Positions 1 through 64,000 of a DNA stretch of 64,000 nt are shown here, in pieces. Position 1 is the first letter of the stretch; each line of letters starts with the position of its first letter. The stretch spans positions 124,001 to 188,000 of the forward strand of contig NZ_PKGB01000002.1 in NCBI RefSeq assembly GCF_002848135.1, written 5' to 3'. The notes under the pieces were generated by a model. That model was not told the origin of the DNA and searched no databases. It saw only the letters and a list, made by a program, of their open reading frames with translations. Position numbers and translations under genes: made by a program. The stretch comes from Hydrogenovibrio sp. SC-1. Its GTDB lineage: Bacteria > Pseudomonadota > Gammaproteobacteria > Thiomicrospirales > Thiomicrospiraceae.

Positions 1-2187
1 GTTTGCCTTTGGCTGAATGGCTTTTGGCGCGGGTTGTTGTGGTTTTGGCTCTTTAGGTGCAGCCAACTGAGCTGGGGATGCGCCTATATGCTGCTCACCT
101 GTATTGAAAAATGCCATTTCTTGCTGCAATCGTGTTGCCTGCTCGCTTAAACTTTCTGATGCTGCGCTAGTCTCTTCAACCAAAGCCGCATTTTGTTGGG
201 TAACGCCATCAATTTCGGTAATGGCTTGGTGAACCTGTTCAACCCCTTCTGCCTGCTCGGTGGCGGCCGTCGCAATTTGGCCAATCATTTTTGAGACCGA
301 ATCAATCGAATCATTAATGCTCTGCAGCATTTCACCTGATTGGGTTGCCAAGTTAGAACCATATTCAACTCGGTTAACGGTTTCATCAATCAAGTTTTTA
401 ATGTCTTTTGCTGCATCAGCCGCCTTTTGAGCCAAGGCTCTAACTTCACCAGCCACTACAGCAAATCCTCTACCATGATCGCCAGCTCTAGCCGCCTCAA
501 CCGCCGCATTCAAAGCTAATAAGTTGGTCTGGAAAGCAATACCATCAATCAACGTCACTATATCCGAAATTTTATGGCTTGACTCTTCTATAGCCGTCAT
601 TGCTTCCATGGTTTGCTGCATGACTTCGGTACCTTCATTGGCCTTACCTTGTACATCTTTAGCAATTTGGTTGGCATGTTGTGCATTTTCACTGCTATTC
701 TGGACTTGTGAATTCATTTCATGCATGGTTGAAGAAGTTTGCTCTAAAGCAGCAGCTTGCTGCTGAACGCGCTTACTCAAATCATTCGATCCCTGTGAGA
801 CTTCTGCGGCAGCGCCATTAACCACTTCAGACGCATTGGTCGCCATAATGACCACTTCTTTTAACTTGTTAATGGATGCATTAATCGCGGTTTGCAACCC
901 ATGTAACTGACCTTTGAAGTTGCCAGTGAGTTCTTTGGTTAAGTCACCGGCGGCTTGCGCATTGACTTCCTCACTAATCGCATCTACAACCTTCGCAATC
1001 TGTTTTAAAGAGTCATTCACATTATTTTTCATCAATGCTAGATCACCCTGCGCTTCCGCCGTCACCCGAGCATTAAAGTCTCCGTCATTCATATGCTGCA
1101 TGGCGACATTAATATCGGCAATCACCGAATTCAAGCTACTGAGTGCTTGGTCGGCATTGATTAGCATGTCACCGTATTGGCCTTTTGCATTGGTACTGAC
1201 ATGGTGAGAAAAATCACCCTTAACTAAGGCATTCATCACATTTTTTAACTGATCCATTACATCTGAGATGTGATCTGCCGAATTATTAATGCCCGCTTTC
1301 AAGGTGGCCAAATCACCAGAAATTTCATACTGGATACGTTGATCAAACTGACCATCTGCCAAACTGGAAACCACTTTATTGGCATCCGTCAATGCTCTCT
1401 GTACATTATCTAATAACTGATTAAAGGCAATTGACATACTGCCAATTTCATCCTTTCCTAAGACTTCCACTCGGTGTTTAAACTCACCCGTTTGTGAAAC
1501 TTTGGTAATCACTTTTTCAAGGGAATGTATTGAGCGAAGAATACTTCGAGTAATTACCGTTCCAAAGGCAATGAACACTAAAATAATGATGACAAACACT
1601 GTAATCAGAGTTGACTTTAATACTTGCGTTTCTTCAGCTGCATGCGACAGCATCATTTCTGCTTCTTGCACCTGATCATTGACAAAAGGTGTTAATAAAG
1701 TATCTAACTGCTCAGCAGCAGTATCAAACTGCCCCATAAACTGGTTACCTGCTGAGGTTCCATCCTTGATATAGGTTTCCGCAAGATGTTTACCAGTTTT
1801 ATACCATTCTTCAAAAGCGGCTTCTAGTTTAGCAAGCTTTTGGAGGTTGTCTGAATCATTTTCTGCCTCATACATCGCTCTAAATTCAGCTACATCTTCT
1901 AAAAAGTGCTGTCGTGATTTCTCCGCTTCGGTAAAGCCATCATCCAAACCATCTTGGCCTCGCGTGACTGAAATATCCGTGAGCCATTGTTGCACTTCAA
2001 CAACGGTTTTTTTCATTTCGGCTGCCGATAATGCAAAAGGCACACTCTCGGTTTTGACCACATCAACTTCTCCCACTAAGGTGGAAACTTCTGATTCAAC
2101 CAAAACAGCTGAAATCAACAATGAGAAAGAAATGACCGAAATAAACGCCATCATTTTGTGCGTTAGTTTTATATCCGATAAGTGCAT
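1..2187 (-). CDS. Methyl-accepting chemotaxis protein, 3' end cut by the window edge
   Basis: This is a chemoreceptor that would signal through CheW/CheA at the cell pole. The reading frame stays open for 729 codons from ATG at 2187 to base 1, so the C-terminus is missing. Visible in order are a transmembrane helix at residues 13-30, a periplasmic helical region of about 160 residues, a second transmembrane helix at about 193-213, HAMP-like repeats, and a long coiled coil. The coiled coil carries the strictly conserved signalling tip ([20 protein letters not shown]). The last visible residues form a Pro/Lys/Gln-rich tail. An AGAGGT stretch followed by AAAGG precedes the ATG. The ligand cannot be told. 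It is divergent from the barrel gene at 2367. Confidence 0.95.
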
Positions 2188-2366
2188 TACCTTTTACCTC
2201 TTTTTATTGAGTGAACCACTCTTTAAAACTATATATTCATTTAAAAAACCCGATCTACGAAATTCTGTCAAAAATTCAGCAATATTAGCTTGACCAAATA
2301 TATACAATATTAACCAGTTTTTATGCAAAATACATATAAATTCTATGGATAAGGGAGGATAAAATT

Positions 2367-3482
2367 TTGAAACGGTATTTCTCACAAACGCTTTACGGAT
2401 CACTCCTTGTTTTCATCGCCTTAGCACCCGTTCATGCAAACTTTCAATACGAAGCGGGTGTCAATGCCATTCATCAAAGCACCGATGCAAATATTCCCGC
2501 TAGCAATACCTTGACTGCAGATTTTGCTTTTCGATATTTACAACCAAATTATGAACTGAATTTAAGCTTGGTCACTGCCTCAAAAATTGCCCCCGACAGC
2601 TTTGCCAATGCCATTCAGTATGCAAGTCCTCATCCAGGGATTGATGGCAATCTTCATGTCTCACAGCTATTCACCAATATTAAATTATCTGAAAGTAGCA
2701 ATGTATTTATGGGCATTATGGATGGCAGTGGCTGGTTAGACACGTCTTTAATCAGCAATGATGATACGCAAAATTTTATTACGCCTGATTTCATCAATAA
2801 TCTCACCATCGATTTTCCCGACTATACACCTGGCATTGGTTTAATTACTCAGCTCAATGACAGTGTCATGAGCACCTTTTACCTTTCTACCGCCCGCGAA
2901 TTAGACATATCTCAGGCAAAGGTCCATGAATACAATGAACAGGAAGGAGTCGAAGAGGAAGACACGGATGACCGAGGCGTATTTGCCGCTACGGAAACCG
3001 CATGGGTTATCGATAACGGCTTTATTTCTCTCGGAGCTTGGTTGCGAAGTGGTGACTATGTCAATCTCAGGAATGAACAAGACAATCGGCTCAATAACTA
3101 TGGTATTTATTCGGTACTGAGTCGTACCTATGGCAATACCTCTTTAGAATCAAGACTGGGATGGGCCAATCCCAAAGTCTCTGAAGTGGCGCAATTCTAT
3201 GCCCTTAACGTCGAACACAAAACCCATAATTTGCTGGCAAAAAGTCGGATTGGGGCTGGCATAAGCCGAAGAATCTCTGGCGAACTCCCCAATAACAGCC
3301 CCCTAAAAAACACCTCAAGTTTAGAGGTCTACTTTGCGATTCCGATTACTAAAAATTTTACCGTCACCCCATTTATTCAAAGTTTTCAGCCCGCGATCCA
3401 GGTTGAAGGCACTCCTTTTGACCAATCCAATCTTTGGGCCGTTGGCCTCCGAATGCGATTATTTACCATTAATGAAATCTAA
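2367..3482 (+). CDS. Outer-membrane beta-barrel protein, probable porin
   Basis: A 371-residue secreted protein starting with TTG at 2367, preceded at 8 bases by a perfect GGGAGG ribosome site. Residues 1-24 form a signal peptide ending in VHA. The mature part has alternating hydrophobic and polar residues typical of beta strands, with repeated aromatic residues and no cysteine. An acidic loop near residues 190-205 (EEEDTDD) may be extracellular. I recognise no specific porin family, and the C-terminal residue is not the usual Phe, so the barrel call is an inference from composition. The gene stands alone between the divergent chemoreceptor and the convergent prlC. Confidence 0.6.
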   Translation: MKRYFSQTLYGSLLVFIALAPVHANFQYEAGVNAIHQSTDANIPASNTLTADFAFRYLQPNYELNLSLVTASKIAPDSFANAIQYASPHPGIDGNLHVSQLFTNIKLSESSNVFMGIMDGSGWLDTSLISNDDTQNFITPDFINNLTIDFPDYTPGIGLITQLNDSVMSTFYLSTARELDISQAKVHEYNEQEGVEEEDTDDRGVFAATETAWVIDNGFISLGAWLRSGDYVNLRNEQDNRLNNYGIYSVLSRTYGNTSLESRLGWANPKVSEVAQFYALNVEHKTHNLLAKSRIGAGISRRISGELPNNSPLKNTSSLEVYFAIPITKNFTVTPFIQSFQPAIQVEGTPFDQSNLWAVGLRMRLFTINEI

Positions 3483-3562
3483 TGGCGACAATCAGAAACA
3501 GCTTTAGACACTTCTAATTTGCGGATAACCCTTTTCAAGGAGGCCTAGGTTGACAACTTTAA

Positions 3563-3572
3563 CCAGGCCTGG
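3563..3572. repeat. CCAGGCCTGG palindrome, copy 1
   Basis: Perfect 10-bp palindrome (ACC...GGT flanks extend it to 12) located six bases after the prlC stop codon and 81 bases after the barrel gene stop, between convergent genes. Probably a terminator-like element. Confidence 0.7.
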
Positions 3573-3577
3573 TCAAT

Positions 3578-5620
3578 TTAAGCTGAACGAATGCCTGAGT
3601 GCCGAAGCAAAGCATCTATTTGAGGCTCACGACCCCGGAAAGCTTTGAATAAAGTCATTGGGTGAATCGACCCGCCCGCCGCCAAAATGGTATTTTTAAA
3701 TTTCCTGCCCACTTCCGTATTTAAGATGCCTTGTTCTTCAAAGGCACCAAATGCATCGGCTGACAACACTTCTGCCCATTTATAACTAAAGTAGCCTGCA
3801 GCATAACCGCCAGCAAAAATATGGCTAAAGCTGTGCGGAAAACGGTGGTAGTCAGGGGGAAAGACCACCGCCACCTTTTGCCTCACGTCATTGGCCAATG
3901 CCAAAATATCTGTCGGTGCGTCTGGCTGGTAATGTGTATGAAGTAAAAAATCAAAGAGTGAGAACTCCAACTGGCGTACCATCATCATGGCCGATTGAAA
4001 GCCTCGACTCTGTTTCAACGCCTTAAACAAATCCTCTGGCAAAGGTTGTTGAGTTTCAATATGAGCCGTCATCAATTCAATGCCTTCCGGCTCCCAACAG
4101 AAGTTTTCCATAAATTGCGACGGCAGCTCGACCGCGTCCCAAGGCACGCCATTAATCCCAGAGACATCAAAATCATCCATTTCGGTGAGCATATGATGCA
4201 AGCCATGACCAAATTCATGGAATAAAGTGGTCACTTCATTATGGGTTAAACAGGCTGGTTGGTCATCCACCGGTGGCGTGAAATTACAGACCAAATATGC
4301 AACCGGGGTTTGTAACTCGCCATGACTTGACTGCCAACGGCTAATAGCAGAATCCATCCAGGCTCCGCCGCGTTTATTTTCACGTGCATACAAATCCAAA
4401 TAGAAAGCCGCGATCACCTGGCCGGATTCATTGCTGATTTCAAAAAACCGAACAGCTTCATGCCAAGCGGATACGCCTTGTTTTTCAGTAACCGTCACGC
4501 CAAATAATGTTTCAGTAATTTTAAATAAGCCTGCTAAAACTTTCGTTACTGGAAAATAAGGACGTAGCGCTTCTTGCGATAATGACAAACTTTGATTTTT
4601 GAGCTTTTCTGAAACAAAGGTCACATCCCAGGGTTGCAGTGACGATAAGCCCAATTCTGTTTTGGCAAATTGTGATAACGTCTCAAACTCCTGTTGTGCC
4701 TGTGGTTTGGATTTTTGCGCCAAGTCGGTTAAGAACTGGATCACTTGATCGGTTGAGTCTGCCATTTTAGTGGCCAAAGACAGTTCGGCATAATTTTGAC
4801 AACCAAGTAACTCAGCTTTCTGATGGCGCAACTTGAGTATGTCGGCCATTAACGCACTATTATCATACTGGGTATCCTGTGCCATTTCAGAAGCCCGAGT
4901 GGCAAAAGCCCGATAGACTTCTTCTCTCAGCTCTCTGTTTTCTGCATAGGTCATTACCGCTAAATAGGATGGAAAATCTAATGTAACCAACCAGCCCTGC
5001 TGATAAGATTTTTGTTCTGCCAATTGTGCCAATAGTCCCATTGCACTATCTGGCAACCCGGATAAAAGCGCCCTATCTTCAATGTATTTTGACCAGGCCT
5101 GGCTACTTTTTAGCACATTATTGCCAAATTGACTGCTTAACTGTGATAGTTGCTGAGTAATATCTTTATAGGTTTGTTGTTGCGCTTCGTCTAAATCAAT
5201 CCCCGATAGGCGGAAATCCCTCAATGCATTTTCAATCACCTTTTTCTGAGCCAATGAATAGTGCGTAAACGCGTCTGACTGATGGAGTTGAGAAAATTTC
5301 GCAAACAACCCTTTGTTTTGACCCATTTGGCTATGAAAATCGGTAATCTGCTGTAAACAATCGGTGTAAACTTGATGCCATTCATCAGAGTTTTTGACTG
5401 CATCGAGGTGACCTACCGGCCCCCAAACTCGCTCCAAGCGATTTTGAATATGCTCTAAAGGTTCCACAAAGTTTTCCCAGCTTGGCATGGCCGTATCGGC
5501 CACCAATTTCTCAACCACATCACGGCTTTCCGATAAAACGGCGGTCACGGCCGGCTTGATGTGTTCCACGTGAAACGCACTAAAATCGGGTAACTGGTCG
5601 GTCTTTAATAATGGGTTCAT
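3578..5620 (-). CDS. prlC: Oligopeptidase A (M3 zinc metallopeptidase)
   Basis: A cytoplasmic zinc peptidase that degrades oligopeptides, including cleaved signal peptides. The protein is 680 residues from ATG at 5620, matching the usual family length. This start is preceded by GGAG, and the N-terminus aligns in type with E. coli OpdA (MNPLL...LPxFSAF...EH). An in-frame ATG seven codons upstream is less likely. The zinc site HEFGH lies at residues 468-472, followed by the conserved E in the downstream MENFCWEPE segment. The C-terminal FSHIFAGGYAAGYFSYKWAE block is typical of the family. The CDS contains one CCAGGCCTGG copy at 5093-5102. Monocistronic. Confidence 0.96.
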   Translation of the reverse strand: MNPLLKTDQLPDFSAFHVEHIKPAVTAVLSESRDVVEKLVADTAMPSWENFVEPLEHIQNRLERVWGPVGHLDAVKNSDEWHQVYTDCLQQITDFHSQMGQNKGLFAKFSQLHQSDAFTHYSLAQKKVIENALRDFRLSGIDLDEAQQQTYKDITQQLSQLSSQFGNNVLKSSQAWSKYIEDRALLSGLPDSAMGLLAQLAEQKSYQQGWLVTLDFPSYLAVMTYAENRELREEVYRAFATRASEMAQDTQYDNSALMADILKLRHQKAELLGCQNYAELSLATKMADSTDQVIQFLTDLAQKSKPQAQQEFETLSQFAKTELGLSSLQPWDVTFVSEKLKNQSLSLSQEALRPYFPVTKVLAGLFKITETLFGVTVTEKQGVSAWHEAVRFFEISNESGQVIAAFYLDLYARENKRGGAWMDSAISRWQSSHGELQTPVAYLVCNFTPPVDDQPACLTHNEVTTLFHEFGHGLHHMLTEMDDFDVSGINGVPWDAVELPSQFMENFCWEPEGIELMTAHIETQQPLPEDLFKALKQSRGFQSAMMMVRQLEFSLFDFLLHTHYQPDAPTDILALANDVRQKVAVVFPPDYHRFPHSFSHIFAGGYAAGYFSYKWAEVLSADAFGAFEEQGILNTEVGRKFKNTILAAGGSIHPMTLFKAFRGREPQIDALLRHSGIRSA
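5093..5102. repeat. CCAGGCCTGG palindrome, copy 2 (inside prlC)
   Basis: Perfect copy of the 10-bp palindrome inside the prlC reading frame. It shows the motif is not limited to gene ends. Confidence 0.6.
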
Positions 5621-5711
5621 TGCTTGGCTCCGAAAGGTCATATTGAAAATCAGCGGTTGATTATACGCAATGCTAAGCCGATTTGAAAACCTTGCTAAAG
5701 GTTACAAGCCA

Positions 5712-7553
5712 TTAATTGAATGACTTTGAATTTTTATGCTGATACATGGCGTCATCCGCCTTAGAGAGTAAGGTATCAAGAGAGTCCGCATCATCAGGGT
5801 AAATGGCAAACCCCACACTCACAGTGATAGTCAGTCGTGTTCCATCTTTTAAGGTGATAGGTTGACTCACCACCGTTTGCAACTCCGCGCAGATGTCTTG
5901 TAAATGGGGTTTTTGATCAAAATGTGGGAGGATTAAAATGAATTCATCCCCACCAACACGCGCAACCCAGTCGGCGTCTTCAACAAATATTTTTAACCGT
6001 TCGGCCAAGGTTAATAACACTTGATCGCCCGCAGCATGGCCATATTGATCGTTAATGGGCTTAAATTTATCTAAATCTGCAACAATGACCGCAAACCCTT
6101 CCCCCTGAGCCTGTAAATACTGGATTTTTTGTTGAAGTAAATTACGATTCGCCAGTTGCGTTAAAGGATCATGGTTTGCTTGGAAAATAAGTTGCTGTTC
6201 ACTTTTCAATAACTGTTGATTAACCAATGCCAGCTCCTGAGTTCGGCTTTCCACTCTGGATTCCAACAGTCGTTCATTCTCTTTCGCCGCATTAATCATC
6301 TCTTGCTTGATATGCAATGCTTGAGCTTGCGCTGTCTGATGTTGATTTTGCAACTCATTTATCCGATCCGCCAACGCCATCGCCAATAGCAACATTTCAA
6401 TTGCAGAGCCAATCCAAAGTGAATTGATGGTATAAAAGTTTGTCGGCAATACCCCAATATTATGCAAAGTGATGACAATTATGCCCGTTAATAAAGAGAT
6501 CCAAGCCAACACAAAAAACCGACTGCCTGGCTGTTTTAAGTAGAGACTAATCGACCCCAAGATCAAGGCACTCAATGCAAACAATAAACCCCAAAGATTG
6601 ACGGCCATAGCCGCTAAATGATAATGCCCTAAAATGGAAACGATACAAATAACAATAAATCCCAAACTATAAACCAGCATTAATTTGTTGAGATGTAACC
6701 GTTGCAAAGTATTGCCTAAAAAACGATGGGCAAATATTGATCCAAAAATCCCAGCGGCAGCCGTGGCGGTTGTTGGAATCAGGTTTGCCAACCAGACGGA
6801 ATCTGGTAATAAGAACTGATAAGATAATCCAGATAATCCAGCCTGTCCTAACCCTAAAAACCCAATAAATGCCACATAGATTAAATAAATTGGATCACGT
6901 AATGAAAAGAAAATAAATAGGTTATAAACCAATAGCCCAAATAGAATCCCATAATAAAGGCTTAAAAAGGCATAGGACCTTTGATCTGCCTGCCAAAGTG
7001 CATCCGGCTGCCAAAGCTTTAATGGCACAGTGACGGTTCCTTGAGACTTCACTTTTACATAAAGCACATACTGTTGTTTAGATTGGAGTTGGAGTTCAAA
7101 AATTGGAGTGAAATGCGCGTATGGCTTTTGGTTAAAGGCGACTAAATCGCCATTCAATTGCGATGTAAATATCCCATCTTTTTGATTGGCAATATGACAC
7201 TCAATTACATCCAAAGAAGGGTGTTTAATTTCTAAAAACCATCGATCAGGGGTTGAATCTGTCGTATGCAATTCGAGTCGTAACCAAATTTCATCTTGGG
7301 TTAGACCGAAATTAGTGGTGTTATTTTTGTTAGTCGGGGTAAATAAATTTGCATTTTGTTGTGCCAGCAAGGCTTGAAGGGTAAGAGGATCACCGGAGTT
7401 TCGAAAAACCGAAACCGCTTGAGATAACGGAATCATCGGCTGATTCGTTACCAAAACATTTTCAGAAGCAGTGGCTTGTGCTGGCCATATCAATAGACTT
7501 AAAAAACCATATAATAACAAAACAGGCCAAAATGATTTTGTAACTACGCGCAT
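5712..7553 (-). CDS. 7TMR-DISM diguanylate cyclase (GGDEF)
   Basis: Probable membrane diguanylate cyclase that makes c-di-GMP in response to an extracytoplasmic ligand. It has 613 residues. A signal peptide or first helix (1-30) is followed by a periplasmic beta-rich 7TMR-DISMED2-type domain (about 35-180). Seven membrane helices follow (about 190-400), then a coiled coil (about 400-450) and a GGDEF domain (about 450-610). The active-site GGDEF is intact at about residues 534-538. An upstream RxxD inhibitory site was not examined closely. AGGA lies about 10 bases before the ATG. Neighbours give no clue to the ligand. Confidence 0.93.
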   Translation of the reverse strand: MRVVTKSFWPVLLLYGFLSLLIWPAQATASENVLVTNQPMIPLSQAVSVFRNSGDPLTLQALLAQQNANLFTPTNKNNTTNFGLTQDEIWLRLELHTTDSTPDRWFLEIKHPSLDVIECHIANQKDGIFTSQLNGDLVAFNQKPYAHFTPIFELQLQSKQQYVLYVKVKSQGTVTVPLKLWQPDALWQADQRSYAFLSLYYGILFGLLVYNLFIFFSLRDPIYLIYVAFIGFLGLGQAGLSGLSYQFLLPDSVWLANLIPTTATAAAGIFGSIFAHRFLGNTLQRLHLNKLMLVYSLGFIVICIVSILGHYHLAAMAVNLWGLLFALSALILGSISLYLKQPGSRFFVLAWISLLTGIIVITLHNIGVLPTNFYTINSLWIGSAIEMLLLAMALADRINELQNQHQTAQAQALHIKQEMINAAKENERLLESRVESRTQELALVNQQLLKSEQQLIFQANHDPLTQLANRNLLQQKIQYLQAQGEGFAVIVADLDKFKPINDQYGHAAGDQVLLTLAERLKIFVEDADWVARVGGDEFILILPHFDQKPHLQDICAELQTVVSQPITLKDGTRLTITVSVGFAIYPDDADSLDTLLSKADDAMYQHKNSKSFN

Positions 7554-7681
7554 TGAAAAAATGATCCTGCTTTAATGACTCTATAATGGATACACAAAAT
7601 TTAACACAGATGAACATAACTGAATGATAATAATCGATTCTATGTCCAATTAGTAGCTTATTAATGAATACCTAATATATT

Positions 7682-8266
7682 ATGGAAAAGACCTCTAAAA
7701 ACCGATGCTTTGGCAATCAATCCGGTCATGAAGCCTATGCAAATTACCATGATCACGAATGGGGCATTCCGGTTTATGATGATCAAAAATTATTTGAAAT
7801 GCTCATCTTAGAAGGTGCACAAGCTGGATTGAACTGGGAAACTGTCTTAAATAAACGCGAAGGCTATCGCCAAGCTTTTTATCAATTCGACCCAAATTTG
7901 GTTGCCAAAATGACCGATGATGAATTAGAGAGCTTGCGCCAAAATCCAAAAATTATTCGCAATCGCTTAAAAATCGTTTCTGCCCGTAGTAATGCACGGG
8001 TATTCTTACAAATTCAAAAATCATTTGGCAGTTTTTCAGACTATTTATGGCAGTTTGTCAACCACCAGCCGATTATCAACCACTGGAAAAGTGCTAAAGA
8101 AGTGCCCATAACAACACCCATTAGTGATGCCATTGCGAAAGATTTAAAAAAACGCGGCATGTCCTTTGTGGGTTCAACAATTATTTATGCCTATATGCAA
8201 GCAGTGGGTTTAGTGAATGATCATTTGACCAGCTGTTGGCGCTATCATCAACACACTAAAACTTGA
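7682..8266 (+). CDS. tag: DNA-3-methyladenine glycosylase I
   Basis: A base-excision repair enzyme that removes 3-methyladenine from alkylated DNA. It has 194 residues, the normal size. Family features visible are the N-terminal zinc ligand Cys9, the YHDHEWGIPVYDD block (residues 22-34), the LILEGAQAGLNWETVL active-site helix with its Glu and Trp, and the C-terminal VNDHLTSCWRY segment with the other zinc ligands. It is followed at 7 bases by yjbQ on the same strand, so the two are likely co-transcribed. Confidence 0.96.
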   Translation: MEKTSKNRCFGNQSGHEAYANYHDHEWGIPVYDDQKLFEMLILEGAQAGLNWETVLNKREGYRQAFYQFDPNLVAKMTDDELESLRQNPKIIRNRLKIVSARSNARVFLQIQKSFGSFSDYLWQFVNHQPIINHWKSAKEVPITTPISDAIAKDLKKRGMSFVGSTIIYAYMQAVGLVNDHLTSCWRYHQHTKT

Positions 8267-8273
8267 GGTTCAA

Positions 8274-8693
8274 ATGAAGACTTTTCAAAGCACCCTAACC
8301 TTTCACAGCCCAAATCGCGGAACGTTTAATATCACCGATGAAGTCAACCGCGTTATTGCTGAATCTGAAATCACGACTGGGCTTTGTCACGTCTTCTGTC
8401 AACACACCTCGGCGTCTTTGATCATTACCGAAAATGCCGACCCAACCGTGAGAGTGGACATTGAAAATTGGCTAAAGAAACATATTCCAGATGGCGATGC
8501 AGACTTTCAGCATCGAGATGAAGGACCAGATGATATGTCTGGACACCTACGCACTTTGTTGACTGAAACCAGTCATACCCTTCCAGTCAGTCATGGCCGT
8601 TTAAATATGGGCACCTGGCAAGGGTTGTTTTTATATGAACATCGCACAGGACGATTTCATCGAGAAATCGTCATTACCATACAAGGGTCTTAA
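8274..8693 (+). CDS. yjbQ: YjbQ / UPF0047 family protein
   Basis: A 139-residue protein of the UPF0047 family. Some members have weak thiamine-phosphate synthase activity, but the main cellular role is not settled. The family signature is clear: GLCHVFCQHTSASLIITENADP in the middle, an HLRTLL segment, and the C-terminal GTWQGLFLYEHR block carrying conserved His and Glu residues. It lies 7 bases after tag and 2 bases before the next small gene. Confidence 0.93.
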   Translation: MKTFQSTLTFHSPNRGTFNITDEVNRVIAESEITTGLCHVFCQHTSASLIITENADPTVRVDIENWLKKHIPDGDADFQHRDEGPDDMSGHLRTLLTETSHTLPVSHGRLNMGTWQGLFLYEHRTGRFHREIVITIQGS

Positions 8694-8695
8694 TC

Positions 8696-8932
8696 ATGAA
8701 AAACCTGGGGTTTGAACCATCTCACTATGTATTGAAAGTATCCGGAAAACATAACTTAGTTTTCAAAACCAAGCATAATGATTCAGACTATTTAACAAAA
8801 GTAGCGAAAGACTTAATCGATCAACCGGATGGCCATTTCACACAATTTGAAATCCATCCAAGCGATCATGCAAATGGCGAAATGACTCAAGCAGAACATT
8901 TTGTTCGCCCCCATTTGTCGACAGAGCTTTAA
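8696..8932 (+). CDS. Conserved hypothetical small protein
   Basis: A 78-residue soluble protein that starts 2 bases after yjbQ, with the upstream stop and start region forming a tight operon. It is rich in His and acidic residues (for example [16 protein letters not shown]) and has no membrane helix or cysteine. I do not recognise a family. The last four bases overlap the end of the convergent hybrid kinase gene. Confidence 0.7.
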
Positions 8933-11079
8933 CGGTTACTTTTTAACCAATATTGGCATTTTTTGATTAGTAAGGATCGGTCAATCGGTTTGGCTAAATA
9001 ATCATCCATTCCAGCATCTAAACAAGCCTGTTGATCGCCTTTCATCGCATTTGCAGTCAAGGCTATCACAGGCGTTTTTGCATTTATTGAATCGCTTGAT
9101 CGCAATTCTCGAGTGGCTTGATAGCCATCCATAACCGGCATTTGACAATCCATAAACACCAAATCATAAGGTTTTTCTTCGAGTTGCTGCAGCGCTTCAA
9201 CGCCATTGTTAGCAAGGTCACAACGTATCGCCATTTTGTTAAGTAAGGCCGTTGCCAATTTTTGATTAATAATATTATCTTCAACGACCAATACCCTAGC
9301 AGCTGGTATTTGCGGGTAATCCGGCGAATTGGGCCTCTCATTCATATCCTGTTTGACGATATTTCTAGATTGTAACCAGTGTGATAGATCACCAAATTTA
9401 ATGGGTAATAAACGGGTTTTGATCTCGAGTTTTTCAATTGTCGCCTGCCATTTCATCGCTTGTGGGTAGGTTAATAGTAAGCTAAAGCTTGGCAGTTGGT
9501 TTTTCAAATCATTCAGCAAACTGAAGACATCGATATCTTGCTGCTCAATTACCGACAGCTCAATCCAAATAGTCGTTTTGGCTGTTAGGTGCTCGGATTC
9601 TTCGCTCAAAGTCATCATGTCAACAAAACGTACTTCTATGCCTAGCTGACTAAACCATTGCTGCCAGTCAGTATTAAAATCACCATATTGATTAACCCAT
9701 ATTAGGCTTTGCTTAGGTGTAAAGGATGTTAAACACGGCATTGTATCAACCCATTCACAGGGTAGATTAAAATAAAAAATAGAACCCGAATCCTTAACTT
9801 GGTAACGCGTATTCAGGCTAATTTCGGAATTAAACAGTCGCAATATACTTTGACTAATGGCTAATCCGAGCCCTGTCCCACCATGTACTCTTGTGTGAGA
9901 ACCATCAACCTGAGAAAAGGCGTCAAATAACTTCTTTATCCCTTGTTCTGAAATACCCGGACCAGTATCTTCAATTTCAAATAAAAGCCTCTTAGAACCA
10001 GGTTTTGACAGGGAAACACGGAGGATGACCGAACCTTTATCGGTGAACTTAATGGCATTTCCCAGCAAGTTTAATAAAACTTGGCGCAAGCGCACAGCAT
10101 CAATATTGATAGCGCTAGGTACTTCAGGTGTAATAAAGTACTGTAAATATAATGACTTAGATTGTGCAGCGGCAGCCACCATATCAATGGTTTTGTCTAA
10201 AAAAGGTAAGAGCTGGAAGGCTTCATAATGCAATTCCAATTTACCAGCTTCAATTTTTGAAAAATCTAAAATATCATTAATTATTTCCAATAACGACTCA
10301 GCACTTTGTTTGACGGAATCTGCTAACTCTTGCTGCTGTGGATGCAATTCTGAGTCCATTAGCAGTTGAGTCATCCCTAGAACACCATTCATTGGCGTTC
10401 GAATTTCATGACTCATATTGGCTAAAAACTCCCCTTTTAAACGGCTTGAATCTTCAGCTATTTGCTTGGCACTTTCCAACTCCGCAATCAGCGCTTGATT
10501 AGAAATATGTAATTCAAATGCCTCTTGAATTGCATGGCGGTATTTCTGGGCAGCCTGTTGGATAAGTAGCATATAAAAACCAATCACTATGGCAAATAAC
10601 AATCCATGCTGATCAAACAATAAAATGAAGCTGACCACTAATGGCAAGACGGAAAGCGTTAAAAAGGTTAAAAAATAAGATCTAATTGGCGAAAGCGTTG
10701 CAACACTTCCAGACGAAATTCCAGCAATCATAATGGCTAAAATTGCTTGAATTTCAGTATCATTGGTATCAAAAAACAGTAGGGTGACTAGTAGCCAACC
10801 CAGACCAGATAACGCAATCCAATATAAATATTGGCGCTGAATCTTAAAGGTATTTGATTCGAGCAGCTGATGCTTAAAGTTTTGCCCTTGATGGATTCTT
10901 AACCCATTTATTCCCATCATAAAGCCAAGCCAAATGAATAAATTGACCGTATCAACTTTTCCAAACAGCATCAAGAAAAGTAGCAATGCAACTGCAATAT
11001 TACCTAAGCCACTGACAAGCGTATTGTCTAATACCAGTTGCAACTGCTGTTTTTGCAGCCAAAGATTACCTTGATTCAT
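8929..11079 (-). CDS. Membrane hybrid histidine kinase with C-terminal receiver
   Basis: A 716-residue signalling protein. The N-terminal 180 residues hold about six hydrophobic helices without a large periplasmic loop, so the signal may be sensed in the membrane. Then come a coiled coil, HisKA (phospho-acceptor His in [10 protein letters not shown], about residue 223), HATPase_c with intact N, G1 and G2 boxes ([15 protein letters not shown]), a region of about 120 residues that resembles a degenerate receiver, and a full receiver (phospho-acceptor Asp about 641 in [11 protein letters not shown], Lys in AKPID). It has no DNA-binding output. It is the last gene of the operon that begins with the Na/Pi symporter at 14586, 41 bases after the cyclase gene. 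Confidence 0.93.
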
Positions 11080-11120
11080 ATTAGTCAGCTACTGGTGATT
11101 AATTTTGGGAAAAAAACATT

Positions 11121-12824
11121 CTAAAATAACTCAACCTCAGATTCTTTAACGCACTCTATACGATTCCGTCCATTACTTTTAGCTTGATAAAGGGCTGAAT
11201 CGGCATATTTGTAGACTTCTTCTTCTATATAGTTTTGGTGTGGATCCATCAATAATACCCCTATCGAAATTGTCATTTTCAACCAGGGAGGGTTTCCTGA
11301 ATGTTCGATATCAAGATCAACTACTGCTTGACGGACTCTATCTGCCATCTGTTTTCCATCTTCTGGATTTTCTACTTCAAATAGTACTGCAAATTCTTCT
11401 CCCCCCAACCTAAAACAAATATCTCCAGCACGATTAAAACTATTATCTAGAGCCGATGCGACCTTCTTAAGTGCATAGTCTCCTACTTGATGACCATAGG
11501 TATCGTTATATTTTTTAAAATTATCAATATCTAACATTAAAAAACATAACCAACGTTGATCTCGTTTAGCTCGATTTATTTCTAAATGCAATCGTTGATT
11601 GTAATATCGACGATTATAAAGTCCGGTTAGTTCATCTTTGATGGCAATCTCTTCTAAACGCTTTTGAGCAGTAATATCTTGTCTTAATGAGATGTAACCA
11701 ATTAAATTGCCAAAAGGATCATAATCAGGGGATATTCTGCTTTTGACCCAATAATACCCCCCATCCTTCCTTAGATTTTTAATTTCTCCAACCCAAGTTT
11801 TTCCAGATTGAATCGTTTGCCATAATTCTTTGTAAAAAGAACTCGGCATATCCGGGTGTCGGACAATATTTTGATTTTGGCCAATTAATTCTTCACGATG
11901 ATAACCTGAAATGTCGCAGAAAAAGTCACTGACGTCCAAGATATTTCCATGGGTATCAGTCCGTGACATAATCAATTGACTGTTGACCAAGTTCACTAGG
12001 GTTTCAACTTGAAAGGCTTTTAAGTGTTGTTCCGTTATGTCTAAAACCGTTCCAATGGTTCTTAGGACATTGCCCTGTTCATCAAAATCGTGAAACCCTT
12101 TCTCTTGGACATATTTTTGCGTTCCATCCCCACAAATGATTCGATGCTTCACTTCATAACTTGATTTATCTTGTAATGATTGCTGATAAGCATCATTTAC
12201 CAGATCAACATCATCTGGATGAATAAAACCAATAAATAATTCAAAATCTGGGATAACGGATTGAGGTTCTAACCCAAAAATTCGAAACACTTCATCTGAC
12301 CAAACTAGACGGTCATTAGTAGACTCTAGCATCCAATGACCCATTTTTGAAAGTTTTTGGGCTTGATTAAAACTTCTTGTTAAAACATTCAGAGTTTCTA
12401 CTTTTTCAAGTAACTGCTCATTTAAAACTTCTACTTCATGTCTGACAGAGATCAGTTCGGAAATGTCATTAAATGTAATAATAATTTGCGTTAAATTATG
12501 GGTTTCTAGGTCTTTTAAAAAAACCGCATTAAGTTGAAGCCATTTTATTTTTTGATTGACCAGTTGTACTTGAAGCTTTCTACCTTTAATCGGCTTTTTA
12601 GCGTTAAGTATTTGAAAAATTGGGTTTTGGCTTTCGTTATAAACAATTCCTTCTTCATCGAAATACTTAAATGAAACCTCTGAAAGTTTTTTTCCTAAAA
12701 GTTGATCTCTTGAAAAGTCAAAAACTGCTTCAGCAGAGCCATTTAAATCAAGAATAATACCTTCTTTATTAAAAATTAGAGCAGCTTCAAACATGCCTTC
12801 AATCAAATTTTTACTGTTTATCAA
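11121..12824 (-). CDS. PAS-domain diguanylate cyclase
   Basis: A soluble 567-residue protein with three PAS-type domains (about 8-125, 155-270 and 280-400), the last two with PAC motifs (GYISLRQDITAQ), followed by a GGDEF domain (about 405-560). The active site is GGEEF at about 473-477, a functional variant, so it probably synthesises c-di-GMP. The start shown is TTG, with AAGGA about 11 bases upstream inside the end of the symporter gene. An internal ATG at 12794 is an alternative. It lies 7 bases after the symporter gene. Confidence 0.92.
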   Translation of the reverse strand: MINSKNLIEGMFEAALIFNKEGIILDLNGSAEAVFDFSRDQLLGKKLSEVSFKYFDEEGIVYNESQNPIFQILNAKKPIKGRKLQVQLVNQKIKWLQLNAVFLKDLETHNLTQIIITFNDISELISVRHEVEVLNEQLLEKVETLNVLTRSFNQAQKLSKMGHWMLESTNDRLVWSDEVFRIFGLEPQSVIPDFELFIGFIHPDDVDLVNDAYQQSLQDKSSYEVKHRIICGDGTQKYVQEKGFHDFDEQGNVLRTIGTVLDITEQHLKAFQVETLVNLVNSQLIMSRTDTHGNILDVSDFFCDISGYHREELIGQNQNIVRHPDMPSSFYKELWQTIQSGKTWVGEIKNLRKDGGYYWVKSRISPDYDPFGNLIGYISLRQDITAQKRLEEIAIKDELTGLYNRRYYNQRLHLEINRAKRDQRWLCFLMLDIDNFKKYNDTYGHQVGDYALKKVASALDNSFNRAGDICFRLGGEEFAVLFEVENPEDGKQMADRVRQAVVDLDIEHSGNPPWLKMTISIGVLLMDPHQNYIEEEVYKYADSALYQAKSNGRNRIECVKESEVELF

Positions 12825-12831
12825 GCCCTTC

Positions 12832-14586
12832 TTATCCTTTGTTTTCTTGTGTTAGCTGATAACGGGCAATCCGTTTCGATAAGGTATGCAAGCGTTTAAA
12901 GGCATCCACCATTTGCATTTCCAATCTAAAAATCATCATACGTTGTGCATCAGCCTTAAAATTACGCGTTTGATGTTCCAAAGCCGTTTGAATAAGATGA
13001 TCGATTTTTGATTTGACCGATAAAACCACCAACGCCTTTTCCGAATCTTTTTCAATCAAAGATAATAAGGCGTGATCCATACCGTGACCGACTTCTTTCG
13101 ATAAATCACCCAGTAAATTAATCATGGTAGGACTGGGCTGAATTTTATTTTCAAAAGCCTGATGTTTTGCCTGAATAATACCTGCTTCTATCGACTCTAT
13201 CATCGATTCAATAATATTCACGACACTGATCAATTTGGTATAACGAACTTGAAGCTTCTCATCCAAATCTGCTCGGCTAATTTTGCCCAAATAAAACAAA
13301 ATCTCTCGCTGATATCGCTTTAATCTGCCTAAATAGGTATCTTCAATCGAAATACGATTTAAATTAATGAAATCTTTACTGTCCGTACTTCTTTTAAAGA
13401 ATCGAATATATTTATCCCGAAAGTTATTCAATTCCATCAGCACCGCTTCCATTGCCAACTCAGGGGCTTTCAATAAAGAGTCATCTAAAAATTGCGGTTT
13501 AATGTCTGCTTGATTGTTTTCTGTTTCATTCACTGGCACAAATTTATAAACAACCCATACAAAAAGTGAAATCATCGGCAAAAATAAAATTAAAGCACTG
13601 AGCTTAAATAACGTATTTGCATTTGCAATTTCACGCGGCGTATTTTCAGCCAACGTTTGCATAGTCGTTATATCAACAGGTGTTGAATGAGAAACCCAAA
13701 CAGAAAGGGCAGCTAAGGCTCCAATAAACGGCAACCAGATTAAGACCCCTAAGATATTAAATCCGACGTGAATTAAAGCAGAACGTACCGCATCCCGTGA
13801 TTTGCCAATGGCTGCTAACATGGCAGTTACACAAGTACCAATATCCGCACCCATTGATAGCGCAATCCCTGCTGGTAGCGTTAAAAAGCCATTACTAGCC
13901 ATAACAATCACTATCCCAATGGTGGCGGATGAGGATTGTACCAAAGCGGTAAAAACCAGTCCAACTAATATGCCATAAAAAGGATTTTGCATTTGAGTCA
14001 TTAAATTCAGAAAGGGTTCATAGGATCTAAGAGGAGCCATGCCTTCGCTCATTAAATTCATACCAAAGAAAATTAGCCCTAATCCTAATATGAGTTCACC
14101 AATATGACGCATTTTGCTACGTTTAGCAAAAAACTGAATTGAAAAACCAACTGCAATCATTAATAACGCCAATTTGGTAATTTTAAACGCCACTATTTGC
14201 GCTGTTATGGTTGTCCCCAAATTCGCCCCCATAATGACACTAGCAGCTTGGGTCACCGTCATTAATCCAGCAGAAACAAATCCCACCACCAAAACTGTGG
14301 TTACGGATGAGGATTGAATGACAGCCGTTACTAATGTTCCAGATAGTGCCCCTGAAATTCGATTTACAGTCAGTTTACTCAGTAAATTTTTCATTTGTTC
14401 GCCAGCAACTGTTAGCAAACCTTTAATAAGTAAATCTAATCCAAATAGAAATAAGGCTAAGCCGCCCAATAACGTCATAATCATCGTTGTCCAATCTAAT
14501 TGAACGGTATAGTCATCCGCTGCAAAACTTTGGCTAACAAAGATGAGTAACAACGCAAATATCGATACTGATTTAATGTGTTGCAT
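12832..14586 (-). CDS. Na+/phosphate symporter with PhoU-like domain
   Basis: An inner-membrane Na/Pi cotransporter of the NptA/YjbB type, 584 residues. After an N-terminal hydrophobic signal-like segment come about eight membrane helices containing the two inverted QSSS repeats (VTAVIQSSSVTTV and TALVQSSSATIG) that form the transport site. The C-terminal 200 residues are a helical PhoU-like region. It heads an operon with a PAS-GGDEF cyclase and a hybrid kinase. This pairing suggests that phosphate or sodium flux and signalling are expressed together. Family members either import or export phosphate; the sequence does not decide which. Confidence 0.92.
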   Translation of the reverse strand: MQHIKSVSIFALLLIFVSQSFAADDYTVQLDWTTMIMTLLGGLALFLFGLDLLIKGLLTVAGEQMKNLLSKLTVNRISGALSGTLVTAVIQSSSVTTVLVVGFVSAGLMTVTQAASVIMGANLGTTITAQIVAFKITKLALLMIAVGFSIQFFAKRSKMRHIGELILGLGLIFFGMNLMSEGMAPLRSYEPFLNLMTQMQNPFYGILVGLVFTALVQSSSATIGIVIVMASNGFLTLPAGIALSMGADIGTCVTAMLAAIGKSRDAVRSALIHVGFNILGVLIWLPFIGALAALSVWVSHSTPVDITTMQTLAENTPREIANANTLFKLSALILFLPMISLFVWVVYKFVPVNETENNQADIKPQFLDDSLLKAPELAMEAVLMELNNFRDKYIRFFKRSTDSKDFINLNRISIEDTYLGRLKRYQREILFYLGKISRADLDEKLQVRYTKLISVVNIIESMIESIEAGIIQAKHQAFENKIQPSPTMINLLGDLSKEVGHGMDHALLSLIEKDSEKALVVLSVKSKIDHLIQTALEHQTRNFKADAQRMMIFRLEMQMVDAFKRLHTLSKRIARYQLTQENKG

Positions 14587-14747
14587 AGGCTTATCGTAAT
14601 CCTTTTAAGTTAACTTTTAATCGTAACCGAATCTACTTAAAAGAGGAATTTAATTATCCATCAAAATCCTCTAAAACATTGACTAAATGGGAGTTTATCG
14701 GTATCTTTACGCCTTATAAAAACCTTTTATAGAGATTACCAAAAATT

Positions 14748-17567
14748 ATGAATTTATTGGCTTTCAATTTGCCATTCGTTGTTTTGCTCCCCTTTATCGG
14801 TGCAATCTTTGCTGCTTGGTCTGCCCGATTCAATCGCTTGGCCGCTGCTTGGGTCAGTGGTTTTATTGCTCTCAGCGCTTTAGTCACATTAATTCCCTCT
14901 GCTTACCAAGTCTTTTCTGGTCAAACCATTTTGCAAAGCTGGGATTGGATTCCCGCTATTGGGCTATATTTTTCTTTTCGACTAGATGGCTTAGCACTGC
15001 TATTTGCTTTACTGATTTTAGTAATTGGAATTTTGGTCATTTTTTACGCTCGATATTATTTGGCTGCCAAAGATTCAATGGGGCGTTTCTTTGCTTATTT
15101 ATTAATGTTTATGGGATCGATGCTTGGCATAGTTCTATCCGAAAACTTGATTCAATTGGTAGTTTTTTGGGAACTTACTTCCATTACTTCATTTTTATTA
15201 ATTAGTTATTGGCAGCATCGAAAAGAGGCACGACAAGGTGCCAGAATGGCATTGGCCATAACCGGCGCAGGTGGCTTAGCGCTATTAGCGGGGGTATTGC
15301 TGTTAGGCAATGTTGTTGGTAGTTATCAATTAACCGATGTTCTGGCATCTGGCAATTTAGTACGAAATAGTCCTCTTTATTTGCCTATTTTAGGATTAAT
15401 TTTATTAGGCGTTTTTACTAAATCTGCACAATTTCCTTTTCATTTTTGGTTGCCCCATGCAATGGCAGCACCAACTCCCGTCTCTGCCTATCTGCACTCG
15501 GCAACCATGGTTAAAGCTGGGATTTTCTTATTAGCGCGTTTTTTCCCAATTTTATCTGGGACCCCTGAATGGTCTTGGTTAGTTGGGGGTGCTGGCATGA
15601 TTACCCTTATTATTGGCGCTTATACCGCCTTTTTTAAACATGATTTAAAAGGACTATTGGCCTATTCCACCATCAGTCATCTTGGGTTAATTACACTATT
15701 ATTTGGATTTGGCACACAAATGGCCGCGGTTGCAGCGATTTTTCATATTATTAACCACGCAACTTTTAAAGCCTCATTATTTATGGTCGCTGGCATTATC
15801 GATCATGAAACCGGATCGCGAGACATGCGAAAATTAAATGGTTTAATTAAATATATGCCACATACCGCCTTTTTAGCGATTATTGCATCTGCCGCAATGG
15901 CCGGCGTCCCATTATTGAATGGATTTTTAAGTAAAGAAATGTTTTTTGAGCAGGCTGTTACTGCCAGTCAAGCATCCCATTCTGCCTGGATGATTCCCAT
16001 TTTAGTAACGATTGGGGGTGTGCTATCGGTTGCCTATTCAATTCGGTTTATCCACGATGTATTTTTTAATGGTGAACCCATTAATTTGCCAAAGATACCG
16101 CATGAACCGCCGCGTTTTATGAAAATTCCCGTCGATTTACTGGTGATTATTTGTTTAGCCGTTGGTATTTTTCCAAACTTAACGGTCGCCCCTTTATTAG
16201 AAATAGCAGTCGCTGGAACGTTACAATCTGCGCCTCCTCATTATAGTTTGGCAATTTGGCATGGCCTTACACCCGCACTCATTATGAGTTTAATTGCATT
16301 AACTGGCGGCATCCTGTTTTACTTTTTACGTCACCGATTATTTAAATTTTATGATCAACACTTTAGACAAATTGATGCCCGACACTTTTTTAACATAGTT
16401 ATGAATAATCTCTTTTCAATCGCTAATGCAGTAACGCACCGGTTTGATAAAGGCTCTTTACAAAACGCTTCTGCTTGGATTGTATTTTCGGCACTCTTTT
16501 TTACCGCTTATGGTTTTGCAATCCAAGACACGCCATTATTTGGTGAAAGACCCATGTTGCCGGTTGATGCCATTTCACTGATGCTTGCGATTGGCTTAAT
16601 GTTAACGAGTATTGTTTTGGTCTTTATTCACCGTCAACGATTATTAACGCTCATTGTGATTGGCATGATTGGATTGGTTTTATCTTTAACGTTTGTCAAA
16701 TTTTCAGCGCCTGACTTAGCTTTAACCCAATTATCTATTGAAGTTGTGACCATTATTTTATTGCTATTAGCCTTGTATTTTTTGCCACAAGCGACGCCTA
16801 AAGAAATCGGAAAAATGCGTTTATGGCGAGATGGCATCTTAGCAGTATTGTCAGGGGTCGGTATTACCTTATATACGCTTGCCGTATTAACGAGAGATTA
16901 TCAAACCATTGCTGATTATTTCTTAGCCAATAGTGTTACTGGCGGTGGTGGTAGTAATGTGGTCAACGTGATTTTAGTCGACTTCCGTGGATTTGATACC
17001 TTAGGAGAAATTACGGTGCTGGCTTTGGCAGGCCTGGGTGTTTTTGCTATGTTACAGAATATGAAATTACCTGCCCCTAAAAATGATATTGAAGGTCGGT
17101 TATGGAGTAATGATTCTCACCCATTAATTATGCAAACTTTTACCCGTTTGCTTTTACCGTTAATGATAATGGTGGCCATCTTTATTTTCTTAAGAGGTCA
17201 TAATTTACCTGGCGGTGGATTTATTGCTGGGTTAATCGCTTCTGTCGCGTTGATTGTTCAATACTTATCAAATGGCATTCATTTAACCAGTGAACACTTT
17301 AAAGTCAATATGAATTGGGCAATAGGGTTAGGGTTATTAATTGCTGTTACGACCGGACTAGTTGCAATGGGAATTGGTTTCCCTTTCTTAACCTCTGCCT
17401 TTACCCATTTAAATTGGCCAATTGTTGGCGAATTTGAAGTTGCCAGTGCTATTGCATTTGATTTGGGTGTATTTTTAGTTGTGGTCGGAGCAACCGTAAT
17501 GAGTTTGGTTCAATTAGGTCGATTGAGTTTCGCATCTCATCACCCAAAAGCTAAGGAACAAAAGTAA
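14748..17567 (+). CDS. mrpA: Mrp Na+/H+ antiporter subunit A, fused A-B type
   Basis: The largest subunit of the multi-component cation/proton antiporter, 939 residues. The first 780 residues form the NuoL-like proton-translocating part (conserved HFWLPHAMAAPTPVSAYLHSATMVKAG helix with its Lys and His, about residues 230-260) plus the MrpA-specific C-terminal helices. Residues about 780-935 are an MnhB/MrpB domain (GHNLPGGGFIAGL). A separate mrpB is therefore absent, as in the PhaAB arrangement. It is the first gene of a complete operon whose later genes overlap by 1-7 bases. The complex exports Na+ at the cost of the proton gradient, in the inner membrane. Confidence 0.96.
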   Translation: MNLLAFNLPFVVLLPFIGAIFAAWSARFNRLAAAWVSGFIALSALVTLIPSAYQVFSGQTILQSWDWIPAIGLYFSFRLDGLALLFALLILVIGILVIFYARYYLAAKDSMGRFFAYLLMFMGSMLGIVLSENLIQLVVFWELTSITSFLLISYWQHRKEARQGARMALAITGAGGLALLAGVLLLGNVVGSYQLTDVLASGNLVRNSPLYLPILGLILLGVFTKSAQFPFHFWLPHAMAAPTPVSAYLHSATMVKAGIFLLARFFPILSGTPEWSWLVGGAGMITLIIGAYTAFFKHDLKGLLAYSTISHLGLITLLFGFGTQMAAVAAIFHIINHATFKASLFMVAGIIDHETGSRDMRKLNGLIKYMPHTAFLAIIASAAMAGVPLLNGFLSKEMFFEQAVTASQASHSAWMIPILVTIGGVLSVAYSIRFIHDVFFNGEPINLPKIPHEPPRFMKIPVDLLVIICLAVGIFPNLTVAPLLEIAVAGTLQSAPPHYSLAIWHGLTPALIMSLIALTGGILFYFLRHRLFKFYDQHFRQIDARHFFNIVMNNLFSIANAVTHRFDKGSLQNASAWIVFSALFFTAYGFAIQDTPLFGERPMLPVDAISLMLAIGLMLTSIVLVFIHRQRLLTLIVIGMIGLVLSLTFVKFSAPDLALTQLSIEVVTIILLLLALYFLPQATPKEIGKMRLWRDGILAVLSGVGITLYTLAVLTRDYQTIADYFLANSVTGGGGSNVVNVILVDFRGFDTLGEITVLALAGLGVFAMLQNMKLPAPKNDIEGRLWSNDSHPLIMQTFTRLLLPLMIMVAIFIFLRGHNLPGGGFIAGLIASVALIVQYLSNGIHLTSEHFKVNMNWAIGLGLLIAVTTGLVAMGIGFPFLTSAFTHLNWPIVGEFEVASAIAFDLGVFLVVVGATVMSLVQLGRLSFASHHPKAKEQK

Positions 17568-17965
17568 TGGAATTATTAGTTGCGCTTTCCATAGGGGCAC
17601 TAACTGCCAGTGGGGTGTTTTTAACTCTCCGTGCTAGAACCTTTCCCGTGGTATTAGGGCTAACATTATTAGCTTACGCGGTTAATTTATTTTTATTTGC
17701 AATGGGTCGATTAACCATTGGGCTACCTCCGATTATTGATCCTGCACAAGGTCAATATGCTGATCCACTTCCTCAAGCATTAGTTCTTACTGCCATTGTC
17801 ATTGCGTTTGGGATGACAGCATTTTTGATTGTATTGGCTTTAAAAGCCCGTGCGGAATTAGGAAATGATCATGTTGATGGGTTGAATTTAGCAAAAGATG
17901 AAGCTTCTTTAGATCATACATTACCCCCTAGAAAACCTCAAAAACAAGCAGGAAAAACAATATGA
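17567..17965 (+). CDS. mrpC: Mrp Na+/H+ antiporter subunit C
   Basis: A NuoK-like subunit of 132 residues with three membrane helices (about 3-22, 28-48, 72-100). The LTAIVIAFGMTAFLIVL helix is typical of the family. A hydrophilic 30-residue tail ends the protein. Its ATG overlaps the mrpA stop codon by one base, so translation is probably coupled. Confidence 0.95.
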   Translation: MELLVALSIGALTASGVFLTLRARTFPVVLGLTLLAYAVNLFLFAMGRLTIGLPPIIDPAQGQYADPLPQALVLTAIVIAFGMTAFLIVLALKARAELGNDHVDGLNLAKDEASLDHTLPPRKPQKQAGKTI

Positions 17966-19488
17966 CAAGCCTGCCTTTTTTGCCCTTGGTTGTCCCTTTA
18001 CTTATAGGAATTAGTCTTTTACTCATTCAATCACTGGGTTTAAAACACCAACGATTTGTTAGTTTGATGGGTGCTGTTGCTTTAGTTTGGATCAGTATTG
18101 AAAGCCTATTCGTTTCGTTAACCGGCGAACCACAAGTCTTTATTTTAGGAAACTGGGCAGCGCCTTTTGGCATTGTATTAGTATTAGATCAATTATCAGC
18201 TATGATGGTGCTTATTACATCTCTATTGGCTATGAGTGCTATCTGGTATGCCATCTCGCAGAAAATTGATAATAAAGGCGCACATTTTCATACCTTATTT
18301 CATATTCAATTATTTGGATTAAATGGCGCTTTTTTAACGGGCGATGTCTTTAATTTATTTGTATTCTTTGAAGTATTATTGCTTGCATCCTATGGATTGA
18401 TATTACATGGTGGCGGACGTTTAAGAACCAAAGCGGGATTGCATTATGTAGTAATAAACTTAATTGGGTCGACATTATTCTTATTTGCCGTAGGCGCTTT
18501 ATACGGTATTTTGGGTACGTTAAATATTGCTGATATGGCTGTTAAAATTGCTGAATTGCCAGTTGAGGATTATGGTATTGTCAGTGCAGCTGGATTGTTA
18601 TTATTACTGGTTTTTGGTCTTAAAGCAGCCATGTTCCCACTCTATTTATGGTTACCTCAAGCCTATGCCAATGCACCTGCTCCAGTTGCTGCGTTATTTG
18701 CCATTATGACCAAAGTTGGGCTTTACGCCATTATTCGAGTTCATGGCACCTTATTTGGCAGCACAGCAGGAGATCTGGCGTATTTCTATATGCCTTGGTT
18801 ATTGATATTGGGGTTAATCACTTTATTATTAGCCGCTTTGGGCGTTTTAGCTGCAAGAGGCTTAAGAGAACAGATTGCTTATTTAGTTTTAACATCCGTT
18901 GCGACTTTATTAATTGGCATTGGTTTAAATAGCCCTGCCGCTCTATCGGCCAGTTTATATTACTTAATTCATTCCACTTTAATTGCCGGTGGTTTCTTTT
19001 TATTAGCCGATATGATTGCTCAGGGACGTGGCATTTATGATGATCGATTTGAATCTAGTAAACCCATTTTTAAAGGGATTCTATTAGGCAGCTTCTTTAT
19101 CTTTGCCGCCATTGCCATGACGGGCTTACCGCCCTTATCAGGATTTTTTGGAAAGTTTTTAATTTTAGCTGCTGCTTTAGAACATGATTGGTTTGCCATT
19201 ATTATGGCAACCATGTTAATTTCCAGCCTGTTTATGATTATCGCGGTAGCAAAATCAGGCTCTCAATTATTTTACCAAACCCAAATTCATCAAAAACCTG
19301 AAGGGAATCTCTTTAGTAAAAAAGCGTTTCTCGCGGTGGTTTTATTACTAGGAATCAGTCCCGTTCTAGTCATTTTAGCTAATCCAATTAGTGCTTTCAC
19401 TGACAGTACCACTTTGCAATTACTCGATAAAATTCAATATATTGACACGGTACTGAATACCTTACCAATTGAGAGGGTACAGCCATGA
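17962..19488 (+). CDS. mrpD: Mrp Na+/H+ antiporter subunit D
   Basis: A NuoM/NuoN-like proton-channel subunit of 508 residues with about 14 membrane helices. Visible markers are FNLFVFFEVLLLASYGLILHG with its conserved Glu (about residues 129-150) and KAAMFPLYLWLPQAYANAPAPVAALF with its conserved Lys (about 215-245). It starts in an ATGA overlap with mrpC. Confidence 0.96.
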   Translation: MTSLPFLPLVVPLLIGISLLLIQSLGLKHQRFVSLMGAVALVWISIESLFVSLTGEPQVFILGNWAAPFGIVLVLDQLSAMMVLITSLLAMSAIWYAISQKIDNKGAHFHTLFHIQLFGLNGAFLTGDVFNLFVFFEVLLLASYGLILHGGGRLRTKAGLHYVVINLIGSTLFLFAVGALYGILGTLNIADMAVKIAELPVEDYGIVSAAGLLLLLVFGLKAAMFPLYLWLPQAYANAPAPVAALFAIMTKVGLYAIIRVHGTLFGSTAGDLAYFYMPWLLILGLITLLLAALGVLAARGLREQIAYLVLTSVATLLIGIGLNSPAALSASLYYLIHSTLIAGGFFLLADMIAQGRGIYDDRFESSKPIFKGILLGSFFIFAAIAMTGLPPLSGFFGKFLILAAALEHDWFAIIMATMLISSLFMIIAVAKSGSQLFYQTQIHQKPEGNLFSKKAFLAVVLLLGISPVLVILANPISAFTDSTTLQLLDKIQYIDTVLNTLPIERVQP

Positions 19489-20000
19489 AATCATCGGAAC
19501 CGCGTAAATTCATTCAATTATTACCGCATCCCGTTTTAACAATGGTGTTATGGATTATTTGGCTTTTACTCAATAATACCTTAGCACCAGGACATATTGT
19601 CTTAGGATTCATTTTGGCCGTTATTATTCCATTGTTAACTACATCATTCTGGCCTGAAAAAATAATACTATCCAACCCTTGGGTTATTTTTAAATTTTTC
19701 TGGGTGGTAATTTGGGACATCTTAATTGCGAATATGGTCGTGGCTAAATTAATTTTAGGGCCTAGTCGCCGCTTAAAGCCTGGGTTTGTATTAATAGACT
19801 TAGAAATACAACATCCTTTAGGTATCAGTATTCTAGCCAATACGATTTCTCTGACGCCAGGGACAGTTTCTTGCGATGTTTCACCGGATCGAAAACAATT
19901 AAAGGTTCACGCTTTGCATTTAGAGAATGAAATGGATACGATTCACGAAATTAAACAGCGTTATGAAACGCCCTTAATTAAGGTCTTTCAATCATGTTAA
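19485..20000 (+). CDS. mrpE: Mrp Na+/H+ antiporter subunit E
   Basis: A 171-residue subunit with two or three N-terminal membrane helices and a soluble C-terminal domain. It carries the family block ANTISLTPGTVSCDVSPDRKQLKVHAL (about 118-144). It overlaps mrpD by ATGA and mrpF by seven bases. Confidence 0.95.
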   Translation: MKSSEPRKFIQLLPHPVLTMVLWIIWLLLNNTLAPGHIVLGFILAVIIPLLTTSFWPEKIILSNPWVIFKFFWVVIWDILIANMVVAKLILGPSRRLKPGFVLIDLEIQHPLGISILANTISLTPGTVSCDVSPDRKQLKVHALHLENEMDTIHEIKQRYETPLIKVFQSC

Positions 20001-20263
20001 CTATGGCACTTGAAATTGCATTTTTAATGGTCGGATTGGCTTTATTGTTTAATTTTTACCGACTCATTAAAGGGCCTTCCCTACCTGATCGAATCCTTGC
20101 ACTAGATACCATTTATATCAATAGCATTGCTATTTTAATTTTATTTGGGATTTATCAGCAAAGTGCATTGTATTTTGAAGCCGCGCTACTCATAGCAGTG
20201 ATGGGATTTGTTGGAACCGTTGCGTTAAGCAAGTATTTGCTGCGTGGCGATATTATGGAATAA
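19994..20263 (+). CDS. mrpF: Mrp Na+/H+ antiporter subunit F
   Basis: An 89-residue, three-helix subunit with the family signature LIKGPSLPDRILALDTI (residues 25-41) and conserved acidic residues in the membrane. Overlaps the end of mrpE. Confidence 0.95.
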   Translation: MLTMALEIAFLMVGLALLFNFYRLIKGPSLPDRILALDTIYINSIAILILFGIYQQSALYFEAALLIAVMGFVGTVALSKYLLRGDIME

Positions 20264-20268
20264 CTAAT

Positions 20269-20580
20269 ATGCTTGAAAATATCTTAGCTATATTAATTTT
20301 AGTTGGTGCTTTTTTTACGTTGGTGGGATCAATTGGATTAATTAAATTACCCGATTTTTATATGCGATTACATGGGCCAACAAAAGCGACCACCATGGGC
20401 GTCGGCTCAATTTTAATCGCCTCAGCAATTTACTTCAGTCAAAAAGAGAGTGGTGTCAGTGCCCATGAAGTTTTGATTACATTATTTCTATTTATAACCG
20501 CACCCATTAGTGCACACTTGATGGCTAAAGCAGCACTACACATTCAAACCCATCAAAGCGAACAAACCCAAAAAAAATGA
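20269..20580 (+). CDS. mrpG: Mrp Na+/H+ antiporter subunit G
   Basis: A 103-residue, three-helix subunit with the family block LPDFYMRLHGPTKATTMGVG (residues 28-47). It begins five bases after mrpF and closes the operon. Its TGA stop codon is built into the palindrome at 20573-20598. Confidence 0.95.
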   Translation: MLENILAILILVGAFFTLVGSIGLIKLPDFYMRLHGPTKATTMGVGSILIASAIYFSQKESGVSAHEVLITLFLFITAPISAHLMAKAALHIQTHQSEQTQKK

Positions 20581-20598
20581 CCAGGCCTGGTCATTTTT
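20573..20598. terminator. 26-bp perfect palindrome around CCAGGCCTGG (copy 3)
   Basis: The core 20581-20590 is extended on both sides by ATG/CAT-type pairs and five A/T pairs, giving a perfect 26-base palindrome with a T run on both strands. It sits between the convergent ends of mrpG and mlaA and includes the mrpG stop codon. It has the layout of a bidirectional intrinsic terminator, with the central GGCC serving as the loop. Confidence 0.7.
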
Positions 20599-21322
20599 AT
20601 TCAAAATTGAAATCGTCTAAATCAGGAGCAGGTGGATTTCCGTTATAAATAAGGTTGGTTCGATACTGTAAATAACTTTCACGCATAAAAATATACGGAT
20701 CAGGTTGTTGTTTCACTTCAGTTAGCAACATTTCTACCTTGGTATAATCATCAAAGCTTTCTCCAAGAAATAGATAAATCTGACCATAAGCATCGGTTTG
20801 AATTATATTTTTATAAGATGGGTTATAACTGCTATCGACCACTCTGCCGAATAAATCTCGAGTGGTGTAAGGGCCAACCAAAGGCAGCATTAAATAGTTC
20901 GATTCTGACCATAATCCCCAAACAGCCAATGTTTGCCCCAAATCTTCTTTTTGATAGGGTAAACCTGCCGGCGTTGCAATATCAATTAAACCTAATAAGC
21001 CAAAAGTGCTGTTTAACGTAAACCGCATAAAGCTATTTAAACCGCTTTCAATATTACCTTGTAATAGGGCATTAATCACATTCAAGGGTTCATTTAAATT
21101 ATTAAAAAAATTACTCACACCAGTTCGAGCCGGTGAAGGCACAACCGCTTTATAAGCTTTCACGACCGGTTCACCAATGACATTATGAAAATGCAAATTA
21201 AACTGGAACATAGCGCGGTTAAAACTTTCATAAGGATCGGGGTTATTTGCAGGTGTAGATGCCCCTTGTACAAAAACTGGCACACATAAATACAAAAATA
21301 AGATATAAGCTTTTAGTTTCAT
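20597..21322 (-). CDS. mlaA: MlaA (VacJ) family protein, apparently without a lipobox
   Basis: An outer-membrane component of the Mla pathway that keeps phospholipid asymmetry. The VacJ domain is clear (DPYESFNRAMFQFN; FFNNLNEPLNVINALLQG; GLLGLIDIATPAGL; YLMLPLVGPYTTRDLFGR). From ATG at 21322 it has 241 residues, with a TTG seven codons earlier directly after the upstream stop. MlaA is normally a lipoprotein, but here the signal peptide has only Cys13 in YLC-VPV, which is no lipobox, and cleavage after VQG or GAS by signal peptidase I is more likely. It follows the LysR gene without a gap. No mlaBCDEF in the window. Confidence 0.88.
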   Translation of the reverse strand: MKLKAYILFLYLCVPVFVQGASTPANNPDPYESFNRAMFQFNLHFHNVIGEPVVKAYKAVVPSPARTGVSNFFNNLNEPLNVINALLQGNIESGLNSFMRFTLNSTFGLLGLIDIATPAGLPYQKEDLGQTLAVWGLWSESNYLMLPLVGPYTTRDLFGRVVDSSYNPSYKNIIQTDAYGQIYLFLGESFDDYTKVEMLLTEVKQQPDPYIFMRESYLQYRTNLIYNGNPPAPDLDDFNFE

Positions 21323-21344
21323 TGAATGAGTGTATTGATCCAAT

Positions 21345-22259
21345 TTAATTGAGTGGTTGTGTGCACGGAATTTTAACCGCTAACAAAGTTTCTTTAAAAA
21401 TTTCTAATGTTTCTATTAACGAAAAACTTTGTCGCCAAGCCATCACCACCGTTCTTTTTGCGGCTGAATCAGCTAATGGAATGGTATCCAGTAATTTATC
21501 TTGATTTTGACAGGCGCTACACGGCAATATTGTAATACCTGACCCAGACCCTACCATATAACGAATCGTTTCCAAGGAACTCCCTTCAAGGCTCTTTTGT
21601 AATGGACTTTGTAAAGCTTTATGCATGAGTAATTTAGGATAGGCCGTTAAAATTTGATCTCTAAAGCAATGACCAGATCCTAATAACAAAATCGATTCGT
21701 TTTCGATATCTGCCAAATCAACAGCGTTGCATCTGCTCAAAGGATGTCCTTTAGGAACCGCTAGTTCAAAATTTTCTTCATATATCGCTAAAGTCTCAAT
21801 ATTATCCGCTTCAAGGGGTAGAGAAGCAATAATTATATCCAGTTCACCGGTTTGGAGTTTTTCTAATAAAACATGGGTGTAATTTTCTTCAATCAATAAT
21901 CGTATATTATCGGCTTTTTGATGAAATTCAGAAATAAAATGCGGTAGTAAATAGGGGCCTATCGTATAAATAACGCCAATTTTCAATTCCGTAACAGTCG
22001 AGTTTTGTTTTTGACCAATTTGTTTAATCGATTCCATCTTAGCCAAAATGTCTTTTGCCATTTCAACGATAACTTTGCCATAAGGGGTAATAAGAACATT
22101 ATTCTTTTGACGTTCAAAAAGGGTAATGCCCAGTTCAGATTCTAATTTTTTAATGGCAACACTTAGAGTGGGCTGACTGACAAAACATTTTTCAGCTGCT
22201 TTTCGAAAATGCTTTTCCTTGGCTAAAGCAACACAATATTTCAATTCATTTAATGTCAT
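21345..22259 (-). CDS. LysR-family regulator, OxyR-like, second redox Cys absent
   Basis: A transcription regulator of 304 residues from ATG at 22259. The N-terminal helix-turn-helix (ELKYCVALAKEKHFRKAAEKCFVSQPTLS) and the effector domain both resemble OxyR. In the redox loop LLGSGHCFRDQIL the peroxidatic Cys (residue 198 here, C199 in E. coli) is kept. At the place of the resolving C208 the sequence reads AYPKLL without cysteine. The SSLETIRYMVGSGSGITILP block is also OxyR-like. It may sense peroxide by sulfenylation only, or have another signal. mlaA starts straight after its stop codon. Confidence 0.85.
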   Translation of the reverse strand: MTLNELKYCVALAKEKHFRKAAEKCFVSQPTLSVAIKKLESELGITLFERQKNNVLITPYGKVIVEMAKDILAKMESIKQIGQKQNSTVTELKIGVIYTIGPYLLPHFISEFHQKADNIRLLIEENYTHVLLEKLQTGELDIIIASLPLEADNIETLAIYEENFELAVPKGHPLSRCNAVDLADIENESILLLGSGHCFRDQILTAYPKLLMHKALQSPLQKSLEGSSLETIRYMVGSGSGITILPCSACQNQDKLLDTIPLADSAAKRTVVMAWRQSFSLIETLEIFKETLLAVKIPCTQPLN

Positions 22260-22274
22260 AGTTTCTATACACAA

Positions 22275-22556
22275 GAAAGAATATAAAGGATATATATTTT
22301 ATTTCTTTTTTGTTTTTATTCTTATTAGGAGCTGCTTTATTAAAGGATAAGTCTATTATTTATTTAAAAATCAAATCCTTAAGCTGTTGATAACTGGTAG
22401 CGTAAGTTTAAATGAAAGCACACAATCAATTGTGGATGAATTGTGCATAAAAATGGGTTGGTTCAATCTATGAAAATCTATTCACAATGACTAACAGCCT
22501 AACCGATCAAAAAAGGTCATTATAAAGTGGTTTTCCCAAGAGTTATCCACATAAAA
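22275..22556. other. AT-rich gene-free stretch with a cluster of DnaA-box-like sites
   Basis: A 282-base intergenic stretch. The first 100 bases are very AT-rich. The rest holds two exact TTATNCACA matches (TTATGCACA, reverse strand, 22442-22450; TTATCCACA, forward, 22543-22551). Two one-mismatch sites are also present (TCATCCACA, reverse, 22431-22439; CTATTCACA, forward, 22478-22486). A perfect CACAAT-CA-ATTGTG dyad lies at 22421-22434. This looks like an origin, a DnaA-titration site or a DnaA-controlled promoter. dnaA, dnaN, mnmG and rpmH are not in the window. Confidence 0.45.
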
Positions 22557-22895
22557 TTAGAAATTTAGCACTTCATCATCATCAATCATGCTGCTTTCAG
22601 GAGCAAGGTTTTCACGAATGGATCGTTTAAAGAGTAATTTATTTTGAACGGGTTCAGGTAAATCTGTAAATAGAATTAATCGACGATCAACTAAAATATC
22701 CACTAAATCTTCAATCACCCGAACCATCTCAATATCCATGGTTTTGAGGATTTTTTTGATTAACTCTTCATTTTGAGATTCTTCAATAAAGGATTTGATA
22801 TCTGGATCATATAAACTGCAATATTCATAACCAGATTTAGGTGAAAATTGCATATCAATAATTTCATTTTGAGCGTTTCTCTTGATATAAACCAT
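22557..22895 (-). CDS. Conserved hypothetical protein
   Basis: A 112-residue soluble acidic protein, start ATG with AAGGAG close upstream. It begins with a short beta-rich part (VYIKRNAQNEIIDMQFSPKSGYEYC) followed by helices containing KKILKTMDIEMVRVIEDLVDILVDRRLI. Similar small proteins occur in many gammaproteobacteria and are sometimes mis-named after tryptophan synthase. I cannot assign a function. It starts 12 bases after the acetolactate-synthase-like gene and is probably co-transcribed with it. Confidence 0.75.
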   Translation of the reverse strand: MVYIKRNAQNEIIDMQFSPKSGYEYCSLYDPDIKSFIEESQNEELIKKILKTMDIEMVRVIEDLVDILVDRRLILFTDLPEPVQNKLLFKRSIRENLAPESSMIDDDEVLNF

Positions 22896-22907
22896 ATCAG
22901 CTCCTTT

Positions 22908-24551
22908 TTATGATTCGCTGTCTGAAATAACATTGCCCAATAATTCGGTTAAACGATTATTTTCTGAATAATCGACTGGACAATCAATAATGGTGACAGT
23001 ATTGTTTTTTAATGCTTTTTTAAGTGCAGGATAAAGTTCAGACGCCTGTTTAATTCGGACACCAGTTGCACCAAAAGACTGAGCATATTGAACAAAATCT
23101 GGATTATTAAAATCAATATAAGCTGAACGTCCAAAACGTCGTTTTTGCTTCCAGTTAATTAAGCCATATTGGCTGTCATTCCAAATTAAAACCACGATAG
23201 GCGTTTCACACCGTAAGGCGGTTTCAATTTCTTGTGAATTCATCATAAATCCAGCGTCACCGGTAACGGCAACAACTGCTTTATTAGGAAAGGCTAATTT
23301 AGCGCCTATGGCACCTGGAACGGCGATACCCATGCTAGCAAAGCCATTCGAAATAATACAGGTATTCGGTAATTCCGAGCGGAAGAATCGAGCCATCCAC
23401 ATCTTATGTGCGCCGACATCGCAAATGGCAATGTCTTCGTGATGCATTGCAGTTCTTAAATCCCAAATAATTTTTTGGGGCTTCATTGGAAAAGCATCAG
23501 AATGAGAGCATCTTTGCATTTCTTCAATCATCGCCTCCCGCAACGGAAAGGGTTTAGGTTGATGTGTATTTTGGGGTAATTGGTCAGTTAGTGCATTGAG
23601 ATTTCGGCCAATATTTCCAATGAGTTCAACATCTGCAATATAACTGTAATCGACTTCAGCAGGGCTGGTATCAATATGAATAATAGTATGTTCTCGATTT
23701 GGATTCCATAAATGGGGATGATATTCGACCATATCAAACCCAACACAGATAACAAGGTCGGATTCAGCAAAACCACCATTTTCATAATCGCCCTTTTGTA
23801 GGCCTGCTGTGCCGACAGATAATGGATTATGATAATGAGGCACAGATCCCTTAGCCATAAAAGTGTTGACCAATGGGATCTGGCAATGATTAGCGAATTG
23901 TTCCAATTGTCGACTGGCATGGGATCTGACTACACCATTGCCGACTAAAATAAGAGGCGATTTAGCTTTTTGGATCAATTGCGCCGCCTTTTCAATTAAT
24001 TTGGTATCCGCTAAAGTCAATCGAGGTTGAACAACAGGCAAAGGCTGTTCGGGTGTCGTCATTTCACTGATATTTTCAGGAAAATCTATAAAGACTGCGC
24101 CCGGTTTTTCGGCTTGGGCTAATTTAAACGCTTTTCGAACCACTTCTGGAACCGTTTCTGGTTCTAATAATTGTGTTGCATATTTGGTAATAGGTTTAAA
24201 TAGACTGACTAAATCGACGACTTGATGAGATTCTTTATGCAATCGTGTGGTTGCTGCTTGACCTGCAATCGCGACTACCGGAGAGTTATCCATATTGGCA
24301 TCTGCAACCCCAGTGACTAAATTGGTTGCTCCAGGTCCTAAAGTTGATAAACAAACCCCAGCCTTGCCAGTTAAACGACCATAGACATCGGCCATAAAAG
24401 CGGCACCTTGTTCATGGCGACACGTAATAAATTGAATATTTGAATCCAATAGTGCATCCATCATATCCATATTCTCTTCGCCAGGAATACCAAAAACAAA
24501 GTCTACTTTTTCATTTTCTAAACACTGTATAAAGAGGTTTGCCGCTTTCAT
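22908..24551 (-). CDS. Thiamine-diphosphate enzyme, acetolactate synthase large-subunit type
   Basis: A 547-residue ThDP enzyme. ATG at 24551 is favoured over a TTG four codons upstream. It has the three-domain layout: PYR domain with the cofactor-activating Glu47 in CRHEQGAAFMADVYGR, central domain, and PP domain with the ThDP motif GDAGFMMNSQEIETAL...NDSQYGLINWKQ. The related AlsS and IlvB enzymes condense two pyruvates to 2-acetolactate. No small regulatory subunit gene follows, so it may be catabolic AlsS-like or have another 2-oxoacid specificity. It is followed by a small hypothetical gene. A terminator at 24656 separates it from dsbA. Confidence 0.85.
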   Translation of the reverse strand: MKAANLFIQCLENEKVDFVFGIPGEENMDMMDALLDSNIQFITCRHEQGAAFMADVYGRLTGKAGVCLSTLGPGATNLVTGVADANMDNSPVVAIAGQAATTRLHKESHQVVDLVSLFKPITKYATQLLEPETVPEVVRKAFKLAQAEKPGAVFIDFPENISEMTTPEQPLPVVQPRLTLADTKLIEKAAQLIQKAKSPLILVGNGVVRSHASRQLEQFANHCQIPLVNTFMAKGSVPHYHNPLSVGTAGLQKGDYENGGFAESDLVICVGFDMVEYHPHLWNPNREHTIIHIDTSPAEVDYSYIADVELIGNIGRNLNALTDQLPQNTHQPKPFPLREAMIEEMQRCSHSDAFPMKPQKIIWDLRTAMHHEDIAICDVGAHKMWMARFFRSELPNTCIISNGFASMGIAVPGAIGAKLAFPNKAVVAVTGDAGFMMNSQEIETALRCETPIVVLIWNDSQYGLINWKQKRRFGRSAYIDFNNPDFVQYAQSFGATGVRIKQASELYPALKKALKNNTVTIIDCPVDYSENNRLTELLGNVISDSES

Positions 24552-24589
24552 CAAGAAGTCCAATTAGTTCAAAAGTGAATTAAAAATCA

Positions 24590-24599
24590 CCAGGCCTGG
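24590..24599. repeat. CCAGGCCTGG palindrome, copy 4
   Basis: Perfect 10-bp core between the dsbA 3' side and the start of the acetolactate-synthase-like gene. It is flanked by A-rich and T-rich sequence that gives an imperfect longer dyad. Confidence 0.6.
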
Positions 24600-24655
24600 G
24601 CAATTTTTAATGAATAATAGCCTGATTATAAGCCTTAGCTATAAAGAAACGATAA

Positions 24656-24683
24656 AAAAAATCCCCAATAATGGGGATTTTTT
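24656..24683. terminator. Intrinsic terminator, bidirectional
   Basis: Stem ATCCCC / GGGGAT with a six-base loop, flanked by an A run on one side and a T run on the other. It lies 36 bases past the dsbA stop codon and should end the engB-opposed resB-ccsA-dsbA transcript. Confidence 0.88.
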
Positions 24684-24718
24684 ATAAGAATGATTAAATA
24701 GTTATGAATAAAAAGTGA

Positions 24719-25342
24719 TTATTTTTCAACCAAAATATCAACTAAACGCCATAAATCTTCGCGGGAAGTAGCCATTGGGACATCCGTTAAGTATTTTCCA
24801 TTAATAATGACGGCTGGAACCCCATCAATACCGTAATTTTGCGTGGCCTGTTTGGCTCTAGAAACAGCAGAAGAAACCTGAAAACTCTTAAACATTTTTT
24901 TATAGGCGTCAGCCTTAATGCCTAACGGTTGGACGAACCTAGCCAATTCATCTAGAGAATAGATACGTCTTTTATCGCGATGCAAGGCATCAAAATAACG
25001 CGAATGGAACGCTTTTTCGATTCCTAGAAATTTTGCTGTATAGAAGACTCTGGCCATAAATACCCAGTTCGGATTATCCAATACTGCAGGAACCCGTTCA
25101 AAATTGACATCATTCGGTTTGGTTTTTAGCCACTGATGTAAACTGGGTTCTAAATTGTAACAATGTGGGCAACCATAAAAAAAGACTTCAACCACCTTTT
25201 TTTGATGTGGCGCAATAGATTGTGGCTTAGGTACCTGACGATATTCAACCCCTTCCATAATTTCATCTTGTGCACAAATGACGGAAGTTTGCGTCAATGA
25301 AATCATGCTAATCAAAAAAGGGAGTAGCCATTTTCTTACCAT
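24719..25342 (-). CDS. dsbA: Thiol:disulfide interchange protein DsbA
   Basis: A periplasmic oxidase that introduces disulfide bonds. It has 207 residues with a signal peptide of about 24. The active site is C58-P-H-C61 in VFFYGCPHC, and the cis-proline loop is GIDGVPAVIING. The insertion of a helical domain between the two halves of the thioredoxin fold fits DsbA. It lies 14 bases after ccsA, so it may help keep apocytochrome cysteines in the proper state. dsbB is not in the window. Confidence 0.94.
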   Translation of the reverse strand: MVRKWLLPFLISMISLTQTSVICAQDEIMEGVEYRQVPKPQSIAPHQKKVVEVFFYGCPHCYNLEPSLHQWLKTKPNDVNFERVPAVLDNPNWVFMARVFYTAKFLGIEKAFHSRYFDALHRDKRRIYSLDELARFVQPLGIKADAYKKMFKSFQVSSAVSRAKQATQNYGIDGVPAVIINGKYLTDVPMATSREDLWRLVDILVEK

Positions 25343-25356
25343 AGTTTTTAACCTAT

Positions 25357-26532
25357 TTAGAGTTCGCCATAAGAATGTAAACCAGACAAGAACATATTAA
25401 CGCCTAGGAATGCAAAGGTGGTAACCACTAGACCAATAAGAGCCCATAAGGCCATTGGTCGGCCGCGCCAACCTTTTGACATGCGGATATGTAACCAAGC
25501 GGCATAGTTTAACCAAACGATTAATGCCCAAGTTTCTTTTGGATCCCAAGACCAATATCCACCCCAAGCTTCAGCTGCCCACATGGCACCAAGAACTGTC
25601 GCGATGGTAAAAAAGGCAAACCCTAATGCAATGGTTTTATACATTAGATCATCCATACTTTCCAAGCTTGGCATAGCACGCAAGAAACTGGAATTTGGGT
25701 TTTTCAATTGAATCTTTTCAGTTAAAACATAAGCTAAACCAACCATAGCGGCAATTGAAAAACCACCATAACCAATAAAGTTAGCCGGAACATGTATCTT
25801 CATCCAATAACTTTTTAAAGCAGGGACTAATGGTTGAATTTCGTGAGCCCCTCTATCAAAGGTATACCACAATAAGAAAGCGACAGATGCACTGACAATC
25901 AGCATGACAAATCCACCCATCGAACGGGTACGAATCTTTTGCTCATAATAGAGATACATCAAAGTCGTTAATACCGCAAATAAAATAAAGACCTCGTAAA
26001 GACTGCTAACTGGGATATGGCCGTACTCTGGGTTAATCAAATAAGATTCACGCCATCTAACCATCATGCCCACCAAACCGAAAGCGGCACCTGACCAAGC
26101 TAATATAGAAGCAATCTTTGTCGTAAAATCAGATTTAGCAATCAAGCCGGCAAAATAGCCAATAGTCGATAACACAAATAATGCGCTCATCCACATAAAT
26201 GCAGATTGGCTTGAAATTAGAAATTTCAAAAAGAAAGCTTGTTCATTCGCACTAATTTGATTGTTGTGTTGGGTATAAGTCCATAAGGCCAATAAACTTA
26301 AGGTAGCAACGGCATAACTTAAGGTCTTAATGCTTGGCCAAAAACGACCCAATAGTATTAAACCAATAGCTGATCCAACCAAAATGCCGTCTTCATAAGC
26401 ATCCATAATATGGCCAAAACTTTGCCAAGCGTAAAAAGCTCCTGCTATGACCAGCAAGGCCCAAATACTGTCTTTTATTGAAAACAGCTTTTTAGAGGCT
26501 GTCATCTCAACCGTGCTATTCATCGTATTCAT
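25357..26532 (-). CDS. ccsA: System-II cytochrome c biogenesis protein CcsA (ResC)
   Basis: An inner-membrane protein of 391 residues that, with ResB/Ccs1, delivers haem to CXXCH motifs of c-type cytochromes. It has about ten membrane helices. The tryptophan-rich haem-handling segment is clear (AEAWGGYWSWDPKETWALIVWL, about residues 312-333) with conserved flanking His residues (KIHVPANFIGYGG upstream; LHIRM downstream). GGTGA lies just ahead of the ATG. resB precedes it with an 8-base gap, and dsbA follows. Confidence 0.94.
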   Translation of the reverse strand: MNTMNSTVEMTASKKLFSIKDSIWALLVIAGAFYAWQSFGHIMDAYEDGILVGSAIGLILLGRFWPSIKTLSYAVATLSLLALWTYTQHNNQISANEQAFFLKFLISSQSAFMWMSALFVLSTIGYFAGLIAKSDFTTKIASILAWSGAAFGLVGMMVRWRESYLINPEYGHIPVSSLYEVFILFAVLTTLMYLYYEQKIRTRSMGGFVMLIVSASVAFLLWYTFDRGAHEIQPLVPALKSYWMKIHVPANFIGYGGFSIAAMVGLAYVLTEKIQLKNPNSSFLRAMPSLESMDDLMYKTIALGFAFFTIATVLGAMWAAEAWGGYWSWDPKETWALIVWLNYAAWLHIRMSKGWRGRPMALWALIGLVVTTFAFLGVNMFLSGLHSYGEL

Positions 26533-26540
26533 TTTTTCAC

Positions 26541-28544
26541 CTACAGTTTAGATTGTACAGCTTGTACAACTTGTTGAAATTCTTGTGCGACTTCGGGGAG
26601 TTCTTTAGTGTCTTTTCCAGCAATGGTTAAAGTTTGATCTTCAGCGGAATAAGCCAACCAAATACGTTTTTGGCGCACGTAAAATAAAAAGAATACGCCT
26701 ATTATAAGTAAAGCACTGCCAAAATAAACGACATCTTTTCCAGGGGATTTAGTGATTTGTAAGCCAGTCGCTTCAATTTGTTTAAAGGAATCTAACTGAA
26801 TAAATAAAGGCGGACCATAATCAGGAAGATTGCTTAGGGCTGTAATAGCATCGTCAAACCATTGTTTATTAAAATTAGAAATTTCTTGAATATTTTGGTC
26901 TTTTTCTTGTTCCAAAATACTTAAATACAATGTTTGTAATGCCACACTGGTTTGCGAAGTATAGTACTCCATGACTTTCTGTTGATCTTGTTGCGGTACA
27001 TTTTGCGTCACAAATTCATTAATACCGTTAAAGCCTTTTTGACGTACCAGAGCCAGTAATTGGGTTAATAATCTAACTTGCATGCGGTAAGCATTTTGTT
27101 CAAAGCCAATGCCAGAAGGAATTGCATTTTCAATGATTTTCTTAGTTTCGATTCGATTATTAATTAATGCTAGGAAGTTAAAAAATCGATCCAATTGACG
27201 GTTACTATCGGCTGGAATAAATAAATAGCGGTAAGGCTCAGCTTGAGAGGCACGCATTCCTGCAATAAAGAATTGTCGACCTTCTTGTTCAATTGGCATC
27301 ATATAATTTTCATATTCTAATGCTTGTCCTTGTTCATTACGGACTTTGAAAATTATGGTTGGACCATTGTTATGCATTTTCTTGCCAGTCAGTGCGCGTT
27401 CTTCTTCGGAAGCAGGCACAATATTGTGCATTTTAAAATCGCTTAATTCGAGTTTAAAAGTACCAATCGGTGTCTTTAATGATTCTGTTTTATCAACCGC
27501 CGTGTCTAGAATTAATGGTTTATTTTCAGGTGCTTTAAGAGAATGAATTTTGAGCTTTAATAAGCTACCACCATCACTAAACGAAGACTGATAGATTGCA
27601 TAATTTTTATAAAATAATGGGTGATTAACAGCAATAGTCTTCTCAATGGGTTTATCCAAATCAGGAGCAGATAAAATAATGTCAGATTCAAATGATTTTG
27701 GCATGCCTGTATCATAGTATTGAATTCGGAAATCTTTAACGTCAATCGTAAAGGGAAGTTTTTGAACTAAGAATCCCTGTTCATAAGGTAAAAACAGCAC
27801 ATCGGATTGTTGATTTTCCGCAATATTGACGGTACCACGAAATGAAAAGTTTTCAGGACCCAACCAAGATTTTTGTTCAATTTTATCTAAGGGAACGGAT
27901 CGAGTTTCAGCTTCTAAATCCCCTGTTAATTCGCGATATTTCAGTAATAAATTACTGTCCATCAACGCCCCAATACAAATAATAATGATGGATACATGAG
28001 TAAAAATATAACCTAATCGATTCCAGGATCCTTTTAGGCCAGCAATAGTAATACCGTCGTCACGATGATGAACTTTGGTTTTATACCCTTGATCTTTTAA
28101 AACCGATTGGGCAATTTCAATATCGAATTGTTGAGGGGTATAAGTGGTTACGTGGGGTTGACGTTGATAAGCATGTAAAGACAATTTTTCACTAAACTGT
28201 TTCATGTCTTTCATAAATCCAGGGCCATTACGATAGACACAGACACTGGTTGAAATGAGTAGAAACAGCAATACCAAAATAAACCAGGCCGCTCCATAGA
28301 CATTAAATAAGCCTAATTCATTAAAGACTTGAGTCCAAAAAGGACCAAATTTTATAATATAGCCTTGAAAGAGTTCATTTTGCTTTAAAACGGTACCGAT
28401 AACTGAAGCAATGGCTAACATGACCAACAGGCTAACAGCAAGGTTCATAGACCCTAGAAAGGGCATAAAAACGGCATGTTTCTTAGGCGTTTGACTTGGA
28501 CTCTGCGGATGGGGTAAATGGCTCATAATGGGAAAGTTTTTCAT
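26541..28544 (-). CDS. resB: System-II cytochrome c biogenesis protein ResB
   Basis: The partner of CcsA, 667 residues. Three membrane helices lie in the first 225 residues (about 32-52, 85-107, 172-195), then a large periplasmic domain, then a last helix (about 610-630) with a short cytoplasmic tail. The N-terminal FLGSMNLAVSLLVMLAIASVIGTVLKQN block and GSWNRLGYIFTHVSIIIICIGAL are typical. An alternative ATG lies six codons downstream. Divergent from engB with 119 bases between. Confidence 0.93.
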   Translation of the reverse strand: MKNFPIMSHLPHPQSPSQTPKKHAVFMPFLGSMNLAVSLLVMLAIASVIGTVLKQNELFQGYIIKFGPFWTQVFNELGLFNVYGAAWFILVLLFLLISTSVCVYRNGPGFMKDMKQFSEKLSLHAYQRQPHVTTYTPQQFDIEIAQSVLKDQGYKTKVHHRDDGITIAGLKGSWNRLGYIFTHVSIIIICIGALMDSNLLLKYRELTGDLEAETRSVPLDKIEQKSWLGPENFSFRGTVNIAENQQSDVLFLPYEQGFLVQKLPFTIDVKDFRIQYYDTGMPKSFESDIILSAPDLDKPIEKTIAVNHPLFYKNYAIYQSSFSDGGSLLKLKIHSLKAPENKPLILDTAVDKTESLKTPIGTFKLELSDFKMHNIVPASEEERALTGKKMHNNGPTIIFKVRNEQGQALEYENYMMPIEQEGRQFFIAGMRASQAEPYRYLFIPADSNRQLDRFFNFLALINNRIETKKIIENAIPSGIGFEQNAYRMQVRLLTQLLALVRQKGFNGINEFVTQNVPQQDQQKVMEYYTSQTSVALQTLYLSILEQEKDQNIQEISNFNKQWFDDAITALSNLPDYGPPLFIQLDSFKQIEATGLQITKSPGKDVVYFGSALLIIGVFFLFYVRQKRIWLAYSAEDQTLTIAGKDTKELPEVAQEFQQVVQAVQSKL

Positions 28545-28663
28545 TTAATTTTTAAAAAGATTGTAAAGTATACCTGCATTCACACTATTGATAAAGAATG
28601 AAATCTGTTAATCCTTAAAACCAACTTGGTTATAGGGTTTTTTATACAAAACGAGACGATAAA

Positions 28664-29287
28664 ATGCAGCATCCGTTATATCAACAAGCCCATTATTTAA
28701 AATCCGCTCCGAATCTGAATCATTGCCCGGTTGATGAAGGTATAGAGGTGGCTTTTGCTGGCCGTTCCAATGCAGGAAAATCCAGTGCTTTAAATGTCAT
28801 TACCTCACAGAAATCTTTAGCAAAAACCAGTAAAACGCCTGGGCGTACTCAATTAATCAATTTTTTTGAGTGTGATGAGCAACGTAAATTGGTTGATTTA
28901 CCTGGCTACGGTTATGCAAAAGTGAATATCGCTACCAAACGTAATTGGGAACAAAGTTTATCGGAATATATTGAAAAACGTGCCGCTTTAAGAGGGTTAG
29001 TGATGATGGTCGATTGTCGTATGCCACCAACCGATATTGATTTAACTTTATTAGATTGGACATTAAGTTTAGATTTGCCAGTTCATGTTTTACTAACGAA
29101 ATCTGATAAACTTAAAAAAGGCCCGGCTCAAAATAGCCTATTGAAATTTCGACAGCTTTTAGATGAGCTGTATCCACATGCTTCTGCGCAGTTATTTTCT
29201 TCTTTAAAGCGTCAGGGATTGGAAGAGGTTTGGGCAAAATTGGACGAATGGATGGATTATCAACGGCCTGAAAAAGTAAAAAAATAA
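28664..29287 (+). CDS. engB: Ribosome biogenesis GTPase EngB (YsxC/YihA)
   Basis: An essential GTPase needed for 50S subunit assembly, 207 residues. G1 AFAGRSNAGKSSALN (about 30-44), G2 TPGRTQ (about 59), G3 DLPGYGYA (about 77-84), and G4 TKSDK (about 145-149) are all intact. The stop codon lies next to a CCAGGCCTGG palindrome. Confidence 0.96.
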   Translation: MQHPLYQQAHYLKSAPNLNHCPVDEGIEVAFAGRSNAGKSSALNVITSQKSLAKTSKTPGRTQLINFFECDEQRKLVDLPGYGYAKVNIATKRNWEQSLSEYIEKRAALRGLVMMVDCRMPPTDIDLTLLDWTLSLDLPVHVLLTKSDKLKKGPAQNSLLKFRQLLDELYPHASAQLFSSLKRQGLEEVWAKLDEWMDYQRPEKVKK

Positions 29288-29304
29288 CCAGGCCTGGGTA
29301 TTTT
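29281..29304. terminator. Palindrome around CCAGGCCTGG (copy 5) after engB
   Basis: Core 29288-29297, extended by AAAATA/TATTTT arms with a single mismatch next to the core. The engB TAA lies in the left arm. It has terminator geometry on both strands, and the following PhnD-like gene starts 32 bases later. Confidence 0.6.
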
Positions 29305-29335
29305 GGCGCTCTATATTGTATTAAAAAGGGTGGAT

Positions 29336-30253
29336 ATGGGTATTATCAGAAAGCTATTTTTAACAAGTTTTGTGTTGATATTCACCTTATTAATGGGTTG
29401 CAATGACCCAACGCCAGCGTCTAAACTCGAATACAGTGACCAACCTCCGTTCCAAGAAAATATCTATCTTTTTGGGGTTCATCCTTTGCACAATCCCAAA
29501 CGACTCTTTGAAGTTTATCAGCCCATGATTGACTTTATTAACGCTCGTTTACAAGGTGGAAAGCTGCGCTTAGAAGCCTCTAGAAACTATGCTGCTTTTG
29601 ATAAAAAACTCTTTGATGGATATTTTGACTTTGCGTTACCCAATCCTTATCAAACCGTCACCTCGTTACAGCATGGTTATCGGGTTTTTGGCAAAATGGC
29701 GGATGATGAAAATTTTCGCGGCATTATCCTAATTCGTAAAGACAGTGAAATAGAAACCGTCTCAGACTTGAAAGGGAAGTCGGTTAGCTATCCAGCGCCA
29801 ACTGCTTTAGCAGCGACCATCATGCCTCAATGGTTTTTGGTTCAAAATGGATTAAATATTGATGATGACATTACCAATCATTACGTTGGCTCACAAGAAT
29901 CATCCATTATGAATGTCTATCTGGGGAACACGGATGCTGCTTCAACTTGGCCTCCACCATGGCTAGCCTTCATTAAAGAAAGACCAGAAGTCGCTGAACA
30001 GGTCATAGTAAAATGGCAGACACCCCCTTTACTGAATAATGGACTGGTGGTGAAAGAATCGGTGCCGAAAGCTATTCTGGATCAGGTCAGTCAGTCCATT
30101 TTTAATCTTCACCACAGTGCTGAAGGTCAACAAATTTTAGCTGCGATGGAATTGAGTCAATATGAACCCGCAACGAATGAAACTTATTCGCGCGTAGAAA
30201 AATTCTTGATTGAATTTGAAAAACGAGTGCGTTCTATTAGGTTACAACCATGA
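29336..30253 (+). CDS. PhnD-like periplasmic binding lipoprotein (phosphate/phosphonate type sensor)
   Basis: A 305-residue solute-binding protein from ATG at 29336. The signal peptide ends in the lipobox LLMGC (Cys22). The PhnD-type fold is shown by GVHPLHNPKRLFEVYQPMIDFIN, the DFALPNPYQTV segment, and LKGKSVSYPAPTALAATIMP. No permease or ATPase follows. Instead the next gene, overlapping by ATGA, is a hybrid kinase. It therefore probably serves as the ligand sensor for that kinase rather than for transport. The ligand may be a phosphonate, phosphite or other small anion; the sequence does not decide. Confidence 0.88.
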   Translation: MGIIRKLFLTSFVLIFTLLMGCNDPTPASKLEYSDQPPFQENIYLFGVHPLHNPKRLFEVYQPMIDFINARLQGGKLRLEASRNYAAFDKKLFDGYFDFALPNPYQTVTSLQHGYRVFGKMADDENFRGIILIRKDSEIETVSDLKGKSVSYPAPTALAATIMPQWFLVQNGLNIDDDITNHYVGSQESSIMNVYLGNTDAASTWPPPWLAFIKERPEVAEQVIVKWQTPPLLNNGLVVKESVPKAILDQVSQSIFNLHHSAEGQQILAAMELSQYEPATNETYSRVEKFLIEFEKRVRSIRLQP

Positions 30254-32583
30254 TTAAGACTGTTCAAAATATATTAAATCAAAGTATTCGAAATCAACTG
30301 ATTTGGGGAGCAGCGAGTGTTTTAACCATTATTATTACCGTTTTCGCCTATTTAACTATTCATAATCATAGCCAATTTCTGCATCAGAAAGCCGTGGAAG
30401 AAAGTCAAAACCGTAGCTTAATGTTAGCGGCAAATAGTCAAGTTTGGGTCATGGCAAATGATTATGTTGGCCTAGAAGAAGTGATTACCAATTTTAAAGT
30501 TTATCAAGACCTTATTTACGCAGCGGTGATGAATTTAGATGGAAAAGTGATCGCTCATACCGATCAAAGCCGTATTGGCCAATATATTTCTGATGAATCC
30601 CGTCTGAATTATTTGAAGCAGCTTTTAGCACAAACACCCCCTTTGCAAAATCAAGCGGTGATAATTAGCCAAACCCGTGATTATATTGATTTAGTGAGAC
30701 CCATTCTTCATAACAATCAGTTTCTGGGTTGGGTTGAATTAAGAACGGATCAAAGCGAACGTCAACAAAATATTGCCCAAACGATTCGCAACAGTTTAAT
30801 TTTTACGGCTTTGGCATTGCTTATCAGTATTCTGATAGCGTTTTTTCTTGCAGAAAACCTCACGAAGCAACTTTATCAATTGATAGGCACTATGAGACGT
30901 GTCCGAAATGGTGATAAAAATGCTATTGCTGATGAAGATGGTGTCGTTGAAGTGAGTCAGTTGTCACAAGAATTCAATCTTATGCTGAATAGTCTGAAAC
31001 GAAATGAACAAGCATTACAACAGAGCCAACAAGAGTTGAGAGAGGATATTCAACAACGGGTCAAAGTTGAAAAAGAAATCCGAGAGTTGAATGAAAATTT
31101 AGAAAATATTGTCAAAGACCGAACTGAAGCGCTTCAGATTCAAAAAGAAAAAGCCGAGGCGTCCAATCATGCAAAGAGTATTTTCTTAGCCAATATGAGT
31201 CATGAATTGCGTACCCCATTGAATGCTATTTTAGGCTTTTCCACATTATTGACTCAAAGTGCAGATATTCCGGAATCGGAAAAGGACAATTTAAAGATTA
31301 TTAATCATTCTGGAGAGCACTTATTACAGTTGATTAATGATGTTCTAGACATGTCAAAAATCGAAGCCGGTCGTGCGCAGCTAGATAATGAAGATTTTGA
31401 TTTGGGTGAACTGGTTCGCAATACGGTTGAAATGATGAAGGTGCGAGCAGATGAAAAAGGCATACAACTATTGGTGGATCAAAACTCTAAATTTCCACGC
31501 CTTATTCATGGAGATGTCGCTAAGTTAAGACAAATACTGATTAATCTTTTAAGCAATGCCATTAAATTTACGGCCCAAGGTGGAGTCACCTTGCGATTAG
31601 AAACGGTTAAAGATGACGCGACGCATTTAACGCTTTATTTTGAAATAGAAGACAGTGGCTCAGGAATCGATAAAGTTGATATTGAACGGATTTTTAAGCC
31701 TTTTGAACAATTAGAAAATGCCGCTTCACAAAAAGGAACTGGGTTAGGGTTAGCGATTACACGTCAATTTGTGCAGATGATGGGAGGAGATATTCAAGTG
31801 AAGTCTACACCCAAAAAAGGATCGATTTTCTGTTTTTCAATCCAAGTTAAACATGCAACAACAAACATTAGTTTGACCCAAAATACTGATCAAGATGGTC
31901 AACTAGTGATTAGCTTGGCGGACAATGAACCAGAATGGCGTATTTTAGTGGTTGAAGATCAACTTGAGAACCAGTTACTGATTCAAAAGGTATTAAAGCA
32001 AGTTGGGTTTCAAGTCAAAATAGCTGAAAATGGTCAAAGAGGAGTTGAATTATTTCAAAGTTGGCACCCTCACTTTATTTGGATGGATCGTCGTATGCCA
32101 ATAATGGACGGGTTAACCGCGACAAAGGCGATCCGAAAACTTCCGGGCGGTGACAAGGTTAAAATTGTGGCTCTAACGGCCTCTGTCTTTAAAGATCAAC
32201 GTCAAGAAGTCATGGATGCGGGTTCAGATGATTTTGTGCGTAAGCCTTACCGCCCTGATGAACTTTATGATTGTATGGCTCGTCACCTTAATCTACACTA
32301 TCGATATGCTAAGGATTTTATTTCTGAACAGAATGAATCGGATTCGTTTAATCTTACCTTAGAAGCGCTTGAAAAGTTGTCTGATAAATCAGTCAATCAA
32401 ATCTATCGTGCTGCGTTAATTGGCGATATTCAAACATTGAACGATATCATTCAATCGTTACCAGAATCACAAGCTTCATTGATTAGTGGCTTAAGAAAAT
32501 TAGTAGATGGTTATCGATTTGATTTAATTATGGCATTGATTAAACCTTTGGGTAAAGATGAGACAGAGTTAAATATTTTATGA
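30250..32583 (+). CDS. Membrane hybrid histidine kinase
   Basis: A 777-residue kinase. Two membrane helices (about 17-40 and 175-200) flank a periplasmic Cache-like domain. HAMP (about 200-255), a coiled coil, HisKA (His about 318 in MSHELRTPLNA), HATPase_c ([21 protein letters not shown]) and a receiver (Asp about 612 in WMDRRMPIMDG) follow. A helical tail of about 110 residues has no obvious His. It overlaps the PhnD-like gene by four bases and is followed at 43 bases by an HD-GYP response regulator, giving a complete ligand-to-c-di-GMP circuit. Confidence 0.94.
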   Translation: MIKTVQNILNQSIRNQLIWGAASVLTIIITVFAYLTIHNHSQFLHQKAVEESQNRSLMLAANSQVWVMANDYVGLEEVITNFKVYQDLIYAAVMNLDGKVIAHTDQSRIGQYISDESRLNYLKQLLAQTPPLQNQAVIISQTRDYIDLVRPILHNNQFLGWVELRTDQSERQQNIAQTIRNSLIFTALALLISILIAFFLAENLTKQLYQLIGTMRRVRNGDKNAIADEDGVVEVSQLSQEFNLMLNSLKRNEQALQQSQQELREDIQQRVKVEKEIRELNENLENIVKDRTEALQIQKEKAEASNHAKSIFLANMSHELRTPLNAILGFSTLLTQSADIPESEKDNLKIINHSGEHLLQLINDVLDMSKIEAGRAQLDNEDFDLGELVRNTVEMMKVRADEKGIQLLVDQNSKFPRLIHGDVAKLRQILINLLSNAIKFTAQGGVTLRLETVKDDATHLTLYFEIEDSGSGIDKVDIERIFKPFEQLENAASQKGTGLGLAITRQFVQMMGGDIQVKSTPKKGSIFCFSIQVKHATTNISLTQNTDQDGQLVISLADNEPEWRILVVEDQLENQLLIQKVLKQVGFQVKIAENGQRGVELFQSWHPHFIWMDRRMPIMDGLTATKAIRKLPGGDKVKIVALTASVFKDQRQEVMDAGSDDFVRKPYRPDELYDCMARHLNLHYRYAKDFISEQNESDSFNLTLEALEKLSDKSVNQIYRAALIGDIQTLNDIIQSLPESQASLISGLRKLVDGYRFDLIMALIKPLGKDETELNIL

Positions 32584-32626
32584 CTGGTCGCTCATTCTGA
32601 CATGAGAAGAATAGAAAGGAACCTGT

Positions 32627-33682
32627 GTGAATCAGCCGTTATTAAAAGAGCATGAAATTCTCATTGTTGACGATATTGCAGCTAATTTAAAGCTATTAAC
32701 CAATATTCTAGTTGATGAGCATTATCGGGTGCGAGTGGCCATTAACGGTGATATGGCATTAGCCTCCATTCGAAGCAAAAAACCAGATCTAATTTTATTA
32801 GATATTAAAATGCCTAATATGGATGGGTTTGAAGTCTGTAAACGTTTAAAGGCCAACCCAGAAACCTGTGCAATTCCCATTATTTTTATTAGTGCCCTCA
32901 ATGAAACAGAAGGTAAGGTTAATGCTTTCCATGCTGGTGGGGTAGACTATATCACTAAGCCTTTTGCCAATGAAGAAGTGTTGGCACGTGTACGAACACA
33001 CCTTGAATTAAACGATTATAAAAACCATCTTGAAGAAAAAGTCGATCAAGCTGTTTCGGTGATTAAAGAGTTAAATGAAGAACTCGAAGCCACCCAAAAA
33101 GAAGTGATTTATATGATGGGGGCAGCGATTGATGAGCGATCTCATGAGACAGGGCTGCATGTTGTTCGTGTAGCGGAATCGGCAAAATTATTGGCGACAT
33201 TACATGGCGTTGAACCAGAGATGGTTGACTTAATATTTCGTGCAGCGCCTTTACATGATGTTGGTAAGGTTGCGATTCCTGATGCAATTCTCAATAAACC
33301 CGGAAAGTTAACGGATGATGAAATGCGGATGATGAAAACCCATAGTCAAGTTGGCTATGATATCCTCAAATACTCTAAACGCTCCGTATTACAAATGGCT
33401 GCCATCATTGCTCAACAACATCATGAACGATTTGATGGGTTAGGATATCCTAGCGGGTTAAAAGGAAATGAGATTCATATTGCGGGTCGGATTTGTGCTA
33501 TCGCGGATGTGTTCGATGCGTTAAGTCATGAACGTGTTTACAAAGCAGCTTGGTCGATTGAAGAAATCGTAGAGTATTTTAAAGAACAGAAAGCCCATGC
33601 TTTCCAACCGGATTTAATTGATTTGTTTTTACAAAACATCGACGGCTTTTTGGAAATTAACCGTCGATTCAAAGAGAATTAA
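32627..33682 (+). CDS. Response regulator with HD-GYP phosphodiesterase domain
   Basis: A 351-residue protein starting at GTG, with AGAAAGGA six bases upstream. The receiver domain occupies residues 8-125 (phospho-acceptor Asp59 in LLDIKMPNMDG, Lys in TKPF). A short coiled coil leads to an HD-GYP domain (about 155-345) with HD at 210-211 (LHDVGKVAIP), HH-ERFDG-LGYPSGL and the downstream IADVFDALSHER. Such proteins hydrolyse c-di-GMP in the cytoplasm. Third gene of the PhnD-like/kinase operon. Confidence 0.95.
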   Translation: MNQPLLKEHEILIVDDIAANLKLLTNILVDEHYRVRVAINGDMALASIRSKKPDLILLDIKMPNMDGFEVCKRLKANPETCAIPIIFISALNETEGKVNAFHAGGVDYITKPFANEEVLARVRTHLELNDYKNHLEEKVDQAVSVIKELNEELEATQKEVIYMMGAAIDERSHETGLHVVRVAESAKLLATLHGVEPEMVDLIFRAAPLHDVGKVAIPDAILNKPGKLTDDEMRMMKTHSQVGYDILKYSKRSVLQMAAIIAQQHHERFDGLGYPSGLKGNEIHIAGRICAIADVFDALSHERVYKAAWSIEEIVEYFKEQKAHAFQPDLIDLFLQNIDGFLEINRRFKEN

Positions 33683-33694
33683 CTTGTCTGTATT

Positions 33695-34423
33695 TTAGAA
33701 GCGGAAGCCTGCTTTTAATGAATAGGAAGGGACATCGCCAATTTGGTTGTAACCCACTAAAATATCCATAGCCAATAAATTAATATTGACACCAACTGCA
33801 TACTTCATCATTGAAACAGATTCAGTATCGAGCTTAACACCTGCCAAACCGTTATTATCAACTAATGATTTTAATTGACCACTGGTTAACCCAACCGCTG
33901 CATAGGGTGTTAAGTTAGCAAATCCTTTTGAAATGCCGATTTCGGCTCCCATGCTTTTAAAGTCAACTGCATTTAGACCACTGGTTTGGGTGTAGTTACC
34001 ATTAATGGAAACAGAAGGGTATAAAGTCCCTCCCTCAACAAATGCGTAACTTAATTTACCGCCCCAGGTTTCAATATTACTGTTCATGACGGAACTGTAA
34101 TCCAGCCCAAAATCAATTCCCCAAGGTAAGCCTTTGACAGCATGGATTGAAACGGCATCAAATGATCCTTTACCTTCAGTTGTGACCTTGTCCATGAGTT
34201 TGTAATTCAGACCAGAATTAGAATAGGAAGCGCCAATATCAAACCCACTAACCCCAAGTGGTTCAGCTGGAATTAACGTTTTATACCCTAAGGTACCGGT
34301 GAAGTCTTTTGCAAAGTTTTTAAACTCATTTTGGCTATCAAAGTTGAGTATAGAAACATTATTATCCGCAGCAAAACTACTAAGCGGTAATAAGCATAAA
34401 ATGGGAAGGAGTTTTTTAAACAT
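33695..34423 (-). CDS. Small outer-membrane beta-barrel protein
   Basis: A 242-residue secreted protein from ATG at 34423, where a signal peptide begins (MFKKLLPILCLLPLSSFA). A longer frame exists upstream, but its first 19 residues are basic and unlike a signal. The mature part consists of alternating beta-strand-like segments and ends in YSLKAGFRF, the terminal Phe motif used for BAM-dependent barrel insertion. No named family is recognised. Convergent with the HD-GYP regulator (12-base gap). Confidence 0.75.
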   Translation of the reverse strand: MFKKLLPILCLLPLSSFAADNNVSILNFDSQNEFKNFAKDFTGTLGYKTLIPAEPLGVSGFDIGASYSNSGLNYKLMDKVTTEGKGSFDAVSIHAVKGLPWGIDFGLDYSSVMNSNIETWGGKLSYAFVEGGTLYPSVSINGNYTQTSGLNAVDFKSMGAEIGISKGFANLTPYAAVGLTSGQLKSLVDNNGLAGVKLDTESVSMMKYAVGVNINLLAMDILVGYNQIGDVPSYSLKAGFRF

Positions 34424-34552
34424 AATTCGTACTCTGAAAGATTTTTTAATTAAATGTAATCTTAGCAAATTTAGAGACATTACAAGAGATTAAATATTGA
34501 TTTTTAGAAAAAAATAATGGGTAAATCCTTTTTGAAATGGCTTTTTATAAAG

Positions 34553-34580
34553 CAAAAAGACCCGCCATTTAGGCGGGTTA
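34553..34580 (-). terminator. Intrinsic terminator for the beta-helix lipoprotein gene
   Basis: A 7-bp GC-rich stem (ACCCGCC / GGCGGGT, 34560-34578) with a five-base loop, followed on the reverse strand by a CTTTTTGCTTT run. It lies about 55 bases past the stop codon at 34635. Confidence 0.88.
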
Positions 34581-34634
34581 AATAAAATCACTTGTTCTTT
34601 TTACTACGAAATGGAAATATTTCGATTGGTGTTT

Positions 34635-36209
34635 TTAGTTAATGTTGCTAGTGCTCTGTGCATTTTTCCAAGTTGTTAATGCAGTATCAGCAGCTGTTGT
34701 ATTGGCAAATGCATTTGCTGTGTGCTTTGTATCGTCTTTCTGTGCAAAACCTACTGCTTTATTATTGCTGTAGAAATCAGAGTTTTTGATGCTAATACGG
34801 TTATAAGTCCCTGCAAAGTTAGTTGCACCAGTCTTTGTATCAGTCACGGTACCATCTTCTAAAGTCCCACGATCACGGATCTCAATCCCTTTATCTTGGA
34901 AACCAGTGACATTAAAGTCGGTTAAAGTCCCGGCAACTCCACGACGGAATACGATTCCGGAATCAGAAGTAGAAGTACCAACAACGGTAAATTTCTTCAA
35001 GGTGACTAAAGAAACATTATCACCGGTTACTGCAGGATCAATGTACTTGTTACCTGAAGAATCTTTAGGATCATAACCATCCATTTCAAGACCACGGCTA
35101 TCCCCAGCGACTTTAGTGAACTGTGAAGACATATGGACGAAAACATTTTCTGCTGTACCGTTCCAGCCGTTATCAACGTCGAAGCCATCATCACCAACAT
35201 TTGTTAAAGCAATGTGGTCAACATTAACCGCACCACCAAAAAATTCCATGGCATCATCCAATGATTCATCTACTTGAACATAAGAAATAGTGGTAGCAGA
35301 ACCAACGCCTTGTAATGTCAAACCGTTTAATTCATTTCCGTTACCATCCAAGTCATAACCGGCACCGGTAATCACAACATACTTTAATGAACCTGAGTTA
35401 TCAGCATCGTTTGTTCCAGCATAGTATTTAACGCCACCTTCACCTTGAACGTTGGTACCGGCAAAGTCTTTTGCATTACCTTGAAGGACTAAACCACCCC
35501 AGCCACCACGGCTTTCTTTACCAGTTTGAGCCCAAGCAGTAGAGCGCATAACAACTGGACTGGTAGCAGTTCCTTGTGCATCAATTTTATTATCACGAGT
35601 GACAAGTAGGTATGAACCTTCTTTACCTAAAATCAGCGTGCCAGCATTAATGGTTAAAGTTTTACCTGTAATGATTCGTGCAGCAGCGGTTTCCTCGTTA
35701 CCGTTACCAACACGTGTACCAGCATTATTAACAATATAAACATTATCATTGGTGAGAGTCATATCTTCACTCACTGTGGTTGGTAGTTCACATGCATCTA
35801 GTCCATGAACTTCACCAACGAGGGTGGTGTTTGCAGGGCAGTCATTGTTGGCAGAAGCACTTGCAGGCTTCGACCAAACAGTAGAGTTACCATGAATATT
35901 AACCGTCCAGCCATTCGTCCAAGCAGAGGATTTTAATTGATTGTTTGACGTATCGATATCGGCAGCTAAAAAAGCCCCCGTTGATTTTGTTGTAGTACCA
36001 CCCACTGTTAGAGTGGTTCCTGTTTCAAAACTGGCTGGTTTTGAAATAACAACCGAGTCAGTTGATGTAGATGTTGTTTCTTTGGTGTCGGTTGTTTCAG
36101 TTGTTTCAGCTGTATCATTTGAAGATGAGCTAGAACCACCACCACAAGCCGTTACAGATAAAGCACTGGCAAAAAGCAGGGCTGGTAATAATTTTCTTTC
36201 AAAAGTCAT
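34635..36209 (-). CDS. Surface lipoprotein with parallel beta-helix fold
   Basis: A 524-residue lipoprotein from ATG at 36209 (GGAG about 7 bases upstream). The lipobox is LSVTAC (Cys22), followed by a Gly/Ser and Thr/Glu-rich low-complexity linker up to about residue 60. The rest has repeated short strands with Asn and Gly turns (for example GNGNELNGLTLQGVGSATTI, VDHIALTNVGDDGFDVDNGW, and RRGVAGTLTDFNV) typical of a right-handed beta helix. No catalytic motif is recognised. It lies just past the TonB-receptor operon on the same strand and has its own Pho-box-like upstream region. Surface capture of the receptor's substrate is a plausible but unproven role. Confidence 0.75.
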   Translation of the reverse strand: MTFERKLLPALLFASALSVTACGGGSSSSSNDTAETTETTDTKETTSTSTDSVVISKPASFETGTTLTVGGTTTKSTGAFLAADIDTSNNQLKSSAWTNGWTVNIHGNSTVWSKPASASANNDCPANTTLVGEVHGLDACELPTTVSEDMTLTNDNVYIVNNAGTRVGNGNEETAAARIITGKTLTINAGTLILGKEGSYLLVTRDNKIDAQGTATSPVVMRSTAWAQTGKESRGGWGGLVLQGNAKDFAGTNVQGEGGVKYYAGTNDADNSGSLKYVVITGAGYDLDGNGNELNGLTLQGVGSATTISYVQVDESLDDAMEFFGGAVNVDHIALTNVGDDGFDVDNGWNGTAENVFVHMSSQFTKVAGDSRGLEMDGYDPKDSSGNKYIDPAVTGDNVSLVTLKKFTVVGTSTSDSGIVFRRGVAGTLTDFNVTGFQDKGIEIRDRGTLEDGTVTDTKTGATNFAGTYNRISIKNSDFYSNNKAVGFAQKDDTKHTANAFANTTAADTALTTWKNAQSTSNIN

Positions 36210-36410
36210 AATAAACTCCAAGTTTTAGATTTTTTAAACAAAGCAGCGATAGTCTAGAGGTGACTCAATTGAAGTGGATTAATGATTTTTTAAAGATATT
36301 TGACAGATGACCGTTTTTTTAAAAATTAAAAAATCGATAAAGTTCTAAATGTAACTAATTGTTTTTTCATAACATTAATAAATTTTTCAGTATTAAGAAA
36401 GGACTTATTT

Positions 36411-36518
36411 ATGGATATTAGAGTTCATTGCTTTCAAGATGACAGCATTCTTGCCGTGAAATGGTCTTTTGTTAAATATTTCAAACAAGTAATGGTCAGT
36501 TTTTTGACAGAAAAATGA
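36411..36518 (+). CDS. Possible small protein, 35 residues
   Basis: An ATG with AAAGGA about 9 bases upstream opens a 35-codon frame (MDIRVHCFQDD ... FLTEK). It runs through the Pho-box-like repeats, which makes a real gene less likely. Reported because the ribosome site is good. Confidence 0.15.
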   Translation: MDIRVHCFQDDSILAVKWSFVKYFKQVMVSFLTEK

Positions 36519-36521
36519 CAA
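36493..36521 (-). promoter_or_regulatory. Pho-box-like triple repeat
   Basis: On the reverse strand, three heptamers TTGTCAT, CTGTCAA and CTGACCA follow each other at exactly 11-base intervals with A/T-rich four-base spacers. This matches the PhoB recognition pattern CTGTCAT-AAAT-CTGTCA. It points toward the lipoprotein gene, whose start is about 285 bases further on. Confidence 0.5.
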
Positions 36522-36640
36522 AAATGGAGTTAAATACTGAAATTATTTGAATAAATTGATGAAGTGGTGGTTAGAGATGAAATTTATAACACCTGAGACA
36601 GAAAAACATCTCAGATGTCATTGATAATCAGGTTAGTGCG

Positions 36641-39600
36641 TTATAACCATTTATAACTAAAGCTGATATTAAAACCAATGCCTTTATAATAGCGTTTCTT
36701 GATTTCATCATTAATGACTTCTTTATATTCGCCATCCAATAAGTTTTTTAATTTGATTTTCATATACAGCTTATCTTCTGCACCAAAATAAATAAGTTGT
36801 TTGTAGACAAAATTTAAGGAAGCCGGCGACTTTAAATAGGTATCCTCTACACCAAAATCCGCGTCGGCAGAGGCTTTTGCACCCGCTTTGGTGATAATAT
36901 CACCTTGTACATTCAATAGTAAATTTGCTTGAATATCAGCGACCAGGTTTTCATAACCCAGGTTTAAGTTTGTGACCCAAGGAGCCTGGCCTTGCAAGGG
37001 GCGCTTAGTATTAGTCGAAATACTGTTTTCAACGCCTGCCATATTGATTTCGGAATCAATTATTGACCCATTAAACCCTAAGTAGAAAGATGAGACAGAA
37101 CGACCAAACAGTCTCTTTAACCAAATGGTTCCCTGCACTTCTGCTCCTTGGTTAACTGCTTCCTTGACATTAGCATAGGTATAACTCGGGTTTCTTGTTA
37201 AGGTGGGCTTTTCAATGACTTCGATTGGGTTGGTGAATTGTTTACGAAAAATAGCTAAGGAAATATTTTCAAAAGATGAGAAATATTTTTCCCATCGCAA
37301 ATCTAGGTTTTGGATAGATGCCACTTGTAAATCAGGGTTTCCTGTATAGTAATCCCTTGTTTCTGGGTCAATATAGACACTCTCTGATAACTCTTTGAGT
37401 AAAGGGCGATTTAAGGTTTCGGAATAGGCAAAGCGCAGTTGTTCACCTTCACGGTAAGGGGTAGTAATACTCAATGCTGGTAAGAAAGACGTATCTTCGA
37501 GCGTATTACCGGTTTTTTCCGTTCTCTGGTAATCTTTGAAAGTGTTAATGGTTTGAGATGACATTTCATAACGGCCGCCAGTCATGATTTTTAACCAAGG
37601 TGCTAATTTTAAATCAGCCATGGCATAACCCGCCATAAAAGATTGTTCGGCAGTATAAGAATCAGTAGGTTGAGTTTGGTTAATCAATCTTAAGTCGGTA
37701 AACCCAGTACCTTGATTATCAGCCGTTAAGATGTCTTCAGGATTATCTGTTTTCATGATATCTGAGTTGGAAATGGTAAAAGGAAGATTCCATTCAGTTT
37801 TAAAGGTGTCAGATACTCGGCTTTTTGTTTCATAAAGTAATCCCGATTTCAAATTACCTGTGGCGCCAAAAAAATCATAAAGTGGCTGGGTGGCATCCAA
37901 TGTAATAGAAGTGGCGGTATCTTCTAAGCTTTCCCAGGTGCGAGTGGCATTACGGTCATGAAATTGGAAAGGGCTAGGAGGCAATTGACTATCATGCTCG
38001 GCTGGTTGCCGAAATAGATAAGTTCGGGTATCAGGGCTGTCTCGACTGGCTAGAGATGCAGAAGTCTGCCATTCTAGTTTTAAGTCATCCAAAGTCGGGA
38101 AGGTATGTTCACCATGAAATTGCTGGCTTAAGAGTTGACGCTCTTCCCACTGTAACCCGTATTCTTCAAAGTTATTATTACTATCGCTACTAAAAAAACT
38201 ATCTTTATACACTGAGTCAGAGGTGGAACGTGAAACAATGGTCGTTGCTTCTAACTTATCGTAATTCCCAAGTTCATAGACTAGATTACCCATTAAACTT
38301 AAATCTTTGTCATAACCATACTTATCTTTTTCTTCATTAACAGGAGAAAAGGTATCGGTTGTTTGCTGAGACGTTAAGCGGTTCTCTTTTACGTATCGGG
38401 CTTTATTACTATATTTAGTAGAAAAGTTGTAACCCCAAGCGGAGTCTCCCATATACTCTTCAAAACGATCCCCTGTTGAATACTTAATGGAGACATCGGG
38501 CATCATCATTTCTTTATGAGTTTTGTAATTATTTTCTAGATTTACTCCCAGATCATATAGGCTATTTTTATCGATTTCACTCCCTTTCGATTCAGGGTGC
38601 TTTAGATAATCGATATCGCCATTTTGCAATTGACGCGTTCCGTCATCGTAGCCTAATAAATCTAGGTCTCCACCTTGATAGGTTAGGCCATCACTGCCTG
38701 TTGATCGACTATTGCCACCAACACTGATGCTGAATTTGTTGGATTTTTCTAAAGGAATGGGTTTGGTTCGCATTAAAACCGTACCGCCACCAAAGTCCCC
38801 AGGCAAGTTTGGGGAAAAGGTCTTCTGAACGAGAATACTGCCTATCATCCCAGATGGAAACATGTCGAGTGGTACGGTTTTTCTAGCCGGTTCGGGAGAT
38901 GATAAGCCGGCGCTGTTTAGGCGAATTGATGAATAGCGATCTCCCATACCGCGGACATAAATATATTTGCCATCTACCAGTGTTAAACCAGTGACGCGTG
39001 ATAGGGCACCTGCTGCGGAAGAATCGCCTGATTTTGAAATTTCTTCTGCACTGATAACCTCGGCAACAGCAGAAGTCTTTTTCTTTTCTTCAATCACAGC
39101 TAAAACGCCACCAGCAAGACGTGGTGCAGTTACAACAAATGCTTTTAATTGAGTAGCGGCAGGTGTCATTTCAAGATTTTGAGTCAGTTGTTTTTTGCTG
39201 GCCAAGGCCAACTTTCGAACCGTTTGCGAACTGTAATCTGAATGGACTGCAGAAAGCGTGTAGGTGCCTTCTGGAACCGATATACGGTAATGACCTTGAA
39301 AATCCGTTTGAATCTTTTGATCTATCCCAGATAGATACAGACTGACATCCGGTATACCAGCCTTAGTTTCAATTGAAGTAACCTGCCCTGACAATATCGC
39401 TTTAGGTTTTTGTTGCTTTTGTATTGAAATCGGTTGCGGGCCTTCAATATTTGATTGATCTGTCTTTAAAACGGCTTGAGCTGACGTTTCAGTCATAATA
39501 TCAAAAACTTTGGCACCTTCCGTAATTGGAATAATGAGCTCTGCTATCTCACCAGCACTAATCAGCAAGGTGAGTTCTGTTAATGGATGCCCTGATTTTA

Positions 39601-39832
39601 CTAATTGAATTTTATGTTCTCCAATTGGTAATTCGAATGAGAAAGATCCAAATTCATCAGTAATACCGAGACGTTTTTTCTTGAAGTAGATTTCGACTTT
39701 TGGCAAAGGCATACCTTTTTGGAAGGTTAATAGATCGACTTCACCTGTTTGGGATCTATCAGCTTGAACAGGGCTCAAGCTGGTAAAAAAAAGGGTAATA
39801 AGTGAGAGAATTAAGACTTTAAATTTCATCAT
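36641..39832 (-). CDS. TonB-dependent outer-membrane receptor with N-terminal carboxypeptidase-regulatory-like domains
   Basis: A 1063-residue receptor. The start ATG at 39832 overlaps the TGA of the upstream TPR gene (ATGATGA), so translation is coupled. A signal peptide is followed by two CarboxypepD_reg-like beta-sandwich domains (about 30-110 and 145-230). A plug domain follows (about 245-370, with SGDSSAAGALSRVTGLTLVDGKYIYVRGMGDRYSS split over its usual positions), then a 22-strand barrel. The last residues (FNISFSYKWL) replace the usual terminal Phe with Leu. The substrate is unknown. It is the final gene of an operon that also encodes its own TonB-ExbB-ExbD energiser. Confidence 0.92.
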   Translation of the reverse strand: MMKFKVLILSLITLFFTSLSPVQADRSQTGEVDLLTFQKGMPLPKVEIYFKKKRLGITDEFGSFSFELPIGEHKIQLVKSGHPLTELTLLISAGEIAELIIPITEGAKVFDIMTETSAQAVLKTDQSNIEGPQPISIQKQQKPKAILSGQVTSIETKAGIPDVSLYLSGIDQKIQTDFQGHYRISVPEGTYTLSAVHSDYSSQTVRKLALASKKQLTQNLEMTPAATQLKAFVVTAPRLAGGVLAVIEEKKKTSAVAEVISAEEISKSGDSSAAGALSRVTGLTLVDGKYIYVRGMGDRYSSIRLNSAGLSSPEPARKTVPLDMFPSGMIGSILVQKTFSPNLPGDFGGGTVLMRTKPIPLEKSNKFSISVGGNSRSTGSDGLTYQGGDLDLLGYDDGTRQLQNGDIDYLKHPESKGSEIDKNSLYDLGVNLENNYKTHKEMMMPDVSIKYSTGDRFEEYMGDSAWGYNFSTKYSNKARYVKENRLTSQQTTDTFSPVNEEKDKYGYDKDLSLMGNLVYELGNYDKLEATTIVSRSTSDSVYKDSFFSSDSNNNFEEYGLQWEERQLLSQQFHGEHTFPTLDDLKLEWQTSASLASRDSPDTRTYLFRQPAEHDSQLPPSPFQFHDRNATRTWESLEDTATSITLDATQPLYDFFGATGNLKSGLLYETKSRVSDTFKTEWNLPFTISNSDIMKTDNPEDILTADNQGTGFTDLRLINQTQPTDSYTAEQSFMAGYAMADLKLAPWLKIMTGGRYEMSSQTINTFKDYQRTEKTGNTLEDTSFLPALSITTPYREGEQLRFAYSETLNRPLLKELSESVYIDPETRDYYTGNPDLQVASIQNLDLRWEKYFSSFENISLAIFRKQFTNPIEVIEKPTLTRNPSYTYANVKEAVNQGAEVQGTIWLKRLFGRSVSSFYLGFNGSIIDSEINMAGVENSISTNTKRPLQGQAPWVTNLNLGYENLVADIQANLLLNVQGDIITKAGAKASADADFGVEDTYLKSPASLNFVYKQLIYFGAEDKLYMKIKLKNLLDGEYKEVINDEIKKRYYKGIGFNISFSYKWL

Positions 39833-40977
39833 TGACGGCATTTCCAATTATCAGCTTGGCATTCTGCGATTGCGTTACGAATTTGATTTGCTTTATTTAA
39901 GAGTTGGGCGGTTTTTATTTTATTGAGCTGTTTTTCAGCACTTTCAAATCGTCCTGTTTGAAAATGACTATAGGCCAGCGCATACCGAACAGCATCATCT
40001 TCAAGTAAGTGGTTTCGATTTAAATCTCGTTCCATCAATGCAGCCTTTTCATATTCTTCAAACATTAAGAATAGCCCGAGTCGTTGTTTTAACTTTTTTT
40101 GTTGATCAGTTGCCCGGCTGTTTAGAAAAAGGGCTCGATAGAATTGTCCCGATAATTTGTTTAATTCAGCGGCTTCAGTTAGCAGCTCAGGTTCTTTAGT
40201 TGCGAGGGATTCCATAATAATGGCGGCTGTGTAGTACTGTTTTTGATGGCTATAGTAGTTTGCTAATGCTTTTTTAGCTTGGCTACTGTCTGGATATTTT
40301 AGGATTGCTGACTCTAAAAAGGGTCCAGCTGTCATAGAGCTTTTTGTTTGACTTAATGCTTGACCAATGGCGATGTAGTCTTGTGCATCGAGTTGATATT
40401 TTTGAGTATAGGTCAGCCCCAATTCGGCAGCGGACTGATAGAACCCTAATTGAATTAGACTAAAAATTTGCTGCTTGATGAATTTAGGATTTTCTGGGTG
40501 CAGGCGACGTCCTTCCTTTAACGTATCCCAGGCGTTGAGTGGTTGGTGCATTTGTTGATAGGCATCATATTTCATAAACAGTAAATTTGGATATTCAGCT
40601 TTCATGTCAGGCACTTGATCAACAAATGTGATGACTTGTGGGAATGCCTGTAACTGGTATGAAGCTTGCGCCATATAGACATATAAAATGGAATCTTTAA
40701 CCCCTAAAGACTGGGCTTTTTGCAAATGATCCAGTGACTTTTGGTATTGATCGATTTTTAAAGCGGAAATACCACTCAACGTATGGAATCGCTTAAAATC
40801 AAAATCCTTTTTTGAAGTATCTGCTCCTTCTAGTATGGCTTGTGCCCTTAAGTAGTGTCGGTCTTTAATCATGAGGGCTGCCAATGCGAGTGGATCGCCA
40901 TCATCTGGTTTTTTTTCAGCAAAAGTTGGCAATGAAATGACCGCTAGTAACGTGATTACTATTAATTTTCTAAGCAT
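39829..40977 (-). CDS. Periplasmic tetratricopeptide-repeat protein
   Basis: A 382-residue protein with a signal peptide (about 20 residues, ending TFA) and helical TPR-like repeats throughout (for example YLRAQAILEG, YQKSLDHLQKAQSLG, FESAEKQLNKI). TPR proteins of this kind are common in marine TonB2 clusters and are thought to help TonB-complex function or receptor interaction. The last four bases overlap the receptor start; TonB is 16 bases upstream. Confidence 0.85.
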   Translation of the reverse strand: MLRKLIVITLLAVISLPTFAEKKPDDGDPLALAALMIKDRHYLRAQAILEGADTSKKDFDFKRFHTLSGISALKIDQYQKSLDHLQKAQSLGVKDSILYVYMAQASYQLQAFPQVITFVDQVPDMKAEYPNLLFMKYDAYQQMHQPLNAWDTLKEGRRLHPENPKFIKQQIFSLIQLGFYQSAAELGLTYTQKYQLDAQDYIAIGQALSQTKSSMTAGPFLESAILKYPDSSQAKKALANYYSHQKQYYTAAIIMESLATKEPELLTEAAELNKLSGQFYRALFLNSRATDQQKKLKQRLGLFLMFEEYEKAALMERDLNRNHLLEDDAVRYALAYSHFQTGRFESAEKQLNKIKTAQLLNKANQIRNAIAECQADNWKCRQ

Positions 40978-40993
40978 AATTATTGATTCCGGG

Positions 40994-41659
40994 TTAACCT
41001 AAACGGAATTGAATCGGTTGATTGACCCAAATTTTGACCGGCTCACTGTTATAAAGCGCTGGCTCAAACTTCCATTTCTTAATATTTCGAATAGCCACTT
41101 CTTCAAATGTGTCTCGCGGTTCAGACTCTAAAACACGTACCTGCTCAACATCACCTTGTTCATTGACTAAAATACTTAATAATACAAAGCCTTCAATTTC
41201 TTTAGCCTTAGCCCTTGGTGGGTAGTTCAAAGGCGCCCTTGATACGGCTCTGGGTTCCTGATCAACCGTATCGCTTGTCATAATGGCATTGGTTGTATCC
41301 CCTAATATTTGATCTTTTGCCTCTGGCATTTCAGAATTTGGGTCAAAGGCATTCATATTGATATCAATACCCGATAAGCTCATTCCCAGTCCTGAAAAAG
41401 CCGGTGGTGCAGCAACGGGATTCGATTGCTTTTTTGGCTGCGGTTTTTTGGGTGTTGGCTTGGGTTTTTTGGGTGTTTTAACCGGCTTAATCACCTCAAA
41501 TGACAAGGTTCTTTGCTTATTTTTTTTAGGCGGTTCTGAACTGAGGTTGTTTAAGTACAACATTGTAAACACGATCACTATGGTGCCGATCAACATACCT
41601 GATCCAGCATAAAGCTGGTGTTTTAACCGTTTGTTCAACCATTGAGAGGAGTGGTTCAT
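40994..41659 (-). CDS. tonB: Energy transducer TonB
   Basis: A 221-residue protein with one N-terminal membrane helix (about 15-37), a Pro/Lys-rich periplasmic stretch (about 50-75), and a C-terminal TonB domain (about 140-221; YPPRAKAKEIEGFVLLSILVNEQGDVEQVRV, WKFEPAL). It shares its first base with the end of exbD. It should transmit proton-motive force to the receptor encoded downstream. Confidence 0.94.
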   Translation of the reverse strand: MNHSSQWLNKRLKHQLYAGSGMLIGTIVIVFTMLYLNNLSSEPPKKNKQRTLSFEVIKPVKTPKKPKPTPKKPQPKKQSNPVAAPPAFSGLGMSLSGIDINMNAFDPNSEMPEAKDQILGDTTNAIMTSDTVDQEPRAVSRAPLNYPPRAKAKEIEGFVLLSILVNEQGDVEQVRVLESEPRDTFEEVAIRNIKKWKFEPALYNSEPVKIWVNQPIQFRLG

Positions 41660-42066
41660 TAGCCCCCCTCATATTCTGTTACAACACCGACATCTTCAGC
41701 ACCCGCCAAACGACATTGATCAACCACTTCAATCAACTTTCTAGCAGGAACCCCTTCATCAGTCACAACCAAAACAGCCGACTCTGTCGAAGTTCTGAGC
41801 ATATCTCTGAGTTTGCTTTGAATGACCCAAGTGCGAACGGGTTGGTTATCGAGATAAGTATCGCCATTGGTATCGATATAGACTCTGACCGCCTTAGTTG
41901 ATGAAGGAGAGCTTGAGGTTGCTTTAGGCCTATTAATTTCTAAATCCATATCTTTTACGAAGGTGGCACTGACCATAAAAAAGATCAGCAGAATAAAAAC
42001 CATATCGATTAAAGGTGACATATCGATGGACTGATCTTGAGATTGCCTTTTCTTATATCGAATCAT
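41659..42066 (-). CDS. exbD: Biopolymer transport protein ExbD
   Basis: A 135-residue protein with one membrane helix (about 17-38, DMSPLIDMVFILLIFFMVSATF) that carries the proton-coupling Asp (IDMVF). A periplasmic domain follows. It shares one base with exbB upstream and tonB downstream. Confidence 0.94.
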   Translation of the reverse strand: MIRYKKRQSQDQSIDMSPLIDMVFILLIFFMVSATFVKDMDLEINRPKATSSSPSSTKAVRVYIDTNGDTYLDNQPVRTWVIQSKLRDMLRTSTESAVLVVTDEGVPARKLIEVVDQCRLAGAEDVGVVTEYEGG

Positions 42067-42692
42067 TATTTTGCATCCTCTGTCTGCTCCGCTGTCTGAC
42101 TACTGAAGATATCGATAAGTTGCTCCAGTTCTTGTTCGACCACGGTTTGTTTTCGGTTGATGTAACTGTGAAATACCAGTCCAGGCACAGAAATACTCAG
42201 GCCAAATTGGGTGGTAATTAGGGCTTGAGAAATGCCTTTGGCGATACCACCATCCTGACTCATAAAGGTCATATCTTGTAAAGAATCAAAGGTCTCAATC
42301 ATGCCGGAAACCGTGCCTAATAGCCCTAAAAGAGGGGCAATAACGAGCAGAACGGTTATTAAGCTTCGGTATTTCTTTAATTCAATGTAGTAATCACTGA
42401 ATAGCACATCTAAATTTTTTCGAATTGAATGAGTATGTGCCCTTGATGTTTCTAGGCCAATCACAACCGCTTCTTCCATAATGGTTTTGGATTTCATTTC
42501 TGGTTGCTCTAACCGTTTTTGAATTAAGCGTCTTGGGTTATTGGTGTTGATACGAATCATAGAAGCGCGGTAAGCAAGTGCATACCATAGTACGATCGTA
42601 ATGAATAGCAGGGGCGGCATAACGTAACCCCCTGTATTCATAAAATCGATAAACTGCTTCCACAAGTTCGCTGTTTCAATAAATTCAATCAT
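42066..42692 (-). CDS. exbB: MotA/TolQ/ExbB proton-channel protein (ExbB)
   Basis: A 208-residue protein with three membrane helices and the family block LLVIAPLLGLLGTVSGMIETF (about residues 115-135), followed by ISQALITTQFGLSISVPGLVFH. It forms the stator pentamer around ExbD. Overlaps the upstream large ExbB-like gene by four bases. Confidence 0.94.
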   Translation of the reverse strand: MIEFIETANLWKQFIDFMNTGGYVMPPLLFITIVLWYALAYRASMIRINTNNPRRLIQKRLEQPEMKSKTIMEEAVVIGLETSRAHTHSIRKNLDVLFSDYYIELKKYRSLITVLLVIAPLLGLLGTVSGMIETFDSLQDMTFMSQDGGIAKGISQALITTQFGLSISVPGLVFHSYINRKQTVVEQELEQLIDIFSSQTAEQTEDAK

Positions 42693-44008
42693 TCGTTCAC
42701 CGAGCGATGGTTTTGGTATTGATTAACAACATGAAGTGCAGATCGTTCTAATTCATCTTTAATCCGATTTGACCAGCTAGACAAGATAGTTCCGACCACT
42801 AAAACAGGGATGGCAACGATTAACCCCAGTTCTGTCGTTACCAGCGCAATCGATATCCCGCCAGATAACAGTTTTGGATCGCCTGTACCAAACTCAGTGA
42901 TAATGTCAAAAGTTTCAATCATCCCTGTAACGGTACCGAGCAAACCGAGTAATGGCGATATGGCTGCGACAACCATAATCAATGCGTGAAATCGATCTAA
43001 ATGGGTATGTTCGTGGATAATAGCTTCTGAAATGATGTCTTCCACATGTTCTCTATCACGATGGAGGTTAGAAAGCGTACTGCTTAATACACGCTTAATT
43101 GAGCCTCCAATACGGTTTGCCTGCTGTTTTGCCTGATCTAGGTTACCCTGCGCTACACTTTCTGAAATGTTGACAACTTCCTTTCTGCTACTTCGGCCAA
43201 GACCAAATAGGAAGAAAGCGCGCAGTAATGCCAGTAGTGTAGCGATTCCACCCAGACCAACAATGATCCATGCAATGATGCCTCCGCTATTGATAACGGC
43301 CATGACTTCTTTGTCTTCGACAAACGCAACTTCTTGGGTGGGTGAATCGAACAGAAATAAGGGGATTGTTTCAGGTAGATTGCCTGCTGCGAGTGCTTCA
43401 ATTGAACCCGAGTCGTCTTGTTCCCAGAGTTTAAAAGCACCACCACCTGCTGGTGCTAGTGGACCTTGGCCTTGATTAGATAATCCAAATCGAGCAACAC
43501 CACCGTAGTAAACAATATCACCTGTTATTTCAGATCCATCCTGTAAGAAGTAGGCTTGATTCGGTTTAGTATGGATACTGGTATTTTGCTTGAGTATCAT
43601 CACCCCTTCAGAAATCGTTTCTTCAATTCCAGTCAGCTTGGGATCACCTGGTTGTTTGAGAGTTGCAGAAGCTTGTTCTAATGTTGCTTCAAAGACGCCT
43701 TGGTTGGATGCCTTTGCCAGTGTTTCTCGTTCAACCACTGCAATTTGGTCATTGATTCGATCGGCTTCCAGTCTGAGTGCATCGCTTTCCGACTGAAGCA
43801 TTTCCAATTCCTGTTGAGCTGTTTTTTGTTCTGCTTGTTGTTTTGATTTCAGTTGTTGAATACGAGACTGCATGGCTTTCTTTTCTTTTAGCAAGAAACT
43901 GTACTCTTTATAAAAGGCACGTTCTAAGTCATGTTTCGGTTCTTGAGCATGCAAGACGGGAGAAATCAAAAGGGTTAGCAATAAAACTTTGATACTGAAT
44001 TGACGCAT
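42689..44008 (-). CDS. Large MotA/TolQ/ExbB-family protein with periplasmic coiled coil (TtpC-like)
   Basis: A 439-residue protein with a signal peptide (about 20), a long charged coiled coil (about 35-120), a beta-rich part, and then an ExbB-like channel domain from about 240 on (ISPLLGLLGTVTGMIETFDIITEFGTGDPKLLSGGISIALVTTELGL). This matches the TtpC proteins found with TonB2 systems in Vibrio and Shewanella, where they are required for uptake through particular receptors. Three bases separate it from the DUF3450 gene. Confidence 0.88.
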   Translation of the reverse strand: MRQFSIKVLLLTLLISPVLHAQEPKHDLERAFYKEYSFLLKEKKAMQSRIQQLKSKQQAEQKTAQQELEMLQSESDALRLEADRINDQIAVVERETLAKASNQGVFEATLEQASATLKQPGDPKLTGIEETISEGVMILKQNTSIHTKPNQAYFLQDGSEITGDIVYYGGVARFGLSNQGQGPLAPAGGGAFKLWEQDDSGSIEALAAGNLPETIPLFLFDSPTQEVAFVEDKEVMAVINSGGIIAWIIVGLGGIATLLALLRAFFLFGLGRSSRKEVVNISESVAQGNLDQAKQQANRIGGSIKRVLSSTLSNLHRDREHVEDIISEAIIHEHTHLDRFHALIMVVAAISPLLGLLGTVTGMIETFDIITEFGTGDPKLLSGGISIALVTTELGLIVAIPVLVVGTILSSWSNRIKDELERSALHVVNQYQNHRSVNE

Positions 44009-44011
44009 TCT

Positions 44012-44779
44012 TTATTCCTCAATCGCTTGCTTGGTGGGCAGTTTAAACAGACCTGTTCGGATCTGCGTTTGCATAGAATCAAATAAATAGACCACTTGTT
44101 CAGTTTGTAATGGCTTTCTCAACAGTTGATATTTCCACTGACCAGACGCCGTTTTAACCAGTTGACCGACTTGATTGTCTTGTGTTTGAAAGTACAGCGT
44201 CATCATGCCGATTCTGGCAAGATCGACCAGTTGCTTACGGTCTTCTCCCGCAATGAGCACGGAATCTTGATATAGGCCAGACTCTTTGGTTAAGCGAATC
44301 TCATCTTCAACAAATGCCCATAATTTATTAAAGCCTCGTTGAACTGAAATCAGTTCTTTCTTAACCTGGGTGTCGATTTCTTGCAGTGAAGCTAGGCGTT
44401 CCGCTTTTTTGAAAGGTAAGGCGTCATTTAAATATTCTTCAATTTGGGATATGGCCTGTTCAAATTGTGGTCGTAAGAACTCTGAAGACTGACCTTTTTG
44501 CGCATTTTCTGCTTTGACGTCTTCCAGGTCTTGACGTAGACGTGCCAATAAATTTTTATTGCGTTCAATCTCAGATTTGATTTGATTTCTTTGAGACCAC
44601 AGAAAATTCATTTCTTGACTGTGTTCTTCCTTTAGAAATCGAATTTCACTGTTCAGCGATTCGACTTCGCCTCGTAATTGAATTAATTTTTCAGACATGT
44701 TTTCTAGGTTCTGATCGGCATAAGCGACAGAACACCAACTGAAGCATAACCACAAAACCATGGTGATTGAGAAACGCAT
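44012..44779 (-). CDS. DUF3450 periplasmic coiled-coil protein
   Basis: A 255-residue protein, first gene of the TonB operon. ATG at 44779 is chosen because a signal peptide starts there (MRFSITMVLWLCFSWCSVAYA). An in-frame start 27 codons earlier would put a hairpin inside the coding part. Residues 30-110 form a coiled coil, and the C-terminal half holds GKWKYQLLRKP-like DUF3450 sequence (ASGQWKYQLL). The family is associated with TonB2/TtpC clusters; its precise role is not known. Confidence 0.85.
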   Translation of the reverse strand: MRFSITMVLWLCFSWCSVAYADQNLENMSEKLIQLRGEVESLNSEIRFLKEEHSQEMNFLWSQRNQIKSEIERNKNLLARLRQDLEDVKAENAQKGQSSEFLRPQFEQAISQIEEYLNDALPFKKAERLASLQEIDTQVKKELISVQRGFNKLWAFVEDEIRLTKESGLYQDSVLIAGEDRKQLVDLARIGMMTLYFQTQDNQVGQLVKTASGQWKYQLLRKPLQTEQVVYLFDSMQTQIRTGLFKLPTKQAIEE

Positions 44780-44791
44780 TGTTAACGGCAC

Positions 44792-44824
44792 CCCGATAAT
44801 TGAATAAAAAACAACATTATCGGG
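44792..44824 (-). promoter_or_regulatory. Stem-loop covering the ribosome site of the TonB operon
   Basis: CCCGATAAT (44792-44800) pairs perfectly with ATTATCGGG (44816-44824), a 9-bp stem with a 15-base loop. On the reverse-strand transcript its second arm holds the GGGG that would serve as the ribosome site, about 12 bases before the ATG at 44779. It could limit translation. Confidence 0.45.
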
Positions 44825-44962
44825 ATATGATGTGAAAGGGGTGTGAAGCCTAGATGACAATAAATTAAAGCTAATGTTACAAGCTCAATATTCTTCTCTA
44901 GGACTTAGATAGGGTGAAGTGAATCGTTTAGTAAAATAATCTCTAATGGAAAGTATTCAACA

Positions 44963-47785
44963 TTAATGGGCTTCATCCCAATTGGATCCTTGGCCAATGT
45001 CTACAATCAGCGGAACCTTTAAGGTTAATGCAGACTCCATGATCGATTTTATGTGCTTTTTCGTTTCGGTAATATCCTTTTCCGCAACCTCAAATACTAA
45101 TTCATCATGGACTTGCATCAACATTTTAATGTCACACGGGGTTTGATCAAGCCAGTGTTGCACTTTGACCATAGCGGTTTTAATAATATCGGCGGCAGTA
45201 CCCTGCATCGGTGCATTAATGGCGGTTCTTTCGGCATATTGTCTAAGCTGGCCATTTTTAGCATTAATGTCGGGTAAATAAAGTCGGCGTCCCATTAAGG
45301 TTTCTACATAGCCGGTCTGTTTGGCATTTTCCTTGGTGGATTCCATGTAGTGTGCGACACCTGGATAACGTGCAAAATAGAGGTTAATATATTCTTGAGC
45401 CAGTCCACGGCTAATATTCAGTTGCTTCGCTAATCCAAACGCAGACATGCCATAAATTAAGCCAAAGTTGACTGCCTTGGCACTGCGACGCTGTTCCTTG
45501 GTGACGTCATCCAGTGGTGTATTAAAAATTTCAGCGGCGGTGGCTTGGTGAATGTCCTTTCCTTCTGAAAAAGCCTTTAACAAACTGGCATCCCCAGAGA
45601 GGTGTGCCATGATGCGTAATTCAATTTGCGAATAGTCAGCGGCCAATAATTGATAGCCGGGTGCAGCGATAAACGCCTGACGAATACGGCGACCTTCAGC
45701 ACTGCGGATCGGAATATTTTGTAAATTGGGTTCGGTTGAAGAGAGGCGTCCGGTTGAGGCAATCGCTTGCTGATAAGAGGTATGTACCCGACCCGTTTCT
45801 GTATTAATCTGTTTTGGCAAAGAATCCGTATAGGTGGATTTGAGTTTTGCTAGGCTTCGGTATTCTAAAATCAAAGAGGGTATTTCATAGCCTTGTTCCG
45901 CTAATTTTACCAATACCGGTTCTGCGGTTGAAGGTTGTCCTTTAGGGGTTTTTTTCACAACGGGGATGTCTAATTTTATAAATAATATTTCTTGTAGTTG
46001 TTTTGAGGAATTGAGATTAAATTCTGTACCAGCAACCAAGTGAGCTTGTTGTTCCAGCTGGGCCAATTTTTGACTGAGTTCATAAGATTGATCTGCTAAC
46101 ATCTGACGGTCAATGAAAACGCCATTGCGCTCCATTTTTGCCAAGACAGGGAGTAATGGCATTTCAATCTCTTCAAAGACTTTGTTTAAGGCTGGTTCAG
46201 CTTGCAATTTCGGTAGCAGTGCTTGATGGAGTTGCAGGGTAATGTCAGCATCTTCAGCCGCATAAGGGGCAGCAGTTTCCAATTCAATTTGATTGAAAGT
46301 TTTTTGTTTTTTTCCCGTGCCAGCGATGTCTTTAAAGTGAATGGTGTTACGGTTCAGGTAGGTCAGCGCCAAATCATCCATGTTATGGCGGGTTGCAACA
46401 CTATTAAAACAGTAGGATTCAAGCATGGTGTCATAAGCGATGCCCTGAACCTCAATCCCCATATTTTTAAAGATGTGCCAGTCATACTTAAAGTTTTGAC
46501 CAACTTTTTTAATGGTTGGGTCTTCCAATAAGGGCTTCAGTTTGTCTAATACTGACTGAACGGGTAATTGTTCAGGTGCATCGTCGTAGTCATGGGTTAA
46601 GGGCACATAAGCGGCAAAAATCTGCCAGGCCTGGTCGTTTTTTTCTGCATAGGCAAAGCTGACGCCAACCAGTTTGGCAGCCATGGCATTTAACGACGTG
46701 GTTTCAGTATCAATCGCAAAAACATCCGATGCTTCCAGTTTTTTGTGCCAAACATCAAAGCTCTGCCAGTCCATTATCGTTTCATAAGGCTGGGCTATCA
46801 TTTCGGGTGCATCAGTGACGGATGTGTTGGCTGTGGTTTTTTTAGACTGGCCATTGGTCACGGTTTCAGAATGGGCTTTACGGCCACTACTTTTGCTAAA
46901 AGGCAGTTCGCCTTTTAACACACGAGTTAACCAATTGCGCAAATCATATTCTGAAAAGAGGGTTTCTAGGGCGTCCATATCCGCTTCATGGCGCTTGATG
47001 TCATTGAGGGCAATCGGTAAATCGCAATCCAAGCGGATAGTGGTTAGCTTTTGAGACAACTTGAGTTGTTCAATATTTGCCCGCAAATTTTCACCAATTT
47101 TGCCTTTAATGTCATCCGAATGGTCAATTAAATTGTCAATAGAATCGTATTCTGCAAGCCACTTCGCAGCGGTTTTAGGGCCACATTTAGGAATGCCAGG
47201 GATGTTATCGCTACTATCACCCATCAATGCCAGATAGTCGATAATTTGTTCAGGTTTCACGTGAAACTTTTCAACCACCTTGTCCGGTGTCATCAAGGTG
47301 TCATTCATGGTATTGACCAGGGTAATGTGTTCATTTACCAGTTGGGCCATATCTTTATCGCCCGTAGAGAGTAGGGCATCCATTTTGGCTTGGGTCGCTT
47401 GATAAGCCAGTGTGCCCATCACATCATCGGCTTCCACACCATCAACAACGAGTAAGGGGATGCCTAACGCTTTGATGATTTGGTGAATGGGGTCAATTTG
47501 AATGCGTAATTCGTCGGGCATTGGTGGGCGATGAGCTTTGTAGTCTTCATACATTTCATGACGAAAATTCTTCCCTTTCGCATCAAATACCACCGCAATC
47601 CGTTCGGGTTGGTATTGTTCCAACAGTTTGCCAATCATATTAATGACCCCAAAAATCGCACCGGTGGCATGGCCTTTTGAATTGGTTAAAGGCGGCATGG
47701 CATGGAATGCGCGAAATAGGTAGGATGAGCCATCCACTAAGATAAACGGGCTGTCGGGGTTGAATTGCGGAAGGATTTGAGTCAT
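44963..47785 (-). CDS. polA: DNA polymerase I
   Basis: Full-length polymerase of 940 residues. 5'-3' exonuclease (about 1-290, with GVEADDVMGTLA and LMGDSSDNIPGIPKCGPKTA), 3'-5' proofreading domain (about 340-530, DTETTSLN intact) and family A polymerase domain (about 550-940: AADYSQIELRIMAHLSGD, RRSAKAVNFGLIYGMSAFGLA, MQVHDELVFE). All catalytic motifs are kept. The frame contains a CCAGGCCTGG copy at 46625. Divergent from thrB with about 120 bases between. Confidence 0.97.
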   Translation of the reverse strand: MTQILPQFNPDSPFILVDGSSYLFRAFHAMPPLTNSKGHATGAIFGVINMIGKLLEQYQPERIAVVFDAKGKNFRHEMYEDYKAHRPPMPDELRIQIDPIHQIIKALGIPLLVVDGVEADDVMGTLAYQATQAKMDALLSTGDKDMAQLVNEHITLVNTMNDTLMTPDKVVEKFHVKPEQIIDYLALMGDSSDNIPGIPKCGPKTAAKWLAEYDSIDNLIDHSDDIKGKIGENLRANIEQLKLSQKLTTIRLDCDLPIALNDIKRHEADMDALETLFSEYDLRNWLTRVLKGELPFSKSSGRKAHSETVTNGQSKKTTANTSVTDAPEMIAQPYETIMDWQSFDVWHKKLEASDVFAIDTETTSLNAMAAKLVGVSFAYAEKNDQAWQIFAAYVPLTHDYDDAPEQLPVQSVLDKLKPLLEDPTIKKVGQNFKYDWHIFKNMGIEVQGIAYDTMLESYCFNSVATRHNMDDLALTYLNRNTIHFKDIAGTGKKQKTFNQIELETAAPYAAEDADITLQLHQALLPKLQAEPALNKVFEEIEMPLLPVLAKMERNGVFIDRQMLADQSYELSQKLAQLEQQAHLVAGTEFNLNSSKQLQEILFIKLDIPVVKKTPKGQPSTAEPVLVKLAEQGYEIPSLILEYRSLAKLKSTYTDSLPKQINTETGRVHTSYQQAIASTGRLSSTEPNLQNIPIRSAEGRRIRQAFIAAPGYQLLAADYSQIELRIMAHLSGDASLLKAFSEGKDIHQATAAEIFNTPLDDVTKEQRRSAKAVNFGLIYGMSAFGLAKQLNISRGLAQEYINLYFARYPGVAHYMESTKENAKQTGYVETLMGRRLYLPDINAKNGQLRQYAERTAINAPMQGTAADIIKTAMVKVQHWLDQTPCDIKMLMQVHDELVFEVAEKDITETKKHIKSIMESALTLKVPLIVDIGQGSNWDEAH
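46625..46634. repeat. CCAGGCCTGG palindrome, copy 6 (inside polA)
   Basis: Perfect 10-bp core within polA, followed on the forward strand by a long T run. On the coding strand it reads as part of the proofreading domain. Confidence 0.6.
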
Positions 47786-47904
47786 TGAATACTTTGCCTT
47801 TAAAGGATTATGCTAAAATATCGCCATTTTATTGATGCACCTATTATTGATATAAGCGATGGGTGCTTGAGGTGTCATTTTAACCTTTTCTAGGGCGGTT
47901 TTGG

Positions 47905-48831
47905 ATGTCTGTTTATACGGTTGTAGATCAAGCAGAGTTGGAAGTTTTTTTGGCTGATTATGAGCAAGGCTCTCTGGTCTCATTTGAAGGCATCAGTGCC
48001 GGTATAGAAAATACCAATTATTTTGTTGATACCACTGAAGGTCGCTTTGTCTTAACGATTTTTGAACATCATAGCTTTGAAGAATTACCCTATTTTTTGA
48101 ATATAATGGCATTTATGGCCGAGCATCAAATTCCTACGGCTCATCCCAAACCAACCCTAAATGGCCAATACCTAAAAGAATTGAAAGGCAAGCCGGCTGC
48201 ACTGGTAGAACGTTTAACGGGATCGGGTGTTGAGCAACCTAGCCAATTGCAATGTCAAATTATGGCAGAAAATTTAGCCAAATTTCATTTGGCAGGCCAG
48301 CAATATGAACAAACTCGAGCTAATGATCGAGATATTGATTGGATGCATCAGACCTTTGCATCCATAAAGCGCTACTTATCAGAAGATGAAATTGATTTAA
48401 TTGCAAAAGAGTTAGCCTATCAAGCAGGGCAACCTTGGGATCAGTTACCACAAAGTGTGATTCATGCCGATTTATTCTGTGATAATGCTTTGTTTGATGG
48501 CGATGCGCTTTCTGGCATTATTGATCTTTACTATGCCTGTAATGCGTCTATGTTATATGATTTGGCGGTGATGGTGAATGATTGGTGCCGTTCGCAAGAT
48601 GGAACCTTAGTCAATGAAAAGGTTACGGCGGTATTAAGCGCTTATCAAGCAGTTCGACCCCTTACAGAAGTAGAACTAACTCTATGGAAAGCCGCTTTAC
48701 GCTTAGGCGCTTTACGGTTTTTGCTATCAAGACTGCAAGACCAACATCAACCGCGAGAAGGGGAGATGACCCAAATTAAAGACCCGAATGTCTTTAAAAC
48801 GCTATTAATTGCACATCAAGATTCTGAGTAA
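47905..48831 (+). CDS. thrB: Homoserine kinase, ThrB2 (aminoglycoside-phosphotransferase fold)
   Basis: Phosphorylates homoserine in threonine synthesis. It has 308 residues. The N-terminal MSVYTVVDQAELEVFLADYEQG...GISAGIENTNYFVDT is diagnostic of the type found in pseudomonads rather than the GHMP-type enzyme of E. coli. The catalytic segment VIHADLFCDNALFDGDALSGIIDLYYAC (about 185-212) has the kinase HxD...N and metal Asp. The polA-thrB neighbourhood is also conserved in Pseudomonas. Confidence 0.95.
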   Translation: MSVYTVVDQAELEVFLADYEQGSLVSFEGISAGIENTNYFVDTTEGRFVLTIFEHHSFEELPYFLNIMAFMAEHQIPTAHPKPTLNGQYLKELKGKPAALVERLTGSGVEQPSQLQCQIMAENLAKFHLAGQQYEQTRANDRDIDWMHQTFASIKRYLSEDEIDLIAKELAYQAGQPWDQLPQSVIHADLFCDNALFDGDALSGIIDLYYACNASMLYDLAVMVNDWCRSQDGTLVNEKVTAVLSAYQAVRPLTEVELTLWKAALRLGALRFLLSRLQDQHQPREGEMTQIKDPNVFKTLLIAHQDSE

Positions 48832-48983
48832 TATCCTTAATCCCAGTATTCAAAAATTCTATTAGAAATCAGTGACTTTTTAAACTATTTTCCTCAATAA
48901 GTTGTTATAGTTCGTTAACGAAAAACATAAGAATATCGTTATATAGCAAAATCATTAACTAAATAGCTTAGAAAGGATTCATT

Positions 48984-49733
48984 ATGAAGCAGTGGCTAAC
49001 AACCCTTTGGTTTCGAGACCCAAAAGAAGAACCCGTTTTTATTAATGACAATGCGGTGAAGATTCGCGCAGGCATCTTGCTGGTCATCCCTGTTTATATG
49101 CTTTATACCTTGATTGATGTGGTCTTTGGTCCAGACTGGAAGGTATTAGAAAATACCACCATGGTGGATACACTAGAAACCACTTGGGAGTGGCACACCA
49201 TTTACCAAGTACAAGCGACCCAACGTGTTTATGACTACACGATACAAACCTGGATTTTGTTCTTTGGGTTATTTGAAATGTTAGCTGGCATGTTTGTACT
49301 GACATCGCGTTTTTCTCCAACGATTTATTTGGCCACGCTACTGGCTAAAAACACGCAACCAAATTGGAAACCTCTAGTACCCAAGCGGGTTGCCTGGTCA
49401 ATTGGTGCCAGTTTTATTTCGGTTTGTTTGGTGTTTTTTAATCCAGAGGTGTTTGCCGGTTGGGTGAATTCCCTCTTCAATAGCGATGTGCTGCCGACCA
49501 CCGAAAACTATATGCCTAAATGGATTCCTCTGGTATTGGTGTGGGTTTGTTTAGGGTTTATGTGGTTAGAAGCAATTTTAGGCTATTGTGTCGGCTGTAA
49601 ATTGCATGCGCTTTTGGTGAAGTTAGGCATTTTTAAAGAAGAGTGTGAAAGCTGTAATAATATTGATTGGGAAGAAATTGCGCGTAAACATGCTGAGCGA
49701 AAAGCGGCTGAAGTGAATGCCGAAGCAAAATAG
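48984..49733 (+). CDS. DUF4395-type membrane protein
   Basis: A 249-residue inner-membrane protein with about four helices (about 28-48, 88-108, 135-155, 182-205). The C-terminal WIPLVLVWVCLGFMWLEAILGYCVGCKLHALL resembles the DUF4395 signature with its CxGC pair, and a second CESC pair follows. The protein ends in a charged tail (about 225-249). The function is unknown. AAAGGA lies ahead of the ATG. Cys pairs and the adjacent metallophore-like gene hint at metal or redox chemistry, but nothing is shown. Confidence 0.75.
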   Translation: MKQWLTTLWFRDPKEEPVFINDNAVKIRAGILLVIPVYMLYTLIDVVFGPDWKVLENTTMVDTLETTWEWHTIYQVQATQRVYDYTIQTWILFFGLFEMLAGMFVLTSRFSPTIYLATLLAKNTQPNWKPLVPKRVAWSIGASFISVCLVFFNPEVFAGWVNSLFNSDVLPTTENYMPKWIPLVLVWVCLGFMWLEAILGYCVGCKLHALLVKLGIFKEECESCNNIDWEEIARKHAERKAAEVNAEAK

Positions 49734-49854
49734 GCTGAGTTTTTGGTCTAAACTGTGCCTGTAAAGCATTTTGATTTAAGGCTCAAAATACATTACAGGC
49801 GTACAGTGTTGTGGGTTAGTAGGGTTTTTGATTTAATCTGAAATGAGAGTTAGG

Positions 49855-50181
49855 TTAAGAGCGCCCGCCACATTTTCCTTCCGAAGATTTTTTACCACCA
49901 CACTTGCCTTCAGATTTTTTCATCTTCATGCCTTCGCCACACTTGCCCTCAGAAGATTTTTTACCACCACATTTGCCTTCAGACTTTTTCATCTTCATGC
50001 CTTCGCCGCATTTACCTTCACCACACTTTCCTTCATGGCTGGATGCGAGGCTGTTTTCATAACCTCTTTCAAGGTTTTTGAATCCAAAATCCGCTTCATT
50101 CGCTAAAGCCGATCCTGAAATAACCGAAGCGGTTGTTGCGCCGGCCAATTTTAAAAACTGTCTACGAGATGTATTTTTCAT
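49855..50181 (-). CDS. HvfA-like Cys-rich RiPP precursor with EGKCG repeats
   Basis: A 108-residue protein. An N-terminal Tat signal (SRRQFLKLAG, residues 5-14; cleavage near ALA-27) is followed by a short spacer and a core with six EGKCG motifs at 50-54, 55-59, 68-72, 78-82, 91-95 and 101-105. A 23-residue unit is exactly duplicated (55-77 and 78-100), seen in DNA as a 69-base tandem repeat. HvfA precursors carry the same motif; in Haemophilus, HvfB (DUF692) and HvfC (DUF2063) turn these Cys residues into copper-binding oxazolone/thioamide groups. Neither enzyme lies nearby, but a DoxX protein (HvfD type) precedes it at 44 bases. AGAGGAAA precedes the ATG. Confidence 0.85.
   Translation of the reverse strand: MKNTSRRQFLKLAGATTASVISGSALANEADFGFKNLERGYENSLASSHEGKCGEGKCGEGMKMKKSEGKCGGKKSSEGKCGEGMKMKKSEGKCGGKKSSEGKCGGRS
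49882..50019 (-). repeat. 69-base coding tandem repeat, two copies
   Basis: 49951-50019 and 49882-49950 encode the same 23 residues of the Cys-rich precursor, with a few synonymous differences. A sign of recent expansion of the metal-binding core. Confidence 0.85.
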
Positions 50182-50225
50182 TTGATTTCCTCTTTGATTC
50201 CATTGAAACTATAAAAAATGAACGG

Positions 50226-50822
50226 CTAATTTTTTTGAAAATGTTTGGCAATCCAATAATCAATGCTAAAGATGCGCCCACCGCCTAAAATAACCAAAGC
50301 TAACAGCATGACCAAATAGGTTACCGCCCACTCTATTCCACTGTTACTTATTACAAATTGGCCTTGTTCCGTAAGCCAATCATAGTGTCCATATTGCTGT
50401 AATAGCGATTTTGCAGCTTCTAGACGTTCCATTGCGCCGTCAATATTCGCACTGGGCCAAGGTGACATAGGGTCGTGAATCGCTTGCCAACCATTTTTCA
50501 AGTGGACAGAAAAAGTCGCCACTAACATAGTGATAATGAGCGGTATACTCGCCCAGCGAGTCGCCAATCCAAGCAACAATAACACCGATCCACCAACTTC
50601 TGCGGCAATGGCTAAGCTGGCCATGAGCTCTGGAAAGGGTAAGCCCAATCCCCACTCAGTATTGCCAAACCATTCGACCACACCTTTAAAGCCCACGATT
50701 TTGTTGGTGCCCGCTACCCAAAAAACGGCGGCTAAATAAAGCCGAATCGGCAGAGTCGCTAAAAAATCGAATTGCTTTGTTGTTTGATTCATAAAACGTT
50801 GAATTTGGATAAGCCATTGCAT
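50226..50822 (-). CDS. DoxX family membrane protein (HvfD-like)
   Basis: A 198-residue inner-membrane protein from ATG at 50822 (AGGA about 7 bases upstream; a TTG two codons earlier is less likely). Four helices and the DoxX signature are present (IRLYLAAVFWVAGTNKI, AIAAEVGGSVLLLLGLATRW). The long loop DPMSPWPSANIDGAMERLE between helices is seen in DoxX proteins encoded with DUF692 systems. It precedes the HvfA-like gene on the same strand and probably shares its transcript. Confidence 0.85.
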   Translation of the reverse strand: MQWLIQIQRFMNQTTKQFDFLATLPIRLYLAAVFWVAGTNKIVGFKGVVEWFGNTEWGLGLPFPELMASLAIAAEVGGSVLLLLGLATRWASIPLIITMLVATFSVHLKNGWQAIHDPMSPWPSANIDGAMERLEAAKSLLQQYGHYDWLTEQGQFVISNSGIEWAVTYLVMLLALVILGGGRIFSIDYWIAKHFQKN

Positions 50823-50909
50823 AAGCAATCCTATTAGTTTATGAATATTCAGATAAAAACATTAACAGTAAATAACGTAGAAAACAACTTAAATGAGAAT
50901 CATTTTTAA

Positions 50910-50919
50910 CCAGGCCTGG
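50910..50919. repeat. CCAGGCCTGG palindrome, copy 7
   Basis: Perfect 10-bp core three bases past the stop codon of the 2OG-Fe(II) oxygenase gene. Confidence 0.65.
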
Positions 50920-50922
50920 TGG

Positions 50923-51567
50923 TTATTTTGCCGGATCAATCACGCCTGCAATACTGGTATTACATCGAAACCAACCTGCAATACTGACCCTGGGCTGTTG
51001 TGTCGGCAGGACTTCATGGGGGATTTGTTCGCTCATAAAAATCATCATCGTGCCAATTTTGGGTATGACGCTCGTTAGTTGAGCTGAACTGTCTTCATTA
51101 TAAATCACCAGTTCACCACCCCAATCGGGTTGCCAATGAGGATTAAGATATAAAACCGTTGTGACCATGCGATTAGCCCGCCCTCTAAAGCTATCTAAAT
51201 GTTTTTTATAAAAGTCACCTGGCTTATAAATTGCAAAATGACTTTCATATTCAAATAGTCCAAGGAATAGCGCTCGGTTGAGCTGATATTGCAAATCAGC
51301 CATTTGTTTGAGGTAGGTCTGTTGCGCGTTTGATGAACCATCTAGCCATCTAATCTTGTCACGTCTAATGTCGTGGTTTAATTGATGGATATCACCCCGT
51401 CCAACGCCTGCAGTTTGTAATTGCCCCTGTTGGTCATGGAATTCTGCTTCGGCCAATAGCTGTTGGCATAGGGCTTCACTCACCGCTTTCGGCCATTCAA
51501 ACCAGCCTTTTTCGACTAAGGCATCCAGAAGTTGATCCATCACTGAATCAGTCAGATTAAGAGACAT
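50923..51567 (-). CDS. 2-oxoglutarate/Fe(II)-dependent oxygenase, prolyl-4-hydroxylase type
   Basis: A 214-residue soluble enzyme of the P4Hc family. The iron ligands appear as HLD in YKKHLDSFRG and the distal His in EQIPHEVLP, and the 2-oxoglutarate-binding Arg is in QPRVSIAGWFR. The block TTVLYLNPHWQPDWGGELVIY is typical. In bacteria such enzymes hydroxylate protein prolines (some act on EF-Tu). The substrate here is not evident. Lies upstream of the DoxX gene with about 100 bases between, so co-transcription is possible. Confidence 0.9.
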   Translation of the reverse strand: MSLNLTDSVMDQLLDALVEKGWFEWPKAVSEALCQQLLAEAEFHDQQGQLQTAGVGRGDIHQLNHDIRRDKIRWLDGSSNAQQTYLKQMADLQYQLNRALFLGLFEYESHFAIYKPGDFYKKHLDSFRGRANRMVTTVLYLNPHWQPDWGGELVIYNEDSSAQLTSVIPKIGTMMIFMSEQIPHEVLPTQQPRVSIAGWFRCNTSIAGVIDPAK

Positions 51568-51718
51568 TGGTTTTTCCGATTAAAGAGAAGAATTATCCTC
51601 CTAAACATATTTTTAGCAACAAAATTATTCAGTTATATTATGCTATGACTGTGTCATTGCATTGACTTAGCGTCATGCTCAGTCACGAAGGCCGGTTTTG
51701 GGTAGATTTGGAGACGAA

Positions 51719-53425
51719 ATGAAACGTCACATTCATAGAATTATAGACAAACCATTGCTTTCGGCATTGGTGGTGGGCAGCATAATTCATGGCTTCATTT
51801 TGCTTGCCATGTTTATTTTTTTAGGGATAGTTGAGACGCAGTCAACTTTGTTTGAAAAATGGCATCTTTCCCCCAGTTTATCCTTGATTCAATTCATTAC
51901 GCCATATTTTGTCCCCTTTTTTGTAACCGTGTTTGCTCAAGAACTGAGTCATCAGAAAATCCAACGTATTTTGCAGCAATTCCCAGAATCTAACCCTAAT
52001 ATTGTTATGCGATTGAATCATGATTTAGTCCCTGACTATATCAATCCGGTTGGTCAGGCCTGGTTAGAAAAGCATGCATTGGACACCCTTTCTTTGAATA
52101 GCTTATTGCCCAGCGCCATGGTTAAAAAACTATCCAACATGCCTAGAAAAGGGGGAGTGATTTATGAGGATGAAAAGCATTTTGGAACAGAAACTTATCA
52201 TTTTAAGGCAAAAGTAGACGAGTTCGGCGCCGTTTTCGTTACAGCAGAAGATATTACTGAAAATAAAAAATTACAGGATTCTTTAAAACATACCCTTTTT
52301 CAACTCAATCAACTGACGTTGCTATTGAATGAAAACTTAAATCACTATGATCCGACGCAATTTGACCTATTTCAAACATTTCAAACAATGTTGAAACAAG
52401 TAGCATTGGCCTCCAATCAGAGTATTGATGTGCCAAATTATGTTTTTTGTACCTTCTCTGAGGAAAATAAAGCGGTTATTGGCCAAATCTACCAGCTAAA
52501 TAAAGACCAAGTGGTTGGTTTGACTGAGCCTTTTAAGCTGGAGTCGACAGGGTATGCCTATGCCATTTCTAAAGGGAAAACCGATATCTTCTACGAAAAA
52601 TGGCAGCCGCAGCAGCAATCGCTAGAGGACTTTCAGCAGCAATTTAACCCAGTTGTTCGTCAACATGTCGGTCTGATTAAGGGCTATGCGACTTATCAAA
52701 GTGGTTCGGTATCGGTTATAGGCTTTTTTAAAACAGAACAATTTGACAAGCAATTCAATGACATTTTGAAACAAATAGCGCTTTTCGGTCATTTTTTTCA
52801 TCGTATCAGTCAAGAAAGCATCGCCATTTATGAACAGTTTGCCTATTCATTAAAGGCCCTGGCAAGGGCTTCTGAAGCGAATGATGAGGACACTGGACAG
52901 CATATTATTCGCATCAACGAATATGCATATGCATTAGCCATTGCATTGGGTCAACCAAAAGCTTTTTGTGATGAGATCCGATTGACTGCGATGATGCATG
53001 ATGTCGGTAAAATTCATTTAGATCCGGCCATTTTGAAGAAACCAGGTGCTTTAACGGATGCTGAAAGAACCGAGATGATGCAACACCCGATCCATGGCGC
53101 CAAAATACTGGGGGAATCCGATAAGATGAAAATGGCGCGAGAAATTGCGCTGTATCATCATGAAAAATTTGATGGTAGTGGTTACCCGAATGGGCTTGCC
53201 GGTTATGACATTCCATTAGCTGCACGCATAGTGAATTTGGTGGATGTATATGATGCATTACGGCAGAAGCGGGTTTATAAGCCAGCGTTTGACCACGAAA
53301 CGGCGTATCAGATAATAACGGAAGGCGATGGGCGTACGAAAGTCGAAGAATTTGATCCAGATATTATGGCAGCCTTTAAGAAAATCCATCATCAGTTTGA
53401 TGATATTTTCACTCGTATGACTTAA
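51719..53425 (+). CDS. Membrane HD-GYP phosphodiesterase with PAS-like and GAF-like regions
   Basis: A 568-residue protein from ATG at 51719 (GGAG five bases upstream; a TTG seven codons earlier is less likely). Two membrane helices (about 15-40 and 58-80) are followed by a PAS-like region (about 90-185), a GAF-like region (about 200-370) and an HD-GYP domain (about 375-560) with HD at 427-428 (MHDVGKIHL) and HH-EKFDG-SGYPNGL. Probably hydrolyses c-di-GMP. Convergent with cynS. Confidence 0.92.
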   Translation: MKRHIHRIIDKPLLSALVVGSIIHGFILLAMFIFLGIVETQSTLFEKWHLSPSLSLIQFITPYFVPFFVTVFAQELSHQKIQRILQQFPESNPNIVMRLNHDLVPDYINPVGQAWLEKHALDTLSLNSLLPSAMVKKLSNMPRKGGVIYEDEKHFGTETYHFKAKVDEFGAVFVTAEDITENKKLQDSLKHTLFQLNQLTLLLNENLNHYDPTQFDLFQTFQTMLKQVALASNQSIDVPNYVFCTFSEENKAVIGQIYQLNKDQVVGLTEPFKLESTGYAYAISKGKTDIFYEKWQPQQQSLEDFQQQFNPVVRQHVGLIKGYATYQSGSVSVIGFFKTEQFDKQFNDILKQIALFGHFFHRISQESIAIYEQFAYSLKALARASEANDEDTGQHIIRINEYAYALAIALGQPKAFCDEIRLTAMMHDVGKIHLDPAILKKPGALTDAERTEMMQHPIHGAKILGESDKMKMAREIALYHHEKFDGSGYPNGLAGYDIPLAARIVNLVDVYDALRQKRVYKPAFDHETAYQIITEGDGRTKVEEFDPDIMAAFKKIHHQFDDIFTRMT

Positions 53426-53433
53426 TGCTAAAG

Positions 53434-53476
53434 ACTTGTTGTTTGGTGTGTAACTCTGCGTCACCAAACAACAAGT
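53434..53476. terminator. 15-bp perfect inverted repeat between convergent genes
   Basis: ACTTGTTGTTTGGTG (53434-53448) and its exact complement (53462-53476) with a 13-base loop. It lies between the ends of the HD-GYP gene and cynS. The T run is short on both strands, so it may be a terminator or an mRNA-stabilising 3' hairpin. Confidence 0.65.
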
Positions 53477-53491
53477 TAAGTTTATTGACTA

Positions 53492-53935
53492 TTACCAAGC
53501 TTTATAAGGTAAGAATTTACCATTCATGGTCACAACAACTCTGTCGCCAGCAGGGTTTTCTTCTTTATCAATATCCATTGAAAAATCAATCGCACTCATA
53601 ATGCCGTCACCGAACTTTTCATGAATCAATTCCTTCATTGTTGGACCATAAACTCCGACAATTTCATACAATCGATAAATCAAAGGATCGGTTGGAACCG
53701 CTTTTTCCCAGGTTTTATGAGGAAAGGTTTGCAAAGCGGTTTCGACGTCGGTGCCGAGCCCTAATAGGGTTGCGACTTTTGCAGCAGGTTCGGCGTCAAG
53801 GTGATTCATGCCTAAGCAGGCAGAGGTGGTATACACTTCACTAAGTCCTGCTGCCGTGGCAATGTCACACCAGCCGATTGATTTTTCAGCTTTAGCTAGG
53901 ATAATCGCTTCAGTCATTTCTACTTTAGACATCAT
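53492..53935 (-). CDS. cynS: Cyanate hydratase (cyanase)
   Basis: Converts cyanate plus bicarbonate to ammonia and CO2 in the cytoplasm. The catalytic residues have the E. coli spacing: Arg88 and Glu91 (YRLYE) and Ser114 (GDGIMSAI). The HEKFGDGIMSAIDF block is diagnostic. The start at 53935 gives 147 residues and puts GGAG 9 bases upstream; ATG at 53950 would give 152 residues but has no ribosome site. No cynT carbonic anhydrase or cynX is adjacent, unlike in E. coli. A sigma-54 promoter lies 45 bases upstream, facing this gene. Confidence 0.95.
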   Translation of the reverse strand: MMSKVEMTEAIILAKAEKSIGWCDIATAAGLSEVYTTSACLGMNHLDAEPAAKVATLLGLGTDVETALQTFPHKTWEKAVPTDPLIYRLYEIVGVYGPTMKELIHEKFGDGIMSAIDFSMDIDKEENPAGDRVVVTMNGKFLPYKAW

Positions 53936-53979
53936 AGTCTTGGTCTCCATTTATGGTTAGTTAAAAGCACCCTCCTTAA

Positions 53980-53995
53980 TGCAATCCTTATGCCA
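53980..53995 (-). promoter_or_regulatory. Sigma-54 (-24/-12) promoter of cynS
   Basis: Reverse-strand TGGCATAAGGATTGCA. It has the invariant GG-N10-GC spacing and matches the consensus TGGCAC-N5-TTGCA at all but one position. The predicted transcript would start near 53969, leaving a short leader before the cynS ATG. Confidence 0.75.
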
Positions 53996-54056
53996 AAATT
54001 GTAACCTATTGATAATTAAGTATAAAATGGATTTTTTGATAGTTGTGAGTTATTTT

Positions 54057-54076
54057 TTGTATATAAATGTATACAA
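54057..54076. promoter_or_regulatory. Upstream activator-like dyad 1 (TTGT-N12-ACAA)
   Basis: TTGTATATAAATGTATACAA, with 7-bp perfect arms TTGTATA/TATACAA. It lies about 60-80 bases from the cynS -24 element and about 115-135 from the osmC-side one. Confidence 0.6.
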
Positions 54077-54086
54077 ACACTAACAA

Positions 54087-54106
54087 TTGTTTAACTTTGT
54101 ACACAA
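54087..54106. promoter_or_regulatory. Upstream activator-like dyad 2 (TTGT-N12-ACAA)
   Basis: TTGTTTAACTTTGTACACAA starts exactly 30 bases after dyad 1, about three helical turns, so both face the same side of the DNA. It also contains TGT-N10-ACA (54088-54103), the classic NifA-type upstream site. It is about 90 bases from either -24 element. Confidence 0.6.
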
Positions 54107-54190
54107 TAAGGTGTGTTATTGCGATACTATTTTAATCTTATTTATAGAAAAATATAATAACTATTTGTTTTATATAGTTTATAAAAATTG

Positions 54191-54206
54191 TGGCACCCTT
54201 TCCGCT
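54191..54206 (+). promoter_or_regulatory. Sigma-54 (-24/-12) promoter of the osmC-like operon
   Basis: TGGCACCCTTTCCGCT, with GG-N10-GC spacing and a perfect TGGCAC element. The transcript would start near 54217, giving a leader of about 50 bases before the ATG at 54268. Confidence 0.75.
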
Positions 54207-54267
54207 ATAGCTAACTCAGTTTCGAAATGTCGAAATATTATTTATTTTAATTGATGAGGAATCACAA

Positions 54268-54807
54268 ATGAGCGAAGTCTATATCCCTTCATGTTTACGT
54301 CCGATTGATAGTGATGGATTAAATAAATTATCAGAAGCTGGTAAAGCGGCACCTGATACTATCAAAACCTTGAAATCGAAAACGGTATTAGAGGGCCAGT
54401 TTAAAAACTTAAACTACATCCGAGATTTAGATCCGGTTGTTGTCGATGAGCCTCCTGTGTTATTGGGTGAAGATACAGCCCCAAACCCTTCTGAAATGGC
54501 ATTGTTATCGCTAGGATCATGTTTATCAGTTGGTGTACAAGCCAATGCCAGCGCTCGCGGTATTAAGTTATCTAAACTTGAAATTGAGTTGGAAGGGGAC
54601 ATTAACATCACTGCCGTATGGGGAACAGGTGATATTGATCCGAACAAAAAACTGGGTGTAACTGAAGTTAGAGCGATGTTTACTATTGTAGCGCCAGATA
54701 CGTCAAAAGAAGACCTAGAGGAATTAGTTCAGCATGCCATTAAGTGGTCTCCTGTCGCTAATACATATATTAACTCTGTCGCCTTGTCAGGCAAATTAGT
54801 GGGTTAA
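54268..54807 (+). CDS. OsmC/Ohr-family protein lacking the second catalytic Cys
   Basis: A 179-residue cytoplasmic protein with GAGGAA seven bases before the ATG. The OsmC core is seen in PNPSEMALLSLGSCLSVGVQANASARGI (about 72-98) with the first active-site Cys at 85. At the usual place of the second Cys, in the C-PVxNT motif, the sequence reads KW-S161-PVANT. A third Cys is at 9. True OsmC and Ohr enzymes need both cysteines for peroxide reduction, so this member probably has another job. It is first in a three-gene sigma-54 operon with a flavoprotein and a rubredoxin reductase. Confidence 0.88.
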   Translation: MSEVYIPSCLRPIDSDGLNKLSEAGKAAPDTIKTLKSKTVLEGQFKNLNYIRDLDPVVVDEPPVLLGEDTAPNPSEMALLSLGSCLSVGVQANASARGIKLSKLEIELEGDINITAVWGTGDIDPNKKLGVTEVRAMFTIVAPDTSKEDLEELVQHAIKWSPVANTYINSVALSGKLVG

Positions 54808-54813
54808 TTTTAG

Positions 54814-54823
54814 CCAGGCCTGG
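54814..54823. repeat. CCAGGCCTGG palindrome, copy 8
   Basis: Perfect core with one extra G/C pair (12 bp), seven bases after the osmC-like stop and inside the operon. It could reduce read-through into the next gene. Confidence 0.65.
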
Positions 54824-54864
54824 CGATTGTTGTCAGGCCAATCTCACTCTGAAGGAGAATGACC

Positions 54865-55947
54865 ATGATCAGTCAAATAGTAGAAAAAGATTTGAAACCC
54901 TTAACGGTCTCAATCGATCACGGACAATATACCACTGAAGTTCTCACAAAAATTGGGCAGGCTGGCGGATTCCGTCACCATATTCCATCGCTAAACAATG
55001 GTGATTTAAATTTGTTTGGCACCATTCAAGATATGGCAACCATTTCAGAAGAATGTATGTCAACCGGGTTTATGATGTGGGCACAGACGGTTTGTGCTTG
55101 GTATATCGAAAATTCGGAAAATGAGTGGTTGAAGTCAGAAATTATGCCTAAGATGGTGGATGGAGAGTATTTTGGTGCCACCGCCTTGTCTAATCCCATG
55201 AAATATTTTGCAGGTATAGAAGACTTAAAACTATCAGCCGAAGAAACTGAGGATGGCTATATCATTAATGGAACCTTGCCATGGGTTTCTAATCTTTTAG
55301 AAGGATCCAGTAATCACTTCTTTGGTTCAATTTTTAGTGTACATGATCATGATAAAAACTATGAAAAGGACGTGATGGCATTGATTCCATGTGACTTGGA
55401 AGGCTTAACCATGAAACAAATGGTCGAGTTTATTGGCATGGAAGGAACCGGTACCTATTCATTATTGTTTGATAATGTATTTTTACCGAAAAAATATTTA
55501 CTGGCCGACCCATTAAAACCGTATTTAGAAAAAATCAAAGCGGGATTCATTTTATTACAAACTGGCATGGCTGCAGGCGTTATCAAAGGATCCATTAATG
55601 AAATGGAGAAAGCCAATTTAACTTTGTCGGAAATTAATGAATTCTTGGATGATTCACCCGAAGAATTAAAAGAAGATTTAGAAGATGCCATTGAGTTGAT
55701 TCAAACACTGTGTGAAGACCCCTTTATTGCCGGGCAAGAGTATATTCAAAGCGTTTTAGAAGCCCGTTTATTGGGAGCTGAAATGTGTAAACGTGCCGCC
55801 GATTCGGTTATGCAACATACGGGTGCCAAAGGATACTTAGTCGATGCCGCTGCACAACGCAAAATGCGTGAAGCTTACTTTGTAATTATTGTAACGCCTT
55901 CCATTAAGCATCTTCGTAAAGAAATCTCTCGTCTTGAAGCGGCTTAG
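54865..55947 (+). CDS. Acyl-CoA-dehydrogenase-like flavoprotein
   Basis: A 360-residue soluble enzyme. ATG at 54865 is chosen because GAAGGAG lies 7 bases before it; an ATG two codons earlier would be too close. The fold follows the family: N-terminal helical domain, middle beta domain with GEYFGATALSNPMKYFAG and GYIINGTLPWVSN, and C-terminal helices with QHTGAKGYLVDAAAQRKMREAYF. Several family members act as FMN/FAD-dependent monooxygenases (DszC, SfnB types) rather than acyl-CoA dehydrogenases. With a rubredoxin reductase next door and no CoA-related genes nearby, an oxygenase role is plausible. The catalytic base cannot be assigned by eye. Confidence 0.82.
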   Translation: MISQIVEKDLKPLTVSIDHGQYTTEVLTKIGQAGGFRHHIPSLNNGDLNLFGTIQDMATISEECMSTGFMMWAQTVCAWYIENSENEWLKSEIMPKMVDGEYFGATALSNPMKYFAGIEDLKLSAEETEDGYIINGTLPWVSNLLEGSSNHFFGSIFSVHDHDKNYEKDVMALIPCDLEGLTMKQMVEFIGMEGTGTYSLLFDNVFLPKKYLLADPLKPYLEKIKAGFILLQTGMAAGVIKGSINEMEKANLTLSEINEFLDDSPEELKEDLEDAIELIQTLCEDPFIAGQEYIQSVLEARLLGAEMCKRAADSVMQHTGAKGYLVDAAAQRKMREAYFVIIVTPSIKHLRKEISRLEAA

Positions 55948-55956
55948 GAGATAAAG

Positions 55957-57324
55957 ATGACTGAAGCCTTTAAAAAGTATATCTGTAAGACCTGCGGCTT
56001 AATTTATGATGAAGAACTGGGCGATCCGGATTCCGGGTTGGCGCCAGGAACCCGATTTGAAGATATTCCGGATGATTGGTATTGCCCGCTGTGTTTAGTC
56101 GGTAAATCAGACTTTATGTTGCTAGATTCGACTAAAGAAAAATCACCTTCTGATTCAGCGCCAAAGCGCAAAGCAAAGAGTCGTGCAGATGTGTTGATTA
56201 TTGGTGCTGGTTATGCTGGTTGGCAAGCAACTGAAAATGTGCGTCAGGCGTTACCAGATGCGGAAATAAGTTTGCTGACAGCCTGTGATGGAACCGTCTA
56301 CCCCAAACCCACTTTATCAATGGCACTGAGCCAGGGCCGAACGCCAGATGATTTGAAGGAAACCACCGCTGACCAAAAAGCAGCTGAATTGAATATTGGT
56401 GTGAAAACCTTAACCAAAGTGATTTCAATCAATGCCCAACGCAAGAAGGTTATGACCACTTCGGGAAGCTATCAGTATGATAAATTGATTTTGGCCACCG
56501 GTGCCAAAGCCCTAACACCCAAAGTTGAAGGTAATGCTGCCAAAGACATGCTGACGATTAATGACTTACCAGCTTATCGACGCTTTATAGAAGCTTTGAA
56601 AGGCAAAAAATCGGTGACTTTGATTGGGGGAGGGTTAATTGCGACAGAACTTGCGGAAGATCTGATTTCGCAATCGATTCAAGTCACGATGGTGATCAGA
56701 GGCGCTCATTTAATGAGTCAGATATTGCCAGAAGCGATCTCTCAAACACTGGAAGCTAAGTTGCAAGCTAAAGGCGTCCAATTTTATAAGAATTCAGAAC
56801 TGAAAGAAATGCACCAGTCAGAAACTGGCTATCAATTGCACACAGATCAAGGCGAGCAGTTTGAAACCGATGTGGTAGTGGCTGCGATTGGTTTGGCGCC
56901 GATTTTGGATTTGGCTAAAAAAGCCAAATTGAAAACCAATATCGGCATTTGCATAGATCAACATTGCTTGACGTCAAATCCTGATATTTTTGCGATTGGC
57001 GATGGTGTTGAATCGGAAGGCGTATTACAAGCCTATTTGGAACCGATTCGACGTCAGGCCAAAGCGATTGCTGCCTATTTAAAAGGTGAAGAAACACACG
57101 CATTTAAAGTCTTACCCAGTTTAATTAAAACTAAAACACCGAGTCTATCCATTATGATTAGCCCGCCGCTGCATGCGACGCATGGACAATGGGAGTCGAC
57201 GCTTATGGTTGGCGATAACCAGCGATTGTTGTACAAAGATGGCGACAAGGTTTCCGGTTTTGCGTTAAGTGGTGAGCTTGTCACCAGTGCTAATGCCCTT
57301 TATAAAGAACTGTTTAGTGCTTAA
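55957..57324 (+). CDS. Rubredoxin / NAD(P)H-dependent FAD reductase fusion
   Basis: A 455-residue electron-transfer protein. Residues 1-55 are a rubredoxin with the four iron ligands Cys10, Cys13, Cys43 and Cys46 (CKTCG, CPLC). A charged linker (58-76) leads to a two-dinucleotide-fold flavoprotein with FAD motif IIGAGYAG (81-88), NAD(P) motif [15 protein letters not shown] (about 222-236), and the C-terminal FAD motif [11 protein letters not shown] (about 345-355). The fusion would pass electrons from NAD(P)H to rubredoxin and on to a partner, probably the flavoprotein encoded nine bases upstream. A terminator follows at 57350. Confidence 0.93.
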
Positions 57325-57347
57325 AAATTTGTTTAAAACTCGCGTTT

Positions 57348-57373
57348 AGGGCCGCATTAGCGGCCTTTTTTTT
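57348..57373 (+). terminator. Intrinsic terminator after the osmC-like operon
   Basis: GGCCGC-ATTA-GCGGCC stem-loop (57350-57365) followed by eight T. It lies 26 bases after the rubredoxin-reductase stop. Confidence 0.92.
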
Positions 57374-57401
57374 AATCTTTTTCTTTCCATTTCAATCAAA
57401 A

Positions 57402-57417
57402 TGACCAGGCCTGGTCA
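57402..57417. repeat. CCAGGCCTGG palindrome, copy 9
   Basis: Core 57405-57414 extended to the perfect 16-bp TGACCAGGCCTGGTCA. It lies between the operon terminator and the rsgA leader. Confidence 0.65.
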
Positions 57418-57494
57418 AATTTGATTAGGTACTTACATTTGTACATCTACTTAAAACATTTGCTAAAATAAAATTCTATTTAAAAATTCCAGAA

Positions 57495-57617
57495 CGGAGA
57501 ATCAGGATGCGTGTCGTCAATCTTCTCCGGGTAGCTTTTCGCTAGATTTGATTCTGCACTGCCCGGTCATTGTACCGGGGCCTAATCGCCCCATCGATTT
57601 ATTGTTACCTAAGGTTT
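57495..57617 (+). promoter_or_regulatory. Structured leader of rsgA with a possible 12-codon leader peptide
   Basis: CGGAGAA pairs with TTCTCCG (57495-57529). CCCGGT-CATTGT-ACCGGG forms a hairpin at 57562-57579, and GGGGC pairs with GCCCC just after, competing with it. An ATG at 57507 with GGAG before it opens MRVVNLLRVAFR and stops at 57545. The GGAG sits in the first stem. This suggests attenuation-type or structure-based control, but I recognise no known riboswitch class. Confidence 0.35.
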
Positions 57618-57629
57618 ATGGGGTCTAAG

Positions 57630-58664
57630 ATGACATCACATTATTCTCTGCATCAATTAGGGTGGAAACCCTTTTTTCAACACCAACTTTCTTTGGAAGA
57701 GTTAGACGATTACACGCCGGCTCGAGTATTTGGCATTGAGCGATCATTTATTCAAATATTCACGCCGGATGCCATTGAGTGGCTTGCTATTACACAATCA
57801 ATGCCCGCTTTAGCGGTCGGTGATTGGATTTTGATAGACCATCAAGCCCAGTTTGTAAGATTATTAGATAGAGCGTCGCTGTTTGTTCGAAAAGCAGCAG
57901 GAACACGAGCTTACCAGCAATTGATTTCTGCCAATATCGATACGGTTTTTATTGTTAGCTCATTAAATAATGATTTTAATTTAAATCGAATTGAGCGCTA
58001 TTTGGTGTTAGCACACGAGGCTGGCGTTGAGCCAGTGGTTCTGTTGACAAAAGCCGACCTTTGCGATGATTCCAGCCAGTTTGTTGACAAAGTTCAATCG
58101 TTGGATCCTATGTTGGCTGTTTTTGCGGTAAATGCTCACAAAATTGAGTCATTACAGCCATTGGCGCTATGGCTCACGTCAGGCAGTACGCTCGCATTTT
58201 TAGGGTCATCTGGGGTCGGGAAGTCGACGTTGGTCAATTCGCTGCTTGGTGAGGCAGTGCAAGAAACCAAAGGCATTCGAGAGGATGACAGCAAAGGCAA
58301 ACATACGACGACAGCTCGGTCATTGCACATGACGGCATCCGGTGTTTTATTGCTGGATACCCCTGGTATGCGAGAATTACAATTGGTTGAGTGTGAAGCC
58401 GGTTTGGAGCAAACTTTTGCCGATATTTATGAGCTGTCGAAGCAGTGTCGGTTTTCCAATTGTCGACATCAAACTGAGCCGGGTTGTGCCGTCTTGGCGG
58501 CCATTGATTCGGGTCAATTGGATGCGCGCAGATTGAGTCATTTTCAAAAACTAGAGAAAGAACAAGCTTTGAATGCAGCGACTTTAGCTGAAAAACGAGC
58601 GCAAGATAAACGCTTTGGCAAATTGGTGAAGTCGGTTAAAAAAACTAAGCAGCGCTCACATTAA
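57630..58664 (+). CDS. rsgA: Ribosome small-subunit GTPase RsgA
   Basis: A circularly permuted GTPase that checks late 30S maturation, 344 residues from ATG at 57630 (57618 is an alternative, with TAAGG upstream). OB-fold N-terminal domain, then G4 LLTKADL (about 137-143), G1 GSSGVGKST (about 191-199), G3 DTPGM (about 243-247). The C-terminal zinc knuckle is QCRFSNCRHQTEPGC (about 270-285). G1 follows G4, as expected. It is separate from the sigma-54 genes on both sides. Confidence 0.95.
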   Translation: MTSHYSLHQLGWKPFFQHQLSLEELDDYTPARVFGIERSFIQIFTPDAIEWLAITQSMPALAVGDWILIDHQAQFVRLLDRASLFVRKAAGTRAYQQLISANIDTVFIVSSLNNDFNLNRIERYLVLAHEAGVEPVVLLTKADLCDDSSQFVDKVQSLDPMLAVFAVNAHKIESLQPLALWLTSGSTLAFLGSSGVGKSTLVNSLLGEAVQETKGIREDDSKGKHTTTARSLHMTASGVLLLDTPGMRELQLVECEAGLEQTFADIYELSKQCRFSNCRHQTEPGCAVLAAIDSGQLDARRLSHFQKLEKEQALNAATLAEKRAQDKRFGKLVKSVKKTKQRSH

Positions 58665-58682
58665 CAGGCTTGGCTGTTTAAG

Positions 58683-58692
58683 CCAGGCCTGG
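58683..58692. repeat. CCAGGCCTGG palindrome, copy 10
   Basis: Perfect core 18 bases after the rsgA stop, followed by a T run. It lies between convergent rsgA and the sigma-54 activator gene and probably serves as an rsgA terminator. Confidence 0.65.
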
Positions 58693-58728
58693 TTATTTTT
58701 GACATAACCTGAATGCACAAAAGGAGCG

Positions 58729-60411
58729 TTATAAGTCCAGTTTTTTCATTCGGTAGCTAAATTGACGCGGGGTCATGTTAAGCAGAAGCGCGGCACGCGT
58801 TTTGTTGCCGCGTGCCATTTCAAGTGCTTGTTTGAGTTGTGCGGATTCGTCTTCGGAAACAGGCCAGTAGGCACGTTTTCCATCCGGTGTTTGCTGGGAA
58901 TTTGGCCAGACCTGGGGATTATTTTGTGGCGGTGGATAGCCACTGGCTGCTGATGCTCTATTAGGGTCTGGTTGCGTTGGCCAGGATTCAACAGTGGGTG
59001 GAGGATTGAGTTCGTTTTCAAGGGGTTTGACGTGCCCGCCGTGGATAATGGCGCTTTCTTCTTGAATGATTTTTTCAATTAATTTGGCGGTAATAAGACG
59101 ACCTTTGTCTGCCATTAACACAGCCCGTTTGACCACGTTTTCCAATTGGCGGATGTTTCCAGGCCATTCGTAAGCTTCGAGAAACGTCATGGTACCTTTA
59201 TCGAAGATGGTGCTGGTATGGTATTCCTGGTTGGCTTGGTTTAAAAAGTGTCGGGCCAGCAGCCGAATATCGCCATCTCTTTCACGTAGTGGGGGTAATT
59301 CGATTGGGAAGACATTTAAACGGTAGAATAGATCCAGACGAAAACGCCCGCCATTGACGGCTTCGTGTAGATCCTTGTGGGAGGCGACGATAATGCGTGT
59401 GTCCACATGAATTTGTTTGGTGCCGCCCACCCGGGTGACGCAGCGCTCTTCTAGGACACGTAATAGCTTGGCTTGCAGGCCGAAATCCAAATCACCGATT
59501 TCATCTAAAAATAAGGTGCCGTTGTTTGCCAGTTCAATCTTGCCTTGTTTGGTCTGTGTTGCACCGGTAAAAGCCCCTTTTTCGTGTCCAAACAGTTCCG
59601 ACTCCAATAAGTCAGGTGGAATGGCAGCGCAGTTGATGGCGATAAAGGGGCCATCTTGCCGATGAGAGGCGAGATGTAACATTCTTGAAAAGCGTTCTTT
59701 CCCTGTTCCAGATTCGCCTTTTAACATCACGGTGACAGCGGTATTGGTTGCGCGGCTGACTTTATTGAGTGCAGAACGCAGTGCAGCACTTTCTCCAATA
59801 ATGCCATATTGACTGCCTTGCCCCAGCGCCATAGCGCGCAGTTGTTCGTTTTCTTCCTTTAAGTATTGAGTTTGTTGTTCAATCATGGCATTGACAGCCA
59901 GAATTTCACTGATAAATAGTGACATCAATTTGAGAACACTCAGATCTCGATCCAGTGAACGGGGGCGTTTGCTAAGACGGTTAACGGCTAAAACGCCAAC
60001 GGTAACGCCATTACGGATAATAGGTAAGGCGATAAAAGCGACCGTTTCTTGAGGCAGGGTTGATCGTTCAACTGTTCGAAATAGGTAGTCGTCTTCTTTA
60101 TCGATATCGGAGACGATAATGGGGCTGCCAGAGTGCATGACTTTTCCAGAAATCCCTTCGCTGATGGCAAAACGTCCTTGGGCGATTTCTTGTTTAGTAA
60201 GACCGTAAGCATAGGCGGTGTATAAGAAGCCTGAGGTGTTTTCTTGTAACAAAACCCGACCGCGATTTAATCCCATTTGTCGAGAAATCAGGCTTAAAAT
60301 AGTGTGTACGGCCTTGTCAGGTTCATAGGCTTTTTCGATTTGCTCAGCCGCTTCTTTAATGACAATGTATTCTGACTGGTTCGCAATATCAATTTGTTCG
60401 ATGTGATTCAC
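58729..60411 (-). CDS. Sigma-54-dependent activator, NifA-like (GAF-AAA-Fis)
   Basis: A 560-residue enhancer-binding protein. GTG at 60411 is chosen because AGGG lies 8 bases upstream; a TTG six codons earlier has none. Order: GAF sensor domain (about 20-180), short coiled coil, AAA domain with Walker A GESGTGKE (about 230), GAFTGA sigma-54 contact loop (about 277) and intact Walker B LFLDEIGD. A Pro/Asn-rich linker of about 60 residues and a Fis-type helix-turn-helix (TRAALLLNMTPRQFSYRMKKL) follow. The last helix and the GAF domain resemble NifA, yet no nif gene is in the window. It is the obvious candidate to activate the three sigma-54 promoters nearby. Confidence 0.92.
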   Translation of the reverse strand: MNHIEQIDIANQSEYIVIKEAAEQIEKAYEPDKAVHTILSLISRQMGLNRGRVLLQENTSGFLYTAYAYGLTKQEIAQGRFAISEGISGKVMHSGSPIIVSDIDKEDDYLFRTVERSTLPQETVAFIALPIIRNGVTVGVLAVNRLSKRPRSLDRDLSVLKLMSLFISEILAVNAMIEQQTQYLKEENEQLRAMALGQGSQYGIIGESAALRSALNKVSRATNTAVTVMLKGESGTGKERFSRMLHLASHRQDGPFIAINCAAIPPDLLESELFGHEKGAFTGATQTKQGKIELANNGTLFLDEIGDLDFGLQAKLLRVLEERCVTRVGGTKQIHVDTRIIVASHKDLHEAVNGGRFRLDLFYRLNVFPIELPPLRERDGDIRLLARHFLNQANQEYHTSTIFDKGTMTFLEAYEWPGNIRQLENVVKRAVLMADKGRLITAKLIEKIIQEESAIIHGGHVKPLENELNPPPTVESWPTQPDPNRASAASGYPPPQNNPQVWPNSQQTPDGKRAYWPVSEDESAQLKQALEMARGNKTRAALLLNMTPRQFSYRMKKLDL

Positions 60412-60503
60412 AGAACGTTCCCTCTTCAAGCCGAATGTTTGTTATATTTTGATGGATTCATATTACCATGTTGTGTGCAAAATCTTAAATGGAGCTCTTT
60501 ATT

Positions 60504-60722
60504 ATGCTGATTTCTTGCCATCTTTACGATCAGCTAGAGCGAGCCGCAATCCAAAAACAAGTCGTGCGCTTGCAATTTGACTCCTCCGCTTCTCAGAGTG
60601 AATTTGAAGGTGTTATCCTTGACCTCTTTAGTCGAAAAGGTCGTGAATTTTTAAAAGCAAAAAACGGCCAAGAATGGCCGCTGTCTGGACTGGTTTCCAT
60701 TGAAACGATTCAAAAAGAATAA
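60504..60722 (+). CDS. Rof-like (Rho-binding antiterminator family) small protein
   Basis: A 72-residue protein from ATG at 60504 (GGAG about 11 bases upstream; an ATG five codons earlier is less likely). ISCHLYDQLERAAIQKQVVRLQF and the GVILDLFSRKGREFLKA segment resemble Rof/YaeO, which binds Rho and blocks termination. The similarity is judged by eye on a short protein. Divergent from the sigma-54 activator with about 90 bases between. Confidence 0.6.
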   Translation: MLISCHLYDQLERAAIQKQVVRLQFDSSASQSEFEGVILDLFSRKGREFLKAKNGQEWPLSGLVSIETIQKE

Positions 60723-60762
60723 ATGGGTTAGGTGGTTTTGGCACCTAACCCAGGTGATCCAG

Positions 60763-61593
60763 TTATTCCACATGCCAAGAGTAGCGTTTGATTAGGGTGA
60801 CGGCAATAAAGTCCAGCAAATATCCGATGACCCCAATAACCACTACGACGGCGGCTAAAGTATCATATTCAAGGGTATCTCGGGCATCGTTGATGGCGTA
60901 CCCGAGTCCTGACGTGACACCGAGATATTCAGCAGGAACTAAGACAACCCAGGCGACCCCAATGGCTAGACGAATACCCGCAAATACATCTTGTGCGATG
61001 GCAGGCATAATCACTCGACGGAGCATTTGATAGCCATCGGCACCTAAGTTTCTTGCTACTTGGAACCAGTTAGGATCAATACGTTGCACCCCATGCGCCG
61101 TTCCAAATACGATTGGCCAAATGGTTGCCATCGCTAACAAAAACACGATTGCTGAGTCCCAAGTTTCAAAGGCTAAGACGGCAATCGGCATCCAAGCCAA
61201 AGGGCTAATCATACGCAAGAACTGAAATGGCATATTGGCAATTTGTCGGAACATTAAGAAGTAGCCAACCAACACTCCGGTAGGCACCCCAATTACAACC
61301 CCCCAGAAAAGGCCGCTGATAATTCGCGACAAACTGGAATAAATCGTTTCCCAAATAGAGCCGGTTTCAATTAGGTACCATAGTGCCGAAAAAGTGGCTT
61401 CTGGTGCAAATGCCGCAAAGGCTTCTGTATCTGGGTTTGCAGAGATTAAAATCCCGCCTATCCACCAGACTAGGAGCAGAATGAGCATGCCACTGGTGGC
61501 ATTAATCATACTCTGTAGCCAGTTTGGCAGGTTTTTAAAGCCTGCCAGGGCTTGTCCGAATGAAAGTTGGGGTTTGATTTGACTATCGCTCAT
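60763..61593 (-). CDS. ABC transporter permease, nitrate/sulfonate/taurine type
   Basis: A 276-residue inner-membrane permease with six helices. The EAA motif lies in VARNLGADGYQMLRRVIMPAIAQDVFAGIRLAIGVAWVVLVPAEY (about 170-215), which is typical of the SsuC/TauC/NrtB family. It overlaps the binding-protein gene by four bases and is last in the operon. The substrate is not shown by the permease alone. Confidence 0.93.
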   Translation of the reverse strand: MSDSQIKPQLSFGQALAGFKNLPNWLQSMINATSGMLILLLVWWIGGILISANPDTEAFAAFAPEATFSALWYLIETGSIWETIYSSLSRIISGLFWGVVIGVPTGVLVGYFLMFRQIANMPFQFLRMISPLAWMPIAVLAFETWDSAIVFLLAMATIWPIVFGTAHGVQRIDPNWFQVARNLGADGYQMLRRVIMPAIAQDVFAGIRLAIGVAWVVLVPAEYLGVTSGLGYAINDARDTLEYDTLAAVVVVIGVIGYLLDFIAVTLIKRYSWHVE

Positions 61594-62846
61594 AGTTTAA
61601 ACACCTCTTCTCGGTGCGTTGGGTTGTCTAAATCAACCCCTCTCACTTTGCCCCAAACATCGTATTTATCCATGGCATTTTTAACGTAATCATAGTTCAC
61701 CAAGTCTTTGACGATGAAGTCAGTATCTAGGTTATCCATAAAGCTCTTATCGCCGGTGACCAAGGTTTCTTTTAGCTGATCCACAATAAACTTGGTCGCG
61801 GAAGGATAAGGGTAAGGGTTAAAGTCGATTCGGCTTACATCCCAATCAGGGTGCTTGATGGCTTTTGGATCTTCATAATGGGTTGGTGCATAATCCGTCA
61901 TTGCTTTAAGAACCACTTTAGCCTTCATCGGAAGGTATCGTTTACCTTCACGCGATAGCATTTTAGCAACTTCTTCTTTGTTTTCTTGAGCATATAGAGC
62001 TCCTCTAACAACGGCATTCATCACTTTTTGTGACCATTCTGGACGCTTATCAACATCGTTATCATGCATACAGACCACACAACAAGGGTGATTTTTCCAA
62101 ATATCACCAGTAAATCGAAGCATTTTCGCACCAGCAAGGACTTCTCCAGCTGCATTAAATGGTTCTGCAACAATATAAGCATCAATTTTTTTCGCGGCCA
62201 AGGCCGGGGGCATGTCTGGTGGTGGCATGATTTGTAAGTTAACTTGGTTCGGCTTAAGTGGCTTGGTTTGATCTTGAATCACTGGCTCAAGACCAGCATT
62301 TTTTAGGGCCATTTGTAAAACGATATTGTGCATGGAATACCAGTAAGGTACCGCAATTTGCATGCCACCTAATTCTTCAAACGCATCCACCCCCGTATGT
62401 CTTCCGACCACTAATCCTGATCCATTCGTGTGTGCCCAACTGGTAATTTTAACTGGGAAATTATTGTTGTAGCGCATCCAAATTGGAATGGGCTTTAAGA
62501 AATGCACTAAGTTGAATTTATGTGCTGCGAAGCCTTCAATTAGTGGTGACCAGCCGCGGATTAACGTTGGCTTTTCAGCCTTTAATCCTTCATCTTCAAA
62601 AAAACCCATGGCATGAGCCACTAATAATGCACTGGCATCGGTAATGGGTAAATATCCGATACGAACCACTTCATCATCTGGTGGGGTCATATTGGCAAAT
62701 GCTTGAGTCGATGGCAAGCTCATAGCTGCAGCTAGCCCTCCTGCTGTTGCTAAACTGTCGAGAATGAATTCACGACGACCTTTCTCGGGGTTATAGATAT
62801 AGTCGTGTTCTGATGACTCGTGATTACCATTGCAATATTGACACAT
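61590..62846 (-). CDS. ABC transporter substrate-binding protein (NrtA/SsuA-like) with Tat signal
   Basis: A 418-residue periplasmic protein. The N-terminus is unusual: MCQYCNGNH carries a CxxC with nearby His residues and is followed by a twin-arginine signal (GRREFILDSLATAGG, RR at 24-25; cleavage near AFA-51). Tat export suggests folding or cofactor loading before export. The mature part is NrtA/CmpA-like in type (VVRIGYLPITDASALLVAHAMGFFEDEGL; VAEPFNAAGEVLAGAKMLRFTGDIWKNHPCCVV). Nitrate, bicarbonate, cyanate or an organic N/S compound are all conceivable substrates. Located between ATPase and permease genes. Confidence 0.9.
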   Translation of the reverse strand: MCQYCNGNHESSEHDYIYNPEKGRREFILDSLATAGGLAAAMSLPSTQAFANMTPPDDEVVRIGYLPITDASALLVAHAMGFFEDEGLKAEKPTLIRGWSPLIEGFAAHKFNLVHFLKPIPIWMRYNNNFPVKITSWAHTNGSGLVVGRHTGVDAFEELGGMQIAVPYWYSMHNIVLQMALKNAGLEPVIQDQTKPLKPNQVNLQIMPPPDMPPALAAKKIDAYIVAEPFNAAGEVLAGAKMLRFTGDIWKNHPCCVVCMHDNDVDKRPEWSQKVMNAVVRGALYAQENKEEVAKMLSREGKRYLPMKAKVVLKAMTDYAPTHYEDPKAIKHPDWDVSRIDFNPYPYPSATKFIVDQLKETLVTGDKSFMDNLDTDFIVKDLVNYDYVKNAMDKYDVWGKVRGVDLDNPTHREEVFKL

Positions 62847-62887
62847 GTTGTTACTCCTTTAAAAGCGTTGGGTACTTGTATTGGGTG

Positions 62888-63676
62888 TTATAAATTGTCT
62901 TCGTTAATGCTGTTTTGTTTCGCTATGTCAATTTTTTCGAATTCATTGAATAACTTTTCTTTCAAACTGATGAACTCATCGACAGAGCGATCACGTGGGT
63001 AGGTAAGGTTGACCTCCATCTCGCCGACAATTTCTCCAGGGTTTTGGCTCATAATGACAACCTTGTCTGCCATCGCAACCGCCTCATCAATGTCATGGGT
63101 TACCATAACCATGGTGATACCTTGGTTGTGGCAAATCTCGGCCACTTCATTTTGTAGCTGCGTCCGAGTGAATGCATCTAACGCAGAGAAGGGTTCATCT
63201 AGTAATAGAATTTCTGGCTCAGTGGCTAGTGAGCGTGCAAGCGCAACACGTTGTTGTTGTCCGCCCGATAATTGTTGGACATTCTTGTCTTTGTGTTCTG
63301 CCAGACCGACCATCTCCAATAATGTTTCAACCCGATCTTGTTTAGCTTTGTAGGTGCCAGAAAATACCAATCCTAGTGCCGCATTTTCACGGACAGTCAT
63401 CCAAGGGTATAACGAAGGTTTTTGAAACATCATGTTCCATTTCGCACTGGGCTTAGTCACAGTGTGAGCATTGATACGAACCGCACCATCTGAAGGAATC
63501 AGTAATCCGGCAAGCATCTGCAATAGCGTTGATTTACCACAGCCGCTGCGGCCGATCAGAGCCGTTAATTGACCCTTTGGAATGGTGAGATTAATGTTTT
63601 TAAGAGTGGGTTTGGTTTGTTTCTTAAACGTATGGGATAAGTCTGAAATCCAAACACTAGAGGCTTTTGTTGTCAT
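62888..63676 (-). CDS. ABC transporter ATP-binding protein, nitrate/sulfonate/taurine type
   Basis: A 262-residue ATPase from ATG at 63676. Walker A IGRSGCGKST (about 41-50), signature LSGGQQQR (about 136-143), Walker B ILLLDEPFSALD (about 156-167), and the switch His in VTHDIDEA. It is the SsuB/TauB/NrtD type. First gene of the three-gene operon, downstream of a sigma-54 promoter. Confidence 0.94.
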   Translation of the reverse strand: MTTKASSVWISDLSHTFKKQTKPTLKNINLTIPKGQLTALIGRSGCGKSTLLQMLAGLLIPSDGAVRINAHTVTKPSAKWNMMFQKPSLYPWMTVRENAALGLVFSGTYKAKQDRVETLLEMVGLAEHKDKNVQQLSGGQQQRVALARSLATEPEILLLDEPFSALDAFTRTQLQNEVAEICHNQGITMVMVTHDIDEAVAMADKVVIMSQNPGEIVGEMEVNLTYPRDRSVDEFISLKEKLFNEFEKIDIAKQNSINEDNL

Positions 63677-63720
63677 ATTCAAATAGTCTTCAATTAGTTA
63701 AGTTTTGTTATGGTTATTAA

Positions 63721-63736
63721 AGCTTGTGAAGTGCCA
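63721..63736 (-). promoter_or_regulatory. Sigma-54 (-24/-12) promoter of the ABC operon
   Basis: Reverse-strand TGGCACTTCACAAGCT: perfect TGGCAC, GG-N10-GC spacing, weaker -12 flank (AAGC instead of TTGC). The transcript would start about 35 bases before the ATG at 63676. Confidence 0.65.
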
Positions 63737-63820
63737 ATATTAAAAAAACTATTAATACAATGGGTTACGGTTTTTTTAGACAAAATTGAACCTAGAATAG
63801 TGACAAAAAATAACAATGTG

Positions 63821-63843
63821 TAACAAAATGTTGTATTTTGTAA
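63821..63843. promoter_or_regulatory. AT-rich dyad upstream of the ABC operon
   Basis: TAACAAAAT and ATTTTGTAA arms (one mismatch) around a five-base centre GTTGT, about 85-108 bases upstream of the -24 element. This is the usual distance for an activator site, but it is not an exact TTGT-N12-ACAA match. Confidence 0.3.
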
Positions 63844-63863
63844 TGCTTTTGGTGCACCCAATA

Positions 63864-63888
63864 AAAAACCCGAAAAATTCGGGTTTTT
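63864..63888. terminator. Intrinsic terminator, bidirectional
   Basis: An 11-bp stem with arms of five A or T plus CCCG/CGGG and a three-base loop. It lies 20 bases past the stop codon of the partial gene at the right edge and isolates the ABC operon from it. Confidence 0.9.
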
Positions 63889-63908
63889 GACGGTGAAGAG
63901 GATTGTGC

Positions 63909-64000
63909 TTAAAATTTAAGCTGTCCCCATATCCAAAGTTTTGAAGTATCTTTTAAGTGGGTATCTGCAGTATAGGAAGCATACTTAATACCGGCCATAT
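63909..64000 (-). CDS. C-terminal end of an outer-membrane barrel protein (partial)
   Basis: Only the last 30 codons are inside the window. They read as amphipathic strands (AGIKYASYTAD; SKLWIWGQLKF) ending in Phe, the usual BAM signal of porins. The frame is open to the right edge. It is upstream of the ABC operon on the same strand but behind a terminator. A porin for the same substrate is possible. Confidence 0.55.
   Translation of the reverse strand, partial: MAGIKYASYTADTHLKDTSKLWIWGQLKF

Follow-up and report, generated by a model that had tools for sequence, protein, structure and literature searches.

The cynS/osmC locus

The window analysed here, a 64,000-nucleotide stretch of the Hydrogenovibrio sp. 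SC-1 genome, carries a cyanase gene (cynS) and, divergent from it, an operon encoding an OsmC-fold protein, a flavoprotein, and a rubredoxin reductase (Table 1). Profile matches agree with the identities that a preliminary description had given these genes. The module is wider than those four genes and also includes an activator gene, an ABC transporter, and a porin-like gene. The cynS start is probably at 53935, with an in-frame ATG upstream at 53950. In the inverted repeat beyond cynS, the arm ACTTGTTGTTTGGTG comes back as its own reverse complement. The rubredoxin reductase fusion scores 297.2 bits against NF003437, below the cut-off of 392. Of 25 other Thiomicrospiraceae loci, 21 have a tblastn match to the Rof-like protein, as against 0 of 15 distant loci, and an HPCC motif is conserved in the type A substrate-binding protein (alignment of 19).

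Table 1. Genes and sequence elements of the module in the window.
Feature	Position	Strand	Basis
15-bp inverted repeat separating cynS from the convergent gene upstream; probably a terminator for both	53434..53476	.	sequence
cynS, cyanase (ORF 53492-53950)	53492..53935	-	TIGR00673, 176.9 bits (cut-off 113.3)
-24/-12 promoter of cynS, TTGGCATAAGGATTGCA	53980..53996	-	score 12/12; kept in orthologues
Candidate activator dyad 1, TTGTATATAAATGTATACAA	54057..54076	.	sequence and orthologous divergons
Candidate activator dyad 2, TTGTTTAACTTTGTACACAA	54087..54106	.	sequence and orthologous divergons
-24/-12 promoter of osmC operon, GTGGCACCCTTTCCGCT	54190..54206	+	score 9; kept in orthologues and 12/15 distant loci
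OsmC-fold protein	54268..54807	+	PF02566, 67.9 bits
Acyl-CoA-dehydrogenase-fold flavoprotein	54859..55947	+	PF02771; predicted structure; ungapped alignment extension puts REAYFVIIVTPS where an IYEGT-type motif is usual
Rubredoxin fused to NorW-like NAD(P)H:rubredoxin reductase	55957..57324	+	PF00301, PF07992, PF18113
Intrinsic terminator of osmC operon	57348..57367	+	
Probable activator, GAF-AAA+-Fis enhancer-binding protein	58729..60429	-	PF01590, PF00158, PF02954; GAFTGA at residue 285
Small Rof-like protein between activator and transporter	60504..60722	+	PF07073, 25.0 bits, just below cut-off 27.6
ABC transporter permease	60763..61593	-	PF00528
Substrate-binding protein, type A, Tat-like signal (RREF)	61590..62846	-	PF13379
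ABC transporter ATPase	62888..63682	-	PF00005
-24/-12 element upstream of ABC ATPase gene, TTGGCACTTCACAAGCT	about 63737-63721	-	

The OsmC-fold protein has a single invariant cysteine, Cys85 (alignment of 21), and a serine (SPV) occupies what we take to be the position of the second cysteine usual in the OsmC family. The predicted structure of the flavoprotein (AlphaFold pLDDT 94.3) has an acyl-CoA dehydrogenase fold; the nearest solved folds among the 50 listed are butyryl- and short-chain acyl-CoA dehydrogenases (TMq 0.72-0.85). In acyl-CoA dehydrogenases the catalytic glutamate sits in a C-terminal IYEGT-type motif. The profile alignment of the flavoprotein ends just before this motif and its ungapped extension reads IVTPS; therefore, the usual catalytic glutamate is apparently absent. 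Its invariant Cys66 was considered as a special feature and set aside, as it aligns with a cysteine of ordinary butyryl-CoA dehydrogenases.

Promoters and operators of the divergon

The preliminary description had reported outward-facing -24/-12 promoters, each with GG-N10-GC, and two TTGT-N12-ACAA dyads whose starts lie 30 bp apart. The sequence reads as claimed for both, and the -12 half of the osmC promoter is CCGC, not TTGC. Taken alone, the window is unremarkable: promoter-like matches with at most two mismatches number 143 against 128.5 expected, which is near chance, and there are 4 TTGT-N12-ACAA matches against 2.49 expected. Eight sigma-70-like matches are also present in 53400-57500 (11.0 in shuffles). 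These counts would suit an explanation in which the -24/-12 and TTGT/ACAA strings arise by chance in AT-rich sequence and the real transcription comes from sigma-70 promoters.

Evidence against this explanation comes from orthologous divergons. The set comprised 21 of 25 divergons after near-copies were dropped; L028 is a repeat of L002, and L043 (22% identity) was left out. The shuffle and Rayleigh tests on this set ignore relatedness. In 17 of the 21, the promoters of both sides have GG-N10-GC, and the arrangement is conserved in Thiomicrospiraceae; the GC at -12 is absent on the forward side in L011, L018, and L020 and on the reverse side in L005. Across the divergons, the top promoter score ranges from 7 to 11 forward and from 8 to 12 in reverse, whereas only 0.8% of shuffles get to 9 forward and 0.3% to 10 reverse. 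Among 15 distant loci scored, 12 have a strong -24/-12 element upstream of osmC, and no credible osmC promoter was found in L041, L107, and L110. The genome has an rpoN gene, and the module encodes an enhancer-binding protein with GAFTGA. Sequence comparison thus supports a sigma-54-type promoter for both cynS and the osmC operon.

The dyads, whose conservation in relatives had been left to be checked, are kept there as well: TTGT-N12-ACAA occurs 12 times in the 21 non-redundant divergons compared with 0.48 in shuffles, and 11 of the 21 have an exact copy. Among the other TTGT/ACAA spacings from 0 to 19, only N2 (13), N3 (6), N13 (4), and N1 (3) turn up at least twice. The palindromic operator consensus, TGTtaacAATTgttaACA, lies halfway between the divergent promoters; the best 18-mer sites in L015, L017, and L020 reach at most 9.0 bits. 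A composite operator-promoter pattern, TTGT-N12-ACA-N60-90-GGCAY-N7-GC, has two matches in the 2.45-Mb genome, both at the cynS/osmC divergon, and its reversed control has none. Because the composite pattern is rare, TTGT-N12-ACAA is enriched in the divergons, and the promoters score above shuffles, the dyads appear to exceed chance. With the helical phasing and the enrichment at independent promoters described below, the chance explanation becomes extremely improbable. The distant operators, surveyed at the 12 loci whose osmC promoter is credible (L101 and L040 are not in the counts), drift to GACA-n-TGTC or TTGTC, and TGT-N12-ACA shows no clear enrichment (2 vs 0.52).

Is the operator of the NifA type? 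The preliminary description had pointed to TGT-N10-ACA in dyad 2, and the match is real. However, this spacing is at chance in the divergons of relatives (3 vs 2.5), upstream of the ABC operon (3 vs 1.56), and upstream of the porin-like gene (0 vs 1.12). Therefore, the analogy fails and a NifA-type operator was dropped. The module operator reads TGT-N12-ACA / TTGT-N2-ACAA, unlike the TGT-N10-ACA of NifA sites.

Helical spacing of the two promoters

In the 21 divergons, the two -24 elements are separated by discrete distances of 183-186, 193-196, 204-207, and 215 bp. At a period of 10.45 bp, R is 0.80 (Rayleigh about 1.6e-6), a value matched by none of 20000 uniform draws. On the flavoprotein tree, parsimony counts eight changes of spacing class, and well-supported branches alone require 3, 2, and 2 changes for the three larger classes. 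Tests of site-to-promoter phase are partly circular, as the operator motif has a 10-bp repeat of its own; the -24 to -24 test makes no use of that motif. In other words, promoter-to-promoter spacing seems to shift by whole helical turns, as if the promoters were held in helical step through evolution. Together with operator conservation, these spacing classes support the earlier proposal of helically phased sites common to two sigma-54-type promoters.

Co-occurrence of the genes and the candidate activator

In the family, cynS is present in 27 of 27 genomes with the flavoprotein and in 6 of 35 without it. The class gives a similar picture (13/14 with, 38/355 without), and among 12 distant genomes that have the flavoprotein, cynS turned up in 11. 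One flavoprotein genome (G382, 85% complete) has no cynS match, and the match in G109 is partial and at a contig end. Cyanase and flavoprotein have a common promoter region in 25 of the 27 family loci. Among module carriers, the locus has about 50% G+C in G010 and G014, and L099-L101 have 66% G+C and 2.4-2.5 Mb.

OsmC-fold and rubredoxin proteins are often found in peroxide or superoxide defence. This usual role would fit an oxidative-stress regulon with OsmC as peroxidase, rubredoxin as electron supply, and cyanase as an incidental neighbour. The near-constant company and common promoter region of cyanase and flavoprotein argue against such a regulon, as does the one invariant cysteine of the module OsmC, and we disfavour it as very improbable. 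The co-occurrence of cynS, flavoprotein, and activator instead supports the earlier view that the divergon genes serve one process.

The activator of the divergon is likely the GAF-type enhancer-binding protein encoded at 58729-60429, judging by gene distribution. Of 62 family genomes, the same 27 carry both the activator (E <= 1e-100) and the flavoprotein (E <= 1e-20; Fisher 3.6e-18), so this protein is the likely candidate. A GAF N-terminus is shared by every one of the 39 activators identified when 42 flavoprotein loci were compared. An alternative is that the operators are real and are bound by another activator, such as NtrC. The genome holds four further Sigma54_activat matches (E 7e-29 or better), and NtrC-like half-sites (GGTGCA/TGCACC) are enriched at the ABC operon (13 vs 2.22). 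These half-sites are, however, absent from the divergons (0 vs 0.39), and the linked activator is missing at E <= 1e-100 from all 35 family genomes that lack the flavoprotein. A different activator is accordingly improbable. The half-sites at the ABC operon may hint at nitrogen control; the regions surveyed for them contain no complete NtrC-type dyad.

A probable wider regulon

The operator motif extends beyond the divergon. TGT-N12-ACA occurs 13 times upstream of the ABC operon (1.67 expected; 21 regions) and 10 times upstream of the porin-like gene (1.01 expected; 14 regions); therefore, the regulon would be larger than four genes. A -24/-12 element scoring at least 9 is present in 10 of 21 ABC regions and 9 of 14 porin-like regions. 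None reaches 9 at the porin-like matches L047, L048, L051, and L052, which may be paralogues. In Hydrogenovibrio sp. SC-1 itself, the ABC promoter has weak operators (best 6.8 bits). Four near-copies (L046, L054, L056, and L057) were excluded from the ABC, porin-like, and NtrC-site counts.

Comparison with known systems

The preliminary description knew of no system with this gene set. One part of that statement does not stand: in Pseudomonas pseudoalcaligenes CECT5344, a sigma-54 Fis-type activator switches cyanase and an ABC cyanate transporter (cynFABDS), whose structural genes have a putative sigma-54 promoter and which serves nitrogen assimilation, as far as the available part of that paper tells (PMC6627978). 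Both systems have cyanase, an ABC transporter, and a sigma-54 Fis-type activator. Unlike cynFABDS, the module has two divergent sigma-54 promoters that share operators, and it has OsmC, flavoprotein, and rubredoxin reductase, none of which is described in that portion of the paper (PMC6627978). The other part stands: no description of the OsmC/flavoprotein/rubredoxin-reductase set was found in open-licence PMC full text, and the available sections of PMC9062700, PMC5596200, and PMC5069961 do not mention an OsmC/flavoprotein set. The cyn-like loci of flavoprotein-less genomes carry PAS-type activators (three cynS-linked ones checked), whereas those of the module are GAF; it is with loci of these genomes that the module was compared. 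In 20 cynS-linked loci of flavoprotein-less genomes, there is no best match to either the window-type activator or the window-type substrate-binding protein. Identity with cynFABDS was rejected on the GAF N-terminus and on a binding protein only 25-27% identical; it remains the nearest relative.

Could the transported compound simply be cyanate? OsmC, flavoprotein, and rubredoxin would then be accessory, for example in thiol or redox repair when cyanate accumulates as a load, and would make no cyanate. Cyanate carbamoylates thiols, which suits such a role. A second type of substrate-binding protein is linked to the module in L040, L041, L099-L101, and L108, and it shares about 60% identity with the binding proteins next to cynS in the flavoprotein-less L118, L128, and L132, whose cynS arrangement is that called cynFABDS in the part of PMC6627978 available. 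Yet window-type and second-type proteins share only 25-27% identity, and the GAF rather than PAS N-terminus of all 39 module activators suggests a different signal. The cyanate-assimilation genes described for P. pseudoalcaligenes are, in the same excerpt, cynFABDS only (PMC6627978). Import of cyanate itself is thus considered unlikely.

Other systems are less similar. The best NCBIfam model for the linked activator is nifA, whose GAF-AAA+-Fis layout it shares, although it fails the equivalog cut-off (427.7 vs 528.85 bits). The selenocysteine-assisted organometal (SAO) transporter locus, known here from part of PMC13188914, was considered because NCBIfam matches pointed there. The module permease resembles SaoP (144 bits, cut-off 295) and its OsmC resembles the OsmC-related (seleno)protein model (46.6 bits, cut-off 95); the SAO lyase and thioredoxin models are absent among the matches listed for the scanned window proteins. 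With all of these SAO-related NCBIfam matches under cut-off, an SAO system was rejected.

The thiocyanate dehydrogenase (TcDH) pathway of Thioalkalivibrio and Guyparkeria yields cyanate by a copper enzyme accompanied by copper-transport genes, and in Thioalkalivibrio the TcDH operon has a sigma-54 Fis-type regulator nearby (available parts of PMC5744179 and PMC6504805). Like the module, it belongs to sulfur oxidisers and has cyanate as product, which for the module is a proposal. Unlike in the TcDH pathway, domain and family matches name no copper protein among the module genes. Published growth data point both ways on thiocyanate. In its favour, H. thermophilus S5, whose genome encodes CynS and a cyanate ABC transporter, shows weak growth on thiocyanate, whereas H. 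crunogenus TH-55 is thiocyanate-negative and strain XCL-2 is without the transporter (PMC5733100). Against it, all Guyparkeria genomes have cyn, but thiocyanate as energy source is reported for only one strain (PMC9032823). As for neighbouring genes, a CopD-like gene adjoins the module in L038-L040 and a second cluster in L042.

Proposed mechanism and significance

How might these genes work together? The reading we favour, and hold to be reasonably probable, is a sigma-54 regulon through which a small nitrogen compound is taken up and undergoes redox conversion, with cyanase as the end step. The ABC system would import the compound, and the GAF-type activator encoded beside the transporter would sense it. 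An activator oligomer would bind the shared operators and reach both promoters through DNA looping, and all transcripts would be switched together. The flavoprotein would convert the compound to cyanate, with rubredoxin and its reductase giving or taking electrons and the thiol protein OsmC helping, and cyanase would split cyanate into ammonia and CO2. The earlier proposal of one activator switching both transcripts keeps its shared, phased sites and its single process and loses its NifA-type site; that the 58729-60429 protein binds the dyads is what we infer.

The imported substrate may be thiocyanate or cyanide. A cytoplasmic route from such a pseudohalide to cyanate, of a kind not described before and using flavoprotein, rubredoxin, an OsmC acceptor, an ABC importer, and a GAF activator, is put forward tentatively, as a possibility with the odds somewhat against it. 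In this route, the single-cysteine OsmC would act as sulfur or cyano acceptor, and the hosts would be sulfur-oxidising and other proteobacteria.

The helical-turn quantisation between divergent sigma-54 promoters offers a natural experiment on the face-of-helix needs of a shared activator. The analysis also puts forward a candidate set of activator, operators, and promoters for a module whose occurrence in Gammaproteobacteria follows that of cyanase. Because the module tracks cyanase, an unknown source of cyanate is predicted in sulfur oxidisers, which would bear on thiocyanate and cyanide removal and on nitrogen supply at vents.

Conservation of the divergon

The two promoters and two dyads were found, on re-reading of the sequence, at the positions given in the preliminary description, and profile matches bore out its gene set: a cyanase, an OsmC-fold protein, a flavoprotein with an acyl-CoA-dehydrogenase fold, and a rubredoxin-rubredoxin reductase fusion. 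The genome comprises 2.45 Mb in 41 contigs, and the window covers 124001-188000 of contig C2. Promoter-like and dyad counts are near chance when the window is taken alone. The combined pattern of a dyad, 60-90 bases, and a -24/-12 element matched twice genome-wide, both times at this divergon, and its reversed control had no match in the whole genome.

The flavoprotein is present in 27 of 62 Thiomicrospiraceae genomes. Its nearest named loci by identity belong to Thiomicrospira/Thiomicrorhabdus-type sulfur oxidisers, and its top relative is a MAG labelled Piscirickettsiaceae (94% identity). OsmC, flavoprotein, and rubredoxin reductase genes are co-located in 27/27 loci, and cynS is adjacent and divergent in 25. 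L021, which lies at a contig edge, and L027 depart from this, and the genomes of both carry cynS elsewhere. With near-copies dropped, 21 of the 25 divergons were compared. Conservation of the dyad in related genomes, which had been set beforehand as a test, was observed: 11 regions together hold 12 copies of TTGT-N12-ACAA, versus 0.48 in shuffles. TTGT-N2-ACAA occurs 13 times (0.41 in shuffles). Expectation-maximisation seeded with TGT/ACA gave TGTtaacAATTgttaACA as the operator palindrome, and TTGT-N12-ACAA can be read as two adjacent TTGTNNACAA-like units spaced 10 bp. A NifA-type reading of the second dyad was abandoned, as TGT-N10-ACA is at chance level in these divergons (3 versus 2.5).

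In L004 (genome G014), the cynS-osmC intergenic region exceeds that of the near relative L003 by 172 bp and carries an inverted-repeat element in the cynS leader, between the start of cynS and its -24/-12 element. Operators and promoters look intact there.

Features of the module and its surroundings (window positions unless a locus is named)
Feature	Position	Remark
Region of a Tat-signal protein with GKCG/EGKCG repeats	49855-51567	adjoins DoxX gene and 2OG-Fe(II) oxygenase
Dyads	54057-54076; 54087-54106	TTGT-N12-ACAA
Activator	58729-60429	GAF-AAA+-Fis protein with GAFTGA; activator role probable
Rof-like (Rho modulator) small protein	60504-60722	divergent, between activator and permease
Porin-like gene of the window genome	L044:910-2187	just beyond the window
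Second cluster	L042:1133-8471	adjoins module; CopD-like, rhodanese, cyanate-type ABC transporter, PAS-type activator, DUF302
DUF302-type protein	L042:8010-8471	repeatedly in or adjoining module
DUF302-type protein	L029:12463-12909	as above; assigned by sequence cluster
DUF302-type protein	L106:8868-9248	as above

Helical phasing

Distances between the two -24 elements of the 21 divergons fall at 183-186 bp (n=8), 193-196 (n=8), 204-207 (n=4), and 215 (n=1). They are phased at a 10.45-bp period (R = 0.80), and none of 20000 uniform draws was equally phased. On the flavoprotein tree, these classes require 8 changes by parsimony; when only well-supported branches are counted, fewer are forced, the three larger classes needing 3, 2, and 2. 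Changes are seen even among close sisters (195/204, 195/215, 185/196). Together, the distances and the tree changes indicate that surviving insertions and deletions comprise about whole helical turns. We take this phasing as the best evidence that a single DNA-bound activator would have to face both promoters.

Probable activator and regulon

Activator orthologues (E 1e-100) occur in the same 27 of 62 genomes as the flavoprotein. An activator of this kind is present in 39 of 42 flavoprotein loci compared, all 39 sharing the GAF N-terminus; the loci without it (L039, L109, L110) are short contigs or begin at a contig end. In the cynS neighbourhoods of 20 flavoprotein-less genomes, activator matches were found in 5, best to a PAS-type protein. 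Four of these were checked: three full-length proteins have a PAS-type N-terminus, and one fragment matched neither N-terminus. Of 25 other Thiomicrospiraceae loci searched, 21 gave a match to the Rof-like protein.

The operator motif derived from the divergons was applied to regions upstream of the ABC ATPase (21) and porin-like (14) genes. TGT-N12-ACA occurs 13 times versus 1.67 and 10 times versus 1.01, respectively, and -24/-12 elements scoring at least 9 are present in 10/21 and 9/14. In the window genome, both the porin-like gene and the ABC operon are preceded by good promoters, but their operator sites differ: one of 11.5 bits at the former, only weak ones at the latter. A Pfam search with this porin-like gene gave no match; its L042 relative scored 22.4 for Alginate_exp (cut-off 25.2). 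Half-sites resembling the NtrC box consensus (GGTGCA/TGCACC) occur 13 times versus 2.22 expected at the ABC operon in Thiomicrospiraceae loci, with no enrichment at the porin-like gene (3 versus 1.7) or the divergon (0 versus 0.39), and no complete NtrC-type dyad was found in these promoter regions. NtrC may control the ABC transporter operon.

Distribution and relation to known systems

The flavoprotein is encoded in 14 of 369 gammaproteobacterial genomes, 12 of them outside the family. cynS is present in 13 of these 14 (one match partial) versus 38 of 355 others (Fisher 2e-11). An osmC -24/-12 element scoring at least 10 was found in 12 of 15 distant loci examined and not in L041, L107, and L110. 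Distant-locus operators take the form GACA-n-TGTC (8 versus 0.04, 10 regions). Extra genes in 16 distant loci encode rhodanese (6), DUF302 (5), and CopD-like (3) proteins; in L102, L103, L105, L106, and L109, the DUF302-type gene separates the flavoprotein gene from that of rubredoxin reductase. Because the second L042 cluster lies beside the module, its species seems to combine the cyanase-linked system already described with the new one.

Control of a cyanase and an ABC transporter by sigma-54 is already described for P. pseudoalcaligenes (PMC6627978), and the present module resembles that system in these respects. A survey of sigma-54-regulated genes (PMC12316311) names cyanate lyase among those enriched in alpha- and gammaproteobacteria. 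What appears new is the redox half, the GAF activator, the common operators, and the phasing, none of which was found in a search of open-licence full text. The earlier statement that no described system with this set of genes was known thus appears right for the redox half, but not for the cyanase and transporter.

Substrate-binding proteins are of two types, both with an HPCC motif. To the window type belong 13 others, 56-85% identical to the window protein; the second type is 25-27% identical to it and also adjoins cynS in flavoprotein-less genomes. In comparisons with solved structures of nitrate- and bicarbonate-transport proteins, the second type scores strongly and the window type weakly.

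The GKCG-repeat protein resembles copper-binding 'bufferin' peptides, but the sole DUF692-type enzyme that turned up in the genome is encoded on a different contig (C8).

Function

Co-occurrence, common promoter architecture, and fold are established for the module. In its structure model (pLDDT 94.3), the flavoprotein resembles butyryl-/short-chain acyl-CoA dehydrogenases, but their catalytic Glu near the C-terminus appears to be missing. Rubredoxin may take the place of electron-transfer flavoprotein, and a small nitrogen compound would be the substrate, converted to cyanate. On thiocyanate, the physiology in the literature points both ways (PMC9032823, PMC5733100). As a candidate substrate, thiocyanate or cyanide would best fit the company that these genes keep.
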